A DNA stretch of 64,000 nt from Nocardioides renjunii (lineage in GTDB: Bacteria; Actinomycetota; Actinomycetes; Propionibacteriales; Nocardioidaceae), in NCBI RefSeq assembly GCF_034661175.1, contig NZ_CP141058.1:3968001-4032000 (forward strand), written 5' to 3'. Made by a program: the position numbers and the translations under genes. The notes beneath the pieces are model-generated. The model had not been told where the DNA came from and made no database searches. It saw nothing but the letters and a program-made list of their open reading frames with translations. Below, in pieces: positions 1 through 64,000 of the stretch (within the stretch, counting starts at the first letter, position 1; every line of letters starts with the position of its first letter).

Positions 1-1686
1 GCCGACCTGCAGCGACCGCTCACGCATTGACGTGATCCCGACGCCCGGGGTCCAGCCGTTCGCAGACCCGCCGTCGTCGCGCACCGCCAGGACGAGCGAA
101 TGGTCCTCGACGTGGAGCGACACGTCGGCGTGCGAGGCGGCCGAGTGGCGTACGACGTTCGTCAGCGCCTCGACGACGATGCGGTACGCCGCCACCTCGG
201 TGGCCGCGCTCAGTGCGGGCAACGGCTCGGGCACCCGGACCGTCACTGGCAGCGGCGTGCCGGCGGCCGAGTGCAGGGTCGCCGCGTGCTGCCGGATCGC
301 CCCTTCGAGGCCAAGCTCGTCGAGCGCCGGCGGTCGCAGGCCCTCGACCAGTCGCCGGATCTCGGTGATCGCCTCGGCGGTGTCGGCGCGGAGATGCACG
401 AGCAGCGCGTCGGCCTTGTCGGGGTCGGACCGCACCTGGTTGCGCGCGGCATCGGTCGCGAAGGCCACGCCGCTGAGCGTCGGCCCGAGGCCGTCGTGCA
501 GGTCGCGCCGCAGCCGGCGGCGTTCCTCCTCGACGGCGGCCACGACGGCCTCGCGCGACTTCTGCAGGTCCCGGCTCATCTGCCGCGCACGCAGGGTCTG
601 CGCCAGCAGGGGCGCGACGATCCGCAGCACGTCCTCGTCCGCGGCCGACAGCCCGAAGTCGCCGGCCCGCAGGCCGACGACGACCTCGCCCACCTCGTCG
701 TCGCCGAGCCGCAACGGCAGCACCCGCGTGTGCGTGACCGCTGTCCCCGACGACGCCAGCACCTCCCCGCCGGCACGGATGCTCGCGTAGGGCAGCACGA
801 GCGCCTCGCGCACGGCGTCCAGCGCGAGCGCCGGGTCGTCACCGATGCGGTCCGCCAGCGACGTCGCGGCCGCCAGCGGGTCGGGTCGGTCGCCGAACAG
901 CAGCTGGTCGACGACGCCGCGCAGCAGCACCTGCAGCGGGCGCACCCCGAAGGCGAGCACCGCGCAGAGCACGATCGTGGGCGTGGCCTCCAGCGGGCGA
1001 CCCCGGGCCGCCTCGACCGCAGAGGTGAGCCCGACCGCGACGGCGACGTACGCCACCACGACGGTCGCCGCCACGACGGCGCGCGTCACGAGACCGCGTA
1101 CGTCGACCACCTCGGGGCGCACCACACCGACGACCATCGCCACCGGGCCGAGGGCCATGACGGCGACGAAGGCCGCGCCGAGGTCGGGAAAGGTCATGAC
1201 TCCCGCCGACTCGCTGAGGAAGCCTGCGAACGGCGCAGCGATCCCGGCACTGATCCACGCCAACGAGCTCCAGGTCAGTGCGCGGCGGTACTCGACGTCA
1301 CCCTGCTCGAGCGCCCACCACACGTGGACCAGCAGTGCACCGACGAGGACGAACCCCATCAGCTCGAACGAGTCCTCCCACGCCACGCTCAGCGCGCCGG
1401 CGCCGACGACGACCACGAGCAGGACGAAGGCGACGGGCTCGCGCCAGGAGAGGCGGGGGTACGCCAGCACGGCGAGCGGCAGCAGCAGGCAGCCGGCCAG
1501 CCGGAGGACCGGCGAGGGGACGCCGTCCAGGTCGAGCACGACGGCCGCGCACCCGAGGAGCAGCGTGACGCCACCGAGCACCAGGCAGGCGGCAGACCAC
1601 CGAGACCGGCCACTCTGCCGGATGAACCAGCCCGACGCCGTCGTCACCACGCCGAGGAAGGCCGTGGCCGCGAGGACGGGCGTCAT
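1..1686 (-). CDS. NarL-type sensor histidine kinase (C-terminus cut by the window edge)
   Basis: Membrane sensor kinase that autophosphorylates and passes phosphate to the response regulator just upstream in the operon. The frame is open from an ATG at 1686 to the window edge (562 codons, no stop). The first ~250 residues contain several hydrophobic segments, followed by a GAF-like region. A HisKA_3 dimerisation motif (RRRLRRDLHDGLGPTL) follows, with the phosphoacceptor His at about residue 397. The HATPase part shows a conserved NVVRHS N-box and VRDDG...GVGITSMRER near the edge. The ATG overlaps the regulator's TGA as ATGA, so the two are translationally coupled. The ligand is not evident. 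Only the extreme C-terminus is missing. Confidence 0.9.
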   Translation of the reverse strand, partial: MTPVLAATAFLGVVTTASGWFIRQSGRSRWSAACLVLGGVTLLLGCAAVVLDLDGVPSPVLRLAGCLLLPLAVLAYPRLSWREPVAFVLLVVVVGAGALSVAWEDSFELMGFVLVGALLVHVWWALEQGDVEYRRALTWSSLAWISAGIAAPFAGFLSESAGVMTFPDLGAAFVAVMALGPVAMVVGVVRPEVVDVRGLVTRAVVAATVVVAYVAVAVGLTSAVEAARGRPLEATPTIVLCAVLAFGVRPLQVLLRGVVDQLLFGDRPDPLAAATSLADRIGDDPALALDAVREALVLPYASIRAGGEVLASSGTAVTHTRVLPLRLGDDEVGEVVVGLRAGDFGLSAADEDVLRIVAPLLAQTLRARQMSRDLQKSREAVVAAVEEERRRLRRDLHDGLGPTLSGVAFATDAARNQVRSDPDKADALLVHLRADTAEAITEIRRLVEGLRPPALDELGLEGAIRQHAATLHSAAGTPLPVTVRVPEPLPALSAATEVAAYRIVVEALTNVVRHSAASHADVSLHVEDHSLVLAVRDDGGSANGWTPGVGITSMRERSLQVG

Positions 1687-2327
1687 GACCCGCCGAGCCC
1701 CTCGCGCCGCGCACGCACGATGGCGGCGGACCGGTCGGCGACGGCGAGCTTCACGAAGATCGAGGAGATGTGGTTGGCGACGGTCTTCGGTGAGAGGAAG
1801 AGCCGGTCCGCGATGGCCTGGTTGCGCTCGCCCGCGGCCATCAGGTCGAGGACCTCGCGCTCGCGAGCGGTGAGCTCGGGGAACGGCTCGGCCACCGGCG
1901 GTGGTACGGCGAAGTAGCCGAGCACCCGCTGGGCGACGCCCGGGCTGAAGATCGCCTCCCCTGCGACGACGGCCCGGATCGCCCGATCGATCTCCGCCTG
2001 GTCAGCCCCCTTGAGCAGGTAGCCCTGGGCGCCCGCGCGCATCGCCCCGAACACCGTGTCGTCGTCGTCGAACATGGTGAGCACGAGGACCGGTACGCCG
2101 CTCGCGCGCTCCCGGATCCGGCGGGTGGCATCCAGCCCGTCGATCCCCGGCATCCGGATGTCCATCAGCACGACGTCCGGCTTGGTCAGCACGACCTCGC
2201 GCACGCCCGCCTCGCCGTCCGTCGCCGTCCCGACCACCTCGAAGTCCGGCAGCGACTCCAGCAGCGCTCGCAACCCGCCGAGGACGACCGGGTGGTCGTC
2301 GACCAGGACGACGCGGATCGGGCTCAT
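1683..2327 (-). CDS. NarL/FixJ-family response regulator
   Basis: DNA-binding response regulator of 214 residues, partner of the adjacent kinase. The receiver domain (1-120) has the acidic pair in VLVDDHP, the phosphoacceptor Asp56 in VVLMDIRMPG and the conserved Lys in GYLLKGAD. The C-terminus carries a LuxR-type helix-turn-helix (LTAREREVLDLMA...SPKTVANHISSIFVKL). The ATG at 2327 was chosen because the protein then starts directly at the receiver beta-1 strand; an in-frame GTG further upstream adds 45 residues without homologous character. It is divergent from the small membrane protein at 2481, a possible target. Confidence 0.93.
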   Translation of the reverse strand: MSPIRVVLVDDHPVVLGGLRALLESLPDFEVVGTATDGEAGVREVVLTKPDVVLMDIRMPGIDGLDATRRIRERASGVPVLVLTMFDDDDTVFGAMRAGAQGYLLKGADQAEIDRAIRAVVAGEAIFSPGVAQRVLGYFAVPPPVAEPFPELTAREREVLDLMAAGERNQAIADRLFLSPKTVANHISSIFVKLAVADRSAAIVRARREGLGGS

Positions 2328-2480
2328 GTGCTCATCGTCCTGCCTCGAGGCGCCTTTGGCCCGGGATCCTGCACCTACCCGACCCGGGAGTCGTCCTCGA
2401 TGATGGGGAACGTGCGCCGATGCCCGCCGGCGGGCGCGCCACGACTCTGGAAGCACCACCACCCGACCAAGGAGCTTCTG

Positions 2481-2873
2481 ATGACCACCACCGCACCCGC
2501 CGTCACCTCCACGCCCACCACCTGGAGCACCAAGAACAAGGTCGGCCTCGGCATCGCGATCTTCTACGCGCTGACGAACCTGCCCAGCGCCTTCATGCCG
2601 ACTCCCAACGGGGAGGACGGTCCGCCGGTGGCGATCCTCTGGGTCTGCACGGTCCTCGCCGCCGTCGCCCTCGTCGCCGGCATCATGGCCTGGCGCACCG
2701 GCAGCCGCCCCGCCGCCCGCCTGACCGCCGCCAGCCTGATCGTCGTCACCCTGACCTCACTGCCCGCGTTCTTCGTCGACGTTCCGGCCGCACTCAAGGT
2801 CCTCGTCGCTGCCGGAGTCGTGGTGACGGTGGTGTTCACGGTGCTGATCTTCTCGCCGGCGAAGCGGGGCTGA
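2481..2873 (+). CDS. Small four-helix membrane protein
   Basis: Protein of 130 residues: a hydrophilic Thr-rich start (1-25) and four hydrophobic segments (about 27-45, 55-75, 83-102, 108-127) with short loops. AAGGAG lies 5 nt before the ATG. It is divergent from the NarL-type system with a 153-nt gap, an arrangement often seen when the regulator controls the neighbouring gene; that link is inferred. I do not recognise a named family; it resembles many small uncharacterised actinobacterial integral membrane proteins. A hairpin terminator follows. Confidence 0.8.
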   Translation: MTTTAPAVTSTPTTWSTKNKVGLGIAIFYALTNLPSAFMPTPNGEDGPPVAILWVCTVLAAVALVAGIMAWRTGSRPAARLTAASLIVVTLTSLPAFFVDVPAALKVLVAAGVVVTVVFTVLIFSPAKRG

Positions 2874-2887
2874 GGTCTGCTGCAGTA

Positions 2888-2916
2888 CGCCGCCGGGCCG
2901 TCGGGGTCCGGCGGCG
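2888..2916 (+). terminator. Hairpin terminator after the small membrane protein
   Basis: A perfect 9-bp stem (CGCCGCCGG / CCGGCGGCG) with an 11-nt loop starts 14 nt after the stop codon. There is no clear T-run, as is common in high-GC actinobacteria. Confidence 0.6.
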
Positions 2917-3034
2917 CTGGCCTGCTCATTAGCGGCGCAATGCCGCACCCCGGACGGACGCGGCACTATGACGCGGGCAACTTAGGCGGGTGTCCCTGAC
3001 GGTCGCAAGAAGCTCAATCGCCGAGAATGGGGCC

Positions 3035-3598
3035 ATGACACTCCCTGTCCCGTGGATCGTCTGGCAGCCGAGTGACCTCTGGGTCGCACGCCGTCGAGAC
3101 GTCCCCTCGTTGATCGATCCGCACCTTGACGATGGACGGGTACGACATGCGGATCGAGACGAGATCGATTGGGGCCAGATCGCTCGGTTTCTAACCCAGG
3201 CGTCCCTGCGACTACCCACTGCGAGGGTCGAACAAGACGGTTGGGGCACAGTGCTGGTCCCGGCTCAGCTCCCGACCGACGAGCGCGCACGCACAATCAT
3301 CGCCTCGTTTGGGAAGCAAACTACGATGAGCGCGGATTTCGATCCTGGGGATGAGCAGGTATCTAACGGTCGTCATCGCCTCTGGGCATGCTTCAACGCG
3401 GCACCGGACGCCGCTCTACCTATTCGGTCCTGCGTGTTAAGTGACCTTCGCTCGTCTGCACATGAAGCACCCGGGTTTCTCGAAATCGTTCGGCGCGAGG
3501 TGGCTCGTGTTGAAGGCCAAGCTCGCGCATCCTTCGCCAGCACCACCGAGGCGGCAAATGAGCAATTCCTTGAGCGTCTCAACGCCGTCAATGCATAA
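3035..3598 (+). CDS. Hypothetical protein with an NGRHRLW motif
   Basis: Protein of 187 residues of unknown function and first gene of the less GC-rich accessory region. It is cytoplasmic (no signal or membrane segment). Around residue 109 it has the motif NGRHRLWACF, followed by the hydrophobic stretch LPIRSCVL; its C-terminal third is charged and helical. An ATG at 3035 is preferred; a GTG at 2990 in the same frame would add 15 residues that look untypical. Amino-acid composition is balanced, unlike the out-of-frame readings here, which supports it being real. No functional guess is justified. Confidence 0.65.
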   Translation: MTLPVPWIVWQPSDLWVARRRDVPSLIDPHLDDGRVRHADRDEIDWGQIARFLTQASLRLPTARVEQDGWGTVLVPAQLPTDERARTIIASFGKQTTMSADFDPGDEQVSNGRHRLWACFNAAPDAALPIRSCVLSDLRSSAHEAPGFLEIVRREVARVEGQARASFASTTEAANEQFLERLNAVNA

Positions 3599-3914
3599 CC
3601 TCGTAAGACAGTCCTTCCAACACTCACATTCTGCTATCTCGCAGCCGCTTGCACGGCGACCCGACCTCAGAACTCCCACTCGACCGCACCCGTTGCTACG
3701 CCTTGCGGGCCAGTTGAGTGGCCGACCCCACCCGACCTGCACTCCCAGTAAACCGGATCCTGATGTCCAAGGGGCTGCCACGCCCCCGTCCGACCTGTCA
3801 GAGACCGTTGTTCGTCTCTCTGGTTCGATCCGCCGCTGCCGCGTTGATAGCGGCGGTGTGACGCACGTTTGCTACAGCCACCTCTGTCAATATCGGCGTG
3901 GTTTGCTCCAGCTA
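3599..3914. other. Intergenic stretch without a convincing gene
   Basis: The reading frames crossing it have biased composition and no recognisable motif. A TTCGATCC near 3825 recalls a tRNA T-arm, but the flanks do not pair. I see no other signal. Confidence 0.5.
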
Positions 3915-4571
3915 CTACTTCTGTGATTCGGCGGCGGCGACATCGGTGAAGGCGAACACGAAGGTGGGTGACTCGACGCCGCCGACATCGGTGATGGACT
4001 TCTCGCCGACGCAGTTCTTCTTATCTTTAATGAACTTCCCGCTGAACTCGACCAGGTCGCCTTCGTTCAAGTCTGCGACCTTGCCGTAGACAGGTGAGTC
4101 GCGTGTGATGAGTGACGATGCCCCGTCGAGCGCGTCGGAGAATCCGTTGTTCCAGGTGCCGACTGCGATGCGGTCGTCAAGCTCGATCTCGAGCGTGCCG
4201 GAGTCGCCGCCCATAGTGGTATCTAGGCCCTTTACGATGCCGTACCAGCCTTTGACAGCCAGGTTCTTGGGGAGAATTCCGCAGATGGCGTCGTTGCGGG
4301 TTTCGCGGAGTTGGACGACCTTCATCTCGTTGGCGTCGGCAGCGCCGTCCTTGGCGGTGTTGACGGCGTCGACGAACTCGGCCTGGTCTGCAGGGAACGA
4401 CTTGGAGGCATCGGCGGCCGCGCAGCTCGTCAGCGCTACAGCAGCGAGCGCTGCGACAATAGCAACGTGGCCTGCCTTGCGGCGACTGCGCGGCTGCTGA
4501 GGCCGCGCGAGGTGCCGAGCGCTGTTCTGGTGATTCGAGACCGGACTAGGTAGGGACGAATTGCTGATCAC
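3915..4571 (-). CDS. Putative lipoprotein
   Basis: Protein of 218 residues, probably anchored outside the membrane. A basic stretch (RSRRK, 28-32) precedes a hydrophobic segment and the lipobox LTSC (Cys50). The mature part is mostly predicted beta strand with several Gly turns. Two Cys (in AICGI and KNCVGE) could form a disulfide. The end of the mature domain (DLNEGDLVEFSGKF) looks like the edge of a small beta-barrel, but no family is recognised. The true start may be an internal codon nearer the basic stretch, because 27 residues before it is long for a signal peptide. Confidence 0.7.
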   Translation of the reverse strand: MISNSSLPSPVSNHQNSARHLARPQQPRSRRKAGHVAIVAALAAVALTSCAAADASKSFPADQAEFVDAVNTAKDGAADANEMKVVQLRETRNDAICGILPKNLAVKGWYGIVKGLDTTMGGDSGTLEIELDDRIAVGTWNNGFSDALDGASSLITRDSPVYGKVADLNEGDLVEFSGKFIKDKKNCVGEKSITDVGGVESPTFVFAFTDVAAAESQK

Positions 4572-4877
4572 GCAGCATAGGCGAACACATCTGGGGTTAG
4601 GTCGTCCGGGGTTTGCGCAAACTTGCTGACTCGCCAGAGATATGCTGGTGAGGACAGAGCTCGGTAAGAAGTTGTTTCAACGCCTCCTCTCCAGCAGGTC
4701 GGCTGCTTAGAGCAGCGGCTGACAGGCGGCGCGGTGATGCGTCGTCCCTTTGGAGACGGGCATCTGGTCCGCCGTTGACACCGCAGCTATACCGACAGGA
4801 CTTCAGACGTGTCTCTGCGCTCTGTTATCCGACTGTGACAAGTTAAGAAACCGGGGTCGTCGCCTCGAACTACGGTC
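4572..4877. other. Divergent intergenic region between two lipoprotein genes
   Basis: It should hold the promoters of both neighbours. I could not assign -35/-10 boxes or any repeat with confidence. Confidence 0.4.
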
Positions 4878-5585
4878 ATGCACGTGAAGACGACTCGCCT
4901 TGGCCTTACCACTCTCGCTACTGCGACCCTGATGCTGCTTACCGCGTGTGGCGAAAGCGACTCCAGTGATAGCCGCACTGACAGCGCCGCCGGGAGCGCG
5001 ACCCTTGGAGAAGAGCCCTCTGGGTCCTCCGCCGGAAGCGTGGAGGTCGTGGAGACCGGGTTCGGTCAGCGCGACGAGTACGTGCAGGGCATCGCAGTGG
5101 TCACTGCTGGACCGGTGGGGGAGTTCGTCACCGTGTCCATGAACTTCCTCGACGCGTCGGGCCAGGTCGTGGCTACCGAGGAGCAGGTCGAGAGCGTCGC
5201 CCGTGACGGCGACGAGCTGGTACTTCCGGTCTGGCTTAGCCTCGATGACCCGAAGGTCAAAATCGCCTCCGTGGAGGCCACCGCGTCCATCAGCGACTAC
5301 GGCTCTGCCGAGGAGGATTACCCCGACCTGGGCACCTTCGAGACCACAGAGATCATCTCGGACGGCTACAACGCGAAGTTCCGCCTCACCAACCCCACGG
5401 ACGAGGCGGTCGAGAGCGCCCGCATTGGCGTGGTCTGCTACAGCGCGGGCGGCGACATCATCGGCGGCGGCTCTGACTACCCCAACCTGTGGCCCGCAAA
5501 CGGGGAGATCGTCGTCGAGGCGTCCATCACAACCTCCGGCAAGCCCGCGAAGTGCGTCGCTCACGCACGCCATGAGGGCCTGTAA
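4878..5585 (+). CDS. Putative lipoprotein with FxLYD-like C-terminal domain
   Basis: Protein of 235 residues with a clean lipoprotein signal (KTTRLGL..., lipobox LTAC, Cys24) and a Ser/Asp/Gly-rich tether (25-55). Two beta-rich segments follow. The second (FRLTNPTDEAVESARIGVVCYSAGGDIIGGG) has the pattern of FxLYD/DUF3426-like domains, which assess 'variation in natural tissue contexts' of surface proteins only structurally; the function is unknown. A conserved-looking Cys pair (VVCYS and PAKCVA) may be disulfide-bonded. It is not obviously operonic with its neighbours. Confidence 0.75.
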   Translation: MHVKTTRLGLTTLATATLMLLTACGESDSSDSRTDSAAGSATLGEEPSGSSAGSVEVVETGFGQRDEYVQGIAVVTAGPVGEFVTVSMNFLDASGQVVATEEQVESVARDGDELVLPVWLSLDDPKVKIASVEATASISDYGSAEEDYPDLGTFETTEIISDGYNAKFRLTNPTDEAVESARIGVVCYSAGGDIIGGGSDYPNLWPANGEIVVEASITTSGKPAKCVAHARHEGL

Positions 5586-5897
5586 GCCGTCCTGGCGTAG
5601 CTGTGCCGCCGACCCCGGCGTGCGCTGAACCTTGGGACGGCGGTGGACGCACATGGTGGGTGACCTACCCAGCGCCGGGAGTTCGACGACTACAGAGACT
5701 GGCGGCTGCCAAGGAGGTGCCCGAGGAGCGCGACCGAACCGGTGGGCCGACTCACTGGACGGCGACAAGCTCGAGACCAATACCGAGTACTGACCTAGGA
5801 GTGATGCCGGGTCCTCAGGCGGCGAAATGGGCTAGGTCCAGGTGTCACCGATTCGTGCGACAGTCCCAGCGGCCCCTGACCGGCCCTACTATCGCGC
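5586..5897. other. Intergenic stretch without a convincing gene
   Basis: Frames crossing it are uneven in composition. It contains one copy (5819-5829) of an 11-nt motif, GCGGCGRAATG, that recurs between genes in this region. Confidence 0.4.
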
Positions 5898-6623
5898 ATG
5901 CGCAATCTTCTGGCTGGCGCTTTCGTAAGCCTCCTGGCGTCCATGTTGACCGTGACCGCCTCCCCTGTTGCGCACGCCGACGCGGTCGCGACCCTCGACG
6001 TCGCGACCCCGGTCGCGGTGCCCGGAGAGTGCTACGACTACCGCGTCAACTACGACATGAATCTGCCGCCCGGCGCCACGAGTTGGTTTGCCGAACTTAA
6101 GGCCAAGTCGGGCGGCAATGGTGGCCAGACGACCACTGACATCGCCTACTACGAGGCACTGAGCGGCAGCGGGTTCACGTCCGTCGACCTGTGTGTGTTC
6201 AGTAAGAAGGACTTGAAGGTCGGCCTAGCGTTGACGGGGTCGTACGAAGACGGGGCCGGCGGCGGGACCATCTCGGCAGATCTGTCGATCAAGCTCAAGC
6301 CGGCGAAGACTCGCACCAAGCTGTCCGTGTCGACCGTCGCCCCGCGGTTCAATCAGGTCGTTCGGTTCAACGGGCGAGTTCAGTACTACCACGGGGACTT
6401 CACGGCCTGGTATGCGCAGGAGTCTGTGTGGGCACAGCTTCAGATCCGTGCCGGAGGTCGTTGGGTGAAGTTCGGACCCGAGCTGTTCACCGCCACGAAC
6501 GGCACTGACCACATCGACTACCGATGGAACGTGCGCGGCACGTTTCAGGTCCGCCTCCTGGTCCCGGCCGCGGACGGGCACGCACGGTCGGTCTCCGACG
6601 TCGTCACAGTCCGCACACGGTGA
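5898..6623 (+). CDS. Secreted beta-rich protein
   Basis: Protein of 241 residues with a Sec signal peptide (MRNLL...hydrophobic core...ASPVAHADA, cleavage near residue 28). The mature protein begins with a domain containing two Cys (GECYDY and VDLCVF) that may pair. It ends with an Ig/fibronectin-like half (from about residue 137: KLSVSTVAPRFNQVVRFNGRV through GTFQVRLLVPAADGHARSVS), the type of small beta sandwich found in actinobacterial surface proteins. Function unknown. The ATG is 10 nt after an unclear ribosome site. Confidence 0.75.
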   Translation: MRNLLAGAFVSLLASMLTVTASPVAHADAVATLDVATPVAVPGECYDYRVNYDMNLPPGATSWFAELKAKSGGNGGQTTTDIAYYEALSGSGFTSVDLCVFSKKDLKVGLALTGSYEDGAGGGTISADLSIKLKPAKTRTKLSVSTVAPRFNQVVRFNGRVQYYHGDFTAWYAQESVWAQLQIRAGGRWVKFGPELFTATNGTDHIDYRWNVRGTFQVRLLVPAADGHARSVSDVVTVRTR

Positions 6624-6778
6624 GGACTAGGCCGGCCTTGCAAGTGGGCCGGAGCGGACTTCCGCTCTCGCGGCGGAATGGACTACGTAGGGCGGAGCGT
6701 CGAGCTAGTGGAGCGCAGTTCTTAGATGACTACGCGTTGGGTCAGGATCCCGCTCTGCCCGCCGGCAGGATCGAATCT

Positions 6779-7474
6779 ATGGATGTCAGGCTGCATGGCT
6801 TCTTCAGCGAGTTCGTGGAACGTGTCGATGACTACCTGCCCCGGTGCAAGGAACTCGTGAACGCCTGGGGGGACCGTGCGCTTAGCGTCGGCACTCTGCG
6901 CCAAGACGGAGCGCCTGCGGGCAACACCTTTAAAGAAAGCGTGTTCTCGCACGTGGTGAAAGAACTCGCGCGTTCTGAGGCCGAGCGGAGTGACGAACAT
7001 CGATGCAAGTTCGCGAATTTGGAGATTGAGGTGCGGCGTCGCGACAGTCGGCGACACCGCGCACTCGAGCAAGAGATCGAGCGTGCGACCGAACGGGCGT
7101 CCGTCCTGTCCGACGAACTCTCGCGTGTCCGCTCGAACGTCGCAGATGCTTCGAAGCAACTGGATGTCCTTGAGTCTGGTGAAGGCTTTCGACTCGGATT
7201 GCGGGTCCTCGGACTAGTCTCAACTCTGGTGATTGTCCCGCCGGTTGTCCTTCTTCTCCTCAGGCCGGACGGTTGGGGTGCCTGGTGGCCAGCGTTGGCG
7301 GTTGCTGTTCTGTTTGGGGGTGGGGTAGCGGTCACTCTTCGCTACCTGTACGTCTATTCGTCGTTCATCCAAGGGCGCGTGACGTTGCCTCACTCGCCGC
7401 TTCAGCTCCTTCGATCGCAGACGGCAGCGGCGCCTCCTCGAGCCAGCGGCACAAGTGAGCGGCTAACGCACTAA
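6779..7474 (+). CDS. Coiled-coil protein with two C-terminal membrane helices
   Basis: Protein of 231 residues. An N-terminal soluble part (1-75) is followed by a charged heptad-like helix (about 76-125: EQEIERATERASVLSDELSR...). Two membrane helices (about 132-153, LRVLGLVSTLVIVPPVVLLLL, and 160-183) are joined by a short loop. Topology suggests the coiled coil faces the cytoplasm. The ATG at 6779 was chosen because the 85 codons upstream in the frame are Arg/Gly-rich and unlike a protein. No named family was recognised. Confidence 0.65.
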   Translation: MDVRLHGFFSEFVERVDDYLPRCKELVNAWGDRALSVGTLRQDGAPAGNTFKESVFSHVVKELARSEAERSDEHRCKFANLEIEVRRRDSRRHRALEQEIERATERASVLSDELSRVRSNVADASKQLDVLESGEGFRLGLRVLGLVSTLVIVPPVVLLLLRPDGWGAWWPALAVAVLFGGGVAVTLRYLYVYSSFIQGRVTLPHSPLQLLRSQTAAAPPRASGTSERLTH

Positions 7475-7588
7475 GGATGCGACTACGGTGGCTGGCCTTC
7501 ATCGTCGGACCGGATCGCGGCGGAATGGGTCATTCATCGCAAGGTCCTGGCAAGGTGCATAGCCTGGCGCCGGCGCGGACGTTGGCCT

Positions 7589-9091
7589 TCAGCGCCGGCC
7601 TCCCGAGTCAGTGTCCGCGAGCTCGGCACGCAGAACATGGAACTGACGCCCACTACGCGGCATCCATCCGACCGCCGCATGGCCGCTGTCTCCAAGGGCG
7701 ATGGTGTAATCCGCTGGAGGACTGCCTTCGCGCGTCACGTTCAACGGCGCAGTCCATCCTCGTCCGGCTTGCTTGTACCTGGCCCGCAACTGCGCCTTCT
7801 CGCCTTTGGCCGCCCACACCACCAAAGCGTCCCCGCGCCGGTTCACCGCGAGCTGCGCGTCGGGATTCACCGAACGGGGGCGCGTGACGCCGACGGCGAG
7901 GATGCACGGGCGGCGCCACTCGCCATCCGGGCGACTCCACCTGACCAACAGATGGCCACCGTCCCACCACCCCATCAGCGCTCGCCCATTCGCATCCGTG
8001 CCTACGGGATTCCAGAAGAACCCATCACTCGGGGCCGGGTGCCGGACCGGAGACTGCCAGCGGCCTGAAGGGGTCATCCGTACAGTGAACTGCGACCCAG
8101 GCATTGGGTCCCCTTCGTAACCAGTGCGATCACGCAGCACCACGGCGGAACCGTTGGGGCTGACGGTCAAGTCGTGCCCCAAGAACCCGCCGCCGGGGAG
8201 ACGTTCCGGGGAACCCCACCCACCCTCGACAGTACGGCGGACGGCGTACAGGCGTTCACGGGCGTTGATCCCGCGGCTAAACAGCAACACGACCCGCCCC
8301 GCATCGTCGATACCGGCTCCCTGCAGCGACGCGTCCTTCGCTACCAGCTCCGCCGGCGCCCATCCTGCGCCGGCGGCCGGACGGTAGGAGGTGTACAGGC
8401 GCTGGCGTCGCCCCTCGAACTGGTCCCAGGACATGAGAGCGGCGCCGGACGGGTTCACCGCAAGCGCATGACTCGAGACGAAGCCGGCTCCCAGCACCGC
8501 TGGCGAGCTCGACCACGCGCCGCCAGCCGGGCCCCGGTCAGCGACCGTGACCTCGAAGATCTCGTTGAACTGCGACGGTCCGCCGGTGTAGCCGAGCCCG
8601 TCTGAGAACCACACCAGCGTCTGCACACCTGCTGCGTCCGCAGCCAGGACGTTGTGAAAGCCAGACCCGTGGAACACCTGGCGGTGCTCTGGGTCCGGAG
8701 GCCCCGCGGGTGACTGAGGGTCACCGGGCCCGGCCGGGACGTCCATGGTTCGAACCTCGCCGGCGTCCAACGAGACGGTCCACGCGACCGTCGCCGTGCC
8801 GGTGCGACTCACGAACACATCGTCGAGCGTCCCGTACACGGGTAGACGGTGAGTCACGGTTTCGCCCAAGCGCCGCAGGCGCTTCGGCTCCGACGGGCAA
8901 GGCGCCGGCCCCTGGTCGGCAGTTTCTCGCATTGTGCCGACCTCGGTTGCTGTCTCGGTGGTAGCCGCTGCTTCTTCCGATAGCTCGCCTTGGGAGCCAG
9001 ACGAATCTTCTGCCGCACACGCAACTGCGCTGCCCAGCAGCAGCGACACCACCGTCAAGCTGTGAGCAGTGCTCAGTCTGTGGGTGCCCAT
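7589..9091 (-). CDS. Lipoprotein with eight repeated beta-propeller-like motifs
   Basis: Protein of 500 residues. The lipobox SAVAC gives Cys25, followed by a Ser/Glu/Thr-rich linker (26-60). The body repeats a short motif of the form G-x-A-x-[VL]-x-W about every 45-55 residues: GTATVAWTV, VQTLVWFS, GAALMSWDQ, GRVVLLFS, GSAVVLRD, GRALMGWWD, GDALVVWAA, GHAAVGWMP. This periodicity suggests a seven- or eight-bladed propeller displayed on the cell surface. Ligand or enzymatic activity is unknown; no catalytic motif was seen. It is a single gene between two other envelope proteins. Confidence 0.75.
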   Translation of the reverse strand: MGTHRLSTAHSLTVVSLLLGSAVACAAEDSSGSQGELSEEAAATTETATEVGTMRETADQGPAPCPSEPKRLRRLGETVTHRLPVYGTLDDVFVSRTGTATVAWTVSLDAGEVRTMDVPAGPGDPQSPAGPPDPEHRQVFHGSGFHNVLAADAAGVQTLVWFSDGLGYTGGPSQFNEIFEVTVADRGPAGGAWSSSPAVLGAGFVSSHALAVNPSGAALMSWDQFEGRRQRLYTSYRPAAGAGWAPAELVAKDASLQGAGIDDAGRVVLLFSRGINARERLYAVRRTVEGGWGSPERLPGGGFLGHDLTVSPNGSAVVLRDRTGYEGDPMPGSQFTVRMTPSGRWQSPVRHPAPSDGFFWNPVGTDANGRALMGWWDGGHLLVRWSRPDGEWRRPCILAVGVTRPRSVNPDAQLAVNRRGDALVVWAAKGEKAQLRARYKQAGRGWTAPLNVTREGSPPADYTIALGDSGHAAVGWMPRSGRQFHVLRAELADTDSGGRR

Positions 9092-9350
9092 GCGTCGAGT
9101 GTGCGCCGCCCATCGCGCTTCCGCCCAGGGCTACCGTCCCGATCAGGCCGGGAACTTCAGGCACATGCTCATCGGCACGAGCGTCGCTCCGCAGGCGTCG
9201 GCAGGCGGCGAAAGGACGCAGGTCGGCGACTCTGGATCCCATGCGGTGCTGAAGCGACGGAGGGGTGGACGGCGCACCGTCACTGAGACGCGGAGACTCA
9301 ACGACTCGAAGCGGGAGAATAGCGATGCCCTGAGGATCCGTGAGGTGCCC

Positions 9351-10580
9351 TTACAGGATGGCGGAACCGCGGCTCGCGGGGTTTGCGCTCACCGGCGGAA
9401 GGGGGGCCAGAGCCTCTTCGAGCAGGGAGTCGATCTGGTCCACCGGTATCGACGTCTCACCCACCCGCAACTGTTCACCATTTGAGGCCTCAAGCTCGCG
9501 GCGCACATGGTGAGCGGCTCGCCGCGTCTCCGGCGTGGCAGTGGTCTTCTCCGGAGGTGGAGGCGTGGCACCGGTGGTCAGGTTCTGGCGAGTCGACACA
9601 ACCGCATATCCGAGCAGGACCAATCCGCTGATGATTCCGATTGCCTGGATAAATCCGTCGGTCGCAAACTCCGTATTGAGCACGGCTAGGAGAATGCTCG
9701 CGAGTTGACCAAAGGTGGCCGTGAGCGTCACGACGGCGCCGACAAGCAGGCCAGCACTCGTTACGTAGAGGCCTGAGGGGACACTGCCAGTTACGGCCTT
9801 GCCTCCGACCTTCGTGGCCGGCACTTCGGGGCACCGCCTGCGGAGGACCTGCACAATCATCGGGCTGAGTCCGACTAGCCCCAAGGACAGCGCGCTGACC
9901 ACGAGAGAAACAGCCAGAACGTCGGGTGTTTCGCCCTCGCCCAGCAGTGCCTCGGTGACCTTGTCGGCACCGAAGACAGCGGTTACGAGCGTCGTCAGAA
10001 CGGTCGCGTTGGTAGCCCACCCGTCGGCGAACTTCCACGTCGCATCAAGCCCTGGCAGTGGCATCCACCAGCCCTTCTTCTGGGCGTTGTCCGGGAGCCT
10101 CCACAGACTGAAGGTCAGTATCGCAACAAGCATCGACAGACCCGCACCGACCGCGTATGCGGTAATGGCGTCGTCCCAGTTAGGGCTAGGCGCGGAGGGG
10201 GGTTTGGCGACCAGCTTGAACGGATCGGGCGCGGTCGCAACCTCAACAACAAACGGCGTTCCCGCGGTCCTCTCGATGTCGCAGGCGGCAGAGAACGAGA
10301 TCTCGAATACCTCCTCGCGGTAGGGATTCAACTGGGCGCCATCTCCAGCGCTGACAGCGCATCCCTCCGCCGCGCCCGTCCCTGCCGAAGCCGTCACGTC
10401 GAGAGGATCAGGGCCCTGGTTCTGGAGTGAGACCTCCGCGGTGGCACCGTCGTCCGAGGCGGTCATCGAGATGGAGTCCTCGTCGCTCGTGAGTACAGGG
10501 GCGTCGTCGGCGAGCGCGGGCGGCCCGAACCACACGCCCATGAACACGATCATGCCGACTAGGACGACTCGTCTCAGCAC
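9351..10580 (-). CDS. Signal-peptide protein with extracellular domain and about five membrane helices
   Basis: Protein of 409 residues. A GTG at 10580 is preceded by a G-rich Shine-Dalgarno-like stretch and gives a good signal sequence (LRRVVLVGMIVF...PPALADD). An extracellular beta domain (about 28-135, two Cys) follows; its phrase VSLQNQGPDPLDVTASAG resembles domains that describe sequence repeats of the CARDB/Ig type. Membrane segments lie at about 150-172, 205-225, 232-255, 285-318 and 330-352, followed by a charged cytoplasmic tail containing LRVGETSIPVDQIDSLLEE. Alternative starts are ATG 10553 and ATG 10676. Function unknown. Confidence 0.65.
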   Translation of the reverse strand: MLRRVVLVGMIVFMGVWFGPPALADDAPVLTSDEDSISMTASDDGATAEVSLQNQGPDPLDVTASAGTGAAEGCAVSAGDGAQLNPYREEVFEISFSAACDIERTAGTPFVVEVATAPDPFKLVAKPPSAPSPNWDDAITAYAVGAGLSMLVAILTFSLWRLPDNAQKKGWWMPLPGLDATWKFADGWATNATVLTTLVTAVFGADKVTEALLGEGETPDVLAVSLVVSALSLGLVGLSPMIVQVLRRRCPEVPATKVGGKAVTGSVPSGLYVTSAGLLVGAVVTLTATFGQLASILLAVLNTEFATDGFIQAIGIISGLVLLGYAVVSTRQNLTTGATPPPPEKTTATPETRRAAHHVRRELEASNGEQLRVGETSIPVDQIDSLLEEALAPLPPVSANPASRGSAIL

Positions 10581-11048
10581 CGCGGACCCCCGTTGCTCCG
10601 TGGACCAAAGGTCCCGTCCACTGATGGTCGCGCCACATCTCGGCGTCAAGCAATACATGACACGCTCTAGCTTCATTGGAGGCAGGGTGGACTGGACCGC
10701 AGCACGTTTGGTTATAGCGCTGCGATGGCCAGGCCAGAGCGCACCGTCGTTGCGTGGGAGTTGGATCTGAGTTCCTTGAAATGACGTCAGGGAGAAACGG
10801 CTTGCACTGACTCCGGGCGCAACGGCGCCCGTTATAGCCCCCGGTCGCGCAGATTCAGCGGTGAGCAGATGTACCGCACCATGAAGCGGCTGGGTGACAT
10901 TGACGCGTACAAGCGGCGGTAAGACGCACTCATCCCGGCTGGTTCCGTGGTGAGTCCGCCACTTCCTCAATCTGCCTTGCAGAGAGCGCTCGGGACCGTG
11001 ACGATGGTTGTGCGGGGCGGTGGCAATTCCGCATCGCGAGGAGCAGGC
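10581..11048. other. Divergent intergenic region, possible gene remnant
   Basis: It should contain the promoters of both neighbours. A short frame ending in a stop near 10922 (...EQMYRTMKRLGDIDAYKRR) looks like a protein C-terminus but has no start or upstream domain, so it may be a remnant or chance. Nothing else was seen. Confidence 0.35.
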
Positions 11049-12212
11049 ATGTCACCGCACCCGGTACATCACCGATCGAGCACCAGCGTCGGGTCGCTGC
11101 GCCGCCGGCGTCCCCGCACGATCGCGACGCTCGGTCTGGCTCTTGTCATGTTCTGCGCGGCGGGGGGACCGGGCCCTGTGGTGTCGGCGTCACCGCCGGC
11201 GCGGCCGAGCGAAGCGGGCTGTGAACCGCGCATGCTCGTCTTGCAGGGGTTGACTTCGACCAGTGACGCCAGTGTTGATGCTGTAAGTGACAGCGGCTGG
11301 GTGGCCGGTACCTCATGGGAGGACGCGGCACCGCGCACTGCGGTGGTCTGGACGGACCCGGAACGGGTTATCGACACGGGGGTCGGTGGCGTGACGCTCC
11401 CCAATGGCAGCACCGTTACCGCTCGGGTGATTGACATGAACGAGGGCGGGACGGTCGCTATCGACCGGTTGACGTCGAGTCCAAGAGGCTCGGTCGTCGC
11501 GCAAGACGCCGTCGTCTGGAGCGAGGAAGACGGCGTCGCCGTGTTACCTACCTCGACATATCGGCCAGTCGCTTCCATTACGGCGATCAACGATGAAGGT
11601 CACGTACTCGGATGGGTCGCAAGTCTTAGGCACGGGAGTGTTCCCGTGGTCTGGAGGGACGGTCAGCGGTCGCGGCTCCCGGTCCCGCCGCAGGTCGAGG
11701 CGTATGCGAGCGACATCAACAATGATGACTTGGTCGTGGGAACGGCTCACAGTCGTGACTTCTCCGTGGGGTATTCATGGACATGGAGCGGCGGGCCCAA
11801 GCTCATACCGCTCCGTCCCACCGACACCACGGCAGCGGCGGACGCAACCGACATCAACGACTCCGGGCTCATCATCGGCGGGCAACACGTTGGGCCTGGA
11901 GACGGGATGCGGACCATTGTGTGGCGCAACCGAACTGCTTCCCCGCAACGCCTAATGCGCATACAGAGCGTCGACCTGCACAACAGCGGATACCTCGCGG
12001 CAGTTGAACCCGGTTTTCGTGGATACGGCGCGACGGCTTACGTCGGACACCGCCGCCGCGAGGGGGTCAAGGCGCAGCTCCCGCGACCGCCCGTTGCAGT
12101 GGGCTCTCGCGGGTGGACAAATGTGCGTGCGGCCGCAGTGCGCGCGGCCCCTCGAGCTTTGCGCCCCAAGGCGGCGTCACAGTCGGAGGCTTTGCTCAAG
12201 ACTTCGACGTGA
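11049..12212 (+). CDS. Secreted protein with HAF-type repeats
   Basis: Protein of 387 residues. GAGGAG lies 5 nt before the ATG at 11049, and a basic stretch (LRRRRPRT) plus hydrophobic core forms a long signal peptide ending near VVSASPPA. The mature part repeats the HAF-like unit: an AVVW / PVVW / TIVW strand followed by [IV]-N-[DE]-x-G-x-[VI]-x-G (INDEGHVLGW, INNDDLVVGT, INDSGLIIGG, and more diverged copies at DAVSDSGWVAGT and IDMNEGGTVAI). HAF repeats describe extracellular proteins of unknown role. The C-terminus (from about 335) is Arg/Ala-rich and may be unstructured. Confidence 0.75.
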   Translation: MSPHPVHHRSSTSVGSLRRRRPRTIATLGLALVMFCAAGGPGPVVSASPPARPSEAGCEPRMLVLQGLTSTSDASVDAVSDSGWVAGTSWEDAAPRTAVVWTDPERVIDTGVGGVTLPNGSTVTARVIDMNEGGTVAIDRLTSSPRGSVVAQDAVVWSEEDGVAVLPTSTYRPVASITAINDEGHVLGWVASLRHGSVPVVWRDGQRSRLPVPPQVEAYASDINNDDLVVGTAHSRDFSVGYSWTWSGGPKLIPLRPTDTTAAADATDINDSGLIIGGQHVGPGDGMRTIVWRNRTASPQRLMRIQSVDLHNSGYLAAVEPGFRGYGATAYVGHRRREGVKAQLPRPPVAVGSRGWTNVRAAAVRAAPRALRPKAASQSEALLKTST

Positions 12213-12617
12213 TGATCTCCCAAGCGATCCTTTGGACCTGCAGTCAAGGTTGGCTGAATCGCTGAAAGCCCAGGGACCAGGCGTGACGACGCGCCGATGC
12301 GAGGCGCGACGCGCGGACGTGCGGCGGCGCGCATTTGGCCCGCCGCTGGGAGCGGGCACTGCGCCGCTGGCCATACTGCGCGCATAGCCATCCGTGATGG
12401 GCCCACCCTCACGAGCCAGATGCCTCCAAGCAACCAGCCGAGCTGGCCGCCGACGGACCCGTCATCGTGACCGCAACGGTGCTCGCGAACCGACCTCGGC
12501 GTCGCAGTACATCCCCAACAACGGCGTGACAATGCCTGACGCGATTGCTGGTCCGGACGCGGCGGAATGACTCATCTTGCGAGCGTCGTTCGCTGGATGG
12601 GACAAGGATGTGCAGTT
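12213..12617. other. Intergenic stretch without a convincing gene
   Basis: Frames on both strands are Arg/Ala/Pro-rich and look spurious. It holds one copy (12559-12569) of the recurring GCGGCGGAATG motif, whose flanks resemble those of the copy at 7517. Confidence 0.4.
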
Positions 12618-13229
12618 ATGGCCTCGGACTCCCCGCTCGCGCACGCGCTGATCGACCTCGCTGGAGTGAGGCACACCCACGCTGACGCTGGCGAACTGGT
12701 TCCGAAGGCGGCTGGTCTCTACGCCTTCTACGGCGACGACCAGGCGTGGTCAGACCTCGACTTGTCTCCCGCGTTCGACGATCAACCGCTCTACGTCGGC
12801 AAGGCCGAGAGCAGTCTGAACGGCCGTGACGTCAGTACTCACTTCGCGACCGGCAAGACTGGCTCTTCGACCGTGCGCCGCAGTCTTGCCGCGCTATTGA
12901 GGACCCAGTTCGACCTAGTGGCGGTGCCGCGGAACTTGGTGCGACCTGACGGCAGCGCAAACTACTCGCTTGAGCCCGCGGGCGACGAACGACTGAGCCG
13001 ATGGATGGGGGAACGCCTGCTATTGGCGACCTGGGTCAAGCCGCAACATGTCCTGCTTGATGAGGTCGAAACCGCGGCACTCCTGCGGCTCCGGCCGCCC
13101 CTTAATCTCGACAAGGTCGGTGAGCCGCGCGAGCGGCTGCGCCAGGCCCGACGCGCCATGGCGGCCGAATCGAGGAAGTGGACCGTCGGTTGGGAGGCGA
13201 GTTCGCCGCGGCCGAAAGAGCAGCCGTAG
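12618..13229 (+). CDS. GIY-YIG nuclease-like protein
   Basis: Protein of 203 residues with the GIY-YIG layout: a GLYAFYGDD strand (about 33-41), then PLYVGKAESSLNGRDVSTHF (about 58-77) carrying the 'YIG'-equivalent YVGK and the catalytic-type Arg in NGRD. A helix (STVRRSLAALLR), a Glu-containing segment (DERLSRWMGERL) and a terminal PPLNLDK complete the domain. GIY-YIG domains cleave one DNA strand and occur in repair, restriction and mobile-element enzymes; no extra DNA-binding domain is present here. The ATG at 12618 has AAGGA 8-10 nt upstream. The neighbours suggest an accessory or defence role; this is inference. Confidence 0.7.
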   Translation: MASDSPLAHALIDLAGVRHTHADAGELVPKAAGLYAFYGDDQAWSDLDLSPAFDDQPLYVGKAESSLNGRDVSTHFATGKTGSSTVRRSLAALLRTQFDLVAVPRNLVRPDGSANYSLEPAGDERLSRWMGERLLLATWVKPQHVLLDEVETAALLRLRPPLNLDKVGEPRERLRQARRAMAAESRKWTVGWEASSPRPKEQP

Positions 13230-13254
13230 CCAACTGGCGGCGGCGTGACGCACT

Positions 13255-13983
13255 TCAATGGTTGCCGCGGGCAGGTCGAATCGAGGCGTGGAGCCGATGC
13301 ACGTCCTCTCGAACCGCTACGGCAACTGGGCTGTCGTTCACATCGCCGTTTCGAGTGAAGATCACTGCGCGGACTGGCTCATCATCCTCTCCGAGGACAC
13401 GAATCACTTCTGCCGCGGTCGCGTCTAGACGTAGCGAGACAGCGACTTCACTTGGCTCAGCGAAGTCATGGAGTCGGCTCACCGGCGTAGTCAGACGTAC
13501 TTCGTCTCCGTGCGCAAGCTCATGGGCCAGCCAACGACCGATCGCGTTCGTCGTTAGCAGCCCGACATAGGTGTCGCCGTCATAGATCGGAAACTGAGAG
13601 AAGTCCGCTTGAACATGGGCCAGGACTGTCGCCAAGGCGTCGGCTGGTGAGACGGACCGAATGGGAAACCGCTCTAGAAGATCCAACGCCCGGGGCGGTT
13701 GCTGCAGGTGGTCCAACAATCGTCTGGCCTCATCGATTGTCGTTTGGTGCGGCGTCGCTATTGGGCTGCCTTGTCGATAGGCCTCATGGCTCAGAGCGTT
13801 CCGGAGATCTGCAAGAGCAATCAGGGCCGTGTATTGATCCTCTGTCAGTGCGCCGGCCATACGCGAGGATTCGGCCAGCGTCTTGAGCGGCGTGAACTTT
13901 CGCCCTCGCATACTGAAGGCCAACACGGATTCGATGCTTGCAATGACATCGAGAAACTCCCGGGCGGGGTCACGATCAGTCAT
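13255..13983 (-). CDS. HEPN-like / CBS-domain protein
   Basis: Protein of 242 residues in two parts. The N-terminal helical part contains ALADLRNALSHEAY with the HEPN-type Rx4H signature (Arg61-Asn62...His66). The C-terminal part (about 95-225) is a CBS pair: PIRSVSPADALATVLAHV...FPIYDGDTYVGLLTTNAIGRWL, then DATAAEVIRVLGEDDEPVRAVIFTRNG. CBS pairs bind adenosyl nucleotides and usually gate an attached activity; HEPN domains with this motif are often RNases in toxins and defence proteins. A nucleotide-controlled RNase is therefore a hypothesis. It converges on the GIY-YIG gene with a 25-nt gap. The ATG at 13983 is preferred over an upstream ATG at 14025. Confidence 0.6.
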   Translation of the reverse strand: MTDRDPAREFLDVIASIESVLAFSMRGRKFTPLKTLAESSRMAGALTEDQYTALIALADLRNALSHEAYRQGSPIATPHQTTIDEARRLLDHLQQPPRALDLLERFPIRSVSPADALATVLAHVQADFSQFPIYDGDTYVGLLTTNAIGRWLAHELAHGDEVRLTTPVSRLHDFAEPSEVAVSLRLDATAAEVIRVLGEDDEPVRAVIFTRNGDVNDSPVAVAVREDVHRLHASIRPARGNH

Positions 13984-14291
13984 CTGCTGCGCCCACGGGG
14001 GGGATGTGCGCGTTCCTGTAGACATCGACAGCCAGCGACGCAACAGTTTTCACGCTTGGCGTGGTGGCCGATCCCCTGACCGCTCGCAACGCCTCGACGG
14101 GCGTTGGTGCTCTGGCCGAGATGACGCCGCAAGCGACGGGTTGGCGTGCGATGAGACGCAGTGTGTCGCTTGCGGGGCGTGGCGACCTGCGGGCGCGTCT
14201 GGGGCGAGGCACCCAAGACATGCACGTGCGCCAACCGAGTTGTACCCCCGAGTTGGTGCACGACGGCTCCCGCCGCAGCACTCAGGTGGAC
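13984..14291. other. Intergenic stretch without a convincing gene
   Basis: It lies upstream of the HEPN-CBS gene and downstream of a lipoprotein gene on the same strand. Overlapping frames on both strands look spurious. No repeat or terminator was recognised. Confidence 0.4.
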
Positions 14292-14672
14292 TCACCGGGG
14301 ACATAAGGAGAGGCCAAGGTCGATCAGCGGGCCGATGTCCTTCTTCGTTCCGCCCAGAGCCGTGCTGTCAGACCAGATCTTGCGAATGTTGACGTATTTC
14401 CGTGTCGACATGGCGCTGCCATTAACGGCGTACTCGAGCCCGTTTGGCGCAGTGAAGACAACTTCGCTAGCGCCCACGCATCGGAGCGCGCCCCTCTGTA
14501 CGTCGAGCGGCCACTCTTTACCCATGCTGTCGCGAGAGACGTTAACGCTCCGAGGTTCGGTCTGACCCTCGTCTGGTGTGCATGCGGTCGATCCCACAAG
14601 CAGGAGACTGGCCGCAAGTACCACGACGCTATGGCGCGTGGGACGTCGACCGCTGGGGCGTCGGGTCATCAT
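14292..14672 (-). CDS. DUF2511-like (YebY-type) lipoprotein
   Basis: Protein of 126 residues with a lipoprotein signal (lipobox GSTAC, Cys31). The mature domain follows the DUF2511 pattern known from E. coli YebY: KEWPLDVQRGALRC, then VVFTAPNGLEYAVNGSA, then IRKIWSD, ending in DLGLSLCPR. Two Cys (in LRCVG and LSLCPR) fit the family's disulfide. The family is periplasmic or surface located; YebY has been linked to copper supply, which I mention only as family context. It lies 6 nt downstream of the RusA-like gene and may share its transcript. Confidence 0.7.
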   Translation of the reverse strand: MMTRRPSGRRPTRHSVVVLAASLLLVGSTACTPDEGQTEPRSVNVSRDSMGKEWPLDVQRGALRCVGASEVVFTAPNGLEYAVNGSAMSTRKYVNIRKIWSDSTALGGTKKDIGPLIDLGLSLCPR

Positions 14673-14678
14673 TACTCG

Positions 14679-15443
14679 CTACGACGAGCGACCGAAGCGT
14701 CTGCGAAGAGGACCAACCCATCGGCTCGTCATCGCGTTCTTGACCGGGCCAGTAGTCACCTCAGAAATGCGCCACCAGTAGGCGAGCCGGACGTCGTGAC
14801 CGATGTGCGCGTTCCAAGTTCTGTGCAGGCCCAATTCGGTGATGCGGCCGTCGTCTGGTCCGAAGGGCCGGTCGGGACGTGGGGTACCGAGAAGGGGACC
14901 GAGCGCGTCGATCGCGGGCTTCCAGAGCGAAGTCCAGTTGCGACCAGGCGCGAACTCGAAGGCCACGTCCAAGGCTACTGGAACGCCGGGCGACATGTCC
15001 GGGCGTACATCAGCGCAGGCGCGGTGAATGCGCTCCTTCCAAGCACGGTGTTCATAATTCCCAGAGACTCGGAGCTCGAGGCTAGGTTCAGGGCCAGGAT
15101 TGACGGGGGACGTCGGTCCGCACCGCAACACGGACTCAGTCTGAACGGCCTTGGTCCCAAACACGGCGCAGAACCGATGGCGTCTGAGACAATTCGCGAC
15201 CGGTAGAAGGTAGTTATCCAAGTCGCGGTCAACTATCAGTTGCCTTCGCGGAAGACCGACGGTCAGTTCGATGGCCAAGTTGCCGTCCATGCCGGCAAGC
15301 CCGGCTTGCACGATCGAATCCACCTGTTCGAGGTAGGCCTTCAAGCGCACCTGGTCCGGGTGTTCCGCGCTGTTCCAACTCGCGAGCCTTGGCTGCGGAA
15401 TCCGCAAAGGCGCGGTGGTGGGTCGCTCAAACCGCGTGGGCAC
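14679..15443 (-). CDS. Protein with RusA-like features, function uncertain
   Basis: Protein of 254 residues, not confidently assigned. Two segments resemble halves of the RusA Holliday-junction resolvase pattern: IVDRDLDNYLLPVANCL (about 70-86) and LWKPAIDALGPLLG...FGPDDGRITELGLHRT (about 172-209). In RusA, Asp residues in such DxDN and DD positions bind the metal at the junction. The two segments may form one RusA-like fold or a duplicated one. No signal or membrane segment. The DUF2511-like lipoprotein starts 6 nt downstream. The start could be moved to internal codons without affecting the motifs. Confidence 0.5.
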   Translation of the reverse strand: MPTRFERPTTAPLRIPQPRLASWNSAEHPDQVRLKAYLEQVDSIVQAGLAGMDGNLAIELTVGLPRRQLIVDRDLDNYLLPVANCLRRHRFCAVFGTKAVQTESVLRCGPTSPVNPGPEPSLELRVSGNYEHRAWKERIHRACADVRPDMSPGVPVALDVAFEFAPGRNWTSLWKPAIDALGPLLGTPRPDRPFGPDDGRITELGLHRTWNAHIGHDVRLAYWWRISEVTTGPVKNAMTSRWVGPLRRRFGRSS

Positions 15444-15681
15444 TCAACCACGGTACGACGCTGACCGGTTACAAAATCAAGACCGTCAGCGGCGAGGTGA
15501 CCAGACTGTGGGGCGCGGACGGCAGGGGCCGCAGCGTGTCTGGCCAGGCGGGGCACGGGCCGACCGAGGCGGCTCGACCCGAAAGGAACTGGGAGATGTG
15601 CGCGGAAGCGGCGGATTGACGCACCGAACGATGCGCCAGCTGACGTGTGGTGCTGTCAACTGGCAAACACGGTGTCGTGGA

Positions 15682-17157
15682 CTATCTGGACCTGCCCGAC
15701 CGAGTTGTGACTCGCGGGACGGCGACTGTGGCGATGCACACCTCCACGAGTCTTCCGTCGACTCGATAGGTGTGGTGCGGCCAAGCCTCTACAGGTCCAT
15801 CGGATGCGCCTGCGAAGCCGGCAGCCTGGGTCGCCCATTCCCTTGTGCTTCGTTCACCTACAGAGAAATCTTGCTGCCGACACAGGGATAGCAGGACGGC
15901 CTGCGTAGACCGTGCCGTGAGGTACCGAAAGATCTGGTCTTCGAGAGCTTCGCGAATGTCTGCTTGAGCGTCTGCGAACTTGGACTCGCACAGGAAGACC
16001 TCAGCCGGCCCGGATCCTTCGGCAAGAACGTTTGCAGAGACGTGAATGTCGACCCTGCCGCTTCGCGAGAACACCTCGCGCCCGGCGTGAGGCATGGTCG
16101 CGTTCAGTGTGGCGGCCAAAAGGTCGCTGATCGAGTCCTCATCTAGGTGGCCGAAGCCGCGTGGGTTACGTTCGACCGCGTCTGCCCACGTTCGAATGGC
16201 TCGGAGTACCTCGGCGAACGACTTGGGGCTGAGTCGGTAGCTCATCTCACGCAGGTCAAGGTCAGTGGAAGCGGCGCTTGCTTCGCTTGCTGTGTTAGTG
16301 ACTTCCACCGTGCGTGCGTCGGCTTCTTCGGAGGCGCCAACCTGTCCGTCGTCGACCAGCGTCTCGATGGGATGCGCCTCGACCACAGCCTCCTCAAGTT
16401 CGAGCGGAGCGCCTGCCCACTCCGGTGGCACAGTCAGGTCCTTCAGCAACTCCGTTCGGTTGATCAGCACCCGACGGCGCTCTGCAAGCACCGCGCGCGC
16501 GAGCGTAGGTAGCTCGATCTCAAAGTAGTCACGCGCCTGCAAAACGATCTCGTCGAAGATCGCCCTCATTTCCTGACATCGTTCCCTGATGAGAGGTTCT
16601 AGGCCGCCGGAGCTTGCGAGGGCTTCTTCCTCCTCGGGCGTGAGATCTACGAAGGTGTAAATCGCCCACTGGTGCTGGTCGAGATCAACGAGGTGGAGTT
16701 GCCACGTTGGCTGGAGACGCCAGTACTCCTTGGCGTCATCGTCAGAGGCACTCGCAAGACTGGCGTAGCCGCCAATGCGCTCCATAAGTTCGTGGTGTAC
16801 CGACCTAAGAGACTGCTCGCTCTTGTCGGGCCAATACCCGAGCATCTCGATGTCCCCGGACACGGGAAACTTGACCCAGAAACGGGTCGTGGCGGCTCGC
16901 ACGCCTTGACCGACGTGCCTGAGCTCGCCCCCTTGCTCAACAACGCTGGCAGACTGCAACTGTCCGAGCTGCGGGTACTCAGGACGCACCTCCGCTAGGC
17001 GCTGATCGAGGGCAGCCTCGACGGCGTCAAGCTGGTCGAGAGACCGGGTCGTTCGAATCTCTTGGAGCAGGCCCCGCGCCTCGGGTCGCCCCTGCAGGTG
17101 GTTCGAGAGCGAGCGCTCTTCGCGCATGAACTCGGTGAACAGGCCCTGGTCGCTCAT
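15682..17157 (-). CDS. Large protein with C-terminal PD-(D/E)xK-type nuclease domain
   Basis: Protein of 491 residues. The N-terminal ~300 residues are charged and partly helical without a recognised domain. The C-terminus has a nuclease-like core: a helix with DEDSISDLLAATLNA (339-353), then E361...D370 in SRSGRVDIHV, then E391-S-K393 in VFLCESKFAD, then ALEDQIFRYL and the strand AVLLSL. This is the E-D-(20 aa)-ExK layout of restriction-like PD-(D/E)xK enzymes and of restriction-endonuclease-like defence proteins. The role of the N-terminus, possibly substrate sensing, is unknown. It is a single gene divergent from the HEPN membrane protein at 17661. Confidence 0.65.
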   Translation of the reverse strand: MSDQGLFTEFMREERSLSNHLQGRPEARGLLQEIRTTRSLDQLDAVEAALDQRLAEVRPEYPQLGQLQSASVVEQGGELRHVGQGVRAATTRFWVKFPVSGDIEMLGYWPDKSEQSLRSVHHELMERIGGYASLASASDDDAKEYWRLQPTWQLHLVDLDQHQWAIYTFVDLTPEEEEALASSGGLEPLIRERCQEMRAIFDEIVLQARDYFEIELPTLARAVLAERRRVLINRTELLKDLTVPPEWAGAPLELEEAVVEAHPIETLVDDGQVGASEEADARTVEVTNTASEASAASTDLDLREMSYRLSPKSFAEVLRAIRTWADAVERNPRGFGHLDEDSISDLLAATLNATMPHAGREVFSRSGRVDIHVSANVLAEGSGPAEVFLCESKFADAQADIREALEDQIFRYLTARSTQAVLLSLCRQQDFSVGERSTREWATQAAGFAGASDGPVEAWPHHTYRVDGRLVEVCIATVAVPRVTTRSGRSR

Positions 17158-17660
17158 GTGGGTAGTCTCTCGTGCGTTCGGTCAGAGATCGGCACGAGGC
17201 TGCCTTAATATTTCTGACAGGACTGGAGATGTCAGCCAGCGGCACGCAACCTCTCCTACTAGGTCTGCTCGACAGTTCGGCGTTTCGCTCGTCTTTGTGC
17301 ACCCCCTATAAGCAATCGGCGGCGGATGAGCGCGTCCACTCCCACCTCCACCGCTGCAGCGTCGCGAGCGACTGGCATGGCGCAGGATGTGCAATCTCTA
17401 GAACGCCTCGTCGATAGACGGACGATCCGATGGAGGCGGCGCCCCCAATACGTCGGGAGTGGGCGGCGCATTCACCTGCGGCAAAGCACAAGCCGGTCAG
17501 GTCGCCGCCGTCAGCTACAGCGGCCGAGTGCCTGGTTCTGCTGGGGCAGCCTCCTCGTCAAGCGGGTCGCGCCCGCTGGCAAGGACGGTCCCATCGCGAA
17601 ACCGGGTCTTGACGTGTTGGGACTAGTCTCCTCGCCGTCTGTCTGTTTGGGTTGGGGATC
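17158..17660. other. Divergent intergenic region
   Basis: About 500 nt between the nuclease-like gene and the HEPN membrane gene. Candidate frames (for example plus strand 17326-17706) are Arg/Ser-rich and look spurious. Promoters for both neighbours must lie here; none was assignable. Confidence 0.4.
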
Positions 17661-18584
17661 ATGCGGGGGACTACGGGGCGAGAGCGTCTTCTGCTCGCGT
17701 ACTTAGGTGCGCTCGGCCTCGGGATATACGTCGTGGCCTGGGATCTGGATTGGAGTTCCGTGGAGTCTAACGACGTTATGCTTTGGGCGCGACTGATCTT
17801 GGACTACGTCAAAGCCTTGGCTTGGCCGCTGGTGGTCGGGCTCATTGTCTACGCATTTCGCGAGAAGATCGCCGATAAGATTGGCGACCTGAAGGATGCG
17901 AAGACCCCCATCGGTGAGGCCAGCTTCTTTGACCGTGAGGCAAGGGAAGTGGAAGCGAAGGCTGACCGCGCGGCGGACCGCCAGCAAGAAGGGACGCCGC
18001 CACAGTCCGATCCACAAGCAGGCGCAGGAGCGACTTCGAAACCAAGCGGGCAGGCGGAGCCTAGGGATCCTGGGTCGGCAGACGCGCGCAAACAAAACGA
18101 AAGACACAGGGAATTCGTTCAGCGGGAGGCCGACCGACGCATGCTGACGCGTGCATGGGTCGAGTTGCGCGAGATGCGTTACGACACGGCACATTCCATC
18201 GCTGCGACCGCGCCCACGGCTGCTGTGATGCTGGCCTACGCGAACTTGGAGCGAGCGGTGCGGTCGGCGTGGACGATCACGAAGGTAGAAGAACCGAAGA
18301 CGTTCTCAATCACTCGCCTAGTGAAGGACCTCACCGAGACCGGTCTGGACGCTGAGTTCTGGGCTGTCTCCCGATCGCTAATGAACTTGCGAAACAAGGT
18401 TGCTCACGAAGGCGCAGAGGTATCGGTTATCGGATCATTCGACTTTATCGGAGCGTGTGAGCGACTCACTGCAGCTTTGGAGGCGAATGCAACCTCGAAG
18501 CTCATGCACCCCTCTCGGAACCACCTGACGAGCGACCTTCTGGAGACGATGCGGGCGGATGGCCACAGCCGGACCGAGACCTGA
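17661..18584 (+). CDS. Membrane-anchored protein with HEPN/DUF4145-like domain
   Basis: Protein of 307 residues. Two N-terminal membrane helices (about 8-27 and 51-66) are followed by a basic/acidic linker and a low-complexity Gln/Pro/Gly stretch (105-140). A C-terminal helical domain (about 150-300) contains TAAVMLAYANLERAVRSAW and then LMNLRNKVAHEGAEV with the HEPN-type R-N-x3-H (Arg244...His249). This matches DUF4145-like HEPN domains. Anchoring an RNase-type domain at the membrane is a feature of several abortive-infection proteins, but here the enzymatic role is inference. The ATG at 17661 is used; a TTG 9 nt upstream is also possible. Confidence 0.65.
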   Translation: MRGTTGRERLLLAYLGALGLGIYVVAWDLDWSSVESNDVMLWARLILDYVKALAWPLVVGLIVYAFREKIADKIGDLKDAKTPIGEASFFDREAREVEAKADRAADRQQEGTPPQSDPQAGAGATSKPSGQAEPRDPGSADARKQNERHREFVQREADRRMLTRAWVELREMRYDTAHSIAATAPTAAVMLAYANLERAVRSAWTITKVEEPKTFSITRLVKDLTETGLDAEFWAVSRSLMNLRNKVAHEGAEVSVIGSFDFIGACERLTAALEANATSKLMHPSRNHLTSDLLETMRADGHSRTET

Positions 18585-18753
18585 CGGGCTCCCCGTTCGG
18601 ATTTGCGTTAGGCACAAGCAGCGAAGTGGCGCGGTAATCAGAGGCACCTACAAGATCAGTCCGAAGAGTGCTAGCGAGTCGGAGCTTGCCTGAGACCTTG
18701 GTGCGCGAGGCGGCCGGGCAGCGCGTTCCATGTCTGGGCAACCAACGGGTGCG

Positions 18754-19443
18754 TCACTGCCGGGCAAAGTAGTCGTAGGCGGCGACTTGCTCTGCTTCGG
18801 CCCGCCAGGCCGGCGGCAGCGCCCGCTTCATCTCGGCTATGTCGCTGCGGCTGTCCAGATATCGGGGAGCGCTGGCCAACATAGAACCCAGGAAGACGAC
18901 GTACGTCATGCCTGAGTCGGCCAGTTTGGGCAGGTAATGGGCAGATGCGCGCCGGCCAACTTGCTTGTGCGCCCAGCCGTTGTACAGATGGGAAATGAAG
19001 ATCGCTAGCGTGTCGATTTGTGTCGGCGTTCGTGTATCGGCTGTCACTTCACCAGTTGCTAGATTCACTGCTCCTGTCGCCATTGCCCAACCGATCAGAG
19101 GACAGGTAGGTAGCTCGGTCGCGGCGAGCGCGTGCCCGGCGGCGGTACTCATCGCCGTCGCCATGAGTCGAATGTCCGGACTATCGACGAAGGTGGCGCC
19201 GTGCCCGACCCGGGATTTGTACGTAGCCACGGCGCCTTCTCGAGCGAGGTGAGCAATGGGGCCGTCGTCCCGGCGGTAGTCAGCGGCGTGAGAGCGCACT
19301 TGAAGCACGATGTGACTGCCATCCAATACGGCTCGGTCGCTTAGCCACTTCGCGGAGAGCTCTACGCGGTCGATGAGCCAATCTCGGCGCCCGTCCGCCC
19401 ACGGCGCCCAGGCCGCGGCTGTTGGCAAGTTGACCTTCAGCAT
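18754..19443 (-). CDS. Hypothetical protein
   Basis: Protein of 229 residues, not recognised. Notable parts are WAPWADGRRDW near the N-terminus (10-22), a hydrophobic but not clearly transmembrane centre (CPLIGWAMATGAVNL), and LYNGWAHKQVGRRASAHY. The ATG at 19443 has AGAAGGGA 6-13 nt upstream; frames extending further are less protein-like. It is divergent from the AAA+ ATPase operon (344-nt gap), so the two could form one locus. No catalytic motif is apparent. Confidence 0.6.
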   Translation of the reverse strand: MLKVNLPTAAAWAPWADGRRDWLIDRVELSAKWLSDRAVLDGSHIVLQVRSHAADYRRDDGPIAHLAREGAVATYKSRVGHGATFVDSPDIRLMATAMSTAAGHALAATELPTCPLIGWAMATGAVNLATGEVTADTRTPTQIDTLAIFISHLYNGWAHKQVGRRASAHYLPKLADSGMTYVVFLGSMLASAPRYLDSRSDIAEMKRALPPAWRAEAEQVAAYDYFARQ

Positions 19444-19787
19444 TCGATTGTCCCTTCTGAGCACATGACTGCGAACTCTGGGACCCCAAGGTCGTCCTGC
19501 GATGACCCAATGAGTCCCGACGAGACCAAGGGTGCAGGGCACCACCGACAGCGACGATGGTGTCCCTCAGCACTCTGCAGTGACGGCACGCAGCAACTGC
19601 TCGGCGGCGGACCAGGAGCTTTTCGACATGCGGCGAAATGACGCGCCTGGTGGGTACGAGTGAAATCGCGGCGGACTTGGCGGGTGGCACGGCACGCCTC
19701 GCGTGGCGTTGACCTCTAGTGTGAACTGCCAGGATAGCTGGGACCGCCGATGTGTGCCCACGATGAGCGCTTCGCGAAGGAGGCAAG
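19444..19787. other. Divergent intergenic region upstream of the AAA+ operon
   Basis: It holds a promoter-like TTGACC near the AAA+ gene and one copy (19630-19640) of the recurring GCGGCGAAATG motif. No gene was seen. Confidence 0.4.
19709..19738 (+). promoter_or_regulatory. Possible sigma-70-like promoter of the AAA+ operon
   Basis: TTGACC (19709-19714) and a weak GATAGC (19733-19738) are separated by 18 nt, and the latter lies about 50 nt before the GTG start of the ATPase. The -10 match is poor. Confidence 0.25.
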
Positions 19788-20987
19788 GTGCCGATCGAGG
19801 CGTTCTTCTTGCGCATCATTGGGCCAGACGGGGCGGGTGGTCTCACCTGCGAAGGGCGCGATGGGTCGAAATTTCCAGTTCCGGATTACGTAGACGAGCC
19901 GTTCAGCCCAGGCGACGTGGTCAGGGTAAGCGGCGAGGACTGGGTCGTTGTGGACCCAAACAATTGGGTCGAGAATCGTACGGTTGGAGTCGTCCGAGCG
20001 ATGACATCCACTGCAATAGTGGTCGACACGGGCACAGCGCAGGTCGCAGCAACGAACTCGCGCGGTGCATCACTATCTGTTGGTAACACCGTGGTCTTGG
20101 ATGCCAGGGCAGATGTTGTGGAGGTAGCTTCACCGACGCCACTGGAGAGATTGCCGATCCATATTGACCGTTCGGACGACGAGTTCGATCCGGACTCGTT
20201 CCTTCAACCGCCGCGCGCTGAGCGGTTGCGGTGGAGCGACTTCGGCGGATTTCCAGACATCGTTGAGCAAGCGAAAGAAATTGTACAGGTACACCTAAAG
20301 CGCCGTAAAACGTACGCCAGCCTTGGCGTTACTCCGTTGAGGGGGGTCATCTTCGAAGGCCCTCCGGGCACGGGAAAAACGTACTTAGCGAGGATTATGG
20401 CGGCGAAGGCTGATGCGGCCCTCTTCGTAGTTAGTGCATCCGAACTGGGCGGCCGGTTGGTTGGCGAAAGCGAAGGCCGGTTGCAAGCGCTCTACGACCG
20501 AGCCGCTTCCCATCCGATCGCAATCGTTTTCATCGACGAGCTTGATGGCATAACGCACCACAGAGGCGCCGAGAATGCTGGCCATGCCGACAGGCTTGTA
20601 AGCACCTTCCTAGTGAACATGGACGGATTCAGGGCAAAGAACAACATATTAACGATTGGCACAACGAATCGAATCGGGGACATAGACCACGCATTACGCA
20701 GGCCTGGCCGGTTCGGCTCTGAGGTCACGTTCCGGCGGCCCGACCGCTCTGACCGCCTAGCCGTACTTCAGGCTAGTTCTCGGAGCCGCAAGACGACTGG
20801 ACCGTTGTCGCACGAGTTGCTCGCAGACGTGACCGACGGATGGTCGGCGGCAGAATTAGAGGACATCTGGACGGCCGCAGCAACGCTGACGGTGAAAGCG
20901 CGTAGAACCCGAATTGGTGACGACTTCTACGTTATGGGCTACGAGCGCGTCAAGCAGCGACGTAGCGAAAAGCGAGGCATGTCTTGA
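19788..20987 (+). CDS. AAA+ ATPase with N-terminal beta-barrel-like region
   Basis: Protein of 399 residues. The N-terminal ~120 residues look like one or two small beta domains (PGDVVRVSGEDWVVVDP; LSVGNTVVLDARADVVEV), reminiscent of the OB-type collar of Mpa/ARC proteasomal ATPases. The AAA core has Walker A GPPGTGKT (191-198), Walker B IAIVFIDELDG (about 244-254), a sensor-1 Asn in TIGTTNR, arginine fingers in RRPGRFG, and the C-terminal lid TDGWSAAELEDIW. Such enzymes remodel or unfold protein partners. A GTG start with GAAGGAGG upstream. Its last codons overlap a TTG start of the next gene, making a two-gene unit. Substrate unknown. Confidence 0.8.
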   Translation: MPIEAFFLRIIGPDGAGGLTCEGRDGSKFPVPDYVDEPFSPGDVVRVSGEDWVVVDPNNWVENRTVGVVRAMTSTAIVVDTGTAQVAATNSRGASLSVGNTVVLDARADVVEVASPTPLERLPIHIDRSDDEFDPDSFLQPPRAERLRWSDFGGFPDIVEQAKEIVQVHLKRRKTYASLGVTPLRGVIFEGPPGTGKTYLARIMAAKADAALFVVSASELGGRLVGESEGRLQALYDRAASHPIAIVFIDELDGITHHRGAENAGHADRLVSTFLVNMDGFRAKNNILTIGTTNRIGDIDHALRRPGRFGSEVTFRRPDRSDRLAVLQASSRSRKTTGPLSHELLADVTDGWSAAELEDIWTAAATLTVKARRTRIGDDFYVMGYERVKQRRSEKRGMS

Positions 20988-22207
20988 ACGGTCCAAGCTG
21001 GTGGCGACGCAGCGTCGCGTGGGTGCGTTTCAGGGCGCGGCTGGGAGCAATCCGCGGCCTTCGACTATTCACAGGGTCCACCAGCGAACTTCGCCAGTTT
21101 GTCTATCTTGATGAGGTAGCGCTTCGCAGCTTGATGGCCGCGAGATACGGCGCCGAGGACGTGAAGGTGATTGAGTCGCTTACCCGCGCGCGCGAATACG
21201 GGGGGTCAGCGCGAGCAGACTTGAACGTGCCAGCAGTCAGCGGCGTGCGAGGAGAAGGCCGCTTCAAGTCCACTACTAGTCGCGCTCGCCAGGTCGAGCG
21301 ACAGACAACCGTTCAGTCGATGTTCAAGGAATTTCTCGATCGCGAAGTCAGCAGTAATGCGATCACCTGGGATGCTACAGCGGGGGCCACCCCAGGGCCC
21401 GAGCCTTTCCACTTGCGCAGGGGCGAATTGATTCAGGTTCGGGTCGAACTAGCCGCTGACCCTACGTACAGAATCAGTGCGTTCATCGCAGAGTACTCTG
21501 AGATGATGAGGAGTCTGTCAGATGACGGTCTCAGCCCGATGGACGAAGTCACGCAACTTAGCGGCCTCCTCGAGCGACTCATGGTCGGACAGATTCCGAT
21601 ACGGGCGCGAGTATTCGGATACGACTCCTTGACGGCTGCAACTAGTGAGCCGTTGCATGGTGCCCACGACGACACGGCAGGACCGCTATACCTGGTGGCA
21701 ACAACCGAGCTTGACCAGTACTGGACTGACACGCGAAGAGTGCTGTTCGGCGAACAGTCTTACACCGTTCTTGCTCGCGTAGTAGAAGACGGTCCTACGG
21801 AAAACTGGTCGCCGATCAAACTTTTCGACATGGTGCGAGGGATCCTGCCGGACCTGCAGGACAAGTTTACTGAGCTTCAGGCGGTGTTCGAAGACACCCC
21901 GATGGCCGCGAGCCATCCTCCCGCCGAGTTACCCGCGCTAGAGACGGCGCTTACCCACTACGCAACGGAACTGGGATTGCCGGTGCGCGAGGAAGCGGTC
22001 CGGGAGCAGATCCGACTCGTGGCAGCGGACGCAGTCGAGCACGTTCCGAGCGCGACACATGTCAATGGCAGTTTCGACAGCATCGACGGCCTCGCCGTCC
22101 GCCTCGGATATGACCGTCCACGCGGATTGGAAGCTCTTGAGCTTAGAAGCGCGGCACGCCGGCAGAGCGCCTTGAATGCTCGAGGGGAGGTACCGCCCAG
22201 CGTCTAA
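20984..22207 (+). CDS. Partner protein of the AAA+ ATPase (possibly DUF6414-like)
   Basis: Protein of 407 residues read from a TTG that overlaps the ATPase stop (TTGA), so the two are probably translated together. Residues 38-60 read FVYLDEVALRSLMAARYG, a YLD...SL phrase that I associate, with low confidence, with DUF6414 proteins of accessory or defence loci. An alternating strand/helix region follows, with a repeat-like pattern (VRVELAADPTYRISAFI; ARVVEDGPTENWSPIKL), and a C-terminal helical segment. No membrane segment or nuclease motif. A role as substrate, adaptor or effector of the ATPase is inferred from gene order only. Confidence 0.7.
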   Translation: MNGPSWWRRSVAWVRFRARLGAIRGLRLFTGSTSELRQFVYLDEVALRSLMAARYGAEDVKVIESLTRAREYGGSARADLNVPAVSGVRGEGRFKSTTSRARQVERQTTVQSMFKEFLDREVSSNAITWDATAGATPGPEPFHLRRGELIQVRVELAADPTYRISAFIAEYSEMMRSLSDDGLSPMDEVTQLSGLLERLMVGQIPIRARVFGYDSLTAATSEPLHGAHDDTAGPLYLVATTELDQYWTDTRRVLFGEQSYTVLARVVEDGPTENWSPIKLFDMVRGILPDLQDKFTELQAVFEDTPMAASHPPAELPALETALTHYATELGLPVREEAVREQIRLVAADAVEHVPSATHVNGSFDSIDGLAVRLGYDRPRGLEALELRSAARRQSALNARGEVPPSV

Positions 22208-22360
22208 TACGTGAGCCGCCCAGTGGGCGTCGCGCAATCATTCCTCGAAGTGGAGATCATTGCGATCTACTGGTGAGAGACACGCTGTCGGGGGCCGATC
22301 GAGGAGCTTCACCCGTTGCGATGGCGCCCATTCTGGGCGAAGAGCCGTAGGTCGACCGTC

Positions 22361-23575
22361 TCAGGCGAATGGCCCGACAAGCGCCCACTGTGTGACCACT
22401 CGCGCGGGCGTCCAGCCGGTGAAGGCGCCGACCGGCGCAGCCGTCTCGACGCTGACGCGCGTGAGCTCGCCACCGTGGTCGGCGTACACCTCGGCGAGCA
22501 GCGTCTCGGTCTCGAGGGTGACGCCGTGGACGACGAGGCGGCCGCCGCTCTTCAACGCCGCGAGGCAAACGTCGAAGACGCCTTCACGGGTGGCGCCGCC
22601 GCCGATGAAGATCGCATCCGGCGCCGGTAGCCCGGACAGGGCGTCAGGTGCCCGGCCCTCGACGACCTGCAGGTCGGGAACGCCCAAGGTGTGAGCGTTC
22701 CGACCGATACGCGCGGCTCGTTCGGGGTCGGACTCGATCGCGATCGTGCGACAGGTCGAGTGTGCGCGCATCCACTCGATACCGACCGAACCGGCCCCCG
22801 CGCCGACGTCCCAAAGCAGCTGGCCGGGGGCGGGCATGAGCCGGGCGAGGGCGGAGGCGCGGAGGTCGCGCTTGGTGAGCTGGCCGTCGTGCTCGTACGC
22901 GTCGTCGGGGAGACCAGGCGCCCACGACGCCTGGCCGCTCCCCGCGACCTCGATCGCGATGACGTTCAACACTGATGACTCAGCGGACCACGACGAGGCG
23001 ACACCCGAGACCGAGGACTCCGTTGACGAGCCGAGATCGCCAAGGACGGTCAGCCGCGACGAGCCCCAGCCGGACGAGGTCAGCAGAGATGCGACGGCAG
23101 CGGGCGTCGAAGCGTCCGAGGACAGCACCAGAGTCCGACGGCCCGGTGCTAGCTCTAGCGCCAACCGTTCGAGAGGCCGGCCGACCAGCGAGACAACGGC
23201 GCAGGACTCGAACGACCACCCCATCCGAGCGCGCGCCAACGCCACGGACGAGACCGCCGGCACCACCCGCACCGGAGCCCCGAGGTCGAGCAGCGTCGAG
23301 GCAATCCCCGACACCAGCGGATCCCCCGACGCCAGCGCGACGACAGGACGCCCGGCGTACTCCGACAGGAGCCCCGGCAGAGAGGCAGCCAGCTGCGAGG
23401 GCCACGGCACCCGCTCTTGACCAGGGACGGAAGGCACCAGCGAGAGGTGCCGCGAGCCACCCCACAGCACCGACGCCTCGAGCACGAGATCACGGGAGGA
23501 CGAAGGCAGCGAGGCCCATCCATCGGCCCCGATCCCGACGACAACGACCTCCGTGGGCACCCCAGTGGCAGACAC
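22361..23575 (-). CDS. cobL: Precorrin-6Y C5,15-methyltransferase (decarboxylating), CobL (CbiE-CbiT fusion)
   Basis: Aerobic-pathway corrin enzyme: methylates C5 and C15 of precorrin-6Y and decarboxylates the C12 acetate, giving precorrin-8X. Length 404 is normal for fused CobL. The N-terminal CbiE domain (about 1-195) has VVVVGIGADGW and ASGDPLVSG, the tetrapyrrole methylase SAM pocket. The C-terminal CbiT domain has the SAM loop WDVGAGAGSVGIEW, AIESDPERAARIGRNA, and FIGGGATREGVFD. A GTG at 23575 is chosen; GTGs at 23602 and 23560 are alternatives. It is divergent from the riboswitch-led operon and lacks its own visible riboswitch. Confidence 0.93.
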   Translation of the reverse strand: MSATGVPTEVVVVGIGADGWASLPSSSRDLVLEASVLWGGSRHLSLVPSVPGQERVPWPSQLAASLPGLLSEYAGRPVVALASGDPLVSGIASTLLDLGAPVRVVPAVSSVALARARMGWSFESCAVVSLVGRPLERLALELAPGRRTLVLSSDASTPAAVASLLTSSGWGSSRLTVLGDLGSSTESSVSGVASSWSAESSVLNVIAIEVAGSGQASWAPGLPDDAYEHDGQLTKRDLRASALARLMPAPGQLLWDVGAGAGSVGIEWMRAHSTCRTIAIESDPERAARIGRNAHTLGVPDLQVVEGRAPDALSGLPAPDAIFIGGGATREGVFDVCLAALKSGGRLVVHGVTLETETLLAEVYADHGGELTRVSVETAAPVGAFTGWTPARVVTQWALVGPFA

Positions 23576-23607
23576 GACCGCAGACGCTATCGTGACGCGC
23601 ACAAGGC

Positions 23608-23730
23608 GAGAGGTGCCCCGAAGTCTGGGGAGAATCTGGGAAGCCGGTGAGAATCCGGCACAGGGCCCGCTGCGGTGACTCGAGACGTCGAACAAGGCGT
23701 ATCGAGAAGTCCGAAGACCGGCCTCCCGCC
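23608..23730 (+). promoter_or_regulatory. Cobalamin (AdoCbl) riboswitch
   Basis: The conserved core GGGAAGCCGGTGAGAATCC (23638-23656) and the following CCCGC...GGTGA (about 23666-23678) are the B12-box region; GTCCGAAGACCGGCC (from 23709) is the typical 3' element, and the 5' element GAGGTGCC lies at 23609. It sits upstream of the chelatase ATG (23765) and should turn the six-gene cobalamin run off when the coenzyme is abundant. Boundaries are approximate. Confidence 0.9.
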
Positions 23731-23764
23731 ACCCATTGAGCTGGCAACGAGAGCGGGAGCCCCC

Positions 23765-25855
23765 ATGCCACTGCAGTACCCCCTGTCTGCCGTCGTCGCC
23801 CCCCAGGCCGACCGGGCCGACGACATGACCCTCGCCCTGGTCCTCACGACCATCTCCCCCGAGGTCGGCGGCGTCCTCGTGCGCGGCGAGAAGGGCACGG
23901 CGAAGTCGACGACCGTTCGCGCCCTCGCCTCCGTGCTGCCACCGATCGAGGTGGTCACCGGCGACCGGTTCTCCAGCGCGCCCGGCGACACCTCCCCCGA
24001 CGGCACGTGGCCGCTCGACGCGGAGACCGAGACCCGACCCGTACGCCTCGTGGAGCTGCCCGTCGGCGCCACCGAGGACCGCGTGCTCGGCTCGCTGCAC
24101 CTGTCGAAGGTGCTGGCCGACGGCGTCGCCGAGTACGAGCCCGGCCTGCTCGCCCGCGCCCACCGCGGCATCCTCTACGTCGACGAGGTCAACCTCCTCC
24201 ACGACCACCTCGTCGACTTGCTGCTCGACGCCGCCGCGATGGGCCGCTCGACCGTCGAGCGCGACGGCGTCTCGGTCGCGCACGCCGCCCGCTTCGTGCT
24301 CGTCGGCACCATGAACCCCGAGGAGGGCGAGCTCCGCCCCCAGCTCCTCGACCGCTTCGGCCTCACCGTCGAGATCGCCGCGCCACGCGACCCCCGCCTG
24401 CGCGCCGAGGTCGTCCGTCGCCGGCTCGCCTTCGACGCCGACCCCGAGGCCTTCGTCGCGTCGTACGCCGACGCCGAGCGCGCGCTGACCGACCGCATCG
24501 TCGCTGCCCGCAAGCTGCTCCCCGAGGTCGAGCTCACCGACGCGGTGCTCACCAAGGTCGCCGAGGTCTGCGCCGCCTTCGAGGTCGACGGGATGCGCGC
24601 CGACATCGTCACCACGCGGACGGCGGTCGCGCACGCCGCGTGGCACGGCCGGACCACCGTCACGAGGGCCGACATCCGCCAGGCCGCGCTGCTCGCGCTG
24701 CCGCACCGGCGGCGCAGGAACCCCTTCGACGCGCCGGGGCTGGACGAGGACCTGCTCGACGCCATCCTCGGGGACGAGGAGCCGGAGCCCGAGCCGCCGC
24801 TCCCGCCGGAGCCGGAGGGGGACGGTGACGGTGAGGGCCCGGACTCAGATAGGGAGGGTCTCGATACGCCCCCTCGTTCCTCGGGGGCTACTCGACCACC
24901 GAACAACAGTGACGGCGGCGACCAGCCGAGTGAGACCGAGGATCGGGGTCTCGATACGCCCCCTCGTCCCTCGGGGGCTACTCGACCACCGATTGAGGGT
25001 GAGGGGGCTACTCGACCACCGAGTGAGGGTGAGGGCGGCCAGGGTCCAACGTCGGTCATCGGCGCCAGCGACCCCTACAAGGTCCGGCGGTTCGAGGTCA
25101 CCGGCACGGGCGCCGGGGAGTCGGGCAAGCGGTCCCGCGCGCTGACGACCAACGGCCGCCGGGCCGGCATCGACCCGACCGGCCAGGGCGGGCTGCACCT
25201 CGTCGAGACCATCCGCGCGGCCGCGCCGCACCAGCGGGGCAGGGGCCGGACCGACGGGCGGATCAGGTTCGAGCAGGCCGACCTGCGCACCGCGCGACGC
25301 GAGGGCCGCGAGGCGAACCTCGTCCTCTTCTGCGTCGACGCGTCCGGCTCGATGGCGGCGCGCAAGCGGATGGAGCAGGTCAAGACCGCGATCCTCAGCC
25401 TGCTGCTCGACGCCTACCAGCGCCGCGACAAGGTCGGGCTGGTCACCTTCCGCGCCGACTCGGCCGAGGTCGCGCTGCCGCCGACCCACTCGGTCGACAT
25501 CGCTGCGAAGCGGCTCGCGGACCTGCCAGCCGGAGGGCGTACGCCACTCGCCGAGGGCCTGCTGGCCGCGGCCGAGGTGCTGCGGATCGAGCGGGTGCGC
25601 GACCCGCGCCGGCGCCCGCTGCTCATCGTCGTCACCGACGGCCGCGCGACGCACGGCACGGACGCCGTGACGAGGAGCCGACAGGCCGCGGGTTGGATCG
25701 CCGAGCAGGGCACGAGCGCGGTCGTCGTCGACTGCGAGCAGGGCCCGATGCGGCTCGGCCTCGCCGGCCAGCTCGCGACGCACATGCAGGCCACCCACCT
25801 CCCGATCGCGGAGATCAGCGCCCGGGCGCTGGCGGGCGTGGCGAGGGTGGCATGA
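23765..25855 (+). CDS. Chelatase subunit, fused ChlI/ChlD-type (putative cobaltochelatase component)
   Basis: Protein of 696 residues. The N-terminal AAA+ part has Walker A GEKGTAKST (41-49), Walker B ILYVDEVNLL and the GTMNPEEG sensor. A long acidic/Pro linker (about 335-425) follows, then a VWA domain with the MIDAS motif DASGS (Asp525) and the strand LLIVVTDGRAT. It would power metal insertion together with a CobN-type large subunit (not in this window); gene context and riboswitch point to cobalt rather than magnesium. Linker residues ~365-423 are encoded by repeated palindromic DNA (see separate entries). Its stop overlaps bluB as ATGA. Confidence 0.88.
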   Translation: MPLQYPLSAVVAPQADRADDMTLALVLTTISPEVGGVLVRGEKGTAKSTTVRALASVLPPIEVVTGDRFSSAPGDTSPDGTWPLDAETETRPVRLVELPVGATEDRVLGSLHLSKVLADGVAEYEPGLLARAHRGILYVDEVNLLHDHLVDLLLDAAAMGRSTVERDGVSVAHAARFVLVGTMNPEEGELRPQLLDRFGLTVEIAAPRDPRLRAEVVRRRLAFDADPEAFVASYADAERALTDRIVAARKLLPEVELTDAVLTKVAEVCAAFEVDGMRADIVTTRTAVAHAAWHGRTTVTRADIRQAALLALPHRRRRNPFDAPGLDEDLLDAILGDEEPEPEPPLPPEPEGDGDGEGPDSDREGLDTPPRSSGATRPPNNSDGGDQPSETEDRGLDTPPRPSGATRPPIEGEGATRPPSEGEGGQGPTSVIGASDPYKVRRFEVTGTGAGESGKRSRALTTNGRRAGIDPTGQGGLHLVETIRAAAPHQRGRGRTDGRIRFEQADLRTARREGREANLVLFCVDASGSMAARKRMEQVKTAILSLLLDAYQRRDKVGLVTFRADSAEVALPPTHSVDIAAKRLADLPAGGRTPLAEGLLAAAEVLRIERVRDPRRRPLLIVVTDGRATHGTDAVTRSRQAAGWIAEQGTSAVVVDCEQGPMRLGLAGQLATHMQATHLPIAEISARALAGVARVA
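24857..24902 (+). repeat. Palindromic repeat, copy 1, inside the chelatase gene
   Basis: A 46-nt element starting GGTCTCGATACG and ending CTACTCGACCACCGA, with central CCCCC/GGGGG arms that can pair. It is read in frame as part of the interdomain linker. Copy 2 is 90 nt downstream; a diverged copy in the opposite orientation is at 35341. Confidence 0.85.
24947..24992 (+). repeat. Palindromic repeat, copy 2, inside the chelatase gene
   Basis: Same 46-nt element as copy 1 with one substitution in the loop region, in the same orientation and reading frame, encoding the same residues (GLDTPPRPSGATRPP versus ...RSSG... in copy 1). Confidence 0.85.
24973..25032 (+). repeat. Tandem 30-nt duplication of the repeat's end
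   Basis: Two adjacent 30-nt units (24973-25002 and 25003-25032) differ by one base. Each contains the right arm GGGGGCTACTCGACCACCGA plus ten following bases. The unit is a multiple of three, so the frame is kept. Confidence 0.85.
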
Positions 25856-26568
25856 AACTCACCCCACGACGTTCTTCTCCTCCGCTTCGCTGCCCCGAAC
25901 AACGCCGCGGGGACCCCGTAAACTCCGAGGAGCTCACCGTTTCCAGCCGGGACCTCTACGACGTCATTTCCCGCCGGCGCGACGTACGGGCCGAGTTCAG
26001 CGGCGAGGCCGTCGACTGCGACGTCCTCCGTCGGGTCCTCCAGGCGGCGCACGAGGCGCCGAGCGTCGGGCACAGCCAGCCGTGGGACTTCGTCCTCGTC
26101 GCCGACGAGGCCACGCGAGACACGTTCGCCGAGCACGTCGAGACCGAGCGGCAGACGTTCGCCGCGCAGCTCGACGGTGAGCGGCGCGAGACCTTCGAGC
26201 GGATCAAGGTCGAGGGCATCCGCGAGTCGGGCCTCGGCGTCGTCGTCACCTACGACCAGGCACGCGGCGGGCAGCACGTGCTCGGCCGCCACGCGATCGC
26301 AGACACCGGCCTCTACTCCACCTGCCTGGCCATCCAGAACCTCTGGCTCGCCGCGACCGCCGAGGGCCTCGGCGTGGGGTGGGTGTCGTTCTACCGCGAG
26401 GAGTTCCTCGCCGACCTCGTCGGCCTGCCCGACGGCGTACGACCGGTGGCGTGGCTCTGCCTCGGACCGGTGACGCGGCTGCAGGAGGTGCCCGACCTGG
26501 TCCGGCACGGCTGGCGGAAGGGGCGCTCGCTCGACGACGCCGTCCACCTCGAGAGCTGGAGGGGCTGA
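25852..26568 (+). CDS. bluB: 5,6-dimethylbenzimidazole synthase BluB
   Basis: Nitroreductase-fold enzyme that breaks down FMNH2 with oxygen to make DMB, the lower ligand of B12. It has 238 residues. Signature parts are DLYDVISRRRDVRAEF (about residues 34-49), APSVGHSQPWDF, LGVVVTYDQARGG, AIQNLWLAATAEGLGVGWVSFY and VAWLCLGPV. The ATG overlaps the chelatase stop (ATGA), and the first ~25 residues are a Pro/Arg-rich extension before the family's usual start. A bluB in the operon implies that the organism makes true cobalamin with DMB. Confidence 0.93.
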   Translation: MKLTPRRSSPPLRCPEQRRGDPVNSEELTVSSRDLYDVISRRRDVRAEFSGEAVDCDVLRRVLQAAHEAPSVGHSQPWDFVLVADEATRDTFAEHVETERQTFAAQLDGERRETFERIKVEGIRESGLGVVVTYDQARGGQHVLGRHAIADTGLYSTCLAIQNLWLAATAEGLGVGWVSFYREEFLADLVGLPDGVRPVAWLCLGPVTRLQEVPDLVRHGWRKGRSLDDAVHLESWRG

Positions 26569-26569
26569 G

Positions 26570-27184
26570 ATGCCGCAGGGAGTGCCGACCACCGTCCCCG
26601 ACGACGGCCTGACCACGCGCGAGCGCCGCAACCGCCCGCTGATCGTCGTCCACACCGGCCCCGGCAAGGGCAAGTCGACGGCCGCCTTCGGCCTCGCGAT
26701 GCGCGGGTGGAACCAGGGCTTCAGCATCGGGGTCTTCCAGTTCGTGAAGTCCGCCAAGTGGCGCATCGGCGAGCAGACGGTGCTCGAGCGCCTCGGTGAG
26801 CTGCACGAGGAGACCGGCGAGGGCGGGCCCGTCGCCTGGCACAAGATGGGCTCGGGCTGGTCGTGGTCGCGCAAGGCCGGCACCGAGGAGGACCACGCCG
26901 CCGACGCCGCCGAGGGCTGGCAGGAGATCAAGCGGGCGCTGGCCGAGGAGCGGCACGACCTCTACGTCCTCGACGAGTTCACCTATCCCATGAAGTGGGG
27001 CTGGGTCGACGTCGACGACGTGGTCGCCACCCTCGTGGAGCGACCCGGCCGCCAGCACGTCGTCATCACCGGCCGCCACGCCGACCCGCGGCTCGTCGAG
27101 GCCGCCAACCTCGTCACCGAGATGGGCCAGGTCAAGCACCCGATGGAGGTCGGCCAGAAGGGCCAGCGGGGCATCGAGTGGTGA
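26570..27184 (+). CDS. cobO: Cob(I)yrinic acid a,c-diamide adenosyltransferase CobO
   Basis: Transfers the adenosyl group from ATP to cobalt(I) of cobyrinic acid diamide (BtuR/CobO/CobP family). 204 residues, normal length. The P-loop variant HTGPGKGKSTAAFG lies at about 28-41; family blocks include RGWNQGFSIGVFQF, DLYVLDEFTYPMKWGW, VVITGRHADPRL and the terminal EMGQVKHPMEVGQKGQRGIEW region. The ATG starts one nucleotide after the bluB stop codon, and its own stop overlaps the cobB GTG. Confidence 0.95.
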   Translation: MPQGVPTTVPDDGLTTRERRNRPLIVVHTGPGKGKSTAAFGLAMRGWNQGFSIGVFQFVKSAKWRIGEQTVLERLGELHEETGEGGPVAWHKMGSGWSWSRKAGTEEDHAADAAEGWQEIKRALAEERHDLYVLDEFTYPMKWGWVDVDDVVATLVERPGRQHVVITGRHADPRLVEAANLVTEMGQVKHPMEVGQKGQRGIEW

Positions 27185-28620
27185 CGCTCCCCCGCCTCAT
27201 GGTCGCGGCGCCCGCCTCCGGCCACGGCAAGACCACCGTCGCCACCGGCCTGATGGCCGCGCTCGCCCGCGCCGGCCACACCGTCAGCGGCCACAAGGTC
27301 GGCCCCGACTACATCGACCCCGGCTACCACGCGCTCGCCACCGGCCGCCCCGGCCGCAACCTCGACCCGCACCTCGTCGGCGAGGAGCGCCTCGTACCCC
27401 TCCTCGTCCACGGCGCGACCGGCGCGGACCTCGCGGTGGTCGAGGGCGTGATGGGGCTGTACGACGGCCAGATCGGCGGTGACGGCTTCGCGTCGACGGC
27501 CCACGTGGCCGCCGTCACGCGCACCCCCGTCGTCCTGGTCGTCGACATCTCGTCGGCCTCGCGCACCGTCGCGGCGACGGTCCACGGCCTCCGCACCTGG
27601 GCGCGGCCGCCGGTCGACGTGGTCGGCGTGATCCTCAACAAGGCCGGCTCTGCCCGTCACGCCGACGAGGTCGTCCGGTCGATCGGCGACCAGGTGCCGG
27701 TGCTCGGCATCCTCCAGCGCGACGACGGGATCGAGGCGCCGTCGCGGCACCTCGGGCTCGTGCCGGCCGCCGAGCGCGGGGACGCCGCGGCGGCGCTCGA
27801 CCGGCTGGCGGGGCAGATCGCCGAGCGGGTGGACCTCGAGGCGGTCGTACGCCTGGCGTCGGCGGCGCCGGACCTGCACGAGCGGGCCTGGGACCCCGCC
27901 GCCGGGGTAGTCCAGTGGCAAACGGCTGCGGATGGGCCGTCCGGACGACCGCGGGTCACTGGACTACCCGGGCGGGGGGCGCGGATCGCCGTCGCAGCCG
28001 GCCGGGCGTTCACCTTCCGCTACGCCGAGACCGTCGAGCTCCTCGAGGCCGCCGGGGCGGAGGTCGTCGACCTCGACCCGCTGACCGACAGGCGGCTGCC
28101 GGAGGGCACGACCGGGCTCTACCTCGGCGGCGGCTTCCCCGAGATGCACGCGCTCGACCTGGCCGCCAACGAGCAGCTCCTCGATGACATCCGCGGCGCC
28201 GTCCAGCGCGGCCTGCCGACCGTGGCCGAGTGTGCCGGGTTGCTCTACCTCTGCCGCACGGTCGCCGGCCCGTCCGGCCAGCCGGCGCACATGGTCGGTG
28301 CGATCGGTGCCGACGCCGCGATGGCGCCGCGCCTGACGCTGTCCTACCGCACCGCGCGGGCCGTCGGCCACGACCTGCTGTCGCGGCCGGGCGAGCAGGT
28401 CACCGGCCACGAGTTCCACCGCACCGGGCTCCTCGGCGACCCCGGCGGCCGGCCCGCGTGGTGGCTCGACGGCCCGGACGGGCCGCTCCCGGCCGGTGTC
28501 GCGACGCGGACGCTGCACGCGTCGTACCTCCACGTGCACTGGGCCGGCCACCCGCACCTGGCCGCGCGGTTCGCGGAGGCGGCCGCGACCGCCGTGCCGG
28601 TGACCGCCGCGCTGCGGTGA
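27181..28620 (+). CDS. cobB: Cobyrinate / hydrogenobyrinate a,c-diamide synthase CobB
   Basis: Glutamine-dependent ATP ligase that amidates the a and c acetate side chains. 479 residues. The N-terminal dethiobiotin-synthase-like domain has APASGHGKTT and VGPDYIDPGYH, and VVEGVMGLYDG. The C-terminal class I-type glutaminase domain has YLGGGFPEMHA and VAECAGLLYLC with the nucleophilic Cys at about residue 350, and ASYLHVHW. A GTG start overlaps cobO's TGA. The linker (about residues 242-263) is encoded by a 13-bp inverted repeat described separately. Confidence 0.95.
   Translation: MTLPRLMVAAPASGHGKTTVATGLMAALARAGHTVSGHKVGPDYIDPGYHALATGRPGRNLDPHLVGEERLVPLLVHGATGADLAVVEGVMGLYDGQIGGDGFASTAHVAAVTRTPVVLVVDISSASRTVAATVHGLRTWARPPVDVVGVILNKAGSARHADEVVRSIGDQVPVLGILQRDDGIEAPSRHLGLVPAAERGDAAAALDRLAGQIAERVDLEAVVRLASAAPDLHERAWDPAAGVVQWQTAADGPSGRPRVTGLPGRGARIAVAAGRAFTFRYAETVELLEAAGAEVVDLDPLTDRRLPEGTTGLYLGGGFPEMHALDLAANEQLLDDIRGAVQRGLPTVAECAGLLYLCRTVAGPSGQPAHMVGAIGADAAMAPRLTLSYRTARAVGHDLLSRPGEQVTGHEFHRTGLLGDPGGRPAWWLDGPDGPLPAGVATRTLHASYLHVHWAGHPHLAARFAEAAATAVPVTAALR
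27905..27969 (+). repeat. Inverted repeat inside cobB
   Basis: Perfect 13-bp arms GGGTAGTCCAGTG (27905-27917) and CACTGGACTACCC (27957-27969) around a 39-nt loop. It lies exactly at the junction of the two CobB domains and is translated without breaking the frame. Confidence 0.85.
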
Positions 28621-29630
28621 GCACGGTGACCGACCTGCGCCACCACGGCGACCGCGAGGCCACCGCCGGTCTCGTCGACTTCGCCGTCAACGTCCACCCC
28701 GCGCCGATGCCTCGGTGGCTGCACACCGCGATCGCCGCGTCGATGACCGACCTCGCCCGCTACCCGGACGCCACGCCGGCCGAGGCGGCGCTCGCCGATT
28801 GCCACCGCCGCGACCCCGCCGACGTGCTCGCGACCTCAGGCGCCGCGGAGGCCTTCACCCTCGTGGCCCGGCTCCGGCGCTGGCGCAGGCCGGTCGTCGT
28901 GCACCCCCAGTTCACCGAGCCCGACGTGGCCCTGCAGGCCGCCGGGACCACTCCCGTGCACGTGTCGCTCAACATCGACTGCCTCTTCACCCTCGATCCC
29001 ACCCACGTCCCCGACGACGCCGACCTCGTGGTCGTCGGCAACCCGACCAACCCGACCGGCGTACGCCACCCGGCCGCAGCGCTGCGCAGCCTGACCCGGC
29101 CCGGCCGGCTCGTCGTCGTCGACGAGGCCTTCAACGACGACGGCGCCGAGAGCCTCGCCGACGAGCCCGTCCCCGGACTGCTCGTCGTCCGCAGCCTCAC
29201 CAAGCTGTGGGCCATCGCCGGGCTCCGGGCCGGCTACGTGCTCGGCGAGCCCGACACCGTCGCCGCCCTCCGGGAGCTGCAGCCGCCCTGGTCGGTCTCC
29301 ACCCCGGCCGCCGCGGCGATGGTCGCCTGCACGAGCGACGCCGCGCGGATCGAGGCGCAGGTGCGCGACGCCCGGGTCGCCGCGTGGCGCGACCACCTCC
29401 AGCACGGCCTCACGGAGGCGGGCATCCCGCACGTCCCGAGCACCGCGCCGTTCGTCCTCGCCCGCCCCGGCGCCGGCGTGCGCGCGGCCCTGCGTGCCCG
29501 GGGTTTCGCCGTACGCCGCTGCGACACGTTCCCGGGCCTCGACGACTCCTGGGTCCGGATCGCCGTGCGCCCGCCCGAGGTGTCCGCCCCCCTCCTGGAC
29601 GCGATGGAGGCGCTGGCGGATGTCACCTGA
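28617..29630 (+). CDS. cobC: PLP-dependent aminotransferase-family enzyme of cobalamin synthesis (CobC/threonine-phosphate decarboxylase-like)
   Basis: Fold-type I PLP enzyme of 337 residues, related to histidinol-phosphate aminotransferase and to CobC/CobD L-threonine-O-3-phosphate decarboxylase, which makes the aminopropanol linker of B12. Family signs: FAVNVHPAPMP, ARYPDATPAEAALA, VVGNPTNPTG, VVVDEAFND and the PLP-lysine segment RSLTKLWAIAGLRAGY. A GTG start overlaps cobB's stop (GTGA), and it is followed by cobD with an 11-nt overlap. The exact reaction is taken from context; Rv2231c-type homologues are annotated the same way. Confidence 0.85.
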   Translation: MSTVTDLRHHGDREATAGLVDFAVNVHPAPMPRWLHTAIAASMTDLARYPDATPAEAALADCHRRDPADVLATSGAAEAFTLVARLRRWRRPVVVHPQFTEPDVALQAAGTTPVHVSLNIDCLFTLDPTHVPDDADLVVVGNPTNPTGVRHPAAALRSLTRPGRLVVVDEAFNDDGAESLADEPVPGLLVVRSLTKLWAIAGLRAGYVLGEPDTVAALRELQPPWSVSTPAAAAMVACTSDAARIEAQVRDARVAAWRDHLQHGLTEAGIPHVPSTAPFVLARPGAGVRAALRARGFAVRRCDTFPGLDDSWVRIAVRPPEVSAPLLDAMEALADVT

Positions 29631-30567
29631 CCGGCGGCACAGCCGCGCGCTCGGCCTGGTGCTGGGCCACCTCGCGGACCGGGCGTTCGGCGACCCGCGC
29701 CGGGGGCACCCCGTCGCGGTCTTCGGCACCGCGGCAGCCGCGCTCGAGCAGCGCACGTACGCCGACTCGCGCGCCCGAGGCGCGGTCCACCTCGCTGTGC
29801 TCGTCGGCGCGGTGACAGCGGCCGGCGCGATCGCGGAGCGGCGAGCGGGCAACCGTTTCGTCGTGCACACCCTCCTCACCGCCGCCGCCACCTGGACCGT
29901 CCTCGGCGGCACCTCGCTCGGCCGGGAAGCCCGCGCCGTCCACGACCTTCTCGCGAGCGCCGACCTGCCCGGCGCCCGCCAGCGGCTGACGCACCTCGTC
30001 GGCCGCGACCCGACCCACCTCGACGCAGCCGAGGTCAGCCGCGCCACCGTCGAGTCGGTCGCGGAGAACACCTCGGACGCGGTCGTCGCCCCCCTCGTCT
30101 GGGGTGCGCTGCTCGGCGTCCCGGGCCTGCTCGGCTACCGGGCCGCCAACACGCTGGACGCGATGGTCGGCCACCGCGGCGAGCGATACGGCCGGTTCGG
30201 GTGGGCGTCGGCGCGGTTCGACGACCTGCTCAACCTCCCCGGCGCGCGGGTCAGCGGCCTCCTCGCCGCGGCCCTCGCCCCGGTCGTCGGCGGCTCGGCA
30301 ACGGCCGCCATCGGCGCCTGGGCCCGCGACGCGCGCCACCACCCCAGCCCCAACGCCGGCGTGGTCGAGGCGGCGTTCGCCGGCGCGCTCGGCGTGCGGC
30401 TGGGCGGGCGCAACCACTACCCGCACGGCGTCGAGGACCGGGTCCTGCTCGGCGACGGCCCGCCTCCCACCACGGACGACATCGACCGCTCCGTCCGCCT
30501 GGCTGACCAGGTCGGGACCGGAGCGGTCGTCGTCGCGGTGCTGCTGGCCCTCAGGAAGGGCCGCTGA
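29620..30567 (+). CDS. cobD: Adenosylcobinamide-phosphate synthase CobD/CbiB
   Basis: Integral membrane enzyme that attaches the aminopropanol arm to adenosylcobyric acid. 315 residues. Characteristic blocks are LGLVLGHLADRAFGDPRRGHPVAVFG (first ~30 residues), TVESVAENTSDAVVAPLVWG, NTLDAMVGHRGERYGRFGWASARFDDLLNLPGARVS and PSPNAGVVEAAFAGAL. Hydrophobic segments occur at about 52-72, 80-95, 157-178, 215-240 and the C-terminus. The ATG at 29620 overlaps the end of the aminotransferase gene. The 3' end overlaps the convergent membrane-protein gene by 17 nt. Confidence 0.93.
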   Translation: MSPDRRHSRALGLVLGHLADRAFGDPRRGHPVAVFGTAAAALEQRTYADSRARGAVHLAVLVGAVTAAGAIAERRAGNRFVVHTLLTAAATWTVLGGTSLGREARAVHDLLASADLPGARQRLTHLVGRDPTHLDAAEVSRATVESVAENTSDAVVAPLVWGALLGVPGLLGYRAANTLDAMVGHRGERYGRFGWASARFDDLLNLPGARVSGLLAAALAPVVGGSATAAIGAWARDARHHPSPNAGVVEAAFAGALGVRLGGRNHYPHGVEDRVLLGDGPPPTTDDIDRSVRLADQVGTGAVVVAVLLALRKGR

Positions 30568-31000
30568 CCCTCCGCAGGAGCCGGGTGAGCGCCGGGACCA
30601 TCACGGCCGCCGCCACCAGGTGCAGCACGACCAGCCCGACAACGGTGTCCGTGCCCGATCCCCACAGGACCGGCGGCACCAGCGACAGCGCCGTCAGCAC
30701 GACCGCGGTCCGGAGGAAGTGGTCCGCCGGACGCCCGCTCCACCGCAGCAGCGCGGCGGCGATGACGACGCCGACCAGCGACCAGACGCCCGCCTGCAAG
30801 CCGATGCCCGAGACCGGGATCACCTCCCCGCCCTCGACCCGGAAGTCGACGCCGAGCGCCTCCATCGCGGCCGCTGCGAGCGTCGTGACCACCACCGTCC
30901 CGACCGTCGCGACGAGGCCGCCCACGACCAGCCTGCCCACCCGCGAGCCGAAGCCGGCGCGCGTGGCGAGCGCGGTGTCGTCGATCGAGGTGTCACTCAT
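30551..31000 (-). CDS. Four-helix membrane protein (DUF6069-like) coupled to the ECF sigma factor
   Basis: Protein of 149 residues with four hydrophobic helices (about 22-42, 65-85, 92-108, 118-138) and a positively charged C-terminus. The ATG at 31000 lies inside the end of the sigma-factor gene (8-nt overlap), so the two are translated together. Small membrane proteins in this position can act as anti-sigma or target proteins, though ECF factors with a fused C-terminal domain often have no anti-sigma factor. The family assignment is from memory and tentative. Confidence 0.75.
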   Translation of the reverse strand: MSDTSIDDTALATRAGFGSRVGRLVVGGLVATVGTVVVTTLAAAAMEALGVDFRVEGGEVIPVSGIGLQAGVWSLVGVVIAAALLRWSGRPADHFLRTAVVLTALSLVPPVLWGSGTDTVVGLVVLHLVAAAVMVPALTRLLRRVSGPS

Positions 31001-31982
31001 CGCCGTCCACCTCCAGCCGCTCCGGGAGGCCGAGCAGCGCGAACTGCTCCTGGCCGAAGATGGTGACCTCGGTGACCGCGCCGCCGCTGATCCGCAGGAC
31101 GTCGATCGTGATCGGCAGGAAGGCACCGGCCGTCTCGCGCCACAGGTAGTAGCCCACCGCGGGCTGCCGGTTGACCGACGTGACGACGGACCGCAGGCCG
31201 GTCATCTCCGGGTAGCCGTTGGCCGTCCAGTCCGCGACCACCGCGTCCCGCCCGACGATGAGCCCCTCGTAGGGCGGCATGGAGTAGCGGACGTCGTCGC
31301 GCAGCATCGTCGCGAGCGCGCCGAGGTCCGGGCCCACGCTGGCCTCGGTGAACCGGCGGACGAGCTCGCGGTTGTCGGCGTCGTCCTCGGCGCCGGTCCA
31401 CTCCTGCCGCTCGGCCGGCAGGTGCTCGCGCATCCCGGCCCGGGCCCGCTGCAACGCGCTGTTGACCGAGTTGACCGAGTCGCCCAGCAGCTCGGCGACC
31501 TCCTTGGCGGGCCAGCCCAGCACGTCGCGCAGGATCAGCACGGCGCGCGGTCGCGGGGCGAGGTGCTGCACCGCGACGACGTACGCCAGCTCGATCGTCT
31601 CGCGCGCCACGGCGACCACCTCCGGCTCGTCCGCGTCGGCCGCGGGCAGCTCGTCGAGCAGCCGGTCGGGGTAGGGCTGCAGCCACATCACCTCGCCACC
31701 GGTCGCCGGCTCGGGCCGGCGCTTGTCGAGCAGGTCGAGGCAGGCGTTGGTGGCGATCTTGTAGAGCCAGGCCCGCAGCGTCGACCTCCCCTCGAAGGTC
31801 TCGCGCCGACGCCAGGCGCGCAGGAACGTCTCCTGCACGGCGTCCTCAGCGTCCTGGAACGACCCCAGCATCCGGTAGCAGTGCACGTGCAGCTCGCGCC
31901 GGTGCCGCTCCGCCTGCGCCGAGAACGCCTGCTCGTCGAGCTCGCCCACGGTCCGCTCCTCCAGTTGCGTGTCCACACTCAT
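30993..31982 (-). CDS. ECF RNA polymerase sigma factor with SnoaL-like C-terminal domain
   Basis: Protein of 329 residues. The sigma-2 region (about 22-95) contains HCYRMLGSFQDAEDAVQETFLRAWRR; sigma-4 (about 140-195) contains LAPRPRAVLILRDVLGWPAKEVAELLGDSVNSVNSALQRAR. The last ~120 residues form a SnoaL/NTF2-like domain (YSMPPYEGLIVGRDAVVADW), the architecture of SigG/SigJ-type ECF groups in which this domain tunes activity. Regulon and signal are unknown. It sits between two blocks of cobalamin genes, but nothing ties it to B12. ATG start 60 nt from cobK's end. Confidence 0.92.
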   Translation of the reverse strand: MSVDTQLEERTVGELDEQAFSAQAERHRRELHVHCYRMLGSFQDAEDAVQETFLRAWRRRETFEGRSTLRAWLYKIATNACLDLLDKRRPEPATGGEVMWLQPYPDRLLDELPAADADEPEVVAVARETIELAYVVAVQHLAPRPRAVLILRDVLGWPAKEVAELLGDSVNSVNSALQRARAGMREHLPAERQEWTGAEDDADNRELVRRFTEASVGPDLGALATMLRDDVRYSMPPYEGLIVGRDAVVADWTANGYPEMTGLRSVVTSVNRQPAVGYYLWRETAGAFLPITIDVLRISGGAVTEVTIFGQEQFALLGLPERLEVDGDE

Positions 31983-32042
31983 CGCTTCGTCCTTCCCTCG
32001 ACATCCTGTCGTGGTTGTGACGGCGACGGGCGCCAGAACTCA

Positions 32043-32792
32043 TCACTCGCCCCGGAGCCACCTCAGCGCGCCGGCCGCGTCGGGGACGCTCTCGACGGGA
32101 TCGCTGCCGTCGGGACGGGCACCGCGACGGCGTACGACGACCACCGGCACGCCGAGCTGGCCGGCGGCCTGCATCTTGGGCCAGGTGTAGGTGCCGCCCG
32201 AGTCCTTGGTCACCAGCACGTCGACGGCGTGCTCCCCGAGCAGCTCCAGCTCGCCGGCCAGCGTGTAGGGGCCGCGGTCGAGCAGCACGGTCCACGGGTC
32301 GGGCACCTCGATCGTCGGCGGGTCCACCACGCGGGCGACGGCGCGGTGCCCGGCCAGCGGGCCGACGAAGCGGTCGAGCGGCTGGCGTCCCACGGTGAGG
32401 AGGGGGCGCCCACCCAGCCGGGCGGCGAGCCCGGCGGCCTCGTCGTGGTCGTCGACCCAGTGCCAGGCGTCCGAGCCGGGCTCGCCCGCCCAGCCGGGCC
32501 GGGCCAGCCGCAGCAGCGGCAGGCCCTCGGCCGCGCAGGCCGCGACGGCGTTGGCGGTCATGCCGCCCGCGAAGGGGTGGGTGGCGTCGACGACCGCCTC
32601 GACGGCCTCCTCACGCAGCCACGATCGCAGCCCGTCGACGCCGCCGAAGCCGCCGATCCGGACCTCCCCGGCGGGCAACCGCGGGCGCTCGACCCGGCCG
32701 GCGAGCGACGACACGGCGTCGATCTCGGTGTCCACGAGCAGCGCCGCGAGCTCGCGCGCCTCGCTGGTGCCGCCGAGCAGCAGGACCTTCAT
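32043..32792 (-). CDS. cobK: Precorrin-6A reductase CobK
   Basis: NADPH-dependent reductase that converts precorrin-6A to precorrin-6B (dihydro form), the substrate of CobL. 249 residues. Typical parts: MKVLLLGGTSEARELAALL at the N-terminus, VVDATHPFAGGMTANA, RLARPGW, LLTVGRQPLDRF, and VLVTKDSGGTYTWPKMQAA near the C-terminus. The ATG overlaps cobQ's TGA (ATGA). It is encoded away from, and opposite to, the riboswitch-led operon. Confidence 0.94.
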   Translation of the reverse strand: MKVLLLGGTSEARELAALLVDTEIDAVSSLAGRVERPRLPAGEVRIGGFGGVDGLRSWLREEAVEAVVDATHPFAGGMTANAVAACAAEGLPLLRLARPGWAGEPGSDAWHWVDDHDEAAGLAARLGGRPLLTVGRQPLDRFVGPLAGHRAVARVVDPPTIEVPDPWTVLLDRGPYTLAGELELLGEHAVDVLVTKDSGGTYTWPKMQAAGQLGVPVVVVRRRGARPDGSDPVESVPDAAGALRWLRGE

Positions 32793-34273
32793 CGCGACGC
32801 TCCTGGTGCGAGGGCGGGCAGCCCGGCGGGCGCGCCCGAGGTGGCGAGGTCGAGCAGCGCGTCGACGTCGAGGTGCTCCTCGGCGAGGTCGCCGAGGAGG
32901 TCGAGACGGCGCTCGCGCTGCTCGGCGAAGCTCACGGTCGCCGGCTCGTACGCCGCCCCTGCCGCCGCGGCCGCCTCCCGGAGGACGGCCCGCCGGAGCT
33001 CGTCGCCCTCGAGGCTGCCGTGCCACATGGTGCCGAGCACGGCCCCCGAGCGGGCGCCGCCGAGGAACTCCTCCCCGCCGTGGCGGGTGGTGCGGCCGTG
33101 GTGGATCTCGTAGCCGTGGGCGGGAGCCGCGAGCGCGGTCCCGGTCGGGAGCCGCAGCACCTTCGCGGCGCCGAAGGTGGTGGTCACGTCGAGGAGCCCG
33201 AGCCCCGGCACGTCGGCGCCGGCCTCGCCCTCGATCCCGTCGGGGTCGCAGATCCGGGTGCCGAGCATCTGGAAGCCGCCGCAGATCCCGAGCACGGGCC
33301 GGCCGGCCGCGGCGTGCGCGAGCACGGCCCGGTCGAGCCCGCGGGCCCGCAGCCACGCCAGGTCCTCGAGCGTCGCCCGGGTGCCGGGCAGCACGACGAG
33401 GTCGGCGCCGGCGAGCGCGCGCGCCTCGGACGCGAAGGTGACGTCGACGCCCGGCTCGATGCCCAGCGCGTCGACGTCGGTGAAGTTGGAGATCCGCGGC
33501 AGCCGGACTACCGCGACCCGCAGCCGGGCCTCCGCCTCCTCGGCGCGGCGACCCTCGAGGTCGAGCGCGTCCTCGGAGTCGAGCCACAGCCCCGGGTGCC
33601 AGGGCAGCACGCCGTAGACCTCCCGCCCGGTCAGCGACCGGAGCTCGTCGAGCCCGGGCCGGAGCAGGTCGAGGTCGCCGCGGAACTTGTTGACCACGAA
33701 GCCCGCGACCAGCGCCTGGTCGGCCGCGGAGAGCAGCGCCACCGTGCCGAACATCGCGGCGAAGACACCGCCGCGGTCGATGTCGCCGACGACGACCGTC
33801 GGCACGTCCCCGTGGCGGGCCAGGCCCATGTTGACGTAGTCGCCCGCGCGCAGGTTGATCTCCGCCGGGCTGCCCGCGCCCTCGACGACGACGACGTCGT
33901 GCCGCGAGCGCAGCTCGTCGAAGGCGGCGTACGCCGCGTCGCGCAGGTGGGTTCGCCCGCCGACGAAGTCGCGGGAGTCCAGCGTCCCCGCCGGCCGGCC
34001 CATCACCACGACGTGGCTGCGCCGGTCGCCGCCCGGCTTGAGCAGCACCGGGTTCATCGCGGCCTCCGGCTCGACGCCGGCCGCGACCGCCTGGACCCAC
34101 TGGGCGCGGCCGATCTCGGCGCCATCGGCGCACACCATCGAGTTGTTGGACATGTTTTGCGCCTTGAACGGCGCGACCGAGACGCCCCGGCGGGCGAAGG
34201 CGCGGCAGAGGGCGGTGGTGACGATGGTCTTGCCGGCATCGGACGTCGTCCCGGCGACCAGCAGCGCACTCAC
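32789..34273 (-). CDS. cobQ: Cobyric acid synthase CobQ
   Basis: Glutamine amidotransferase that amidates the b, d, e and g side chains of adenosylcobyrinic acid a,c-diamide. 494 residues. The N-terminal ATPase-like domain has LLVAGTTSDAGKT and APFKAQNMSNNS; VVVGDIDRGGVFA is a family hallmark. The C-terminal glutaminase domain has PVLGICGGFQMLG with the nucleophilic Cys and AHGYEIHHG with the His. A GTG at 34273 starts directly before the ATPase strand. It forms an operon with cobK; no B12 riboswitch was recognised in the 130 nt upstream. Confidence 0.95.
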   Translation of the reverse strand: MSALLVAGTTSDAGKTIVTTALCRAFARRGVSVAPFKAQNMSNNSMVCADGAEIGRAQWVQAVAAGVEPEAAMNPVLLKPGGDRRSHVVVMGRPAGTLDSRDFVGGRTHLRDAAYAAFDELRSRHDVVVVEGAGSPAEINLRAGDYVNMGLARHGDVPTVVVGDIDRGGVFAAMFGTVALLSAADQALVAGFVVNKFRGDLDLLRPGLDELRSLTGREVYGVLPWHPGLWLDSEDALDLEGRRAEEAEARLRVAVVRLPRISNFTDVDALGIEPGVDVTFASEARALAGADLVVLPGTRATLEDLAWLRARGLDRAVLAHAAAGRPVLGICGGFQMLGTRICDPDGIEGEAGADVPGLGLLDVTTTFGAAKVLRLPTGTALAAPAHGYEIHHGRTTRHGGEEFLGGARSGAVLGTMWHGSLEGDELRRAVLREAAAAAGAAYEPATVSFAEQRERRLDLLGDLAEEHLDVDALLDLATSGAPAGLPALAPGASR

Positions 34274-34405
34274 GGTCGCCAGCCTAGAGAGCCGCACCCC
34301 CGCCGCGGGCCGGCGGGCGGCGTCGCGCGGGCGCCGTACCCACAGTCGGGGAAGATTTTGCCTGCGACTTGTTTCGTTCTCGGGACGACGGGAGAGAATC
34401 GTTGT

Positions 34406-34504
34406 ATGACCAAGCTCCTCCTCGACAACCGAGTGGTCGCGGTGCTCTTCTTCGTGCTGACCGTTCTGAACGCGTTCGCGATCCAGAACAACTGGTACCA
34501 CTGA
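34406..34504 (+). CDS. Possible 32-residue membrane peptide
   Basis: A short frame with GGGAGAGAA upstream of an ATG: a basic start (MTKLLLDNR), a hydrophobic helix of about 18 residues (VVAVLFFVLTVLNAFAI) and a QNNWYH tail. The composition fits a single-pass small membrane protein. It sits alone between cobQ (divergent) and the pentapeptide gene. Too short for certainty. Confidence 0.5.
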   Translation: MTKLLLDNRVVAVLFFVLTVLNAFAIQNNWYH

Positions 34505-34542
34505 GGCGCACCGGCTTTCCACGCGCGTGAAATGATGCCCAG

Positions 34543-35355
34543 GTGGCGACACCTGGGTTGGTCTCGGACTGCGCGCAGTGCTTCGGGCTGTGCTGCGTCC
34601 TCCTCCCCTTCTCCGCCGCCGCGGGCTTCGGTGTCGACAAGCCCGGCGGCCGCCCGTGCCTCAACCTCCTCGACGACGACCGCTGTGGCATCCACGCCAC
34701 GCTCCGTGAGGACGGCTGGCCGGGCTGCACGGTGTTCGAGTGCTTCGGCGCCGGCCAGCAGGTCTCGCAGGTCACCTACGCCGGCGTCTCGTGGCGCGAG
34801 CCGGGCCCGCCCCACCGCCGGGCCGAGATGGGCGCCGTCCTGTCGGTGATGCGACAGCTCCACGAGATGCTCGTCCACCTCACCGAGGTCGACCGGCGCT
34901 CGCCCGACCCGGCCACGGCCGCGGTGCGGACGGAGATCGAGGCGCTGACCGGCGCCGACCCCGAGACCCTGCTCACCTCCGACGTCGACGGGCTCCAGGG
35001 GCGGGTGGGCCGCCTCCTCGCCGACGCCAGCACCCGCGTACGCCGGTCGTGGCCGGCCGCGGGCGACCGCTCGCACCGGGACCTGGCCGGGCGTCGCCTG
35101 GGCGGCGACCACCGGGGCTGGACCTTCCGCGGCGCGCTGATGATCCGCGCCGACCTGCGCGGCGCACAGCTGGCCGACGCCGACCTGCTGGGCGCGGACC
35201 TGCGCGACGCCGACGTACGCGGCTGCGACCTCTCGACCACGCTCTTCCTCACCCAGCCGCAGGTCAACGGGGCGATCGGCGACGCCGCCACCGTCCTGCC
35301 GCCGGGTCTCTCCCGCCCCGGCCACTGGGGGCGCGCTCCCTCGGTGGTCGAGTAG
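34543..35355 (+). CDS. Pentapeptide-repeat protein with N-terminal Cys-rich motif
   Basis: Protein of 270 residues. The N-terminus carries CAQCFGLCC and further Cys (RPCLNLL, RCGIHA, GCTVFECF), a pattern like YkgJ-type zinc/iron-binding Cys clusters. The centre is helical. From about residue 178 the A(D/N)Lxx pentapeptide pattern appears: HRDLAGRRLGG, TFRGALMIRADLRGAQLADADLLGADLRDADVRGCDLS. The combination suggests a metal-binding sensor or scaffold; activity is unknown. A GTG start. The last codons and the TAG stop (35353-35355) fall inside a palindromic repeat (35341-35386). Confidence 0.8.
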   Translation: MATPGLVSDCAQCFGLCCVLLPFSAAAGFGVDKPGGRPCLNLLDDDRCGIHATLREDGWPGCTVFECFGAGQQVSQVTYAGVSWREPGPPHRRAEMGAVLSVMRQLHEMLVHLTEVDRRSPDPATAAVRTEIEALTGADPETLLTSDVDGLQGRVGRLLADASTRVRRSWPAAGDRSHRDLAGRRLGGDHRGWTFRGALMIRADLRGAQLADADLLGADLRDADVRGCDLSTTLFLTQPQVNGAIGDAATVLPPGLSRPGHWGRAPSVVE

Positions 35356-35386
35356 ACGAGCGCCGGCGAGCGGGCGTGTCGGGACC
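35341..35386 (+). repeat. Dispersed palindromic repeat supplying a stop codon
   Basis: A 46-nt element beginning TCGGTGGTCGAGTAG and ending GGGCGTGTCGGGACC. It aligns without gaps to the reverse complement of the copies inside the chelatase gene, with a diverged centre. The TAG of GGTCGAGTAG terminates the pentapeptide gene. Confidence 0.8.
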
Positions 35387-35442
35387 TCACCACAAGGGGT
35401 GAGTCCCGGAATACCCCCGCGAGCCGCCGTGCTGTGCCTCAC

Positions 35443-36288
35443 ATGACCGTTCCCAGCATCACGCTCCATGACGGCACGACCATCCCGCAGCTCGGCTTCG
35501 GCGTGTTCCAGATCGAACCCGCCGACACCGTCGAGGCGGTGACGCGGGCCCTCGAGGTCGGCTACCGCCACATCGACACCGCCGAGATGTACGGCAACGA
35601 GAAGGAGGTCGGCGAGGCGCTGCGCACCGCCGGGGTCCCGCGCGAGCAGGTCTACGTCACGTCCAAGCTCAACAACGGCTTCCACGAGCCCGACGCCGCC
35701 GAGCGCGCGTTCGAGCAGACGCTGACCGACCTGGGCCTGGACCGCATCGACCTCTTCCTCATCCACTGGCCGCTGCCCACCCGCTACGACGGCGACTTCG
35801 TCTCTACCTGGCGCACGTTGACCTCGTTCGTCGAGGACGGCCGGGCCACGTCCGTCGGCGTGTCCAACTTCCAGCCCGCGCACCTGCAGCGCATCGTCGA
35901 CGAGACCGGCGTCGCCCCCGTGATCAACCAGGTGGAGGTGCACCCCTACTTCACCAACGAGGACGTGCGCGCCGCCAACGCCTCCCACCGGGTGGCCACC
36001 GAGGCGTGGTCGCCGATCGCCCAGGGCCAGGTCCTCGACGACCAGGTCCTCACCGAGATCGCGTCGGCCAAGGGCAAGTCCGCCGCCCAGGTCACGCTGC
36101 GCTGGCACATCGAGCGCGGCGACATCGTGTTCCCCAAGTCGGTGACCCCGAGCCGGATGCAGGAGAACTTCGAGATCTTCGACTTCTCCCTCACCGACGA
36201 CGAGGTCGAGCGCATCTCCGCGCTCGACAAGGGCGAGAAGGGCCGGACCGGCCCCAACCCCGACTCGTTCGACTACATCCCCGACTGA
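35443..36288 (+). CDS. Aldo/keto reductase
   Basis: NADPH-dependent carbonyl reductase of the AKR5-like group, 281 residues. The catalytic tetrad is visible: Asp45 and Tyr50 in HIDTAEMYGNE, Lys75 in VTSKLNN, His108 in LIHWPLP. Also GVSNFQPAHL and PVINQVEVHPY, and the cofactor segment VFPKSVTPSRMQENFEIFDF. The ATG at 35443 is used in preference to a GTG 9 nt upstream. Likely substrate: 2,5-diketo-gluconate-like or general aldehydes; not determinable here. A strong terminator follows. Confidence 0.93.
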   Translation: MTVPSITLHDGTTIPQLGFGVFQIEPADTVEAVTRALEVGYRHIDTAEMYGNEKEVGEALRTAGVPREQVYVTSKLNNGFHEPDAAERAFEQTLTDLGLDRIDLFLIHWPLPTRYDGDFVSTWRTLTSFVEDGRATSVGVSNFQPAHLQRIVDETGVAPVINQVEVHPYFTNEDVRAANASHRVATEAWSPIAQGQVLDDQVLTEIASAKGKSAAQVTLRWHIERGDIVFPKSVTPSRMQENFEIFDFSLTDDEVERISALDKGEKGRTGPNPDSFDYIPD

Positions 36289-36301
36289 CCCGCAGCACGC
36301 A

Positions 36302-36339
36302 CAGGAGGCCGGGCGGCACGATGGCCGCCCGGCCTCCTG
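36302..36339. terminator. Strong bidirectional terminator
   Basis: A perfect 16-bp stem (arms 36302-36317 and 36324-36339, left arm CAGGAGGCCGGGCGGC) with a 6-nt loop, placed between the converging aldo/keto reductase and surface-protein genes. Confidence 0.8.
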
Positions 36340-36377
36340 GCTCGTTCACGCCCCCGCTGGTGCGGGGCCGCTGAGGA

Positions 36378-39251
36378 TCAGCGCGTCACGCGCAGCTGCA
36401 GCGACCGGTTGCCGGCCGCGGTGACGACCTGCAGCTTGGTGGACCGCTCCGGTCGCACCGAGGCCACCCAGTGGGTGATGTCGCCGCGCCGGCCGACCAT
36501 CCTGAAGCGGGACGCCTTGACCGCGCCGGAGTGGCGCAGCTTCGGGGCCTTGGTCGACATCACGTGGAGGCTGCTCCACGTGCCCTTGCGCACGGTCCAC
36601 GAGGACCCGTCCTGCTTCGACCGCGCCACCCACACGTCGAGCACCTCGTACGTCGCGCTCGACGTGGCGGTGTTGCCCGCCAGGTCGGTGACCGTCGCGA
36701 TCGACGTCATCGACCCGAAGGGGCCACCCGTCGTCGTCACCGTGCACGACGCGACACCGGACAGCGCGTCGGAGCCGCTGCACTGGGCGATGCGGGCACG
36801 ACCCTTGTAGGTGCGGCCGTCGCCGACCCGCGTCAGCGAGGCGGTGGGAGCGGTCAGGTCGAGGTTGAACGGACCGGCCGCGACCACGGCCACGCCGCCG
36901 TCGGTGCCGATGACGGTCCGGCTGACGTACTGGCCGACGCCCTCCTTGGCGAGGACCACGGGCGCCGGGCAGTCGGTGACGTCGTCACCGCACACGAAGC
37001 TCACCGTCACCGGGCCGGAGAACCAGCCCGAGCCGCCGTTGCCGCTCACGCGGGTGGTGACGACCGGCGCGCTGCGCGCGGTCGAGGAGCCGGACGCCTG
37101 GTGGTCGGCGTCACCGCTGTAGGCCGCCGCGACGACCGAGCCGCCGTCGTTGGCGGTGCCCTCGAGGACGGCCGCGCCGTCGACGAGCGGCGCGGTGCCG
37201 ACCTCGACGCCGTCGACGTAGAAGCGCACCGAGCCGGTCGGCTCACCGACGCCGGTCACCGCCGCGGCGATGCGGCCGGGGGTGGAGCTCACCGTGGTGG
37301 TGGTCTCCGCCTTCTCGATGACGAACGCCGTGACGTCGTCGCCGCGCTCGAAGGAGCCGTCGGCCGAGGAGTACGACGCGCGGATCGTGTGCAGGCCGGC
37401 GTGGAGACCGGAGACGGCCGGCAGCGTCGCCGCACCGGAGACGAGCGTGACCGGGGCACCGAGGTCGGTGCCGTCGAGGGCGAACTGCACGGTCCCGGTC
37501 ACCGGGCCCGACGGCGAGGTCACGGTCGCGGAGACCGGGACGTCCTCACCGAACACGACGCCCGAGACGGGCTGCACGGCGACCGAGGTGGCCTGTGCCT
37601 GCACGACCAGGGTCGCGCTGTCGGTGAGGCCACCGAGGGTCGCGGTCACCACGTAGGTGCCCGCGGCGATCGGAGCGCAGGCGGCCGCGGCGCACGGCGT
37701 CGAGGCACCGCCGCCGACCGGGGCGAAGGAGAACGTGGCGTCCGCCGTGACGTCGCCGAGGTCGTTGCCGAAGCGGTCGGCGCCGGTGACGGCGTACGTC
37801 CGGGAGCCGCCCGCGGCGACGGTCGCCGAGCCGGGCGAAAGCTGGATCGAGGCCAGGTCGTCGGCCTCGACGTGCAGGACCGCGGTGTCGGTCACCGCGA
37901 CGCCGCCGGCACCGGGGGTGCTGGCGGTGACGACGTGGTCACCGGTGGCGGTGGGCTTGCAGACGCCCTGCGGGCAGGCGACGTTCGAGCCGCTGGGGCC
38001 GGTGGTGGTCACCAGGGAGTCGAGGGTGAGGTCGCCGAGGTCGTTGCCGTACTGGTCGGTGCCGGTGACGGTGTACGCCGCCTGGCCGCCGGCCGCGACC
38101 GTGGTGTCGGCGGGCGACAGCTCGATCGAGGCGGCCGGGCCCGCGACGACGGCGAAGGTGACCTTGCGGGTCTGGTTGCCGAAGGTCGCGGTAACCGTGT
38201 AGGTCCCGATGTCCGTGGCCGAGCACGCCGTGGCGGTGCAGGACGCGCCGGTGCCGGTGCCGTTGGGCGAGATGGTGAGCGAGGTCGGGGTGACCGACTT
38301 CGTGACCACGCCGTCGGTGACCGTCATCGCGACGGGGTTGGCCACGCCGGCCGCGACGGACGGGGCGCCGATGGTGAGGTCCGCGGCCGTGAGCTGCGAG
38401 GTGTAGGTGATGCGGAGCTGCGGGGCCTGGCCGGTCGTGTTGACGACCACGCTGCCACCGGCGGGGACGAGGGACGAGCCGCCGCCACCACCGTTGCCGG
38501 TGCCGGTGCTGGAGCCGCCACCACCGCCACCGCCGTAGAAGCCGCCGCCGCCGCCGGCGCCGAAGCTGGTGCCGCCGTTGCCGCCGACGCCGAGGGAACC
38601 AGCGGTGGCTCCGCTGCCGCCGGCACCGCCGGCGGTCTGCGTGCCGCCCTGGCCGGGGCCACCGGTTGCTCCGGATCCCGCGGTGCCGGCTGCGCCGTTG
38701 AGCCCGGCGTCGCCTCCGTTGGAGCCGTTGACGTCCGTGCCGCCACCGCCGCCGGCCACCACGAGGCGCGACTCGAGCGAGCCGGCAGCCGTCCGGGAGA
38801 CGGTGCGCAGGTCGGTGGCCCCGCCACCGCCGTGGGTGCTCGAGTCGCCGACGCGGTTTCCGCCACCGTTGAAGGCGTTGCCCGCGGCAGAGCCGGTGCC
38901 ACCGACCTCCACGTAATAGGTGGCGCCGGCCGTGACGGGCACCTCGCCCGTCACGACCGCTCCGCGACCGGGGGTGGAGTTGCTGCTCGCACCGCCGGCG
39001 GCACCGACTGCCACGACGGTGACGCTGTCGACGTCGTCGGGGACCTCGAAGGTCTGCTGGGCGCCCGTGTAGGCGTAGGTCAGGGTGCAGGCGAAGGCAT
39101 CGCCGGAGATGACGCAGTCCTCGGCAGGGTTGGCCGCGGAGGCCGGGGCAGCGGTGCCCACGAGGGCCAGCGCGGTGGCGGGAAGGACGAGCGCCGTCGC
39201 GGAGCGCAGCCAGTGGCGGCGCGGCGGGGACGCGGTCGAGTGGGTTCGCAT
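36378..39251 (-). CDS. Large secreted Gly-rich and Ig-like-repeat surface protein
   Basis: Protein of 957 residues. A signal peptide (basic RRHWLRS, hydrophobic core, cleavage near APASAA) is followed by a glycine-rich domain (about 90-290) with GGGGGT/GGGGFYGGGGG runs, as in Gly_rich_SFCGS-type domains. A series of Ig-like repeats of ~90 residues follows (TVAAGGQAAYTVTGTDQYGNDLGD and TVAAGGSRTYAVTGADRFGNDLGD are near-copies), then a Big_3-type domain (GPVTGTVQFALDGTDLGAPV) and a C-terminal domain with three or more Cys. No sortase motif or membrane anchor was seen. Probably adhesion or matrix function. Single gene. Confidence 0.85.
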   Translation of the reverse strand: MRTHSTASPPRRHWLRSATALVLPATALALVGTAAPASAANPAEDCVISGDAFACTLTYAYTGAQQTFEVPDDVDSVTVVAVGAAGGASSNSTPGRGAVVTGEVPVTAGATYYVEVGGTGSAAGNAFNGGGNRVGDSSTHGGGGATDLRTVSRTAAGSLESRLVVAGGGGGTDVNGSNGGDAGLNGAAGTAGSGATGGPGQGGTQTAGGAGGSGATAGSLGVGGNGGTSFGAGGGGGFYGGGGGGGSSTGTGNGGGGGSSLVPAGGSVVVNTTGQAPQLRITYTSQLTAADLTIGAPSVAAGVANPVAMTVTDGVVTKSVTPTSLTISPNGTGTGASCTATACSATDIGTYTVTATFGNQTRKVTFAVVAGPAASIELSPADTTVAAGGQAAYTVTGTDQYGNDLGDLTLDSLVTTTGPSGSNVACPQGVCKPTATGDHVVTASTPGAGGVAVTDTAVLHVEADDLASIQLSPGSATVAAGGSRTYAVTGADRFGNDLGDVTADATFSFAPVGGGASTPCAAAACAPIAAGTYVVTATLGGLTDSATLVVQAQATSVAVQPVSGVVFGEDVPVSATVTSPSGPVTGTVQFALDGTDLGAPVTLVSGAATLPAVSGLHAGLHTIRASYSSADGSFERGDDVTAFVIEKAETTTTVSSTPGRIAAAVTGVGEPTGSVRFYVDGVEVGTAPLVDGAAVLEGTANDGGSVVAAAYSGDADHQASGSSTARSAPVVTTRVSGNGGSGWFSGPVTVSFVCGDDVTDCPAPVVLAKEGVGQYVSRTVIGTDGGVAVVAAGPFNLDLTAPTASLTRVGDGRTYKGRARIAQCSGSDALSGVASCTVTTTGGPFGSMTSIATVTDLAGNTATSSATYEVLDVWVARSKQDGSSWTVRKGTWSSLHVMSTKAPKLRHSGAVKASRFRMVGRRGDITHWVASVRPERSTKLQVVTAAGNRSLQLRVTR

Positions 39252-39424
39252 GCGGCCATCCCAGACGGTTCTGGTTGAACCTTCAGTCGAATGCCGACCG
39301 CGTGGCACTCCCGTGGCCCAGTTGTGGCAGTCCCGTGCTCGCGGTCCCACGCCGCGGACGAGCCACCCGGAGCCGGGGTCGCGTACTCAGGCCACGGGCG
39401 CCGACGATCCCCCACACTCGGCGC

Positions 39425-40237
39425 ATGGATCCCAGCACCTGGCAGCGCCCCGGTCTCCGCGCCGCCCTCCTCTACGCGTTCGCCGCCGGTCTCCTCGGCA
39501 CCGTCGTCTCGGCCGTCAGCCGGCTCGAGCTCACCCGCCGCGCGGTCCCCGACGCCGCGCTCCCCGACGGGCCCGTCATCGTCGTGGCCAACCACACGAG
39601 CTTCGCCGACGGCATCCTGCTCGCCCTCGTCGGCCGCCGCCTGGGTCGCTCGCTGCGACTCATGGCCACGGGCGGCGTCTTCCGCTCCGGCCTCGTCGGG
39701 CCGGTCGTCCGCCGGCTCGGCTTCATCCCGGTGCTGCGCGGCACCGGCTCGGCCGCGGGCTCGCTCGACGCGGCGGCCACGGCGCTCTCGGCCGGCGAGG
39801 CGGTGGGCCTCTTCCCCGAGGGCCGCATCACCCGCGACGCCGACCACTGGCCGGAGCGCTCCAAGACGGGCGCCGTCCGGCTCGCGATCCGCACCGGCGC
39901 GCCGGTCGTGCCGGTGGCCCTCGTCGGCGCGCAGCAGGTGGTCGGCCGCACGGGGATCGTCGGCCGGTTGCTGCGCAACACCGTGCTGCGGCCCCGCGTC
40001 GCGGTCGCGGTGGGGGCGCCGATCGACGTGCGCCGCCTGGCGGGCGTCGCGGACGGCCAGATGCCCGACGACGCCACCGTGCGCCGCGTCGCCGACGAGG
40101 TGATGGCCGTGCTCGTCAGTCAGGTGGCCGAGCTCCGCGGGGAGGCCGCGCCCCACCCGCTGGGCGTCCCGGAGGAGGCGCTGTCCGGCGAGCCGGTGTC
40201 GGACAAGAGGCTGTCGGACAAGAGGCTGTCGGCGTGA
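39425..40237 (+). CDS. 1-acyl-glycerol-3-phosphate acyltransferase family (PlsC-like)
   Basis: Membrane-associated acyltransferase of 270 residues. Motif I NHTSFAD gives His57 and Asp62 of HX4D; motif III is FPEGRIT; motif IV is VVPVALVG. A hydrophobic N-terminus (about 10-32) fits membrane attachment. The C-terminus ends in a short duplicated segment (SDKRLSDKRLSA) from an 18-nt tandem repeat, so the end may vary between strains. Lipid substrate is not determinable. It is divergent from the surface protein (173 nt) and converges on the Cys/His small protein. Confidence 0.9.
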   Translation: MDPSTWQRPGLRAALLYAFAAGLLGTVVSAVSRLELTRRAVPDAALPDGPVIVVANHTSFADGILLALVGRRLGRSLRLMATGGVFRSGLVGPVVRRLGFIPVLRGTGSAAGSLDAAATALSAGEAVGLFPEGRITRDADHWPERSKTGAVRLAIRTGAPVVPVALVGAQQVVGRTGIVGRLLRNTVLRPRVAVAVGAPIDVRRLAGVADGQMPDDATVRRVADEVMAVLVSQVAELRGEAAPHPLGVPEEALSGEPVSDKRLSDKRLSA

Positions 40238-40247
40238 GGCCCGTCGG

Positions 40248-40514
40248 TCAGGAGTAGCGGTGGCTCTTGGCCGCGTGGCCGCGCTCGCGGGTGCAGGTGC
40301 GACCGGACATGTTGCGGTGACCGCACAGCTCGTCGGTGTCTGCCGCGGCGGTCTCGGTCGTCGGAGCTGCCGGGCTGGGCGACCGCTGCGCCTTCGGGGC
40401 CGGAGGCGCGACCGGAGCCCGGGTCGCCGCCTTCGGAGGGGTCTCGGCCGTGCGCTTCTGCGCGGCGGCGTACTTCGCCTCGCGCATCGCGCGCAGGTTG
40501 TCCATCTTGCTCAT
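40248..40514 (-). CDS. Small protein with C-terminal CGHRNMSGRTC motif
   Basis: Protein of 88 residues: a helical basic start (MSKMDNLRAMREAKYAAAQKR), an Ala/Pro/Thr-rich linker (25-60), and a compact tail CGHRNMSGRTCTRERGHAAKSHRY with two Cys and three His that could bind zinc. This tail recurs in small proteins of related actinobacteria, as I recall. It is the next gene downstream of the reverse transcriptase on the same strand (79-nt gap); whether the two are functionally linked is unknown. Confidence 0.7.
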   Translation of the reverse strand: MSKMDNLRAMREAKYAAAQKRTAETPPKAATRAPVAPPAPKAQRSPSPAAPTTETAAADTDELCGHRNMSGRTCTRERGHAAKSHRYS

Positions 40515-40593
40515 CGCTGGCTCACCGCTCGCTTCACCCCCTGAACCTACGCGCTCGCACCGACACCGCGGGCGGCGACACCGGCGCGAGGGC

Positions 40594-41904
40594 TCATCGG
40601 CTCCAGTCGACGGCGTCGTGGACGGCCTGCAGCCGGGCGCCGCGCACCGGGTCGTGCTGCGCCACCCAGGCGATCCGGCCGCGCAGGTGGTCCTCGAAGG
40701 CCGGGACGTCGTCGCGGTTCTGGCTGCTGGGGCCGAACCTGCGGCAGTTGTGCAGGATCGCCCGCAGCAGGTCGACCTGGTGACGGGCGACGCGGGGGTG
40801 CTCGTTGACGACGAGCCCGCCGAGGACCTGCCGGCCGGCGCGCGGCATGACGCCCGTCTTGCGCTGGTTGAGCCGGAACCCCTCGTCGCGCACGATCGCC
40901 TCGACCGCGTCGAGCAGCCGGGAGGTGCCGGTGCCCCAGCCGGCCTCGCCCGAGAAGGCCAGGTCGTCGGCGTAGCGCGTGTAGCGCCCGCCCCACGAGC
41001 GGGCCAGCGCGGAGAGGCGTACGTCGAGCCGGAACGCGGCGAGGTTGGCCATCGCCGGCGACGTGGGTGCGCCCTGGGGGAGGTGCGGCGCGGCCAGCCG
41101 GCGGCCCAGCCGCCAGTGGGCGTCGAGCAGCCGCTCGTCGGCGGGTCGCGGGACGGCGCGCCAGGCGCTGCGGGGCAGGACGCAGGTGACCAGGCCGGCG
41201 AGGCAGTGCGCCACCGGCTCGGGATAGCCGGCGGTGCGCCAGATGCCGTAGACGCGGGAGACGCTCACGCTGGCGAAGAACGCCTCGAGGTCGAGGCGCA
41301 GGACGATGCTCCGGCCGGCGTGCGGTGCGGTGTAGCGCCGGATCGAGCCGCCGGGCCGGAAGCCGGTGGCCGCGTCGTGCGGCGGGATGAGCGAGGCGAC
41401 CTCGGTGAGGACCCGACGCTGCAGCGCCTTGAGCCGCGGCTTGGGCGCCTCGAGGACACGGATCGCGCCGCTGGGCGTGACGCGGTGGCTGACCCGGTAG
41501 TGCTGCAGGGGCACGTCGGAGGCGCTGCGCGCCAGGCGCCGGGGATCGGCGAACCAGTCGAGCTCCGACGGCTCCAGGCGGAGGAAGGCGGCGACGTCGT
41601 CGAGCCCGTCGAGGACCGGCAGCCGCCACCGGTTGGTCAGCATCCGCGTCTCGGCGACGGGGTGGACGACTGGCGCGGCGTTCCTCGCCCGGGCGGCGGC
41701 CGGGAGGGCGGCGATGACGGCGGCGAGCTCCCGTGGGCGGTCGGCCGGGGGACGCGGGTAGGCCGTGAGCACCCGCCGCACGAGCGGCGGCAGCCAGGCG
41801 TGACGGCGGCCGAGGACGACGGTCCCGCTCGCCACCAGCGCCTCCTGCGTCCACTCGCCGGCGAGGAAGCCCGAGGCGAGCGCCCGCGCGAGGTCGTCCC
41901 TCAT
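40594..41904 (-). CDS. Retron-type reverse transcriptase
   Basis: Protein of 436 residues that should copy RNA into DNA. The N-terminal ~100 residues form a helical extension. RT motifs follow in order: RVLEAPKPRLKALQRRVL, then GFRPGGSI and TAPH (192-195) in the place of the retron NAxxH motif, RLDLEAFFASV (Asp205), LPQGAPTSPAMANL (275-288), the catalytic YADD (311-314), GFRLNQRKT, and VLGGLVVN (360-367) in the place of the VTG motif. This layout recalls the long RTs of myxobacterial retrons. The ATG at 41904 follows a structured RNA candidate (41921-42093). It lacks an HNH or maturase domain, so a group II intron is unlikely. Confidence 0.88.
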   Translation of the reverse strand: MRDDLARALASGFLAGEWTQEALVASGTVVLGRRHAWLPPLVRRVLTAYPRPPADRPRELAAVIAALPAAARARNAAPVVHPVAETRMLTNRWRLPVLDGLDDVAAFLRLEPSELDWFADPRRLARSASDVPLQHYRVSHRVTPSGAIRVLEAPKPRLKALQRRVLTEVASLIPPHDAATGFRPGGSIRRYTAPHAGRSIVLRLDLEAFFASVSVSRVYGIWRTAGYPEPVAHCLAGLVTCVLPRSAWRAVPRPADERLLDAHWRLGRRLAAPHLPQGAPTSPAMANLAAFRLDVRLSALARSWGGRYTRYADDLAFSGEAGWGTGTSRLLDAVEAIVRDEGFRLNQRKTGVMPRAGRQVLGGLVVNEHPRVARHQVDLLRAILHNCRRFGPSSQNRDDVPAFEDHLRGRIAWVAQHDPVRGARLQAVHDAVDWSR

Positions 41905-41920
41905 GCGGGGCGCGGGCTGA

Positions 41921-42093
41921 CGTGCGGCAGCGCTGCTCGACCTGTCCCGTCGTGCGCGCGGTGGCCTGCAGCGGAGCGCAGCGAGCCGCGCGCGGTGCCG
42001 TGCCCGGACGTACCGGTGGTCCCCGGGGTATCCCCGGGGAGGCCGACCGGTGACGCGCACCGGTCCGCCGTCTCGAGATAGCGCTGCCGCACG
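41921..42093 (-). ncRNA. Candidate retron msr-msd RNA
   Basis: The 173 nt before the reverse transcriptase are bounded by a 14-nt perfect inverted repeat: CGTGCGGCAGCGCT as transcribed at 42093-42080 and its complement at 41934-41921; both arms continue into TCGA. These would be a1 and a2. Inside, in transcript order: a 7-bp hairpin with a 5-nt loop (42064-42046), a 9-bp hairpin with a 3-nt loop (42040-42020), then a long stem region with GTCC/GGAC outer pairs and an 8-bp GCGCGCGG/CCGCGCGC core (41993-41954), which would be msd. The order and size fit a retron. Exact priming guanosine not assigned. Confidence 0.7.
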
Positions 42094-42136
42094 CGGGGCA
42101 CGATAGCGGCCGGGACCGACCTCGGCGCGCGGGCCG

Positions 42137-42553
42137 TCAGCTCGGCCTGCGCCAGACCACCATCGACTGCCCCGCCGCCTGGTGCAGCACGGGCAGCTTG
42201 TTGGACGGGGCGTGCGGCTGCACGGCCGCGCGGGCGGCCAGCACCCGGCGTACGGCGTCGAGCTCGGCGACGAGCTCCTCGTTGCGGGCCCGCAGGGCGT
42301 CGACCTGGTGCTCGAGCGCCATGATCCGGCGGACGCCCTCGATGCCGATGCCGGCGCTGGTGAGGTCGGCGATCTCGCGCAGACGCTCGATGTCGCGGTG
42401 GGAGTAGCGCCGGCCCCCGCCCCCGGTGCGACCGGGGGCGATCAGGCCCATGCGCTCGTAGGCGCGCAGGGTCTGCGGGTGCAGGCCGGTCAGCTCGGCG
42501 GCGACGCTGATGACGTAGACCGCCGCGTCGGGAGAGGGGGTGAAGCCGCTCAT
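42137..42553 (-). CDS. hspR: Heat-shock repressor HspR (MerR family)
   Basis: Transcriptional repressor that, with DnaK as co-repressor, binds HAIR operators. 138 residues. The MerR-type winged helix (about 12-80) contains YVISVAAELTGLHPQTLRAYERMGLIAPGRTGGGGRRYSHRDIERL; a coiled helix with ALEHQVDALRARNEELVAEL follows. The ATG overlaps the dnaJ stop (ATGA), making it the last gene of dnaK-grpE-dnaJ-hspR. The retron-like locus begins 44 nt after its stop on the same strand. Confidence 0.95.
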   Translation of the reverse strand: MSGFTPSPDAAVYVISVAAELTGLHPQTLRAYERMGLIAPGRTGGGGRRYSHRDIERLREIADLTSAGIGIEGVRRIMALEHQVDALRARNEELVAELDAVRRVLAARAAVQPHAPSNKLPVLHQAAGQSMVVWRRPS

Positions 42554-43722
42554 GCGTTGAAGAGTCCCTCACGCAGCGGCTTGCCCGCGGTCGCCGCGCG
42601 GTAGGCCTCGAGGGCCTCGCGCGCGGTGGGGTCGAGCGTGGCCGGGACCTGCACCACGACGGTGGCGAGCAGGTCGCCCTTGGAGCCGTCGCGCCGGGTG
42701 GCACCCTTGCCGCGCACCCGGAAGGTGCGCCCGTTGGGCGTGCCGGGCGGCAGCTTGAGCGTCACCGGGGCGCCGCCGAGCGTCGGGATCTTCACCTCGG
42801 CACCGAGCGCGGCCTCGTCGAAGGAGACGGGGACGTCGATGGTGAGGTTGTCGCCCTTGCGCCCGAAGACCCGGTGCGGGGTGACCTTGACCGTGACGAA
42901 GAGGTCACCGGCCGGGCCGCCGTTGGCGCCGGGGGCACCCTTGCCCTTGAGCCGGATGCGGGCGCCGTCCTTGACGCCGGCCGGGATGCGGGCCTGGATC
43001 GTGCGGGCCGAGGTGCCGCGCCCGCTGCCGTGGCAGGTGGGGCACGCCTCGTCGTAGACCAGCTGGCGGCCGCCGCACCGCGGGCACGTCTCGTTGATGG
43101 AGAACGCGCCGCCGGTGCCGGACACGACGAAGCCGGCCCCCTCGCACTCAGGGCAGATGTGCGGGCGGGTGCCCGGCTTGCCACCGGTGCCCTGGCAGGT
43201 CGGGCACGCCGAGTCCGACGTCAGGCGCAGCGACACCGTCACGCCGTCGAGCGCGTCGGTGAACGCGATCGTCGCCGTGCTCTCGACGTCAGCGCCCCGC
43301 TGGACGCGCGGCTGCTGGGTGCGGGTGCGCTGGCCACCGCCGAAGAGGTCGCCGAACATGTCGCCGAGCCCCCCGCCGGCGCCGGCGCGGTCACGCAGCA
43401 GGTCGTCGAGGTTGAAGCCGCCGCCGCTGCCGCCGAACCCGCCGCCCATGCCGGGGCCGAAGCCGCCACGTGCCTGCAGCGAGCGGAACTCGTCGTACTT
43501 GGCGCGCTTGGCCTCGTCACCGACGACGTCGTAGGCCTCGGCGACGGACTTGAACACCTCGTGCTTGGCGTCGTCGCCGGGGTTGGAGTCGGGGTGGTTC
43601 TCCCGCGCGAGCTTGCGGTAGGCCTTCTTGACGTCGGCCGCGCTCGCGTCCTGGGCGACGCCGAGGACCTGGTAGAAGTCCTTGGTCGCCCAGTCGTTGC
43701 GGAAACCCTCGTTGTCAGCCAT
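42550..43722 (-). CDS. dnaJ: Chaperone DnaJ
   Basis: J-domain co-chaperone that stimulates the DnaK ATPase and binds unfolded chains. 390 residues. J domain at 13-75 with the HPD motif (ENHPDSNPG); a Gly/Phe-rich stretch (GGFGPGMGGGFGGSGGGFN) at about 88-107; four zinc-binding repeats CPTCQGTG, CPECEGAG, CPRCGGRQ and CPTCHGSG at about 170-235; two beta C-terminal domains. It is the DnaJ1 form of actinobacteria, in the hspR operon, 44 nt after grpE. Confidence 0.97.
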   Translation of the reverse strand: MADNEGFRNDWATKDFYQVLGVAQDASAADVKKAYRKLARENHPDSNPGDDAKHEVFKSVAEAYDVVGDEAKRAKYDEFRSLQARGGFGPGMGGGFGGSGGGFNLDDLLRDRAGAGGGLGDMFGDLFGGGQRTRTQQPRVQRGADVESTATIAFTDALDGVTVSLRLTSDSACPTCQGTGGKPGTRPHICPECEGAGFVVSGTGGAFSINETCPRCGGRQLVYDEACPTCHGSGRGTSARTIQARIPAGVKDGARIRLKGKGAPGANGGPAGDLFVTVKVTPHRVFGRKGDNLTIDVPVSFDEAALGAEVKIPTLGGAPVTLKLPPGTPNGRTFRVRGKGATRRDGSKGDLLATVVVQVPATLDPTAREALEAYRAATAGKPLREGLFNA

Positions 43723-43766
43723 GGATCGACCTCCTCTCCCTCAACGGCTGGACCGGCTGGTCGTGG

Positions 43767-44434
43767 TCAGGCGTCGGCCGGGTCGACCACGAGCACCTGG
43801 GCGGCGCGTACGACGCGCTCACCGAGGCGGTAGCCGCCCTTGGCGACGTGCTTGACGGTGGTCACCTGGACGTCCGGGTCGGCGCCGAGGTGGCTCAGCG
43901 CCTCGTGGAACGTCGGGTCGAAGGCGTCGCCGGGCTCGCCGAAGCGGACGAGTCCCGCGGCCGCGACGACCCGCTCGAGCTGGTCGGCGACGGCCTTGAA
44001 GCCGCCCTCGAGCTCGCCGTGCTCCTTGGCGCGGTCGATGGTGTCGAGCACCTCGACCACGGGCGTGAGCGCCTTGTAGGCGGCGGTCTCCGCCACCAGC
44101 TGGCGGTCGCGCTCGACGCGCTTGCGGTAGTTGGCGTACTCGGCCTGCAGGCGCTGCAGGTCGTTGGTCAGGTCGGCGATGGCGGCGCGCATCGACGACT
44201 GCTCGTCGCCGTCCACGCCGTCAGCACCCTCCCGGCCGCGGTCCTCGGCGGTGCCGGCGTCGTCGCCCGCGACGACGTCACCGGCCACCTGCTCCTCGAC
44301 CTCGGTCTGCTCCGGCGCCTCGCCGGCCGCGTCGCCGAAGCCGGACCCGCCCTCCGGAGAGGGAGCCGCGGTGGGCTCCCCCTCCGTCGGGTCGTACGCC
44401 TCGGTGCCCGTCGTGGGCTCGTCGGGGCGATCGG

Positions 44435-44438
<4 letters not shown>
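43767..44438 (-). CDS. grpE: Nucleotide exchange factor GrpE
   Basis: Releases ADP from DnaK. 223 residues with a long acidic, disordered N-terminus (about 1-85). The coiled dimerisation helix contains [22 protein letters not shown], and the C-terminal beta domain has [16 protein letters not shown] and [26 protein letters not shown]. The GTG start at 44438 overlaps the dnaK stop (GTGA). Confidence 0.96.
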
Positions 44439-46312
<1,874 letters not shown>

Positions 46313-46386
46313 GGTGTGTTACCTCCTGCGTTGGATGCTTGGGTATGTCCGCCATCCTGCCGCGCTGCGGACGGAGTGGCAAAACA

Positions 46387-46407
46387 CTTGAGCCGATGTC
46401 ACTCAAC
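46387..46407. promoter_or_regulatory. HAIR operator (HspR-binding inverted repeat)
   Basis: CTTGAGC-(7 nt)-ACTCAAC, matching 12 of 14 arm positions of the actinobacterial HAIR consensus CTTGAGT-N7-ACTCAAG. It is located upstream of dnaK, whose operon encodes the cognate HspR. Confidence 0.88.
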
Positions 46408-46620
46408 TCTGTTCATGGGTTGCAACGCATGGCGGGCCGAGATGTTCCCGGATCCGGCGAGAACTTCGGCGCGCAGTGCGGCCGGCCCGGGGGCACTCCG
46501 TGGGTGAGTCCTCCACCGCTCGGCCCCCGTGCCTACACCCCGGACGTGCGGAGTCCCCCCGGGCGGGGGCGTCGAACGTACGACCGCACCCGGCCGACGG
46601 CGGACCCCTCGAGGGGTGTT

Positions 46621-46656
46621 CGAACTTCTGGGGGTGTGTACGCCCCCAGAAGTTCG
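46621..46656. repeat. Perfect 14-bp hairpin upstream of dnaK
   Basis: Arms CGAACTTCTGGGGG (46621-46634) and CCCCCAGAAGTTCG (46643-46656) around an 8-nt loop. It is adjacent to a second hairpin. It may terminate the GNAT gene (minus strand) or be a mobile palindrome. Confidence 0.75.
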
Positions 46657-46682
46657 GGTTTCCCCGCATAGGCGGGGAAACC
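46657..46682. repeat. Perfect 11-bp hairpin adjoining the previous one
   Basis: Arms GGTTTCCCCGC and GCGGGGAAACC around ATAG. It resembles the stem of type I-E CRISPR repeats, but only one unit is present and there are no spacers. It lies 32 nt after the stop of the GNAT gene on the minus strand, a possible terminator. Confidence 0.75.
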
Positions 46683-46714
46683 GCACGAGGACGAGGACGA
46701 CGGAGGAGACCCGC

Positions 46715-47515
46715 TCAGCGCTCCCAGACGTACGGCGTCGTGGTCGTCACCGCACGCAGCCCGGAGCGCTCCAGGATCGGGCGGGACATGTCCGTGCAGT
46801 CGGAGTGGATGAGCCGGATGCCACGGGCGACCGCGGAGCGGGCGCGGGCGGCGACGAGGGCGCGGTAGATCCCGCGGCCGCGGAACTCCGGCAGGGTCGA
46901 GCCGCCCCAGACACCGGCGAAGTCGGTGCCGGGCACCGGCGTGAGCCGCCCGCCCGAGACGATCCGGCCGCCCACCTCGGCGACCCAGAACTCCGAGTCG
47001 CCGCCCTCCAGCTCGGCCAGCGAGGAGGCCAGGGAGGGCCCGCGCCCGGTGCCGAACACCGACTCCTGCGCGGCGAGCATGCGGGTGAGGTCGTCGACGG
47101 CGCCCGGACCCGGCTCGATCCGGCGTACGACGACCGGGCCCTCGGGCGTGTCGGCGAGGGGGACGTCGACGGCGAGCAGCGACGCCTCCCCGATCATCAC
47201 CGTCTCGGCCGGCTCGGCGACCAGGCCGTGGGCGACGAGGCGCTCGCCGAGGTCGGCGGGCAGGTCGTGCCCGCGCGACTTCCACTCGAACGAGTCGACG
47301 TCGGTGTCGTCGCGGTAGTGGGCGACGGTGCGCTCGACCAGGGCGTCGAGGTCCGCACCGTCGAGACCGCCGAGGTCGCGGTAGGAGACGAAGCCGCCGT
47401 GGTCGAAGACCCCCCAATGGAGCGGGCCCTCCCGCTGGACGTCGATCGCGCGGTTCATCTCGGCGTCGGTGCGGAGCTGCTCGTCGTAGGCCGCGAGGAG
47501 GTCGGTGGTCGTCAT
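46715..47515 (-). CDS. GNAT-family N-acetyltransferase
   Basis: Protein of 266 residues. The C-terminal half has the GNAT core: FWVAEVGGRIVSGGRLTPVPG, TLPEFRGRGIYRALVAARARSA with the acetyl-CoA loop RGRGIY, and IHSDCTDMSRPILERSGLRAV. The N-terminal half (DEQLRTDAEMN, GPLHWGVFDHGGFVSYRDL) may be a divergent second GNAT lobe, as in several tandem GNAT proteins. The ATG at 47515 is 86 nt from the divergent SGNH gene. Substrate unknown. Confidence 0.9.
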   Translation of the reverse strand: MTTTDLLAAYDEQLRTDAEMNRAIDVQREGPLHWGVFDHGGFVSYRDLGGLDGADLDALVERTVAHYRDDTDVDSFEWKSRGHDLPADLGERLVAHGLVAEPAETVMIGEASLLAVDVPLADTPEGPVVVRRIEPGPGAVDDLTRMLAAQESVFGTGRGPSLASSLAELEGGDSEFWVAEVGGRIVSGGRLTPVPGTDFAGVWGGSTLPEFRGRGIYRALVAARARSAVARGIRLIHSDCTDMSRPILERSGLRAVTTTTPYVWER

Positions 47516-47600
47516 GGGCCGAACCCTAGGCGTGCGGGCTCCGGGAAATCTCAGGGATATTTCCCTGCACAGGACGGCCGGGAGGCCGCACACTTCTCGT

Positions 47601-48311
47601 GTGCTCCATCGGGGGAACCTGCGCCGGGTCGTCGGCGCCTCGGCCGTCGTCGTGCTGCTCGCTGCCCTGCTGGCGTTCTGGGTCGCCGACCGCGCGGGCG
47701 CCGGCCCGGCCCGCTGCCAGCAGCACCGGATCGACTCGCGCGAGCGCGCGACCCTGGTCACCGGCGAGGGCACGCGCACGCTGGTGATCGGCGACTCGTG
47801 GTCCGTCGGGCTCGGCCAGGCCGACCTCGGACGCTCCTGGGCCGCCCAGCTGCCCGGCGAGGTCCACGTCGCCGGCTTCTCCGGCTCCGGCTACAGCGCC
47901 GGCGCCAGCGGGTGCGGCCGCGTCTCCTTCCACGACCGCGCGACGACCGCGCTCGCCACCCGGCCACAGCTGGTCGTCCTCCAGGGCGGGCTCAACGACC
48001 ACGACCAGCCGTCCGCCGCGATCACCCGGGGCTTCGCCGACCTCATGGCCGACCTCGCCGGTCACCACGTCGTCGTCGTGGGTCCCGCCGACGCTCCCTC
48101 GCGCTCGCACGCCGTCGGCCGCGTCGACGCCCTGCTCGCCTCGCTGGCCGACGACCACGAGGTGCCGTACGTCGCCACGACCGACCTCGACCTGGCCTAC
48201 CTCGGCGACCGGCTGCACCTCACCGAGGGCGGGCACCGCGAGTACGGCCTCGCCGTGGCGGAGCGGATCGCGGCCCTCGAGCCGGCCCGGCCGGCGCTGG
48301 ACCTCCGCTGA
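47601..48311 (+). CDS. Membrane-anchored or secreted SGNH/GDSL hydrolase
   Basis: Protein of 236 residues. An N-terminal hydrophobic helix (11-28) acts as a signal anchor. Block I is LVIGDSWSVG with the nucleophile Ser66 in place of GDSL's Ser; an oxyanion Gly and Asn are seen in GGLND; the C-terminal Asp-His are in YLGDRLHLTEGGHREYG. Such esterases act on acyl groups of cell-wall or surface polymers. GTG start at 47601. It converges on the M3 peptidase with a 7-nt gap. Confidence 0.85.
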   Translation: MLHRGNLRRVVGASAVVVLLAALLAFWVADRAGAGPARCQQHRIDSRERATLVTGEGTRTLVIGDSWSVGLGQADLGRSWAAQLPGEVHVAGFSGSGYSAGASGCGRVSFHDRATTALATRPQLVVLQGGLNDHDQPSAAITRGFADLMADLAGHHVVVVGPADAPSRSHAVGRVDALLASLADDHEVPYVATTDLDLAYLGDRLHLTEGGHREYGLAVAERIAALEPARPALDLR

Positions 48312-48318
48312 CGCGGCG

Positions 48319-50295
48319 TCACTCCGCCAGCCAGGCAGCCCAGCTGTCGAAGGAGTAGGGCCGGCCCAGGAAGTCGGCGACCAGGTCGGCGGCGTCCTTG
48401 CGCCCGCCCATCGCCAGCACCCTGTCGCGGTAGGCGGTGGCCACGTCGGCGGCGAACAGGTCGTCGGCGTCGAAGGCGGAGAACAGGTCCTTGGCGATGA
48501 CCAGCGACCACATGTAGGTGTAGTAGCCCGAGGAGTAGCCGTCGAGGTGGCCGAAGGCGCAGTGCATGTGCGCGCCCTCGAGCGGCGGGAAGGCGGAGTA
48601 GCGGCGCTGCAGCTCGTCGCCGTAGGCCGTGAGGTCGTCGTGCTGACGGGCGTGGAACCAGTAGGACCGGGCGGCGTAGGCCATCTGCTGGGCGGCGTAG
48701 AGGCCCTTGCCGAAGTGGTCCGCCCGGCGCATCGCGGCGACGAGGTCGGCGGGGATCGTCTCGCCGTCGGCGTTGCGGGCGAAGGTGGCGAGCACGTCGG
48801 TGTCCCAGGCCCACTCCTCGAGCATCTGGCTCGGCGCCTCGACGAAGTCCCACTCGGTGGCGACACCGGAGAAGCGGATCCACTCCCCCTGGCCGCCGAG
48901 CACGTGGTGGACGAGGTGCCCGAACTCGTGGAAGAGGGTCACCACCTCGTCGTGCTCCATCAGCCCGCGGGCGAAGTTGCAGACCAGGACGCCCTCGGGG
49001 AGCTGGCGTCCCGCGACGCCCCTCACCAGGTCGAACTGAGCGGCGTGCTTGAACTTGCCCTCGCGCGGGTGCAGGTCGAGGTGGATGCGGCCGATCCTCC
49101 GGCCGTCGAGCCCGACGTCGTAGGTCGCGACGTCGTCGTGCCACGTGCCGGCCTCGGCTCGGTCGACCGGCGTCCACTCGAGGCCGAACAGCCGGCCGGT
49201 GACGTCGAGGAGGCCCTGGCGGACCTGCTCGAAGGGGAAGTAGGTGCGCACGACCTGGCCGTCGACGTCGTACTGCTCGCGGCGGACGAGCTCGGAGTAG
49301 TAGCGCGAGTCGTAGGTCGTCACGGTGTCGGCGGTCGGGTCGTCGAGTCGCTTGCGCTCGAGGAGCACCGCGACCTCCTGGCCGGCGCGCTCGGCCGCTG
49401 CGTCGCCGATGCGGTCGATGAAGTCGGCGACGGCCCGGCCGCTGCCGATCATCTTGACCTCGGTGTCGTAGTCGGGCCAGGAGTCGTAGCCGAGCAGCGC
49501 GGCGGTCTCACGGCGGACGGCGAAGATGTCCTGGAGGACCTGGTCGTTGGCCGGCCAGGCGACGTTGTTCTGGGCCAGCGCGAGCTCGCGGCGGGCCTCG
49601 CCGTCGGCGCCGAAGGTCATGAACGGCACCAGGTCCGGATAGTCGGTGGTGATCGTGACGAGGCCGTCCTCGTCGGCCGGGTGGGCCGCGCGGTAGTCGT
49701 CGGGCAGCCCGGCCAGCCGCTCGGGCGCGACCCGGACGGAGCGCACGTCGTCGCGGATGTGGCGCCCGAAGTCCTGTGAGAGCCGCACGCCCTGCTCGCT
49801 GAGCTCGCGCAGCCGCTCGCGCGTCGCCTCGTCGCGGTCGACGCCGGTGCGGCGGAAGTCGCGCAGCGTCTGCTCCAGCACGCGGCGGGCGTCGGCATCG
49901 AGCTCCGCGAGGTCGGAGGAGGCGGAGAGGCCGTCGAGGACGGCGAAGAGGTCGCGGTCCTGGCCGAGCTCGGTGACGTACTTCTGGACGTCCTGGCTCA
50001 GCTCGTCGGCCCGGTCACGCACCGCCGCGTCGGGGTGCACCTCCGACCAGAGCGACACCGCCTCGGCGTTGGCGAGGGCGGTCTCGGCCCGGTTCCACGC
50101 CGCGAGCACCTCGGCGGCGCGGGCGGGGCCGGTCTTCACCAGGTCGACCTGGCGCCTGGCCTCGGCGAGCTGCTCCTCGCAGCGCCCGGCGACCCACCCG
50201 AGCCAGTCGCCGGTGCCGGGGAGCGCGACCGGCTCGGTAGCCGGCGGGGGGCCGGGGCTGGCGGAGGTGGGCTGCGTGTCGGTGTCGTGGGCCAC
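48319..50295 (-). CDS. M3-family zinc metallopeptidase (thimet oligopeptidase-like)
   Basis: Cytoplasmic oligopeptidase of 658 residues. The zinc site HEFGH (456-460, in TLFHEFGHLVHHVL) and a downstream Glu in DFVEAPSQMLEEW complete the M3 ligand set; YFPFEQVRQGLLDVT and DLHPREGKFKHAA are typical M3 blocks. Closest in type to actinobacterial peptidyl-dipeptidase Dcp/thimet-like enzymes that trim short peptides. The GTG at 50295 is used; another GTG lies 6 nt upstream. It is divergent from the MFS gene (82 nt). Confidence 0.92.
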   Translation of the reverse strand: MAHDTDTQPTSASPGPPPATEPVALPGTGDWLGWVAGRCEEQLAEARRQVDLVKTGPARAAEVLAAWNRAETALANAEAVSLWSEVHPDAAVRDRADELSQDVQKYVTELGQDRDLFAVLDGLSASSDLAELDADARRVLEQTLRDFRRTGVDRDEATRERLRELSEQGVRLSQDFGRHIRDDVRSVRVAPERLAGLPDDYRAAHPADEDGLVTITTDYPDLVPFMTFGADGEARRELALAQNNVAWPANDQVLQDIFAVRRETAALLGYDSWPDYDTEVKMIGSGRAVADFIDRIGDAAAERAGQEVAVLLERKRLDDPTADTVTTYDSRYYSELVRREQYDVDGQVVRTYFPFEQVRQGLLDVTGRLFGLEWTPVDRAEAGTWHDDVATYDVGLDGRRIGRIHLDLHPREGKFKHAAQFDLVRGVAGRQLPEGVLVCNFARGLMEHDEVVTLFHEFGHLVHHVLGGQGEWIRFSGVATEWDFVEAPSQMLEEWAWDTDVLATFARNADGETIPADLVAAMRRADHFGKGLYAAQQMAYAARSYWFHARQHDDLTAYGDELQRRYSAFPPLEGAHMHCAFGHLDGYSSGYYTYMWSLVIAKDLFSAFDADDLFAADVATAYRDRVLAMGGRKDAADLVADFLGRPYSFDSWAAWLAE

Positions 50296-50377
50296 GCCCA
50301 CGGAGCCTACGGGCGCGGCGCGGGACGTACCACCGGGTGGGGCGGAGCCTGGGGACGGCGCCCCGTAGCGTGTCGGG

Positions 50378-51592
50378 GTGAGCAGCCCGGGGGACGCAGC
50401 GTTCCGCTTCCGCGACATCTGGGTGGTCGCGTACGGCCCCTCGATCGTCTCCGCCATCGGGCACGGCGCCATGCTGCCGGTGCTCGCGGTCCGGGCCCGC
50501 GACCTCGGCGCCGACGTCAGCACGGCGGCCGCGATCGTGGCCATGACGGGCGTCGGGATGCTCCTGGCCAGCCTGCCGGCCGGGGCGCTCGTGGCCCGGA
50601 TCGGCGAGCGGCGCGCGCTGGTCGGGGCCGGGCTCGTGGACGCGGTGGCGATGGCGGGGATCGCGCTCACCGACTCGGTCCTCGGCCTCGCGGTCGGCGT
50701 CCTGCTGAGCGGCGTGTGCTGGACGCTGTTCCTCATCGCGCGCCAGGGCTTCATGATCGACGTCGTCCCGACCACCCACCGGGCCCGCGCGATGTCGCTG
50801 CTGGGCGGGTCCTACCGCGTCGGCGTGCTGATCGGGCCGCTGATCGGCGCCGGACTGATCCGGGTCAGCGACCTCACCAGCGTCTTCTGGCTCGGTGCCG
50901 CCATGTCCGTGACGGCGTCCTGCCTCGCCGCCACGATGCCCGACCTCGGGGAGGAGAAGCGCGCCGCGGCCCGCGCGAGCGGCCACCTCGGCGTGTGGAC
51001 GGTCATCGCCGCGCACCGCCGCGTGCTGGCGACCGTCGGCACCGCGGTGGTCATCCTCGGCACGAGCCGCTCGCTCCGGCTCAGCCTCCTCCCCCTGTGG
51101 GCCGACCACCTCGGGCTGTCCGCCTCCACGATCTCGCTGATCTTCGCCGGGGCCGCCGCGATCGACGTCGCCTTCATCTGGCCCGGCGGGTGGCTGATGG
51201 ACACCCGCGGGCGGATGGTCGTGGCCGTGCCGGTCGTGCTGTCCATGGGCATCGCGTGCCTGCTGCTGCCGCTCGCGACCGACGCGGTCTCCGTGGCGCT
51301 GGTGATGGCGCTGATCGCGTGCGGCAACGGGCTGGGCTCCGGCATCGTGATGACGCTCGGCGCGGACTCCGCGCCGGACGCGGGCCGCTCCCAGTTCCTC
51401 GGCGCGTGGCGCCTGTGCGGCGACATCGGCAACACCGGCGGGCCGCTGCTCGTCAGCGCGGTGGCCGCGGTGGCGCCCCTGGCGACCGCCTGCCTCGTGG
51501 TCGGCGTGCTCGGGATCGTCGGTGCCGGCTGGGTCGGCTACTGGACCCGCCGGGTGGACCTGGCGAGGACCGCCGAGCTCACCCGACGGTGA
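50378..51592 (+). CDS. MFS transporter
   Basis: Major facilitator with 404 residues and about 12 hydrophobic helices. The loop-2/3 motif lies in ALVARIGERRALVGAG (about 68-83), and the repeat-half counterpart in GGWLMDTRGRMVVAVP. The central loop (about 190-210) is short and charged. Likely drug or metabolite efflux; substrate unknown. GTG start at 50378. Its 3' end overlaps the convergent Ig-like protein gene by 14 nt. Confidence 0.88.
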   Translation: MSSPGDAAFRFRDIWVVAYGPSIVSAIGHGAMLPVLAVRARDLGADVSTAAAIVAMTGVGMLLASLPAGALVARIGERRALVGAGLVDAVAMAGIALTDSVLGLAVGVLLSGVCWTLFLIARQGFMIDVVPTTHRARAMSLLGGSYRVGVLIGPLIGAGLIRVSDLTSVFWLGAAMSVTASCLAATMPDLGEEKRAAARASGHLGVWTVIAAHRRVLATVGTAVVILGTSRSLRLSLLPLWADHLGLSASTISLIFAGAAAIDVAFIWPGGWLMDTRGRMVVAVPVVLSMGIACLLLPLATDAVSVALVMALIACGNGLGSGIVMTLGADSAPDAGRSQFLGAWRLCGDIGNTGGPLLVSAVAAVAPLATACLVVGVLGIVGAGWVGYWTRRVDLARTAELTRR

Positions 51593-52109
51593 CGGTGACC
51601 TCGTTGGACACCACGTCGGAGTCGGTGTCGACCACCCGGAACTTGTTGGGCCCGACCCGGCTCGTCTGGACGTACGTCGCGAAGGTGCCGCCGCTGACCG
51701 ACATCGTCACCGGGAAGTCCGACCACGTGCCGCTCTCCATGCGCTGCACCTGCAGGATCGCGCCCTCGCCGGCCTGGTAGGTGCCGGTCAGGTCGATCTG
51801 CTGCATCGGGCTGACCGACTGCTGCGCCGCGGTGAGGGAGATGGCCTCGGCCGGCGCCTCCGACGTCGTCTCGGTGCTCGGGCTGGGCTCGGTGCCCTCG
51901 GGGGCGGGCTCGCTGCTGGTGGTGTCGCTGGGCTGCGGGAGGTTGAACGTCGACGGCGTCGACGTGTCGTCGCTCGCGCTGGAGGTCTCGCCGATGCCGG
52001 TGGCCTTAACGCCGACCATGACGGCGAGCCCTCCGAGCAGCCCGATCGCCACGGCGACCGCGACCAGGGCGACCAGCCCGGTCAGGACGGGGCGGTTCTC
52101 GGTGTCCAT
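51579..52109 (-). CDS. Membrane-anchored protein with Ser/Thr/Pro linker and Ig-like domain
   Basis: Protein of 176 residues: a single membrane helix (about 10-34), an extracellular Ser/Thr/Pro/Glu-rich linker (40-92), and a small beta domain (SVSPMQQIDLTGTYQAGEGAILQVQRM ... VVSNEVTVTVG) of the Ig or SH3-like kind. Probably a surface protein of unknown ligand. The ATG at 52109 directly precedes the anchor; frames upstream are not protein-like. Confidence 0.8.
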   Translation of the reverse strand: MDTENRPVLTGLVALVAVAVAIGLLGGLAVMVGVKATGIGETSSASDDTSTPSTFNLPQPSDTTSSEPAPEGTEPSPSTETTSEAPAEAISLTAAQQSVSPMQQIDLTGTYQAGEGAILQVQRMESGTWSDFPVTMSVSGGTFATYVQTSRVGPNKFRVVDTDSDVVSNEVTVTVG

Positions 52110-52236
52110 GGAGACCTCTCGGCAGGGTGGGGCAGTGACGCCATTGTCCGGGACGGCCGGTTGCATGGCCAACCGGCGCGCGTCCGGGCACCGCTCCGCC
52201 GGGCTCCCGTCACGGCGGAGTTGGCAGGATGGGGCC

Positions 52237-53040
52237 ATGCAGTCACCGTTGCGGCACGGCAAGGCAGCCATCGGCACCACGATCGCCGGGGGCGCCCTCG
52301 CCGCACTCTCCCAGGCGCCCGAGCGCGCCACCCGGCTGCTGCGGCACCGCTACCCGACGGTCGCGGTCACCGGGATGACCGGCGTGGGCAAGACCCGGCT
52401 GGCCGACCGCCTCTCGCGACGCGCGAGCGCCCAGTCCGCGGACCAGGGCCCGGACGTCGGCTCCGCGGTGATGGAGCGGCGTACGCGGCGCAACGCCAGG
52501 CTGCGCGGCTACCGCTTCCGCGTGGTGCCGGGCGAGAACGCCGCCACCCGCCTCGGCGCCCTCGACGAGGTGTTCCACGACGAGCCGGTCGACGGCGTGC
52601 TGCACGTCGTCGCCAACGGCTATGCGACCCCGCGACGCCCCGCGGGCACGAGCGGCGCGGCGCTCGCCTCACGGGAGGACCAGCTCGCCGCCGAGCTCGA
52701 GGACTGGGCGATCACCGCCCACCGCATCGCCAGCATGGCCGTACGCCGCGACCGCCCCACGTGGCTGGTCATCGCGGTGACGAAGGCCGACCTCTTCGCC
52801 GACGACGTCGACGCCGCCGTCGACTACTACTCCCCCGGCAGCGGCTCGCCGTTCGGCGACCGCCTCGACGAGCTGCGCGCCCTGGCCGGCGGCGCCAAGC
52901 TCTCGATCGACGTGCTCCCGGTGTGCGCCCAGGGTGCCGGCAGGAAGCCCGTCGAGCCGACGTCGCTGTCGGACAAGGCGTGCACCGACCTGCTGGGCCG
53001 GCTCGAGCTGCGGATGGCGCAGCTGTCCGGCCACGTCTGA
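52237..53040 (+). CDS. P-loop GTPase-like protein
   Basis: Protein of 267 residues. Walker A GMTGVGKT (46-53) lies after a strand TVAVT; the nucleotide-specificity-type motif is VTKADLF (about 176-182, TKxD form); LHVVANGY may follow switch II. A hydrophobic stretch at 10-26 is preceded by a basic start. The domain order fits a small GTPase of the YfjP/Era-like kind, but a clear DxxG is not visible, so GTP specificity is tentative. The next two genes encode a T7SS-like pair; operon membership is uncertain (109-nt gap). Confidence 0.75.
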   Translation: MQSPLRHGKAAIGTTIAGGALAALSQAPERATRLLRHRYPTVAVTGMTGVGKTRLADRLSRRASAQSADQGPDVGSAVMERRTRRNARLRGYRFRVVPGENAATRLGALDEVFHDEPVDGVLHVVANGYATPRRPAGTSGAALASREDQLAAELEDWAITAHRIASMAVRRDRPTWLVIAVTKADLFADDVDAAVDYYSPGSGSPFGDRLDELRALAGGAKLSIDVLPVCAQGAGRKPVEPTSLSDKACTDLLGRLELRMAQLSGHV

Positions 53041-53149
53041 GGCCGCCCCACCCGGTCGGCGCGGCGCGGTCCAGACCGGGTGCACGCGGGTCGTTCACAG
53101 TTTCACGACTTCGGGTTTCGACGCCGTTCATCGGGGCAGAAGGGTCGCC

Positions 53150-53449
53150 ATGAGGCCGATTGCTGTCAACCAGCGGGCGCTGCGGGGCGCCAAGGAGGAG
53201 CTCGACTCCGCTCGTGAGGAGCTGCGGGCCGCGCTCGGCGAGATCGACCACCCCGCCGACGACTTCCCCTGGCGCGACCTCATGGTCGAGGGGGTGCGCA
53301 GCCTGGTCCAGGACGCCGAGCAGGTCGCCACGAGGTGCCGCAACATCGCGAGTGCCATCGACGAGTCGATCATCGACTTCGACGAGCTCGACATCATGGT
53401 CGGCGAGGCCGCCGCGGTGGCCATCAAGCTGGACCAGGTGAAGCCATGA
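53150..53449 (+). CDS. Small helical WXG100-like protein
   Basis: Protein of 99 residues, almost entirely helical with two long helices separated near DFPWRD (residues 38-43); the size and the central turn resemble WXG100/ESAT-6-type proteins, although the exact WXG is replaced by FPW. The ATG overlaps nothing upstream, and its stop overlaps the next gene (ATGA), so they are co-translated. Probably a type VII-like secreted or partner protein; inference. Confidence 0.7.
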   Translation: MRPIAVNQRALRGAKEELDSAREELRAALGEIDHPADDFPWRDLMVEGVRSLVQDAEQVATRCRNIASAIDESIIDFDELDIMVGEAAAVAIKLDQVKP

Positions 53450-54468
53450 CCAAGGTCGTCGCCGACAGGGCCGAGGCCCAGCAGGACGGGCTGACGTTCG
53501 GCAACCCCATCGGCTGCCACTACCACTGGCTCGAGCCCGACAGGATCGACGGCTACGGCGACTCCGTGCGCCGCCTGGCCGGCAAGGTCGAGCTCGCCGT
53601 CGACGGCTTCGAGCGCACCGCCCACCTCTCCGAGGAGGTGTTCGCGGGCGAGGCCGCCGACACCCTGCGCGACCGTGCCGCTCGCCGCCACGAGGAGTCG
53701 GCGGCGGTCCGTGACAACCTGCGCGGCCTCGGCCGTGCCATCAACGCCTACTCCGACGCCCTGCGCCGCTACCGCGAGGGGCTCGAGCAGCTCCGCGCCT
53801 ACGCCGTCTCCGCGGGCCTCGAGATCCGCGACCAGCGCATCTGGCCACCCGTCGAGACCATCGCCGGCGACACTCCCCAGAAGGAGGTCGACGCCTGGGA
53901 GCGGGACTGGAAGGCCTACCAGGCGTGCTTCGAGGCCAAGGTCGAGCTCCGCGACGCCCGCCGCGCCGCCACCCGCGACCTGGCCCGGGCGCTCGCTGAG
54001 CACGCCGGCGTCCACCCCGACAAGGACAAGGCCAAGCTGGTCGCACGCAACCCCCACCAGGTGCGGTTCGGCGAGCTCCGGCGCGAGGCCGCCGAGGAGG
54101 CGATGGAGGCCGTCCAGGCCAACGACGCGGCGGACGCCGCCCGGCACACGGTCGAGGCGCTCAAGCGTCGCGAGCAGGCGGCGTTGGGTGACCTCGAGGA
54201 GATGGTGATCGCCGAGCGGCCGCCCGAGGAGATCCAGGCTCAGGCCGCGAAGGTCCAGGCGCTCCACCGCGAGCTCACCGAGGCACGGGTCGAGGCCCGC
54301 GACGCGGAGGCTGTCGCCGAGCGCGAGGTGGCCCAGGCGGACCGGGCCGCCCGCAACCTCGAGGCGGCCGAGGAGGGCCGCACGCGCGTCGTCGGGGAGC
54401 GCGCCGACCTGCCGCAGGGGCCGCGGACCGCAGCCCAGCCCGCCGACCTCAAGGACCGCCTGGGCTGA
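53446..54468 (+). CDS. Coiled-coil protein with T7SS-type N-terminal domain
   Basis: Protein of 340 residues. Residues ~35-150 (YGDSVRRLAGKVELAVDGFERT...FAGEAADTLRDRAARRHEE...AYSDALRRYREGLEQLRAYA) form the long helical hairpin typical of the N-terminal delivery part of actinobacterial T7SS toxins. The rest is coiled coil (about 200-310: LKRREQAALGDLEEMVIAERPPEE...). No toxin domain is seen, so it may be a helper or a truncated carrier. It is coupled to the WXG-like gene by ATGA and converges on the next gene with a 19-nt gap. Confidence 0.75.
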   Translation: MTKVVADRAEAQQDGLTFGNPIGCHYHWLEPDRIDGYGDSVRRLAGKVELAVDGFERTAHLSEEVFAGEAADTLRDRAARRHEESAAVRDNLRGLGRAINAYSDALRRYREGLEQLRAYAVSAGLEIRDQRIWPPVETIAGDTPQKEVDAWERDWKAYQACFEAKVELRDARRAATRDLARALAEHAGVHPDKDKAKLVARNPHQVRFGELRREAAEEAMEAVQANDAADAARHTVEALKRREQAALGDLEEMVIAERPPEEIQAQAAKVQALHRELTEARVEARDAEAVAEREVAQADRAARNLEAAEEGRTRVVGERADLPQGPRTAAQPADLKDRLG

Positions 54469-54487
54469 GCCGGGCACGCCCCCCGCG

Positions 54488-55390
54488 TCAGGCGGTCTCG
54501 CGGACCTCGACGACCTCGTGCCGCGGGATCGCGTTCTCGCCCCGGGCCGAGCAGGTGAGCAGGTGCGGCTCCTCACCGAGCACCCGGCGTACGACGACCT
54601 TCCGCACCCCGTGCCCGACGGCGTCGAGCCTGGTCGTCGTCAGGTCGCCGTCGGCGCGGGCGCCGAGGACACGGACGTCGTCGAGGCCGACCAGCCCGAG
54701 CGAGCGGCGCAGCGCGACGTCGGCGGCCTGCACGGCCATCGGCAGGTCGGAGCGCCCGCGGAGGTGGTCGAGCAGGAGCTCGCCGGACGCGGTCGCTGCC
54801 GCGACGGCGGGTCCGGTGTCGGCGTCCAGGCCGCCGTAGTAGAGGCCCCGCGGCAGCACGACGACGTTGCCGGCGAACCGGTCGCCTCCCACGTGCGAGG
54901 ACTCCCAGACCTGGTCGGCGTGCGGGCCGTCGGCCAGTGCCCGCGCGAGGGGGCGGCCGAGCTCGGCGCAGCAGGCGTCGTGGCGGCCGTGGGTGCACAC
55001 CGCGAGCACCGGCGCAGCCTGGGGCTCGAGACCCGGCGAGCGGCCGGCACCGAGCGCGGCCAGGTCGAGGTCGGCGACGTCGTCGACCCGGTCGAGCGCC
55101 GCCGTCTCCAGCCAGGAGCCCGCTCCGGCTGAGCGGGCGGCGAAGACGCGGGTGGTCCCGCCGTCCTGCTGCCGGCCGGGGCGACGGACGAGCAGGACCC
55201 GCACCCGGTGGCGGCGCGCCTGGTCCCGCAGGTGGGCTCCGACACCCTCGGGCAGGCGGGCGTCGCGGAGGGCGTCGCTGCCCCACGGGCCGCCGCGCTC
55301 CACCAGGAGCCAGCTCCGCACCGTCGAGGCGGTGCCGGCCAGCTCGTCGCCGCGGGCGCGACTGGCGACCGCACAGCGGAACGCGGTCAC
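54488..55390 (-). CDS. Sucrase/ferredoxin-like family protein (copy 2)
   Basis: Protein of 300 residues of the Suc_Fer-like family, whose C-terminal part is a thioredoxin-like ferredoxin fold. Motifs: WLLVERGGPWGSDAL near the N-terminus, VCTHGRHDACCAELGRPLA with Cys residues that could hold a [2Fe-2S] cluster, and SSHVGGDRFAGNVVVLPRGLYYGG. A second, independent copy lies at 56904. The GTG at 55390 overlaps the JmjC gene stop (GTGA). It may supply electrons or bind iron for the neighbouring oxygenase; inference. Confidence 0.82.
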   Translation of the reverse strand: MTAFRCAVASRARGDELAGTASTVRSWLLVERGGPWGSDALRDARLPEGVGAHLRDQARRHRVRVLLVRRPGRQQDGGTTRVFAARSAGAGSWLETAALDRVDDVADLDLAALGAGRSPGLEPQAAPVLAVCTHGRHDACCAELGRPLARALADGPHADQVWESSHVGGDRFAGNVVVLPRGLYYGGLDADTGPAVAAATASGELLLDHLRGRSDLPMAVQAADVALRRSLGLVGLDDVRVLGARADGDLTTTRLDAVGHGVRKVVVRRVLGEEPHLLTCSARGENAIPRHEVVEVRETA

Positions 55391-56508
55391 CGGACGACCT
55401 CGAGCAGCCCTTCCCGCACCAGGCGCCGGCAGAGGACCAGGGCGCTCCCGGCGTCGAGCATGGTGAGCACACCGGGGCTGAGCTCGGCGTGCGCGGCGAC
55501 GTGCTCCAGCGCGGGACGCACGCGGGCCGGGACGCGCAGGACCCGGTCGCCGAGCAGGACCCGGACGCTGTCGCCGTCGTCGATCAGCTCGCAAGGGTGC
55601 CCCCGGCGCCGTCGCAGCCGGGTGTCGGCGTCGATCGTGCCCAGGGCGGCGCGGTCCAGCAGGGCCCCCGCCACGCGGGGCGGGCGGCTGCTGAGGAACC
55701 CGGTCGCCTGGTCGGTGGCCAGCACCGCGGAATCGAGACGTCGTACGGCGTCGGTGAGGGAGGTGAGCCGGTCGGTCAGGCCGTCGGCCAGCCGGGACGG
55801 GTCGTCGAGGTAGCCGGCCGGCAGGTGCTCGTCGGGGACCTGGGCGAGCAGGCGGCCGACCTCGCGGGTCAGCAGGCTGCGCCACGTGAGCTGGTTGATC
55901 CCGATGGTCAGGTGGAGGGAGACCTCCTCCTGCGCGCGGGCGGCGTGCGGCGTGCCCGTGGGGAGGTAGGCCACCACGCCGGGCTCGAGCAGCAGCTCGC
56001 CCGGACCACCGTCGCCGTGGATCTCCCAGAGCTTGGTGCCGTGGGTCTGCAGGACGAAGACGTCGTGGGAGTCGGAGTGGACCGCGAAGCCCTGCGCACC
56101 GGGCGGGGTCAGGTAGGCGTTGGCCTGGCACGGGTGGCCCAGCTCGAGCTCGAGCTCGGCGACGAGGTCGCCCACGGGCGTCCAGTAGCGCTGCAGCCCC
56201 TGCAGCACGATCGTCGCGCCCTCGTCGTGCAGCCCCATCAGCTTCACGGGGTCGACGAGGCCGGTGAGCGGCTTGCCCGCCAGGCTGCCGCCGCGCGTGA
56301 AGGCCGACTCGGGCAGCACCGAGCCGTTGCGGGCCACGCGCACCGCCGGCGCGCGGATGGCGGTCTCGGTGAGCAGGTGGTCGACGTGCGCCAGCGAGAG
56401 CACCCCGGCGCCGTGGCCGGGGTCGGTGCGGTGGACGTGGACACGCGACGCCCAGACCTTGTCGATGAAGGTCTGGGCGTCGCCCGTCAGCCGGTCGAGA
56501 GCGCTCAG
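55387..56508 (-). CDS. JmjC/cupin-type Fe(II)/2-oxoglutarate oxygenase (ROXA-like)
   Basis: Protein of 373 residues. The double-stranded beta-helix has FAVHSDSHDVFVLQ with the metal ligands His144-x-Asp146, LWEIHGDGGPGELLLEPGVVAYLPTGTPH with His188, and a helical C-terminus typical of ROXA-type ribosomal-protein hydroxylases. The family normally begins with a segment like DAQTFIDKVWASRVHVHRTDPG, which is present only if translation starts at a CTG at 56508, overlapping the upstream gene's TGA (CTGA). The first standard codon, GTG 56403, would delete it. Substrate unknown; the adjacent Asp/Thr-rich peptide is a candidate. Confidence 0.82.
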   Translation of the reverse strand: MSALDRLTGDAQTFIDKVWASRVHVHRTDPGHGAGVLSLAHVDHLLTETAIRAPAVRVARNGSVLPESAFTRGGSLAGKPLTGLVDPVKLMGLHDEGATIVLQGLQRYWTPVGDLVAELELELGHPCQANAYLTPPGAQGFAVHSDSHDVFVLQTHGTKLWEIHGDGGPGELLLEPGVVAYLPTGTPHAARAQEEVSLHLTIGINQLTWRSLLTREVGRLLAQVPDEHLPAGYLDDPSRLADGLTDRLTSLTDAVRRLDSAVLATDQATGFLSSRPPRVAGALLDRAALGTIDADTRLRRRRGHPCELIDDGDSVRVLLGDRVLRVPARVRPALEHVAAHAELSPGVLTMLDAGSALVLCRRLVREGLLEVVR

Positions 56509-56756
56509 AGCGCGGTCCCGTCCGTGCCGTCGGCGTCCGTGGAGTCGCTGTCGGTCCCGTCGGCGTCCGTGCCGCCGGCGTCCGTGCCGTCGGCGTCGGT
56601 CGAGTCGCCGTCGGTCGCGTCGGTGGAGTCACCGTCCGTCGCGTCGGCGTCCGTGCCGTCCGCGTCGGTGCTCGGGCCTGCCGCCACACCGGTGGGGTCG
56701 ACGCCCTCGGTGCTCATCTCGTCGTCGCCGAGCGGGTTGTCAGGAGTCGTCGTCAT
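56505..56756 (-). CDS. Asp/Gly/Thr-rich repeat peptide
   Basis: Protein of 83 residues. The N-terminus (MTTTPDNPLGDDEMSTEGVD) is of mixed composition; residues ~34-80 repeat [DG]-x-[TS]-D-[AS]-D-G-T units. It is very acidic, with no Cys, Lys or Arg after the start. It is the first gene of a three-gene overlapping run (peptide, JmjC oxygenase, sucrase/ferredoxin-like). It could be a Ca-binding or disordered protein, or the substrate of the oxygenase; Asp beta-hydroxylation is an attractive but untested idea. The ATG at 56756 has AGGAGG just upstream (CGAGGAGGATCC). Confidence 0.65.
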   Translation of the reverse strand: MTTTPDNPLGDDEMSTEGVDPTGVAAGPSTDADGTDADATDGDSTDATDGDSTDADGTDAGGTDADGTDSDSTDADGTDGTAL

Positions 56757-56903
56757 GGATCCTCCTCGTCTGCCCGGGCGGACCGTCCGTCCCGGGTTAC
56801 GCGTCGAGTCTGGTGCTCGCCGCTTCCACCGTCCCACACCCCGCGGGGCGGGGTCACCGGGCCGTCCAGCGGTCAGCCAGGGCAGTCGGATCAGGCAGGC
56901 GGA

Positions 56904-57671
56904 TCAGGCGGTGCGGACCTCGTAGCGGGTGGTGCCCTTGACCTTGTCGTCGCCACACGACTGGCGGCGTGCGGGGCCCGGCACCGCCACCACCTCGTCT
57001 TCGGGGTGGCCGCCACCGATGAGGTGCAGCTCGCGCACCTGCTCCGTCCCGGACCGGCCCGCGCGGCCACGCACCCACGGCACCGGGACCTCGCCCCGCT
57101 CGACCGCCTCGCACACGGCCAGCGCGGTGTCCGGGTCCAACCGGCCCAGGGTCAACCCGCTCGGGAGCGCCAGGAGCGTGCCGGAGAACCGGTGCCCGCC
57201 CAGGTGCGTCGTCTCCCAGGTCCCCTCGGGCCACCGCTCGGTGAGCCGTCCGGCGATCGGCCGGCCGATCTCGGCGCAGCACCGGTCGCGCTTGCCGTTG
57301 GTGCAGACCAGCCAGAGCGGGCCGTCGTACGCCGTGAGGGCCGCGGGGTCGCGCAGGAGGGACGGCTCGAGGAGGTCCTCGGGCCGGTCGAGCACCGCGG
57401 TACGGACGTCGTAGCCGCCCTCGGTCGCCCGCGCCCGGTAGACGCGCGTGCCGGGGCCGGCGCTGCCGTCGCAGCGGCGCACCAGCAGGACCTTGGCCTC
57501 GAGCGAGGCCAGGTGGTCGCGCACCAGTCCGGGGAGCCGGTTGTCGGTGACGGCGTCGCGTCCCCACGGCCCGGGTGCCTCGACCAGCAGGATGTCGGTG
57601 TCGGTGGGCGCCGTGCCGGCGATGGGCTCGGCGTCCTCCACGCTGGCCGAGGAGCACCGGAAGTCAGGCAT
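56904..57671 (-). CDS. Sucrase/ferredoxin-like family protein (copy 1)
   Basis: Protein of 255 residues, same family as the protein at 54488: ILLVEAPGPWGRDAV, LVCTNGKRDRCCAEIGRPIAG with the Cys trio, and TTHLGGHRFSGTLLALPSGLTLG. The shared motifs mark both as the thioredoxin-like [2Fe-2S] type, but the sequences differ clearly, so this is not a recent duplication. It lies 147 nt before the Asp-rich peptide gene and could belong to the same module. Function in the family is poorly known. Confidence 0.8.
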   Translation of the reverse strand: MPDFRCSSASVEDAEPIAGTAPTDTDILLVEAPGPWGRDAVTDNRLPGLVRDHLASLEAKVLLVRRCDGSAGPGTRVYRARATEGGYDVRTAVLDRPEDLLEPSLLRDPAALTAYDGPLWLVCTNGKRDRCCAEIGRPIAGRLTERWPEGTWETTHLGGHRFSGTLLALPSGLTLGRLDPDTALAVCEAVERGEVPVPWVRGRAGRSGTEQVRELHLIGGGHPEDEVVAVPGPARRQSCGDDKVKGTTRYEVRTA

Positions 57672-57679
57672 GGGAGAAG

Positions 57680-57704
57680 TCTGGCCGACGCCTGGTCGGC
57701 CAGA
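57680..57704. terminator. Terminator hairpin
   Basis: A perfect 10-bp stem TCTGGCCGAC / GTCGGCCAGA with a 5-nt loop, 25 nt after the stop of the HExxH protein gene on the minus strand and just before the sucrase/ferredoxin-like gene. Confidence 0.7.
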
Positions 57705-57728
57705 CCCTCCCTGGGTGTGGGGCCCGCG

Positions 57729-58802
57729 TCAGTAGCGCTGGTTCTGCCAGAGCAGCCCGGCGGCGGCCGACTCCGTCGGGTTGCAGTAACCGCCGTAGGT
57801 CCGGTAGCGCTCGGGGGAGATGAGCTCCTTGGCGCAGTCCGCGGCGTGCTCGAGCGGTGCCCAGTCGGGCGCCATCGGGATGGTCGGGACCGCCGGGTCG
57901 GGGTTCACGTCCGGCACGAACACCTCGGCCGAGCGCGCGACGAGCTGGTCCCACGTCTGCCGGGTGCCGCCCCAGTTGTAGAACTGCTTCATGTGCGCGC
58001 ACTCGTGGATCGCGATCCCGAGCTTCGACACCTCGGGCTCGGCGGTGAGGGTGGCCAGGGTGGCGGCGTCGATGACGATGCCGTGCTGCCAGTTGAACAC
58101 GCCCGTCCGGTCGCCGGTCAGGCCCGTGGTGTCGATGGTGACGCTCGCGTTGGGGCACAGGCCCGCGATCGGGGCGTAGAAGCGTGCGGCGTCGCCGGTG
58201 TAGGCCGCCGGGTTCTCGAAGCGGACCGAGACCGGCTTCGACGACACGCTGCGCCGGGCGCGCCGGGGGCCCTTCTTCGGCTTCTTGGTCGTGAGCCGGT
58301 AGTCGACGGTCTGGGCCGCCACGCCCGTCGGCACCACGTGGGCCGGCACCCGGGCGGCGACGTACTGCTTGCCGATGCTGCCCTTGGTGCCCGCGACCTT
58401 GGTCCACTTCCCGCCGTCGACGCGCGCCTGCACGAACACCTTCGGCAGGATCGGCCGGACGCCGCGGTAGGTCTTCCAGGCTGCCTCGACCTGGATGCCG
58501 GTGCCCGAGCCGCGGGTCGCGGTGGTGAAGGCGAAGCCGTCGATCCGGTTGTACTTCGCGCCCCAGAAGGCGAAGAGAGGACGACGGTAGGCGCGGGCGG
58601 ACGGCGCCCGGTCGCCCCGGGCGCTCGCGGAGCGCTCCGGCGCGGTCAGCACCGGCGGCACCACCTCCGACACGTACTGGGTGGACAGGAGGGCATCGGG
58701 AGCGGCGCCGCGACCGTCGGCGGGCCCCGCCACGGCGGGTGCGGCGAGGAGCGACAGGGCTGTCGCGGCGAGTGCTGCGGTCAGGCGTCGGCCTGAGGTC
58801 AT
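57729..58802 (-). CDS. Secreted protein with HExxH zinc motif
   Basis: Protein of 357 residues with a signal peptide (cleavage near AVAGPA). Residues 266-270 read HECAH in LGIAIHECAHMKQFYNWGG, a zinc-metallopeptidase HExxH; about 50 residues later EHAADCAKEL offers a third ligand, as in gluzincin-type sites. The N-terminal half is beta-rich (RIDGFAFTTATRG...WTKVAGTKGS) with a basic Arg/Lys-rich stretch (KKPKKGPRRARR) before the domain. Cys residues lie in LCPN, ECAH, DCAK and YCNP. A secreted protease is likely; no family was named. Confidence 0.78.
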   Translation of the reverse strand: MTSGRRLTAALAATALSLLAAPAVAGPADGRGAAPDALLSTQYVSEVVPPVLTAPERSASARGDRAPSARAYRRPLFAFWGAKYNRIDGFAFTTATRGSGTGIQVEAAWKTYRGVRPILPKVFVQARVDGGKWTKVAGTKGSIGKQYVAARVPAHVVPTGVAAQTVDYRLTTKKPKKGPRRARRSVSSKPVSVRFENPAAYTGDAARFYAPIAGLCPNASVTIDTTGLTGDRTGVFNWQHGIVIDAATLATLTAEPEVSKLGIAIHECAHMKQFYNWGGTRQTWDQLVARSAEVFVPDVNPDPAVPTIPMAPDWAPLEHAADCAKELISPERYRTYGGYCNPTESAAAGLLWQNQRY

Positions 58803-58883
58803 GGGCTGCTCCGTGGTCCGGGGGACGGTCGAGTGCTGCCTACCCGTGGTGGTCCACCGGCAAACGGTCGTGCCCGCACTGTG

Positions 58884-61862
58884 TCAGAGCAGTCCGCGAC
58901 GCCTCGCCACCGCGGCCGCCTCGGTGCGCGAGGCGGCATCGAGCTTGGCGAGGATGTTGGAGACGTGCACCGAGACGGTCTTGGTGCTGATGAAGAGCTG
59001 CTTGCCGATCTCGCCGTTGCTCCGGCCCTCCGCGACGAGCGCGAGGATCTCGCGCTCCCGCGGGGTGAGCACCGTGTCGTCGCCGGCACCCGTGGCCGGC
59101 GCGGGCGCGGACCCCAGCGCGGTGAGCTCGGCGAGCAGCGCGGTGGCGCGCATGGCGTGGGCGGACGCGCGGGCGAGGTCGGCCACCTCCCGGGCACCCG
59201 GGGCGTCGCCCGCCGCGCGGAGCACGCCGGCGAGGCGGACGCGGGCCTGCGCGACCTCGGGCACGCTGCCGTAGGCGACCGCCGTCTCCTCGGCCGAGCG
59301 CCACGCGGCGACCAGCTCGTCGCTGCTGGGCGGGTCGACCTGAGCGAGCCAGCGCCAGCGGAGGTGCTCGGCGCTGCGGCGGGCCACCCACATCCGGTAT
59401 TCGGGGCCGTGGCTGCCGTCGTAGGGGGCGTAGAAGTCGATGACCCGCCCGCCGTCGGACATCATCCGCTCGACGTCGGCGCGGGCCGCGTCGCGCTCGT
59501 CGGCGGACTGGTGCGGCGCCGCGTTGGCGAGGGCGCCGACCACGAGGGTGGCGAGGCGCAGCCGGGCCTGGAACCAGTCGTGCCACAGGGGCACGACGGT
59601 GGCGACCACCTCGTCGTAGACCGCGACCGCGCCCGCCGCGTCGCCGCGCGCGGCCGCCCGCATCAGCTCGGCGCTGCCGGCCGAGATCGCGGTCAGGCCG
59701 TCGGTGCCCCAATAGTCGCGGAGCCGGTCGAGGGCCTTGCCGTGGTCGTCGCCGCGGATGCCGATGCAGATGAGCATCTGGTGGGCGAAGTAGAGCCACT
59801 CGAAGACCATCGGCGGGTTCTGCCCGCTCACGTCGAGCAGGTCCCACGCCTCGTCGAGCCGGCCCTGGTGGGTGAGCGCGACGGCGAGGAGGAGCCGCGA
59901 CTCGGCGGGGTAGGGGGACCACGTCAGGCCGCCGACCTCGCTGCGCTCGATCACCTCGCGGTAGACCTCGACCGCCCGGTCGAGGTCGCCCTCGTCCTGG
60001 TGCAGGCGGCCGAGCAGGTAGAGCGCGCGGAGCTCGGGCTCGATGAGGCCGGCCCGGCGGGCGCGCTCGGCCGCCGCCCGCCAGCCGGCGCTGGGGCTGG
60101 CGCTGCCGTCGGGGTCGAGCCCCGCGACGGTGGTGTGCAGCTCGACGGCCAGGCTGGTGAGGTCGTTGCGCTCGGCGATCTCGAGCGCCTGCACGGCGAT
60201 GGCCCGCGCCTCGTCGGCGTGCCAGCCGCCGAGGCTCTGGGCGTGCACGAGCAGCGCGCGGGCCAGGAGCTTGGGTGGCGCGCCGCGCAGCAGCTCGACC
60301 GCCTCGGCCGCAGTCTCGCGCGGCGAGTCGGTGGTGTCGGTGAGCAGCAGCGCCGAGGCGAGCGCCGTGAGCAGCTGCCCACGCTCGATCTCGGCGCCCT
60401 CGGTGGGCAGCGTCGCCAGGCGGGCCCGCAGCACCTTGACCGCCTTGTGCACCCGGCCGGAGGCGACGAGCGCCTCCGCGCAGCGCCGGGCCAGGGCCAG
60501 GACGTCCACGTCGGTCACCGGCACGCGGGCGGTGTCGACGAGCTCGAGCGCGTCGAGGAAGTGGGTGGCGGCCTCCGAGGGGCCACCCACGGCCAGCGCC
60601 TCCTCGCCCGCCTCGATCGAGGCGCGGATGGCGACGGGACGGTCGTCGGCGCGACGCGCGTGCTGCGCGAGCTCGGCGGCGGTGCCGACGGCGCGGCCCT
60701 CCCCCAGCGCGGCGACGAAGTCGGCGTGGAGCCGCATCCGCTCGCCGGGCAGCAGGTCGTCGTAGACCGCCTCGCCGAGCAGTGCGTGGCGGAAGGCGTA
60801 GGTGCCGCCGCGGGAGGCGACCAGGACGTGCGACTCGACGGCGTTGCGGAGGGCGGTCTCGAGCTCGGCGGCGCCGAGGTCGGAGACCGCGGCGAGGAGG
60901 CCGTGGCTGACCTGCCGGCCCGCCACCGAGACGATGCGGACCACCTTGCGCGTCGTCTCGTCGAGCCGGTCGAGGTGGACCAGCAGGACGTCGGCGAGCT
61001 CGCCGGGCACCTGGCCGGACCACGACGCGCCGACGAGCTCCTCGATGAAGAACGGGTTGCCCTCGGCGCGGTCGACGATGGAGGCGTATTCCGCCTCGGA
61101 CATCGTCGAGGGGTGCAGCGCCTTCACGAGGATGCGGACGTCGTCGTCGGCGAGCGGCTCGACCTGGAGCCGGTCGATGCCGCGCATCCGCATCCACTCC
61201 GCGACCTGGCGGCGGAGCGGGTGGCGGCGGTGCAGGTCGTCGGCGCGGTAGGAGACGACCAGCGAGACGCCCGGGACCGGGCGGGAGAAGAGGAAGCTGA
61301 GCATGTCGCGCGTGGACTCGTCGGCCCAGTGGGCGTCCTCGACGATCACGAGGAGCGGCGCCTGCCCGGCGACGGCGGAGAGGAGGTCGCCGAAGGCGTC
61401 GTAGACGTTGCCGCGGTCGAGGGCCTGGTCGCCCGACGCGGTCTCGCTGCTGCGGATGCGCCGGCCCGGCTGGAGGCGGGCGAGCGTGGGGTGCTGCTCG
61501 AGGACGCGAGCGGCGACGTCGGGCTCGTCGGCCATCATCCGGCCGAGCACCTCGGAGAAGGGGAGGTAGGGCAGGGAGCTGTCGGCGAGGTCGAGGCAGT
61601 GGCCGGCGACGACCTGCCAGCCGGCCTCGAGGGCGACGTCGCGCAGCGCCATCAGCACCCGGGTCTTGCCGACACCGGCGTCGCCGGCGACGAGCATCGC
61701 GCGCACCGTCCGGTCGGCTCCGGACGTGCGAATGCCGAGCTGGGCGGTGAGTTGCTCCAGCTCGGCATCGCGTCCGATGAGATCGGTGGTCCGCAGGGCC
61801 GGCACGGACGACATTGTGTCGTGCCGCTCCGACATCGGCGGGTCGATCGCGGTGCGGGTCAC
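58884..61862 (-). CDS. Large LuxR-family (LAL) transcriptional regulator with ATPase domain
   Basis: Protein of 992 residues. An N-terminal STAND-type ATPase: IGRDAELEQL, Walker A GDAGVGKT (60-67), Walker B LLVIVEDAHWAD, and FVVSYRADD-like sensor (here LVVSYRADDL). A long TPR-like helical middle follows (about 330-900), and a C-terminal LuxR helix-turn-helix (LTPREREILALVAEGRSNGEIGKQLFISTKTVSVHVSNILAKL). LAL proteins activate genes on sensing a ligand through the TPR region. The GTG at 61862 overlaps the stop of a 38-residue upstream gene (GTGA), which supports this start over internal ATGs. Target genes unknown. Confidence 0.92.
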   Translation of the reverse strand: MTRTAIDPPMSERHDTMSSVPALRTTDLIGRDAELEQLTAQLGIRTSGADRTVRAMLVAGDAGVGKTRVLMALRDVALEAGWQVVAGHCLDLADSSLPYLPFSEVLGRMMADEPDVAARVLEQHPTLARLQPGRRIRSSETASGDQALDRGNVYDAFGDLLSAVAGQAPLLVIVEDAHWADESTRDMLSFLFSRPVPGVSLVVSYRADDLHRRHPLRRQVAEWMRMRGIDRLQVEPLADDDVRILVKALHPSTMSEAEYASIVDRAEGNPFFIEELVGASWSGQVPGELADVLLVHLDRLDETTRKVVRIVSVAGRQVSHGLLAAVSDLGAAELETALRNAVESHVLVASRGGTYAFRHALLGEAVYDDLLPGERMRLHADFVAALGEGRAVGTAAELAQHARRADDRPVAIRASIEAGEEALAVGGPSEAATHFLDALELVDTARVPVTDVDVLALARRCAEALVASGRVHKAVKVLRARLATLPTEGAEIERGQLLTALASALLLTDTTDSPRETAAEAVELLRGAPPKLLARALLVHAQSLGGWHADEARAIAVQALEIAERNDLTSLAVELHTTVAGLDPDGSASPSAGWRAAAERARRAGLIEPELRALYLLGRLHQDEGDLDRAVEVYREVIERSEVGGLTWSPYPAESRLLLAVALTHQGRLDEAWDLLDVSGQNPPMVFEWLYFAHQMLICIGIRGDDHGKALDRLRDYWGTDGLTAISAGSAELMRAAARGDAAGAVAVYDEVVATVVPLWHDWFQARLRLATLVVGALANAAPHQSADERDAARADVERMMSDGGRVIDFYAPYDGSHGPEYRMWVARRSAEHLRWRWLAQVDPPSSDELVAAWRSAEETAVAYGSVPEVAQARVRLAGVLRAAGDAPGAREVADLARASAHAMRATALLAELTALGSAPAPATGAGDDTVLTPREREILALVAEGRSNGEIGKQLFISTKTVSVHVSNILAKLDAASRTEAAAVARRRGLL

Positions 61863-61975
61863 TTCTGGGTGTCGTCGGTGCGGACCCGGGTCCAGCGACG
61901 GTGCCCGTAGTCCTTCCTGATCCGGTCCTGCCGGTAGGTGATCTCGGCGCCCAGGAAGCTGTCGGTGCTGAACAT
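61859..61975 (-). CDS. 38-residue protein coupled to the LAL regulator
   Basis: A short frame with strong GAGGAGAAG upstream of the ATG. The sequence (MFSTDSFLGAEITYRQDRIR...) is basic and without membrane segments. The TGA overlaps the regulator's GTG as GTGA, so it is translated just before the regulator; a coupling or regulatory leader-type role is possible. Small size keeps confidence moderate. Confidence 0.65.
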   Translation of the reverse strand: MFSTDSFLGAEITYRQDRIRKDYGHRRWTRVRTDDTQK

Positions 61976-62077
61976 GTGCTTCTCCTCTTCTCGTCCGGCC
62001 CGTTGTGGGCCGTGAGGAGAGATTCCGTCCGTGAGGTAGGCGCGGACATCGGGCGCGTGCCCTATTCGCGGTGGGCC

Positions 62078-62128
62078 GGCTACCTCAGATGCAGCGCGCG
62101 GGCGCGTACGAGTGTCCCTGAGGTAGCC
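62078..62128. repeat. Inverted repeat between hutI and the regulator operon
   Basis: Perfect 11-bp arms GGCTACCTCAG (62078-62088) and CTGAGGTAGCC (62118-62128) around a 29-nt loop. It lies upstream of the 38-residue gene and downstream of hutI (both minus-strand). Confidence 0.7.
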
Positions 62129-62138
62129 CGCCGGCCGG

Positions 62139-62197
62139 TAGTCCCCATCGATCGGGTCGTGCGCGAGGTCTCCGCGCAGCCCATTTGATGGGGACTA
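62139..62197. repeat. Inverted repeat overlapping the hutI stop codon
   Basis: Perfect 11-bp arms TAGTCCCCATC (62139-62149) and GATGGGGACTA (62187-62197) with a 37-nt loop. The TAG that ends hutI (62195-62197) is read from the outer end of the second arm. The TAGTCC core is shared with the repeat inside cobB. Confidence 0.75.
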
Positions 62198-63403
62198 TCC
62201 GGGGGTGGGGGCGGCGACGACCGGGCGGCCGGCCTGCCACACCCCCGCGACGAGCGGGACGCCGGGGCGGTAGGCGAGGTGGACGTACGACGGCGCGTCG
62301 AGGAGGACGAGGTCGGCCGCCTTCCCGGGGACGAGCACCCCGACGTCGTCGCGGTCGAGGGCGGTGGCGCCTGTCGCGGTGGCGGCGTGCAGCGCCTCGG
62401 CCGGGCTCATCCGCATCTCGCGGACCGCGAGGGCGATGCAGAAGGCCATCGAGGAGGTGAAGGACGAGCCGGGGTTGCAGTCGCTGGCGAGCGCGACGCG
62501 TACGCCGGCATCGATCAGCCCGCGGGCGTCCGGGTAGGGCTGCCGGGTGGAGAACTCCACACCCGGCAGCAGGGTCGCGATGGTGCCGGAGTCGCTCAGC
62601 GCCGCGACGTCGTCGTCGGAGAGGAAGGTGCAGTGGTCGACCGCGACGAGGCCGAGCTCGCAGGCCAGCCGCACGCCGACGCCGTACGTCAGCTGGTTGG
62701 CGTGGAGCCGTCCGCGCAGGCCGCTGTCGGACCCCGCCGCCAGGATGGTGCGCGCCTGGTCGGCGTCGAAGGCGCCGTCCTCGCAGAACACGTCGATCCA
62801 CCGGGCGTGCGGCGCCGCCGCCGCGAGCATGGGGCCGGTGACCAGGTCGACGTAGTCCGCGGGAGTGGTGCCGGCCGGCACGACGTGGGCACCGAGGAAC
62901 GTGGTCTCGTCGGTGAACTGGCGGGCCACCGCGAGACTGCGTGCCTCGTCGTGGACCGACAACCCGTAGCCGCTCTTGATCTCCAGCGAGGTGGTGCCCT
63001 GGGCACGCATCTCGGCGACGAGCCGGGCGACGCGAGAGGTGAGCTGCTCGTCGGTGGCGGACCGGGTCCGCTCGACCGTGGTGCGGATGCCGCCGGCCGT
63101 GTAGGGCTGCCCGGTCATCCGCGCCTCGAACTCCGCCGACCGGTCCCCCGCGAAGACGAGGTGGCTGTGGGAGTCCACGAAGCCGGGGATGACGGCGCGA
63201 CCGCCGGCGTCGACCTGCACGTCGGCCGCGGGGGCGTCGGCGGCCGGGCCGACCCAGGCGACCCGGCTGCCCTCGAGCACGACGGCCGCGTCCCGCACGA
63301 GGCCCAGCAGTCCGCCCTGCTCCGCACGGGCCGGGTCGTTGGTGACCAGCTCGCCGATGCCGGTGATCACGGTGGTCATGGTGGCGGTGGTCGGGGTGGT
63401 CAT
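62195..63403 (-). CDS. hutI: Imidazolonepropionase HutI
   Basis: Third step of histidine utilisation: hydrolyses 4-imidazolone-5-propionate to N-formiminoglutamate. 402 residues, amidohydrolase superfamily. Signs: [26 protein letters not shown] (metal His pair in HSH), [11 protein letters not shown]-like [40 protein letters not shown] and ASDCNPGSS. The ATG at 63403 overlaps the hutF stop (ATGA). Its last residues come from a palindromic repeat, which supplies the TAG. Confidence 0.94.
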
Positions 63404-64000
63404 CGAAGGTCCTTCCAGATGCGGCTGACGACGTCGTCGAGCTCCCGGCCGATGGCGGCACGGTCGCCGTCCTCGACGACCCACCTCCCGTCGGCCATGA
63501 CCCGCCGCACGTCCTCGGCGGTCGCCGCGAACACGACGGTGTTCTCGTCGCGGCCGGTGCCGGCGGTGCGCGGCGAGGTCGGGTCGAGCACCACGAGGTC
63601 GGCGCGCCGGCCGACCGCGATGGCTCCCGCGTCGTCCCAGCCGAGCGACGCGTGCCCGGTGGTGGTCGCAGCCGTCACCAGCTCCGCCGCGGACCAGTGC
63701 CCGCGCTGCTGCGTGGCCAGCCGCTCGTCGAGCTCGACGGCGCGCATCTCCTCGAACAGGTCGATGACCGCATGGCTGTCGGACCCCAGGGTCAGCCGGG
63801 CACCGGCGTCGTGGAGGCGCCGGCTCGGGCCGATGCCGTCCCCGAGGTCGCGCTCGGTGGTCGGGCAGAAGGAGACGTGGGCACCGGCGTCGCCGACGAG
63901 CGCGACGTCGGCGTCGGTCAGGTGGGTGGCGTGCACCAGCGTCGTACGCCCGTCGAGGAGGCCGCGGTCGGCCAGGAGGCGCGCGGGCGTGACGCCGTAC
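63400..64000 (-). CDS. hutF: Formimidoylglutamate deiminase HutF (N-terminal part beyond the window)
   Basis: C-terminal ~200 residues of an amidohydrolase; the start lies outside the window. [35 protein letters not shown] and [21 protein letters not shown] match HutF, which deiminates N-formiminoglutamate to formylglutamate; the metal His and Asp of the barrel (ATHLT, SDSH) are visible. It forms an operon with hutI, upstream of it. Together they indicate the five-step deiminase route of histidine degradation. Confidence 0.92.

Follow-up and report, generated by a model that had tools for sequence, protein, structure and literature searches.

What do three adjoining genes of Nocardioides renjunii, coding for a small acidic repeat peptide, a JmjC oxygenase and a ferredoxin-like protein, make together? 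The genes lie on the minus strand of a 64,000-nucleotide stretch of contig NZ_CP141058.1, the whole of which is referred to here as the window. The reading favored in this study, with a probability of about 0.6, is a RiPP-like module in which the peptide would be the precursor, the JmjC enzyme its dedicated modifying enzyme hydroxylating the core, and the Suc_Fer protein an accessory.

Gene arrangement and upstream region

The three genes are read from 56756 to 54488 in the order repeat peptide, JmjC_2 oxygenase and Suc_Fer ferredoxin-like protein, and all three genes of the overlapping set described in the first-pass annotation were confirmed.

56505..56756, minus strand: gene of the acidic repeat peptide, the predicted precursor, 83 aa with ATG start (leader, repeat array, Shine-Dalgarno sequence, third-position bias)
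56761..56766, minus strand: Shine-Dalgarno sequence AGGAGG of the peptide gene
56709..56732, minus strand: leader motif LGDDEMST (residues 9-16); L9, D11 and T16 are invariant in 18 aligned peptides
56517..56669, minus strand: repeat core (residues 30-80) with units such as TDADG, TDGDS and TDA
55387..56508, minus strand: gene of the Fe(II)/2-oxoglutarate oxygenase, JmjC_2 (PF08007), CTG start proposed
55396..55617, minus strand: residues 299-372 of the oxygenase, a C-terminal winged-helix domain with an RRE-like order of strands and helices in the predicted secondary structure
54488..55390, minus strand: gene of the Suc_Fer-like protein (PF06999) with a thioredoxin-like ferredoxin domain, GTG start
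54881..54997, minus strand: CX8C...HX3D motif of the Suc_Fer-like protein (C132, C141, H166, D170)
56827..56842, minus strand: element GGGGTGTGGGACGGTG upstream of the peptide gene, conserved at close-clade loci and possibly a promoter or operator
56779..56789, minus strand: palindrome CGGACGGTCCG, between the upstream element and the peptide start
58884..61862, minus strand: gene of an AAA_16/GerE (LuxR-type) regulator (Pfam), with other genes intervening before the module

An overlap of 4 nt had been claimed for both junctions. This is correct for the oxygenase and Suc_Fer genes (GTGA, 55390-55387), while the peptide and oxygenase genes share 4 nt (CTGA, 56508-56505) only if the oxygenase starts with CTG at 56508. 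The first listed ATG, GTG or TTG in the oxygenase frame is at 56403, and a start there removes the conserved N-terminus; in several relatives, GTG or TTG occupies the place of the CTG. Judged by sequence comparison, translation of the oxygenase apparently begins at CTG 56508.

The core GTGTGGGA of the upstream element was found at 18 of 19 close-clade loci, at 1 of 32 other loci and in none of 51 control windows. A relaxed form of the palindrome occurred at all 19 close-clade loci, 1 of the 32 others and in 3 of the 51 control windows. The sigma-70 promoter scan, which is uninformative for an actinobacterium, gave no match at the locus. A relative of the LuxR-type gene was located just upstream on the same strand at 21 of 52 loci of the genome_contigs set and at none of the 40 and none of the 20 loci of the two wider sets, in a scan with a codon-position GC filter whose sensitivity was limited (Suc_Fer recovered in 16 of 72 loci). 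The neighbor analysis of 35 loci found it at 7 of 15 loci with TD-type repeats and at none of the 20 others. The LuxR-type protein possibly regulates the module, with a linkage confined to part of the close family.

The acidic repeat peptide

The window peptide contains 25 Asp and Glu residues, zero Lys and zero Arg. Its array reached scores of up to 160 in Tandem Repeats Finder, the highest of 19 rows for the window, and the repeat is thus beyond chance. It has no family in the scanned Pfam and NCBIfam at E values up to 1. Up to E 10, NCBIfam yielded none for the window peptide, one DGGADGGA peptide and six short peptides that neighbor remote JmjC genes, and Pfam none for the window peptide, two remote-JmjC neighbors, the DGGADGGA peptide and the peptide of locus L021.

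Leader motifs resembling LGDDEMST recur with other repeat types and in other classes. Variation in repeat number, which the first-pass annotation had proposed to look for, is present between close strains: a locus of the same species carries one extra 15-bp unit (STDAD). The locus displays the gene layout of a RiPP system, a small precursor gene with a conserved leader and a variable core adjoining a modifying enzyme. The description of the array as Asp-Gly-Thr-type applies to the window peptide but not to all related repeats; Thr is not common to them, being scarce or absent in those of the DGGADGGA type. An Asp content of 12% or more in the peptide tail was seen in all 51 rows of one set, in 42 of 50 of a second and in 18 of 19 of a third, compared with 6 of 24 remote-JmjC controls. 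A calcium-binding, EF-hand-like reading of DxDGTD was dropped, as the DGGADGGA repeats do not fit it.

The JmjC oxygenase and the Suc_Fer-like protein

Pfam assigned the oxygenase to JmjC_2 (PF08007, 1.6e-18). The HxD...H ligands reported earlier are indeed retained as H145, D147 and H189, which are invariant in a 19-row alignment and in 74 enzymes, and K160 is likewise invariant in the oxygenase alignments. R108 was present in 58 of 58 repeat-linked enzymes and in 4 of 16 others, a contrast to which the greater distance of the control group may contribute. In a structure search with the predicted fold, model residues 1-374 aligned with the full-length architecture of NO66 (Z 27.3), the best match, followed by MINA53 and YcfD; the earlier label "ROXA-like" is thus appropriate for the architecture. 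Like ROX JmjC enzymes, the protein combines HxD...H and a conserved Lys in a JmjC_2 barrel with a winged helix. The C-terminus has an RRE-like strand and helix order, yet the same part aligns to NO66 and gave no PqqD match in Pfam up to E 1. An RRE-like fold does not prove leader binding, as ribosomal oxygenases have it too.

The third protein matched Suc_Fer-like PF06999 (2.3e-20). It carries the CX8C of the bis-histidinyl [2Fe-2S] Suc_Fer proteins (Apd1/Aim32), in agreement with the ferredoxin-like fold with Cys motifs noted before. In place of HX3H, HX3D was found in the module copy of the window and at 52 of 52 genome_contigs loci; a looser motif pattern picked up two off-target letters among the 52 loci. 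An orphan Suc_Fer paralog in the window keeps HX3H, as orphan copies do. The HX3D ferredoxin is, by its sequence, a candidate for a new and testable set of cluster ligands. Two complete genomes contain the peptide and the oxygenase, and no Suc_Fer was found in them; the protein is therefore at most accessory and not an obligatory partner. A defense-system reading was considered and dropped; no PADLOC match up to E 0.01 was obtained for the peptide, the oxygenase or either Suc_Fer protein.

Conservation and co-occurrence

Wherever the DNA upstream of the oxygenase was available, at 51 of 51 related loci, the peptide was found there, and Suc_Fer was found downstream at 52 of 52. Among 197 family genomes, the close oxygenase was present in 78, and the peptide accompanied it in 75; in the remaining three the locus is cut by a contig end. 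The peptide occurred in none of the 119 genomes without the close oxygenase. The 78 include two C-terminal oxygenase fragments at contig ends (G002 and G022), which fit truncated close modules in that each fragment is followed by a Suc_Fer that is 45-49% identical. Peptide matches adjoined the oxygenase on the same strand in 75 of 76 cases. The first-pass annotation had allowed that the peptide gene might not be conserved beside the oxygenase gene; these counts show that it is.

Distant oxygenases across Actinomycetota are accompanied by other Asp-rich repeats (DGGADGGA and others) with a similar leader, and in other families and classes Asp-rich repeat peptides also adjoin oxygenases about 32-56% identical to that of the window. 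The repeat type largely tracks the oxygenase tree, with 8 label changes against 33.4 in shuffles; the crude pattern used for labeling placed L021 and L050, whose sequences are TD-type, in the DGGA group. Four of 60 wider loci (L107, L117, L122 and L151) have an oxygenase without a repeat peptide. Short precursor-like peptides, judged by eye, stand upstream of 13 of 24 more remote JmjC genes. Going by these comparisons, the trio is a conserved, co-evolving module, and the locus linkage, the co-occurrence in 197 genomes and the tracking of the enzyme tree by the repeat type make the pairing of peptide and oxygenase very likely.

Neighboring genes were analyzed at 35 diverse loci, with frames of at least 150 aa and the best-scoring of overlapping frames. 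The oxygenase recurred in 35 of 35 and Suc_Fer in 23 of 35, and within this limited sensitivity no recurrent gene for another enzyme, a leader protease or an exporter was observed, so that the peptide may not be a released natural product. At the same loci, an antisense frame was present in 4 and a dehydrogenase-like gene, at scattered positions, in 3.

Proposed pathway and alternatives

In the proposed pathway, the peptide would serve as precursor, its short leader being conserved and its long repeat core acidic. The C-terminal winged helix of the oxygenase would probably hold the leader, and the Fe(II)/2-oxoglutarate center would hydroxylate core residues, most likely the Asp beta-carbon, many times per chain. 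That the peptide is the substrate of the oxygenase we consider rather probable. Asp as the target has slightly less than an even chance; this confidence was lowered by Gly and Ala, whose share of the cores is similar to that of Asp (group medians of 17-40% Gly and 12-20% Ala), so that composition alone does not single out Asp. In animal prolyl hydroxylases, ascorbate keeps the iron in the Fe(II) state, and by analogy the Suc_Fer protein might be an accessory reductant for the oxygenase iron, a role proposed only tentatively. The resulting chain would be hydroxylated, polyanionic and intrinsically disordered; that it binds metal is a suggestion of low confidence.

The peptide could also be the substrate of another reaction, with Thr, Ser, Ala, Gly or leader residues modified, or with desaturation or cross-linking. 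The reactions of 2-oxoglutarate oxygenases are not limited to hydroxylation, and the high medians of Gly and Ala are joined by 6-8% Ser. The title of reference 45 in PMC12710340 mentions macrocyclization by a 2-oxoglutarate dioxygenase in RiPPs. However, individual peptides have as little as 2% Gly or 0% Ala, while Asp reaches at least 12% in 111 of 120. An enzyme of another class, PesHI, is described as hydroxylating Asp in a RiPP precursor (PMC13060819). Taken with Gly and Ala being unusual targets of hydroxylation, this makes another reaction unlikely, but it deserves consideration.

An acidic, disordered chain might instead be a binding partner with a regulatory, storage or shielding role for the oxygenase or the metal of the oxygenase. 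Such an obligate partner would give equally tight linkage and co-variation, and a polyanion without Lys or Arg would suit the role. Yet close strains differ by a whole repeat unit, and clades differ in repeat sequence while the catalytic residues stay constant, both as expected for a substrate array, and other JmjC enzymes act on RiPP precursors according to passages of PMC12257519. We regard a mere binding partner as improbable.

A far weaker case can be made for the small reading frame as an attenuation or translational-coupling leader with an irrelevant product. The peptide gene comes first, shares 4 nt with the following gene and draws heavily on a few codons. This very improbable reading was dropped in view of leader codon changes that fall mostly on the third position (390, 408 and 1232 at positions 1, 2 and 3), a similar leader motif in other classes, repeat types with little or no Thr, the lack of a terminator-like site within 54300-57800 and a distance between peptide and oxygenase matches that varies from overlap to about 260 nt. 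Hardly credible is an ordinary ribosomal oxygenase with a bystander peptide, which has the structural matches to NO66, MINA53 and YcfD in its favor, as a bystander would not produce the co-occurrence seen and a close enzyme found in just 78 of the 197 family genomes would be odd for ribosomal housekeeping; the patchy distribution and the peptide linkage appear to speak against a ribosomal substrate as the sole role.

Returning to the RiPP-like module, a more ambitious form is somewhat doubtful: an undescribed, phylum-wide class of ribosomal peptides of Actinomycetota, in which long Asp repeats would be multiply hydroxylated to polymeric hydroxyaspartate chains by a dedicated JmjC enzyme that includes its own leader-binding domain, aided by a [2Fe-2S] ferredoxin with new Cys2-His-Asp ligands. 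If the module works as proposed, many actinobacteria would build a hydroxylated acidic repeat polymer through a three-gene pathway, and ribosomal peptide biosynthesis would gain a minimal, JmjC-only branch. The module would then also be relevant to the kinship of animal ribosomal oxygenases, which have the same architecture and winged helix, with peptide-modifying enzymes. As whole repeat units vary and the active site is constant, the loci offer a natural set of substrate variants for recognition by a JmjC hydroxylase.

Comparison with known systems

Against a ribosomal-peptide reading, the closest structural relatives hydroxylate ribosomal proteins, the known targets of NO66, MINA53 and YcfD being His or Arg. 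According to the model, the module oxygenase shares their full-length architecture, but it is linked with a repeat peptide, and most genomes of the family yielded no copy of it. A literature search found no description of the trio in the papers that it listed; prior notice is possible in Iyer et al. 2010, a work on peptide-modifying dioxygenases that reportedly predicted peptide substrates for bacterial JmjC proteins. The first-pass view that no such system had been described is correct in part: JmjC hydroxylases that act on RiPP precursors have been published (PMC12257519) and JmjC proteins in RiPP-like contexts mentioned (PMC12710340).

Graspetides, Thr- and Asp-rich and sometimes multicore RiPPs, are defined by an ATP-grasp ligase encoded with the precursor; no third enzyme gene recurred in the 35 loci in a frame comparison made without an ATP-grasp model. 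PesHI, an MNIO of nitrilobacillin biosynthesis, belongs to an unrelated enzyme class and, as far as the relevant part of its description goes, hydroxylates one Asp and involves no repeat (PMC13060819). The Suc_Fer protein resembles the thioredoxin-like [2Fe-2S] ferredoxins Apd1/Aim32 in its family, its CX8C and the initial cluster-motif His, and differs in its HX3D from the HX3H given for yeast Aim32 in the corresponding portion of PMC8482512. Bregman et al. 2025 reported RRE folds fused to PF08007 JmjC domains, with bacterial homologs in RiPP-like contexts; the module oxygenase has the same Pfam family and an RRE-type winged helix, and section 6 of that article names neither a repeat peptide nor a Suc_Fer partner and does not say if the module oxygenases are among those homologs (PMC12710340). 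Closest in kind are the JmjC enzyme BpmG and the cupin-like PbsQ of biphenomycin-type RiPPs, hydroxylases with a nearby gene of a ribosomal precursor peptide, which according to the passages on them hydroxylate Orn in precursors after the action of an MNIO and an arginase (PMC12257519). In contrast, no modifying enzyme besides the oxygenase was seen to recur with the module, and the presumed core is a long Asp-rich repeat.

Organization and coding of the module

The module lies in a genome of 4.40 Mb assembled as one contig, its closest named relatives being species of Nocardioides. From sequence and structural models, it is predicted to be RiPP-like, with an oxygenase that hydroxylates a repeat peptide (probability about 0.6). 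The relevant features are:

54488-55390, minus strand: gene 3, Suc_Fer-like protein
55387-56508, minus strand: gene 2, JmjC_2 oxygenase
56505-56756, minus strand: gene 1, repeat peptide of 83 residues; MTTTPDNPLGDDEMSTEG, then a short linker and a tandem array
56779-56789, minus strand: palindrome CGGACGGTCCG, in 19/19 close-clade loci
56827-56842, minus strand: upstream element GGGGTGTGGGACGGTG, in 18/19 close-clade loci
56904-57671, minus strand: second Suc_Fer-like gene, directly 5' of the module, HX3H kept (HLGGHRFSG)
58884-61862, minus strand: LuxR-type AAA_16/GerE regulator gene

The peptide gene is preceded by an AGGAGG site and overlaps the oxygenase gene at CTGA, and the latter overlaps the Suc_Fer gene at GTGA. 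The apparent start of the oxygenase is the CTG at 56508, since an in-frame ATG, GTG or TTG first occurs at 56403 and would cost a conserved segment; several close relatives likewise have CTG at this position, and some more distant ones GTG or TTG. The array, with units such as TDADG, TDGDS and TDA, scored highest (160) among 19 Tandem Repeats Finder rows for the window. Pairwise comparison of 32 leader segments out of 34 peptide genes gave 390, 408 and 1232 differences at codon positions 1, 2 and 3, and this excess at the third position indicates a coding sequence under selection. These 34 peptides measure 57-100 residues; that of L040, outside this set, has 106. In locus L003, from a genome recorded as the same species and with an oxygenase 98% identical to that of the window, a single 15-bp unit (STDAD) is the sole difference over the whole peptide gene.

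Conservation of the trio

Public genomes scanned with the oxygenase yielded 52 loci. A peptide stood 5' of the oxygenase in all 51 with upstream DNA (49 found by pattern, those of L044 and L047 by eye) and a Suc_Fer gene directly 3' in 52/52. In most loci the peptide overlapped the oxygenase match or ended at most 50 nt from it; L010 and L034 have a gap of about 160 nt. For six further genes near the window module, the second Suc_Fer aside, the number of loci with a relative ranged from 2 to 27 of 52, the LuxR-type regulator (AAA_16 + GerE) being the commonest. In 21/52 loci its relative shares the strand of the oxygenase and ends 200-1600 nt 5' of it; this was seen in 0/40 and 0/20 loci of the two wider sets. 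In Nocardioides this regulator may govern the module. The elements GGGGTGTGGGACGGTG and CGGACGGTCCG, 5' of the peptide gene, show strong conservation, but almost solely within the close clade.

Within the family, 78 of 197 genomes contained a close oxygenase, including G002 and G022, where just a C-terminal fragment is present at the contig end, with a Suc_Fer gene after it. The peptide profile A3 matched 75 of these 78 and none of the other 119 family genomes, 25 of which hold just a distant JmjC gene. The three genomes without a match are G101, G002 and G022, in which the contig end cuts off the DNA 5' of the oxygenase. Same-strand adjacency to the oxygenase was found for 75/76 peptide matches. 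An additional peptide copy stands alone, apart from any close oxygenase match, on contig C183 (4002-4187) of G167, a metagenome-assembled genome with 6% contamination.

More oxygenases emerged when partly overlapping sets of genomes at the level of the order (147), class (394) and phylum (296) were searched by profile. Sixty wider loci were examined, mostly high scorers rather than all matches, and one per genome save G672. An Asp-rich repeat peptide 5' of the oxygenase was recognized in 54/60 by an automatic rule that required a repeated 4-mer and an Asp content of 12% or more over the final 60 residues; L109 and L110 failed it, yet have a repeat peptide by eye, the acidic frame of L151 lacks a repeat, and in L107, L117 and L122 no repeat peptide was found 5' of the oxygenase. 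G672 has two oxygenase genes of the family, on contigs C264 and C420, and possibly carries two modules.

Most wider loci show leaders of the form LxDD(D/E)(I/M)xT or LTDEDIxT, and the repeat units diverge strongly: DADGTDGDATD (the window's TD type), EGPADGGASGTPGVQDGGADGGA, DADADSTD, ADGTDQGVAGGTYGPRDAS and EDDENLDAPGEHSQDTGDEP. Tail Asp reached 12% in 51/51 close, 42/50 class-level and 18/19 other-class rows versus 6/24 remote-JmjC controls, some class-level loci being entered twice. Gly and Ala are likewise common by group median, with single rows dropping to 2% and 0%, and Thr is absent from 9/50 class-level rows. In a maximum-likelihood tree of 74 oxygenases the TD and DGGA types form separate clades, except for two TD rows that carried a wrong label from the regex; the repeat-type labels required 8 changes versus 33.4 in shuffles. 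Outlier repeats in the usual operon place, useful as natural variants, occur in L040 (3673-3993, SHGPADAPGSDTDASDG), L051 (3774-3989, DGVDAGPGP...), L184 (ADGTDQGVxGGTYGPRDAS) and L199 (EDDENLDAPGEHSQDTGDEP).

The oxygenase and its remote relatives

The AlphaFold model of the oxygenase (mean pLDDT 89.3) matched NO66 best over its full length (4y4r, Z 27.3, rmsd 5.5 over 360 residues), followed by MINA53 and YcfD. None of the 74 aligned enzymes departs from the Fe ligands H145, D147 and H189 or from Lys 160. Three positions are Arg in nearly all repeat-linked enzymes: R108 (58/58 versus 4/16 others), R53 (57/58 versus 2/16) and R363 in the winged helix (57/58 versus 5/16). These residues may contact an acidic partner, although the enzymes of the control group are also more distant. 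The predicted C-terminal part, with strands at 299-328 and helices at 329-340 and 354-366, appears to arrange its strands and helices in the order known from a RiPP recognition element (RRE). Bregman et al. (PMC12710340) describe PF08007 JmjC domains of fish and algae to which RRE-like folds are fused, and report bacterial homologs in RiPP-like contexts.

The 24 remote loci intended as controls, with JmjC proteins about 27-34% identical, showed no window-like tandem repeat by eye; on the same visual reading, short precursor-like peptides preceded the JmjC gene in 13 of them (e.g. MQEQQFDGDLMVAVEEITTERSRGDQPSDGGGTGRSDTNDGIR in L156). At least three kinds were seen (L153-L170; L242, 3769-3915): GRSDTNDG ends, DPDPSD cores and a DSDGTDSSS end. 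On plasmid pSCL4 of Streptomyces clavuligerus, MDDKKTSLEPDEIEVIPPVSTPDFVIADNDPSDPPIAIADPDPFDPVI adjoins a JmjC gene 34.5% identical. Six scanned peptides beside remote JmjC genes matched no NCBIfam family. Given such neighbours, peptide modification may be an ancient role of this JmjC group within actinobacteria.

The ferredoxin-like partner

The Suc_Fer model (pLDDT 92.6) includes a domain that resembles the thioredoxin-like [2Fe-2S] ferredoxin of Aquifex (1m2a, 1f37) with a probability of up to 0.99, at E values of only 0.06 to 0.2. In Aim32, the Cys and His of CX8CXnHX3H coordinate the cluster (PMC8482512); the module copies share CX8C but have HX3D in place of HX3H. HX3D occurs in 52/52 loci of the public-genome scan. 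Of 126 loci, among which some genomes figure twice, 93 gave the motif (91 with D, 2 with C), the other 33 being mostly remote controls. A second set of 31 Suc_Fer loci (30 from a class-wide search plus L002) gave no motif match in 12. With JmjC in the locus, 12/13 matches had D, the exception being the window's orphan paralog (56904-57671); without JmjC, the six matches were four H, one spurious and one D (G335, whose oxygenase is on a different contig). The D copy of G750 lies about 22 kb off, and G368 and G434 have H copies and no visible repeat peptide. Close relatives of the second Suc_Fer precede the module in just part of the close clade; this second gene perhaps represents the ancestor of the copy in the module, or a partner to it. 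Two complete genomes, G381 and G473, encode peptide and oxygenase without any Suc_Fer match, which argues against an essential role; G901 (93% complete) and G813 (81%) gave no Suc_Fer match either.

Proposed mechanism and comparison with known systems

The peptide is quite probably the substrate. Once synthesised, its leader would dock on the oxygenase, whose Fe/2OG centre would then hydroxylate the core repeatedly, Asp being the leading candidate target at slightly under even odds. The ferredoxin may rescue oxidised iron, as ascorbate does elsewhere, a guess we hold somewhat less likely still. No recurring protease or exporter was found in 35 diverse loci, at a limited sensitivity that recovered Suc_Fer in 23/35; the modified chain may therefore stay inside the cell. 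For a hydroxylated chain of this polyanionic kind, metal binding would be the simplest function, though an unlikely one.

No published description of the trio or its peptides was found in the literature searched, which covers subscription journals only in small part, and to that extent the combination of trio and repeat peptides appears new. JmjC enzymes in RiPPs are already known, so the trio is not ranked as a wholly new kind. The JmjC enzyme BpmG and the cupin-like PbsQ hydroxylate Orn in biphenomycin-type precursors (PMC12257519) and the MNIO PesHI hydroxylates Asp (PMC13060819); with Orn and Asp as their respective targets, these enzymes are precedents for the proposed core hydroxylation.
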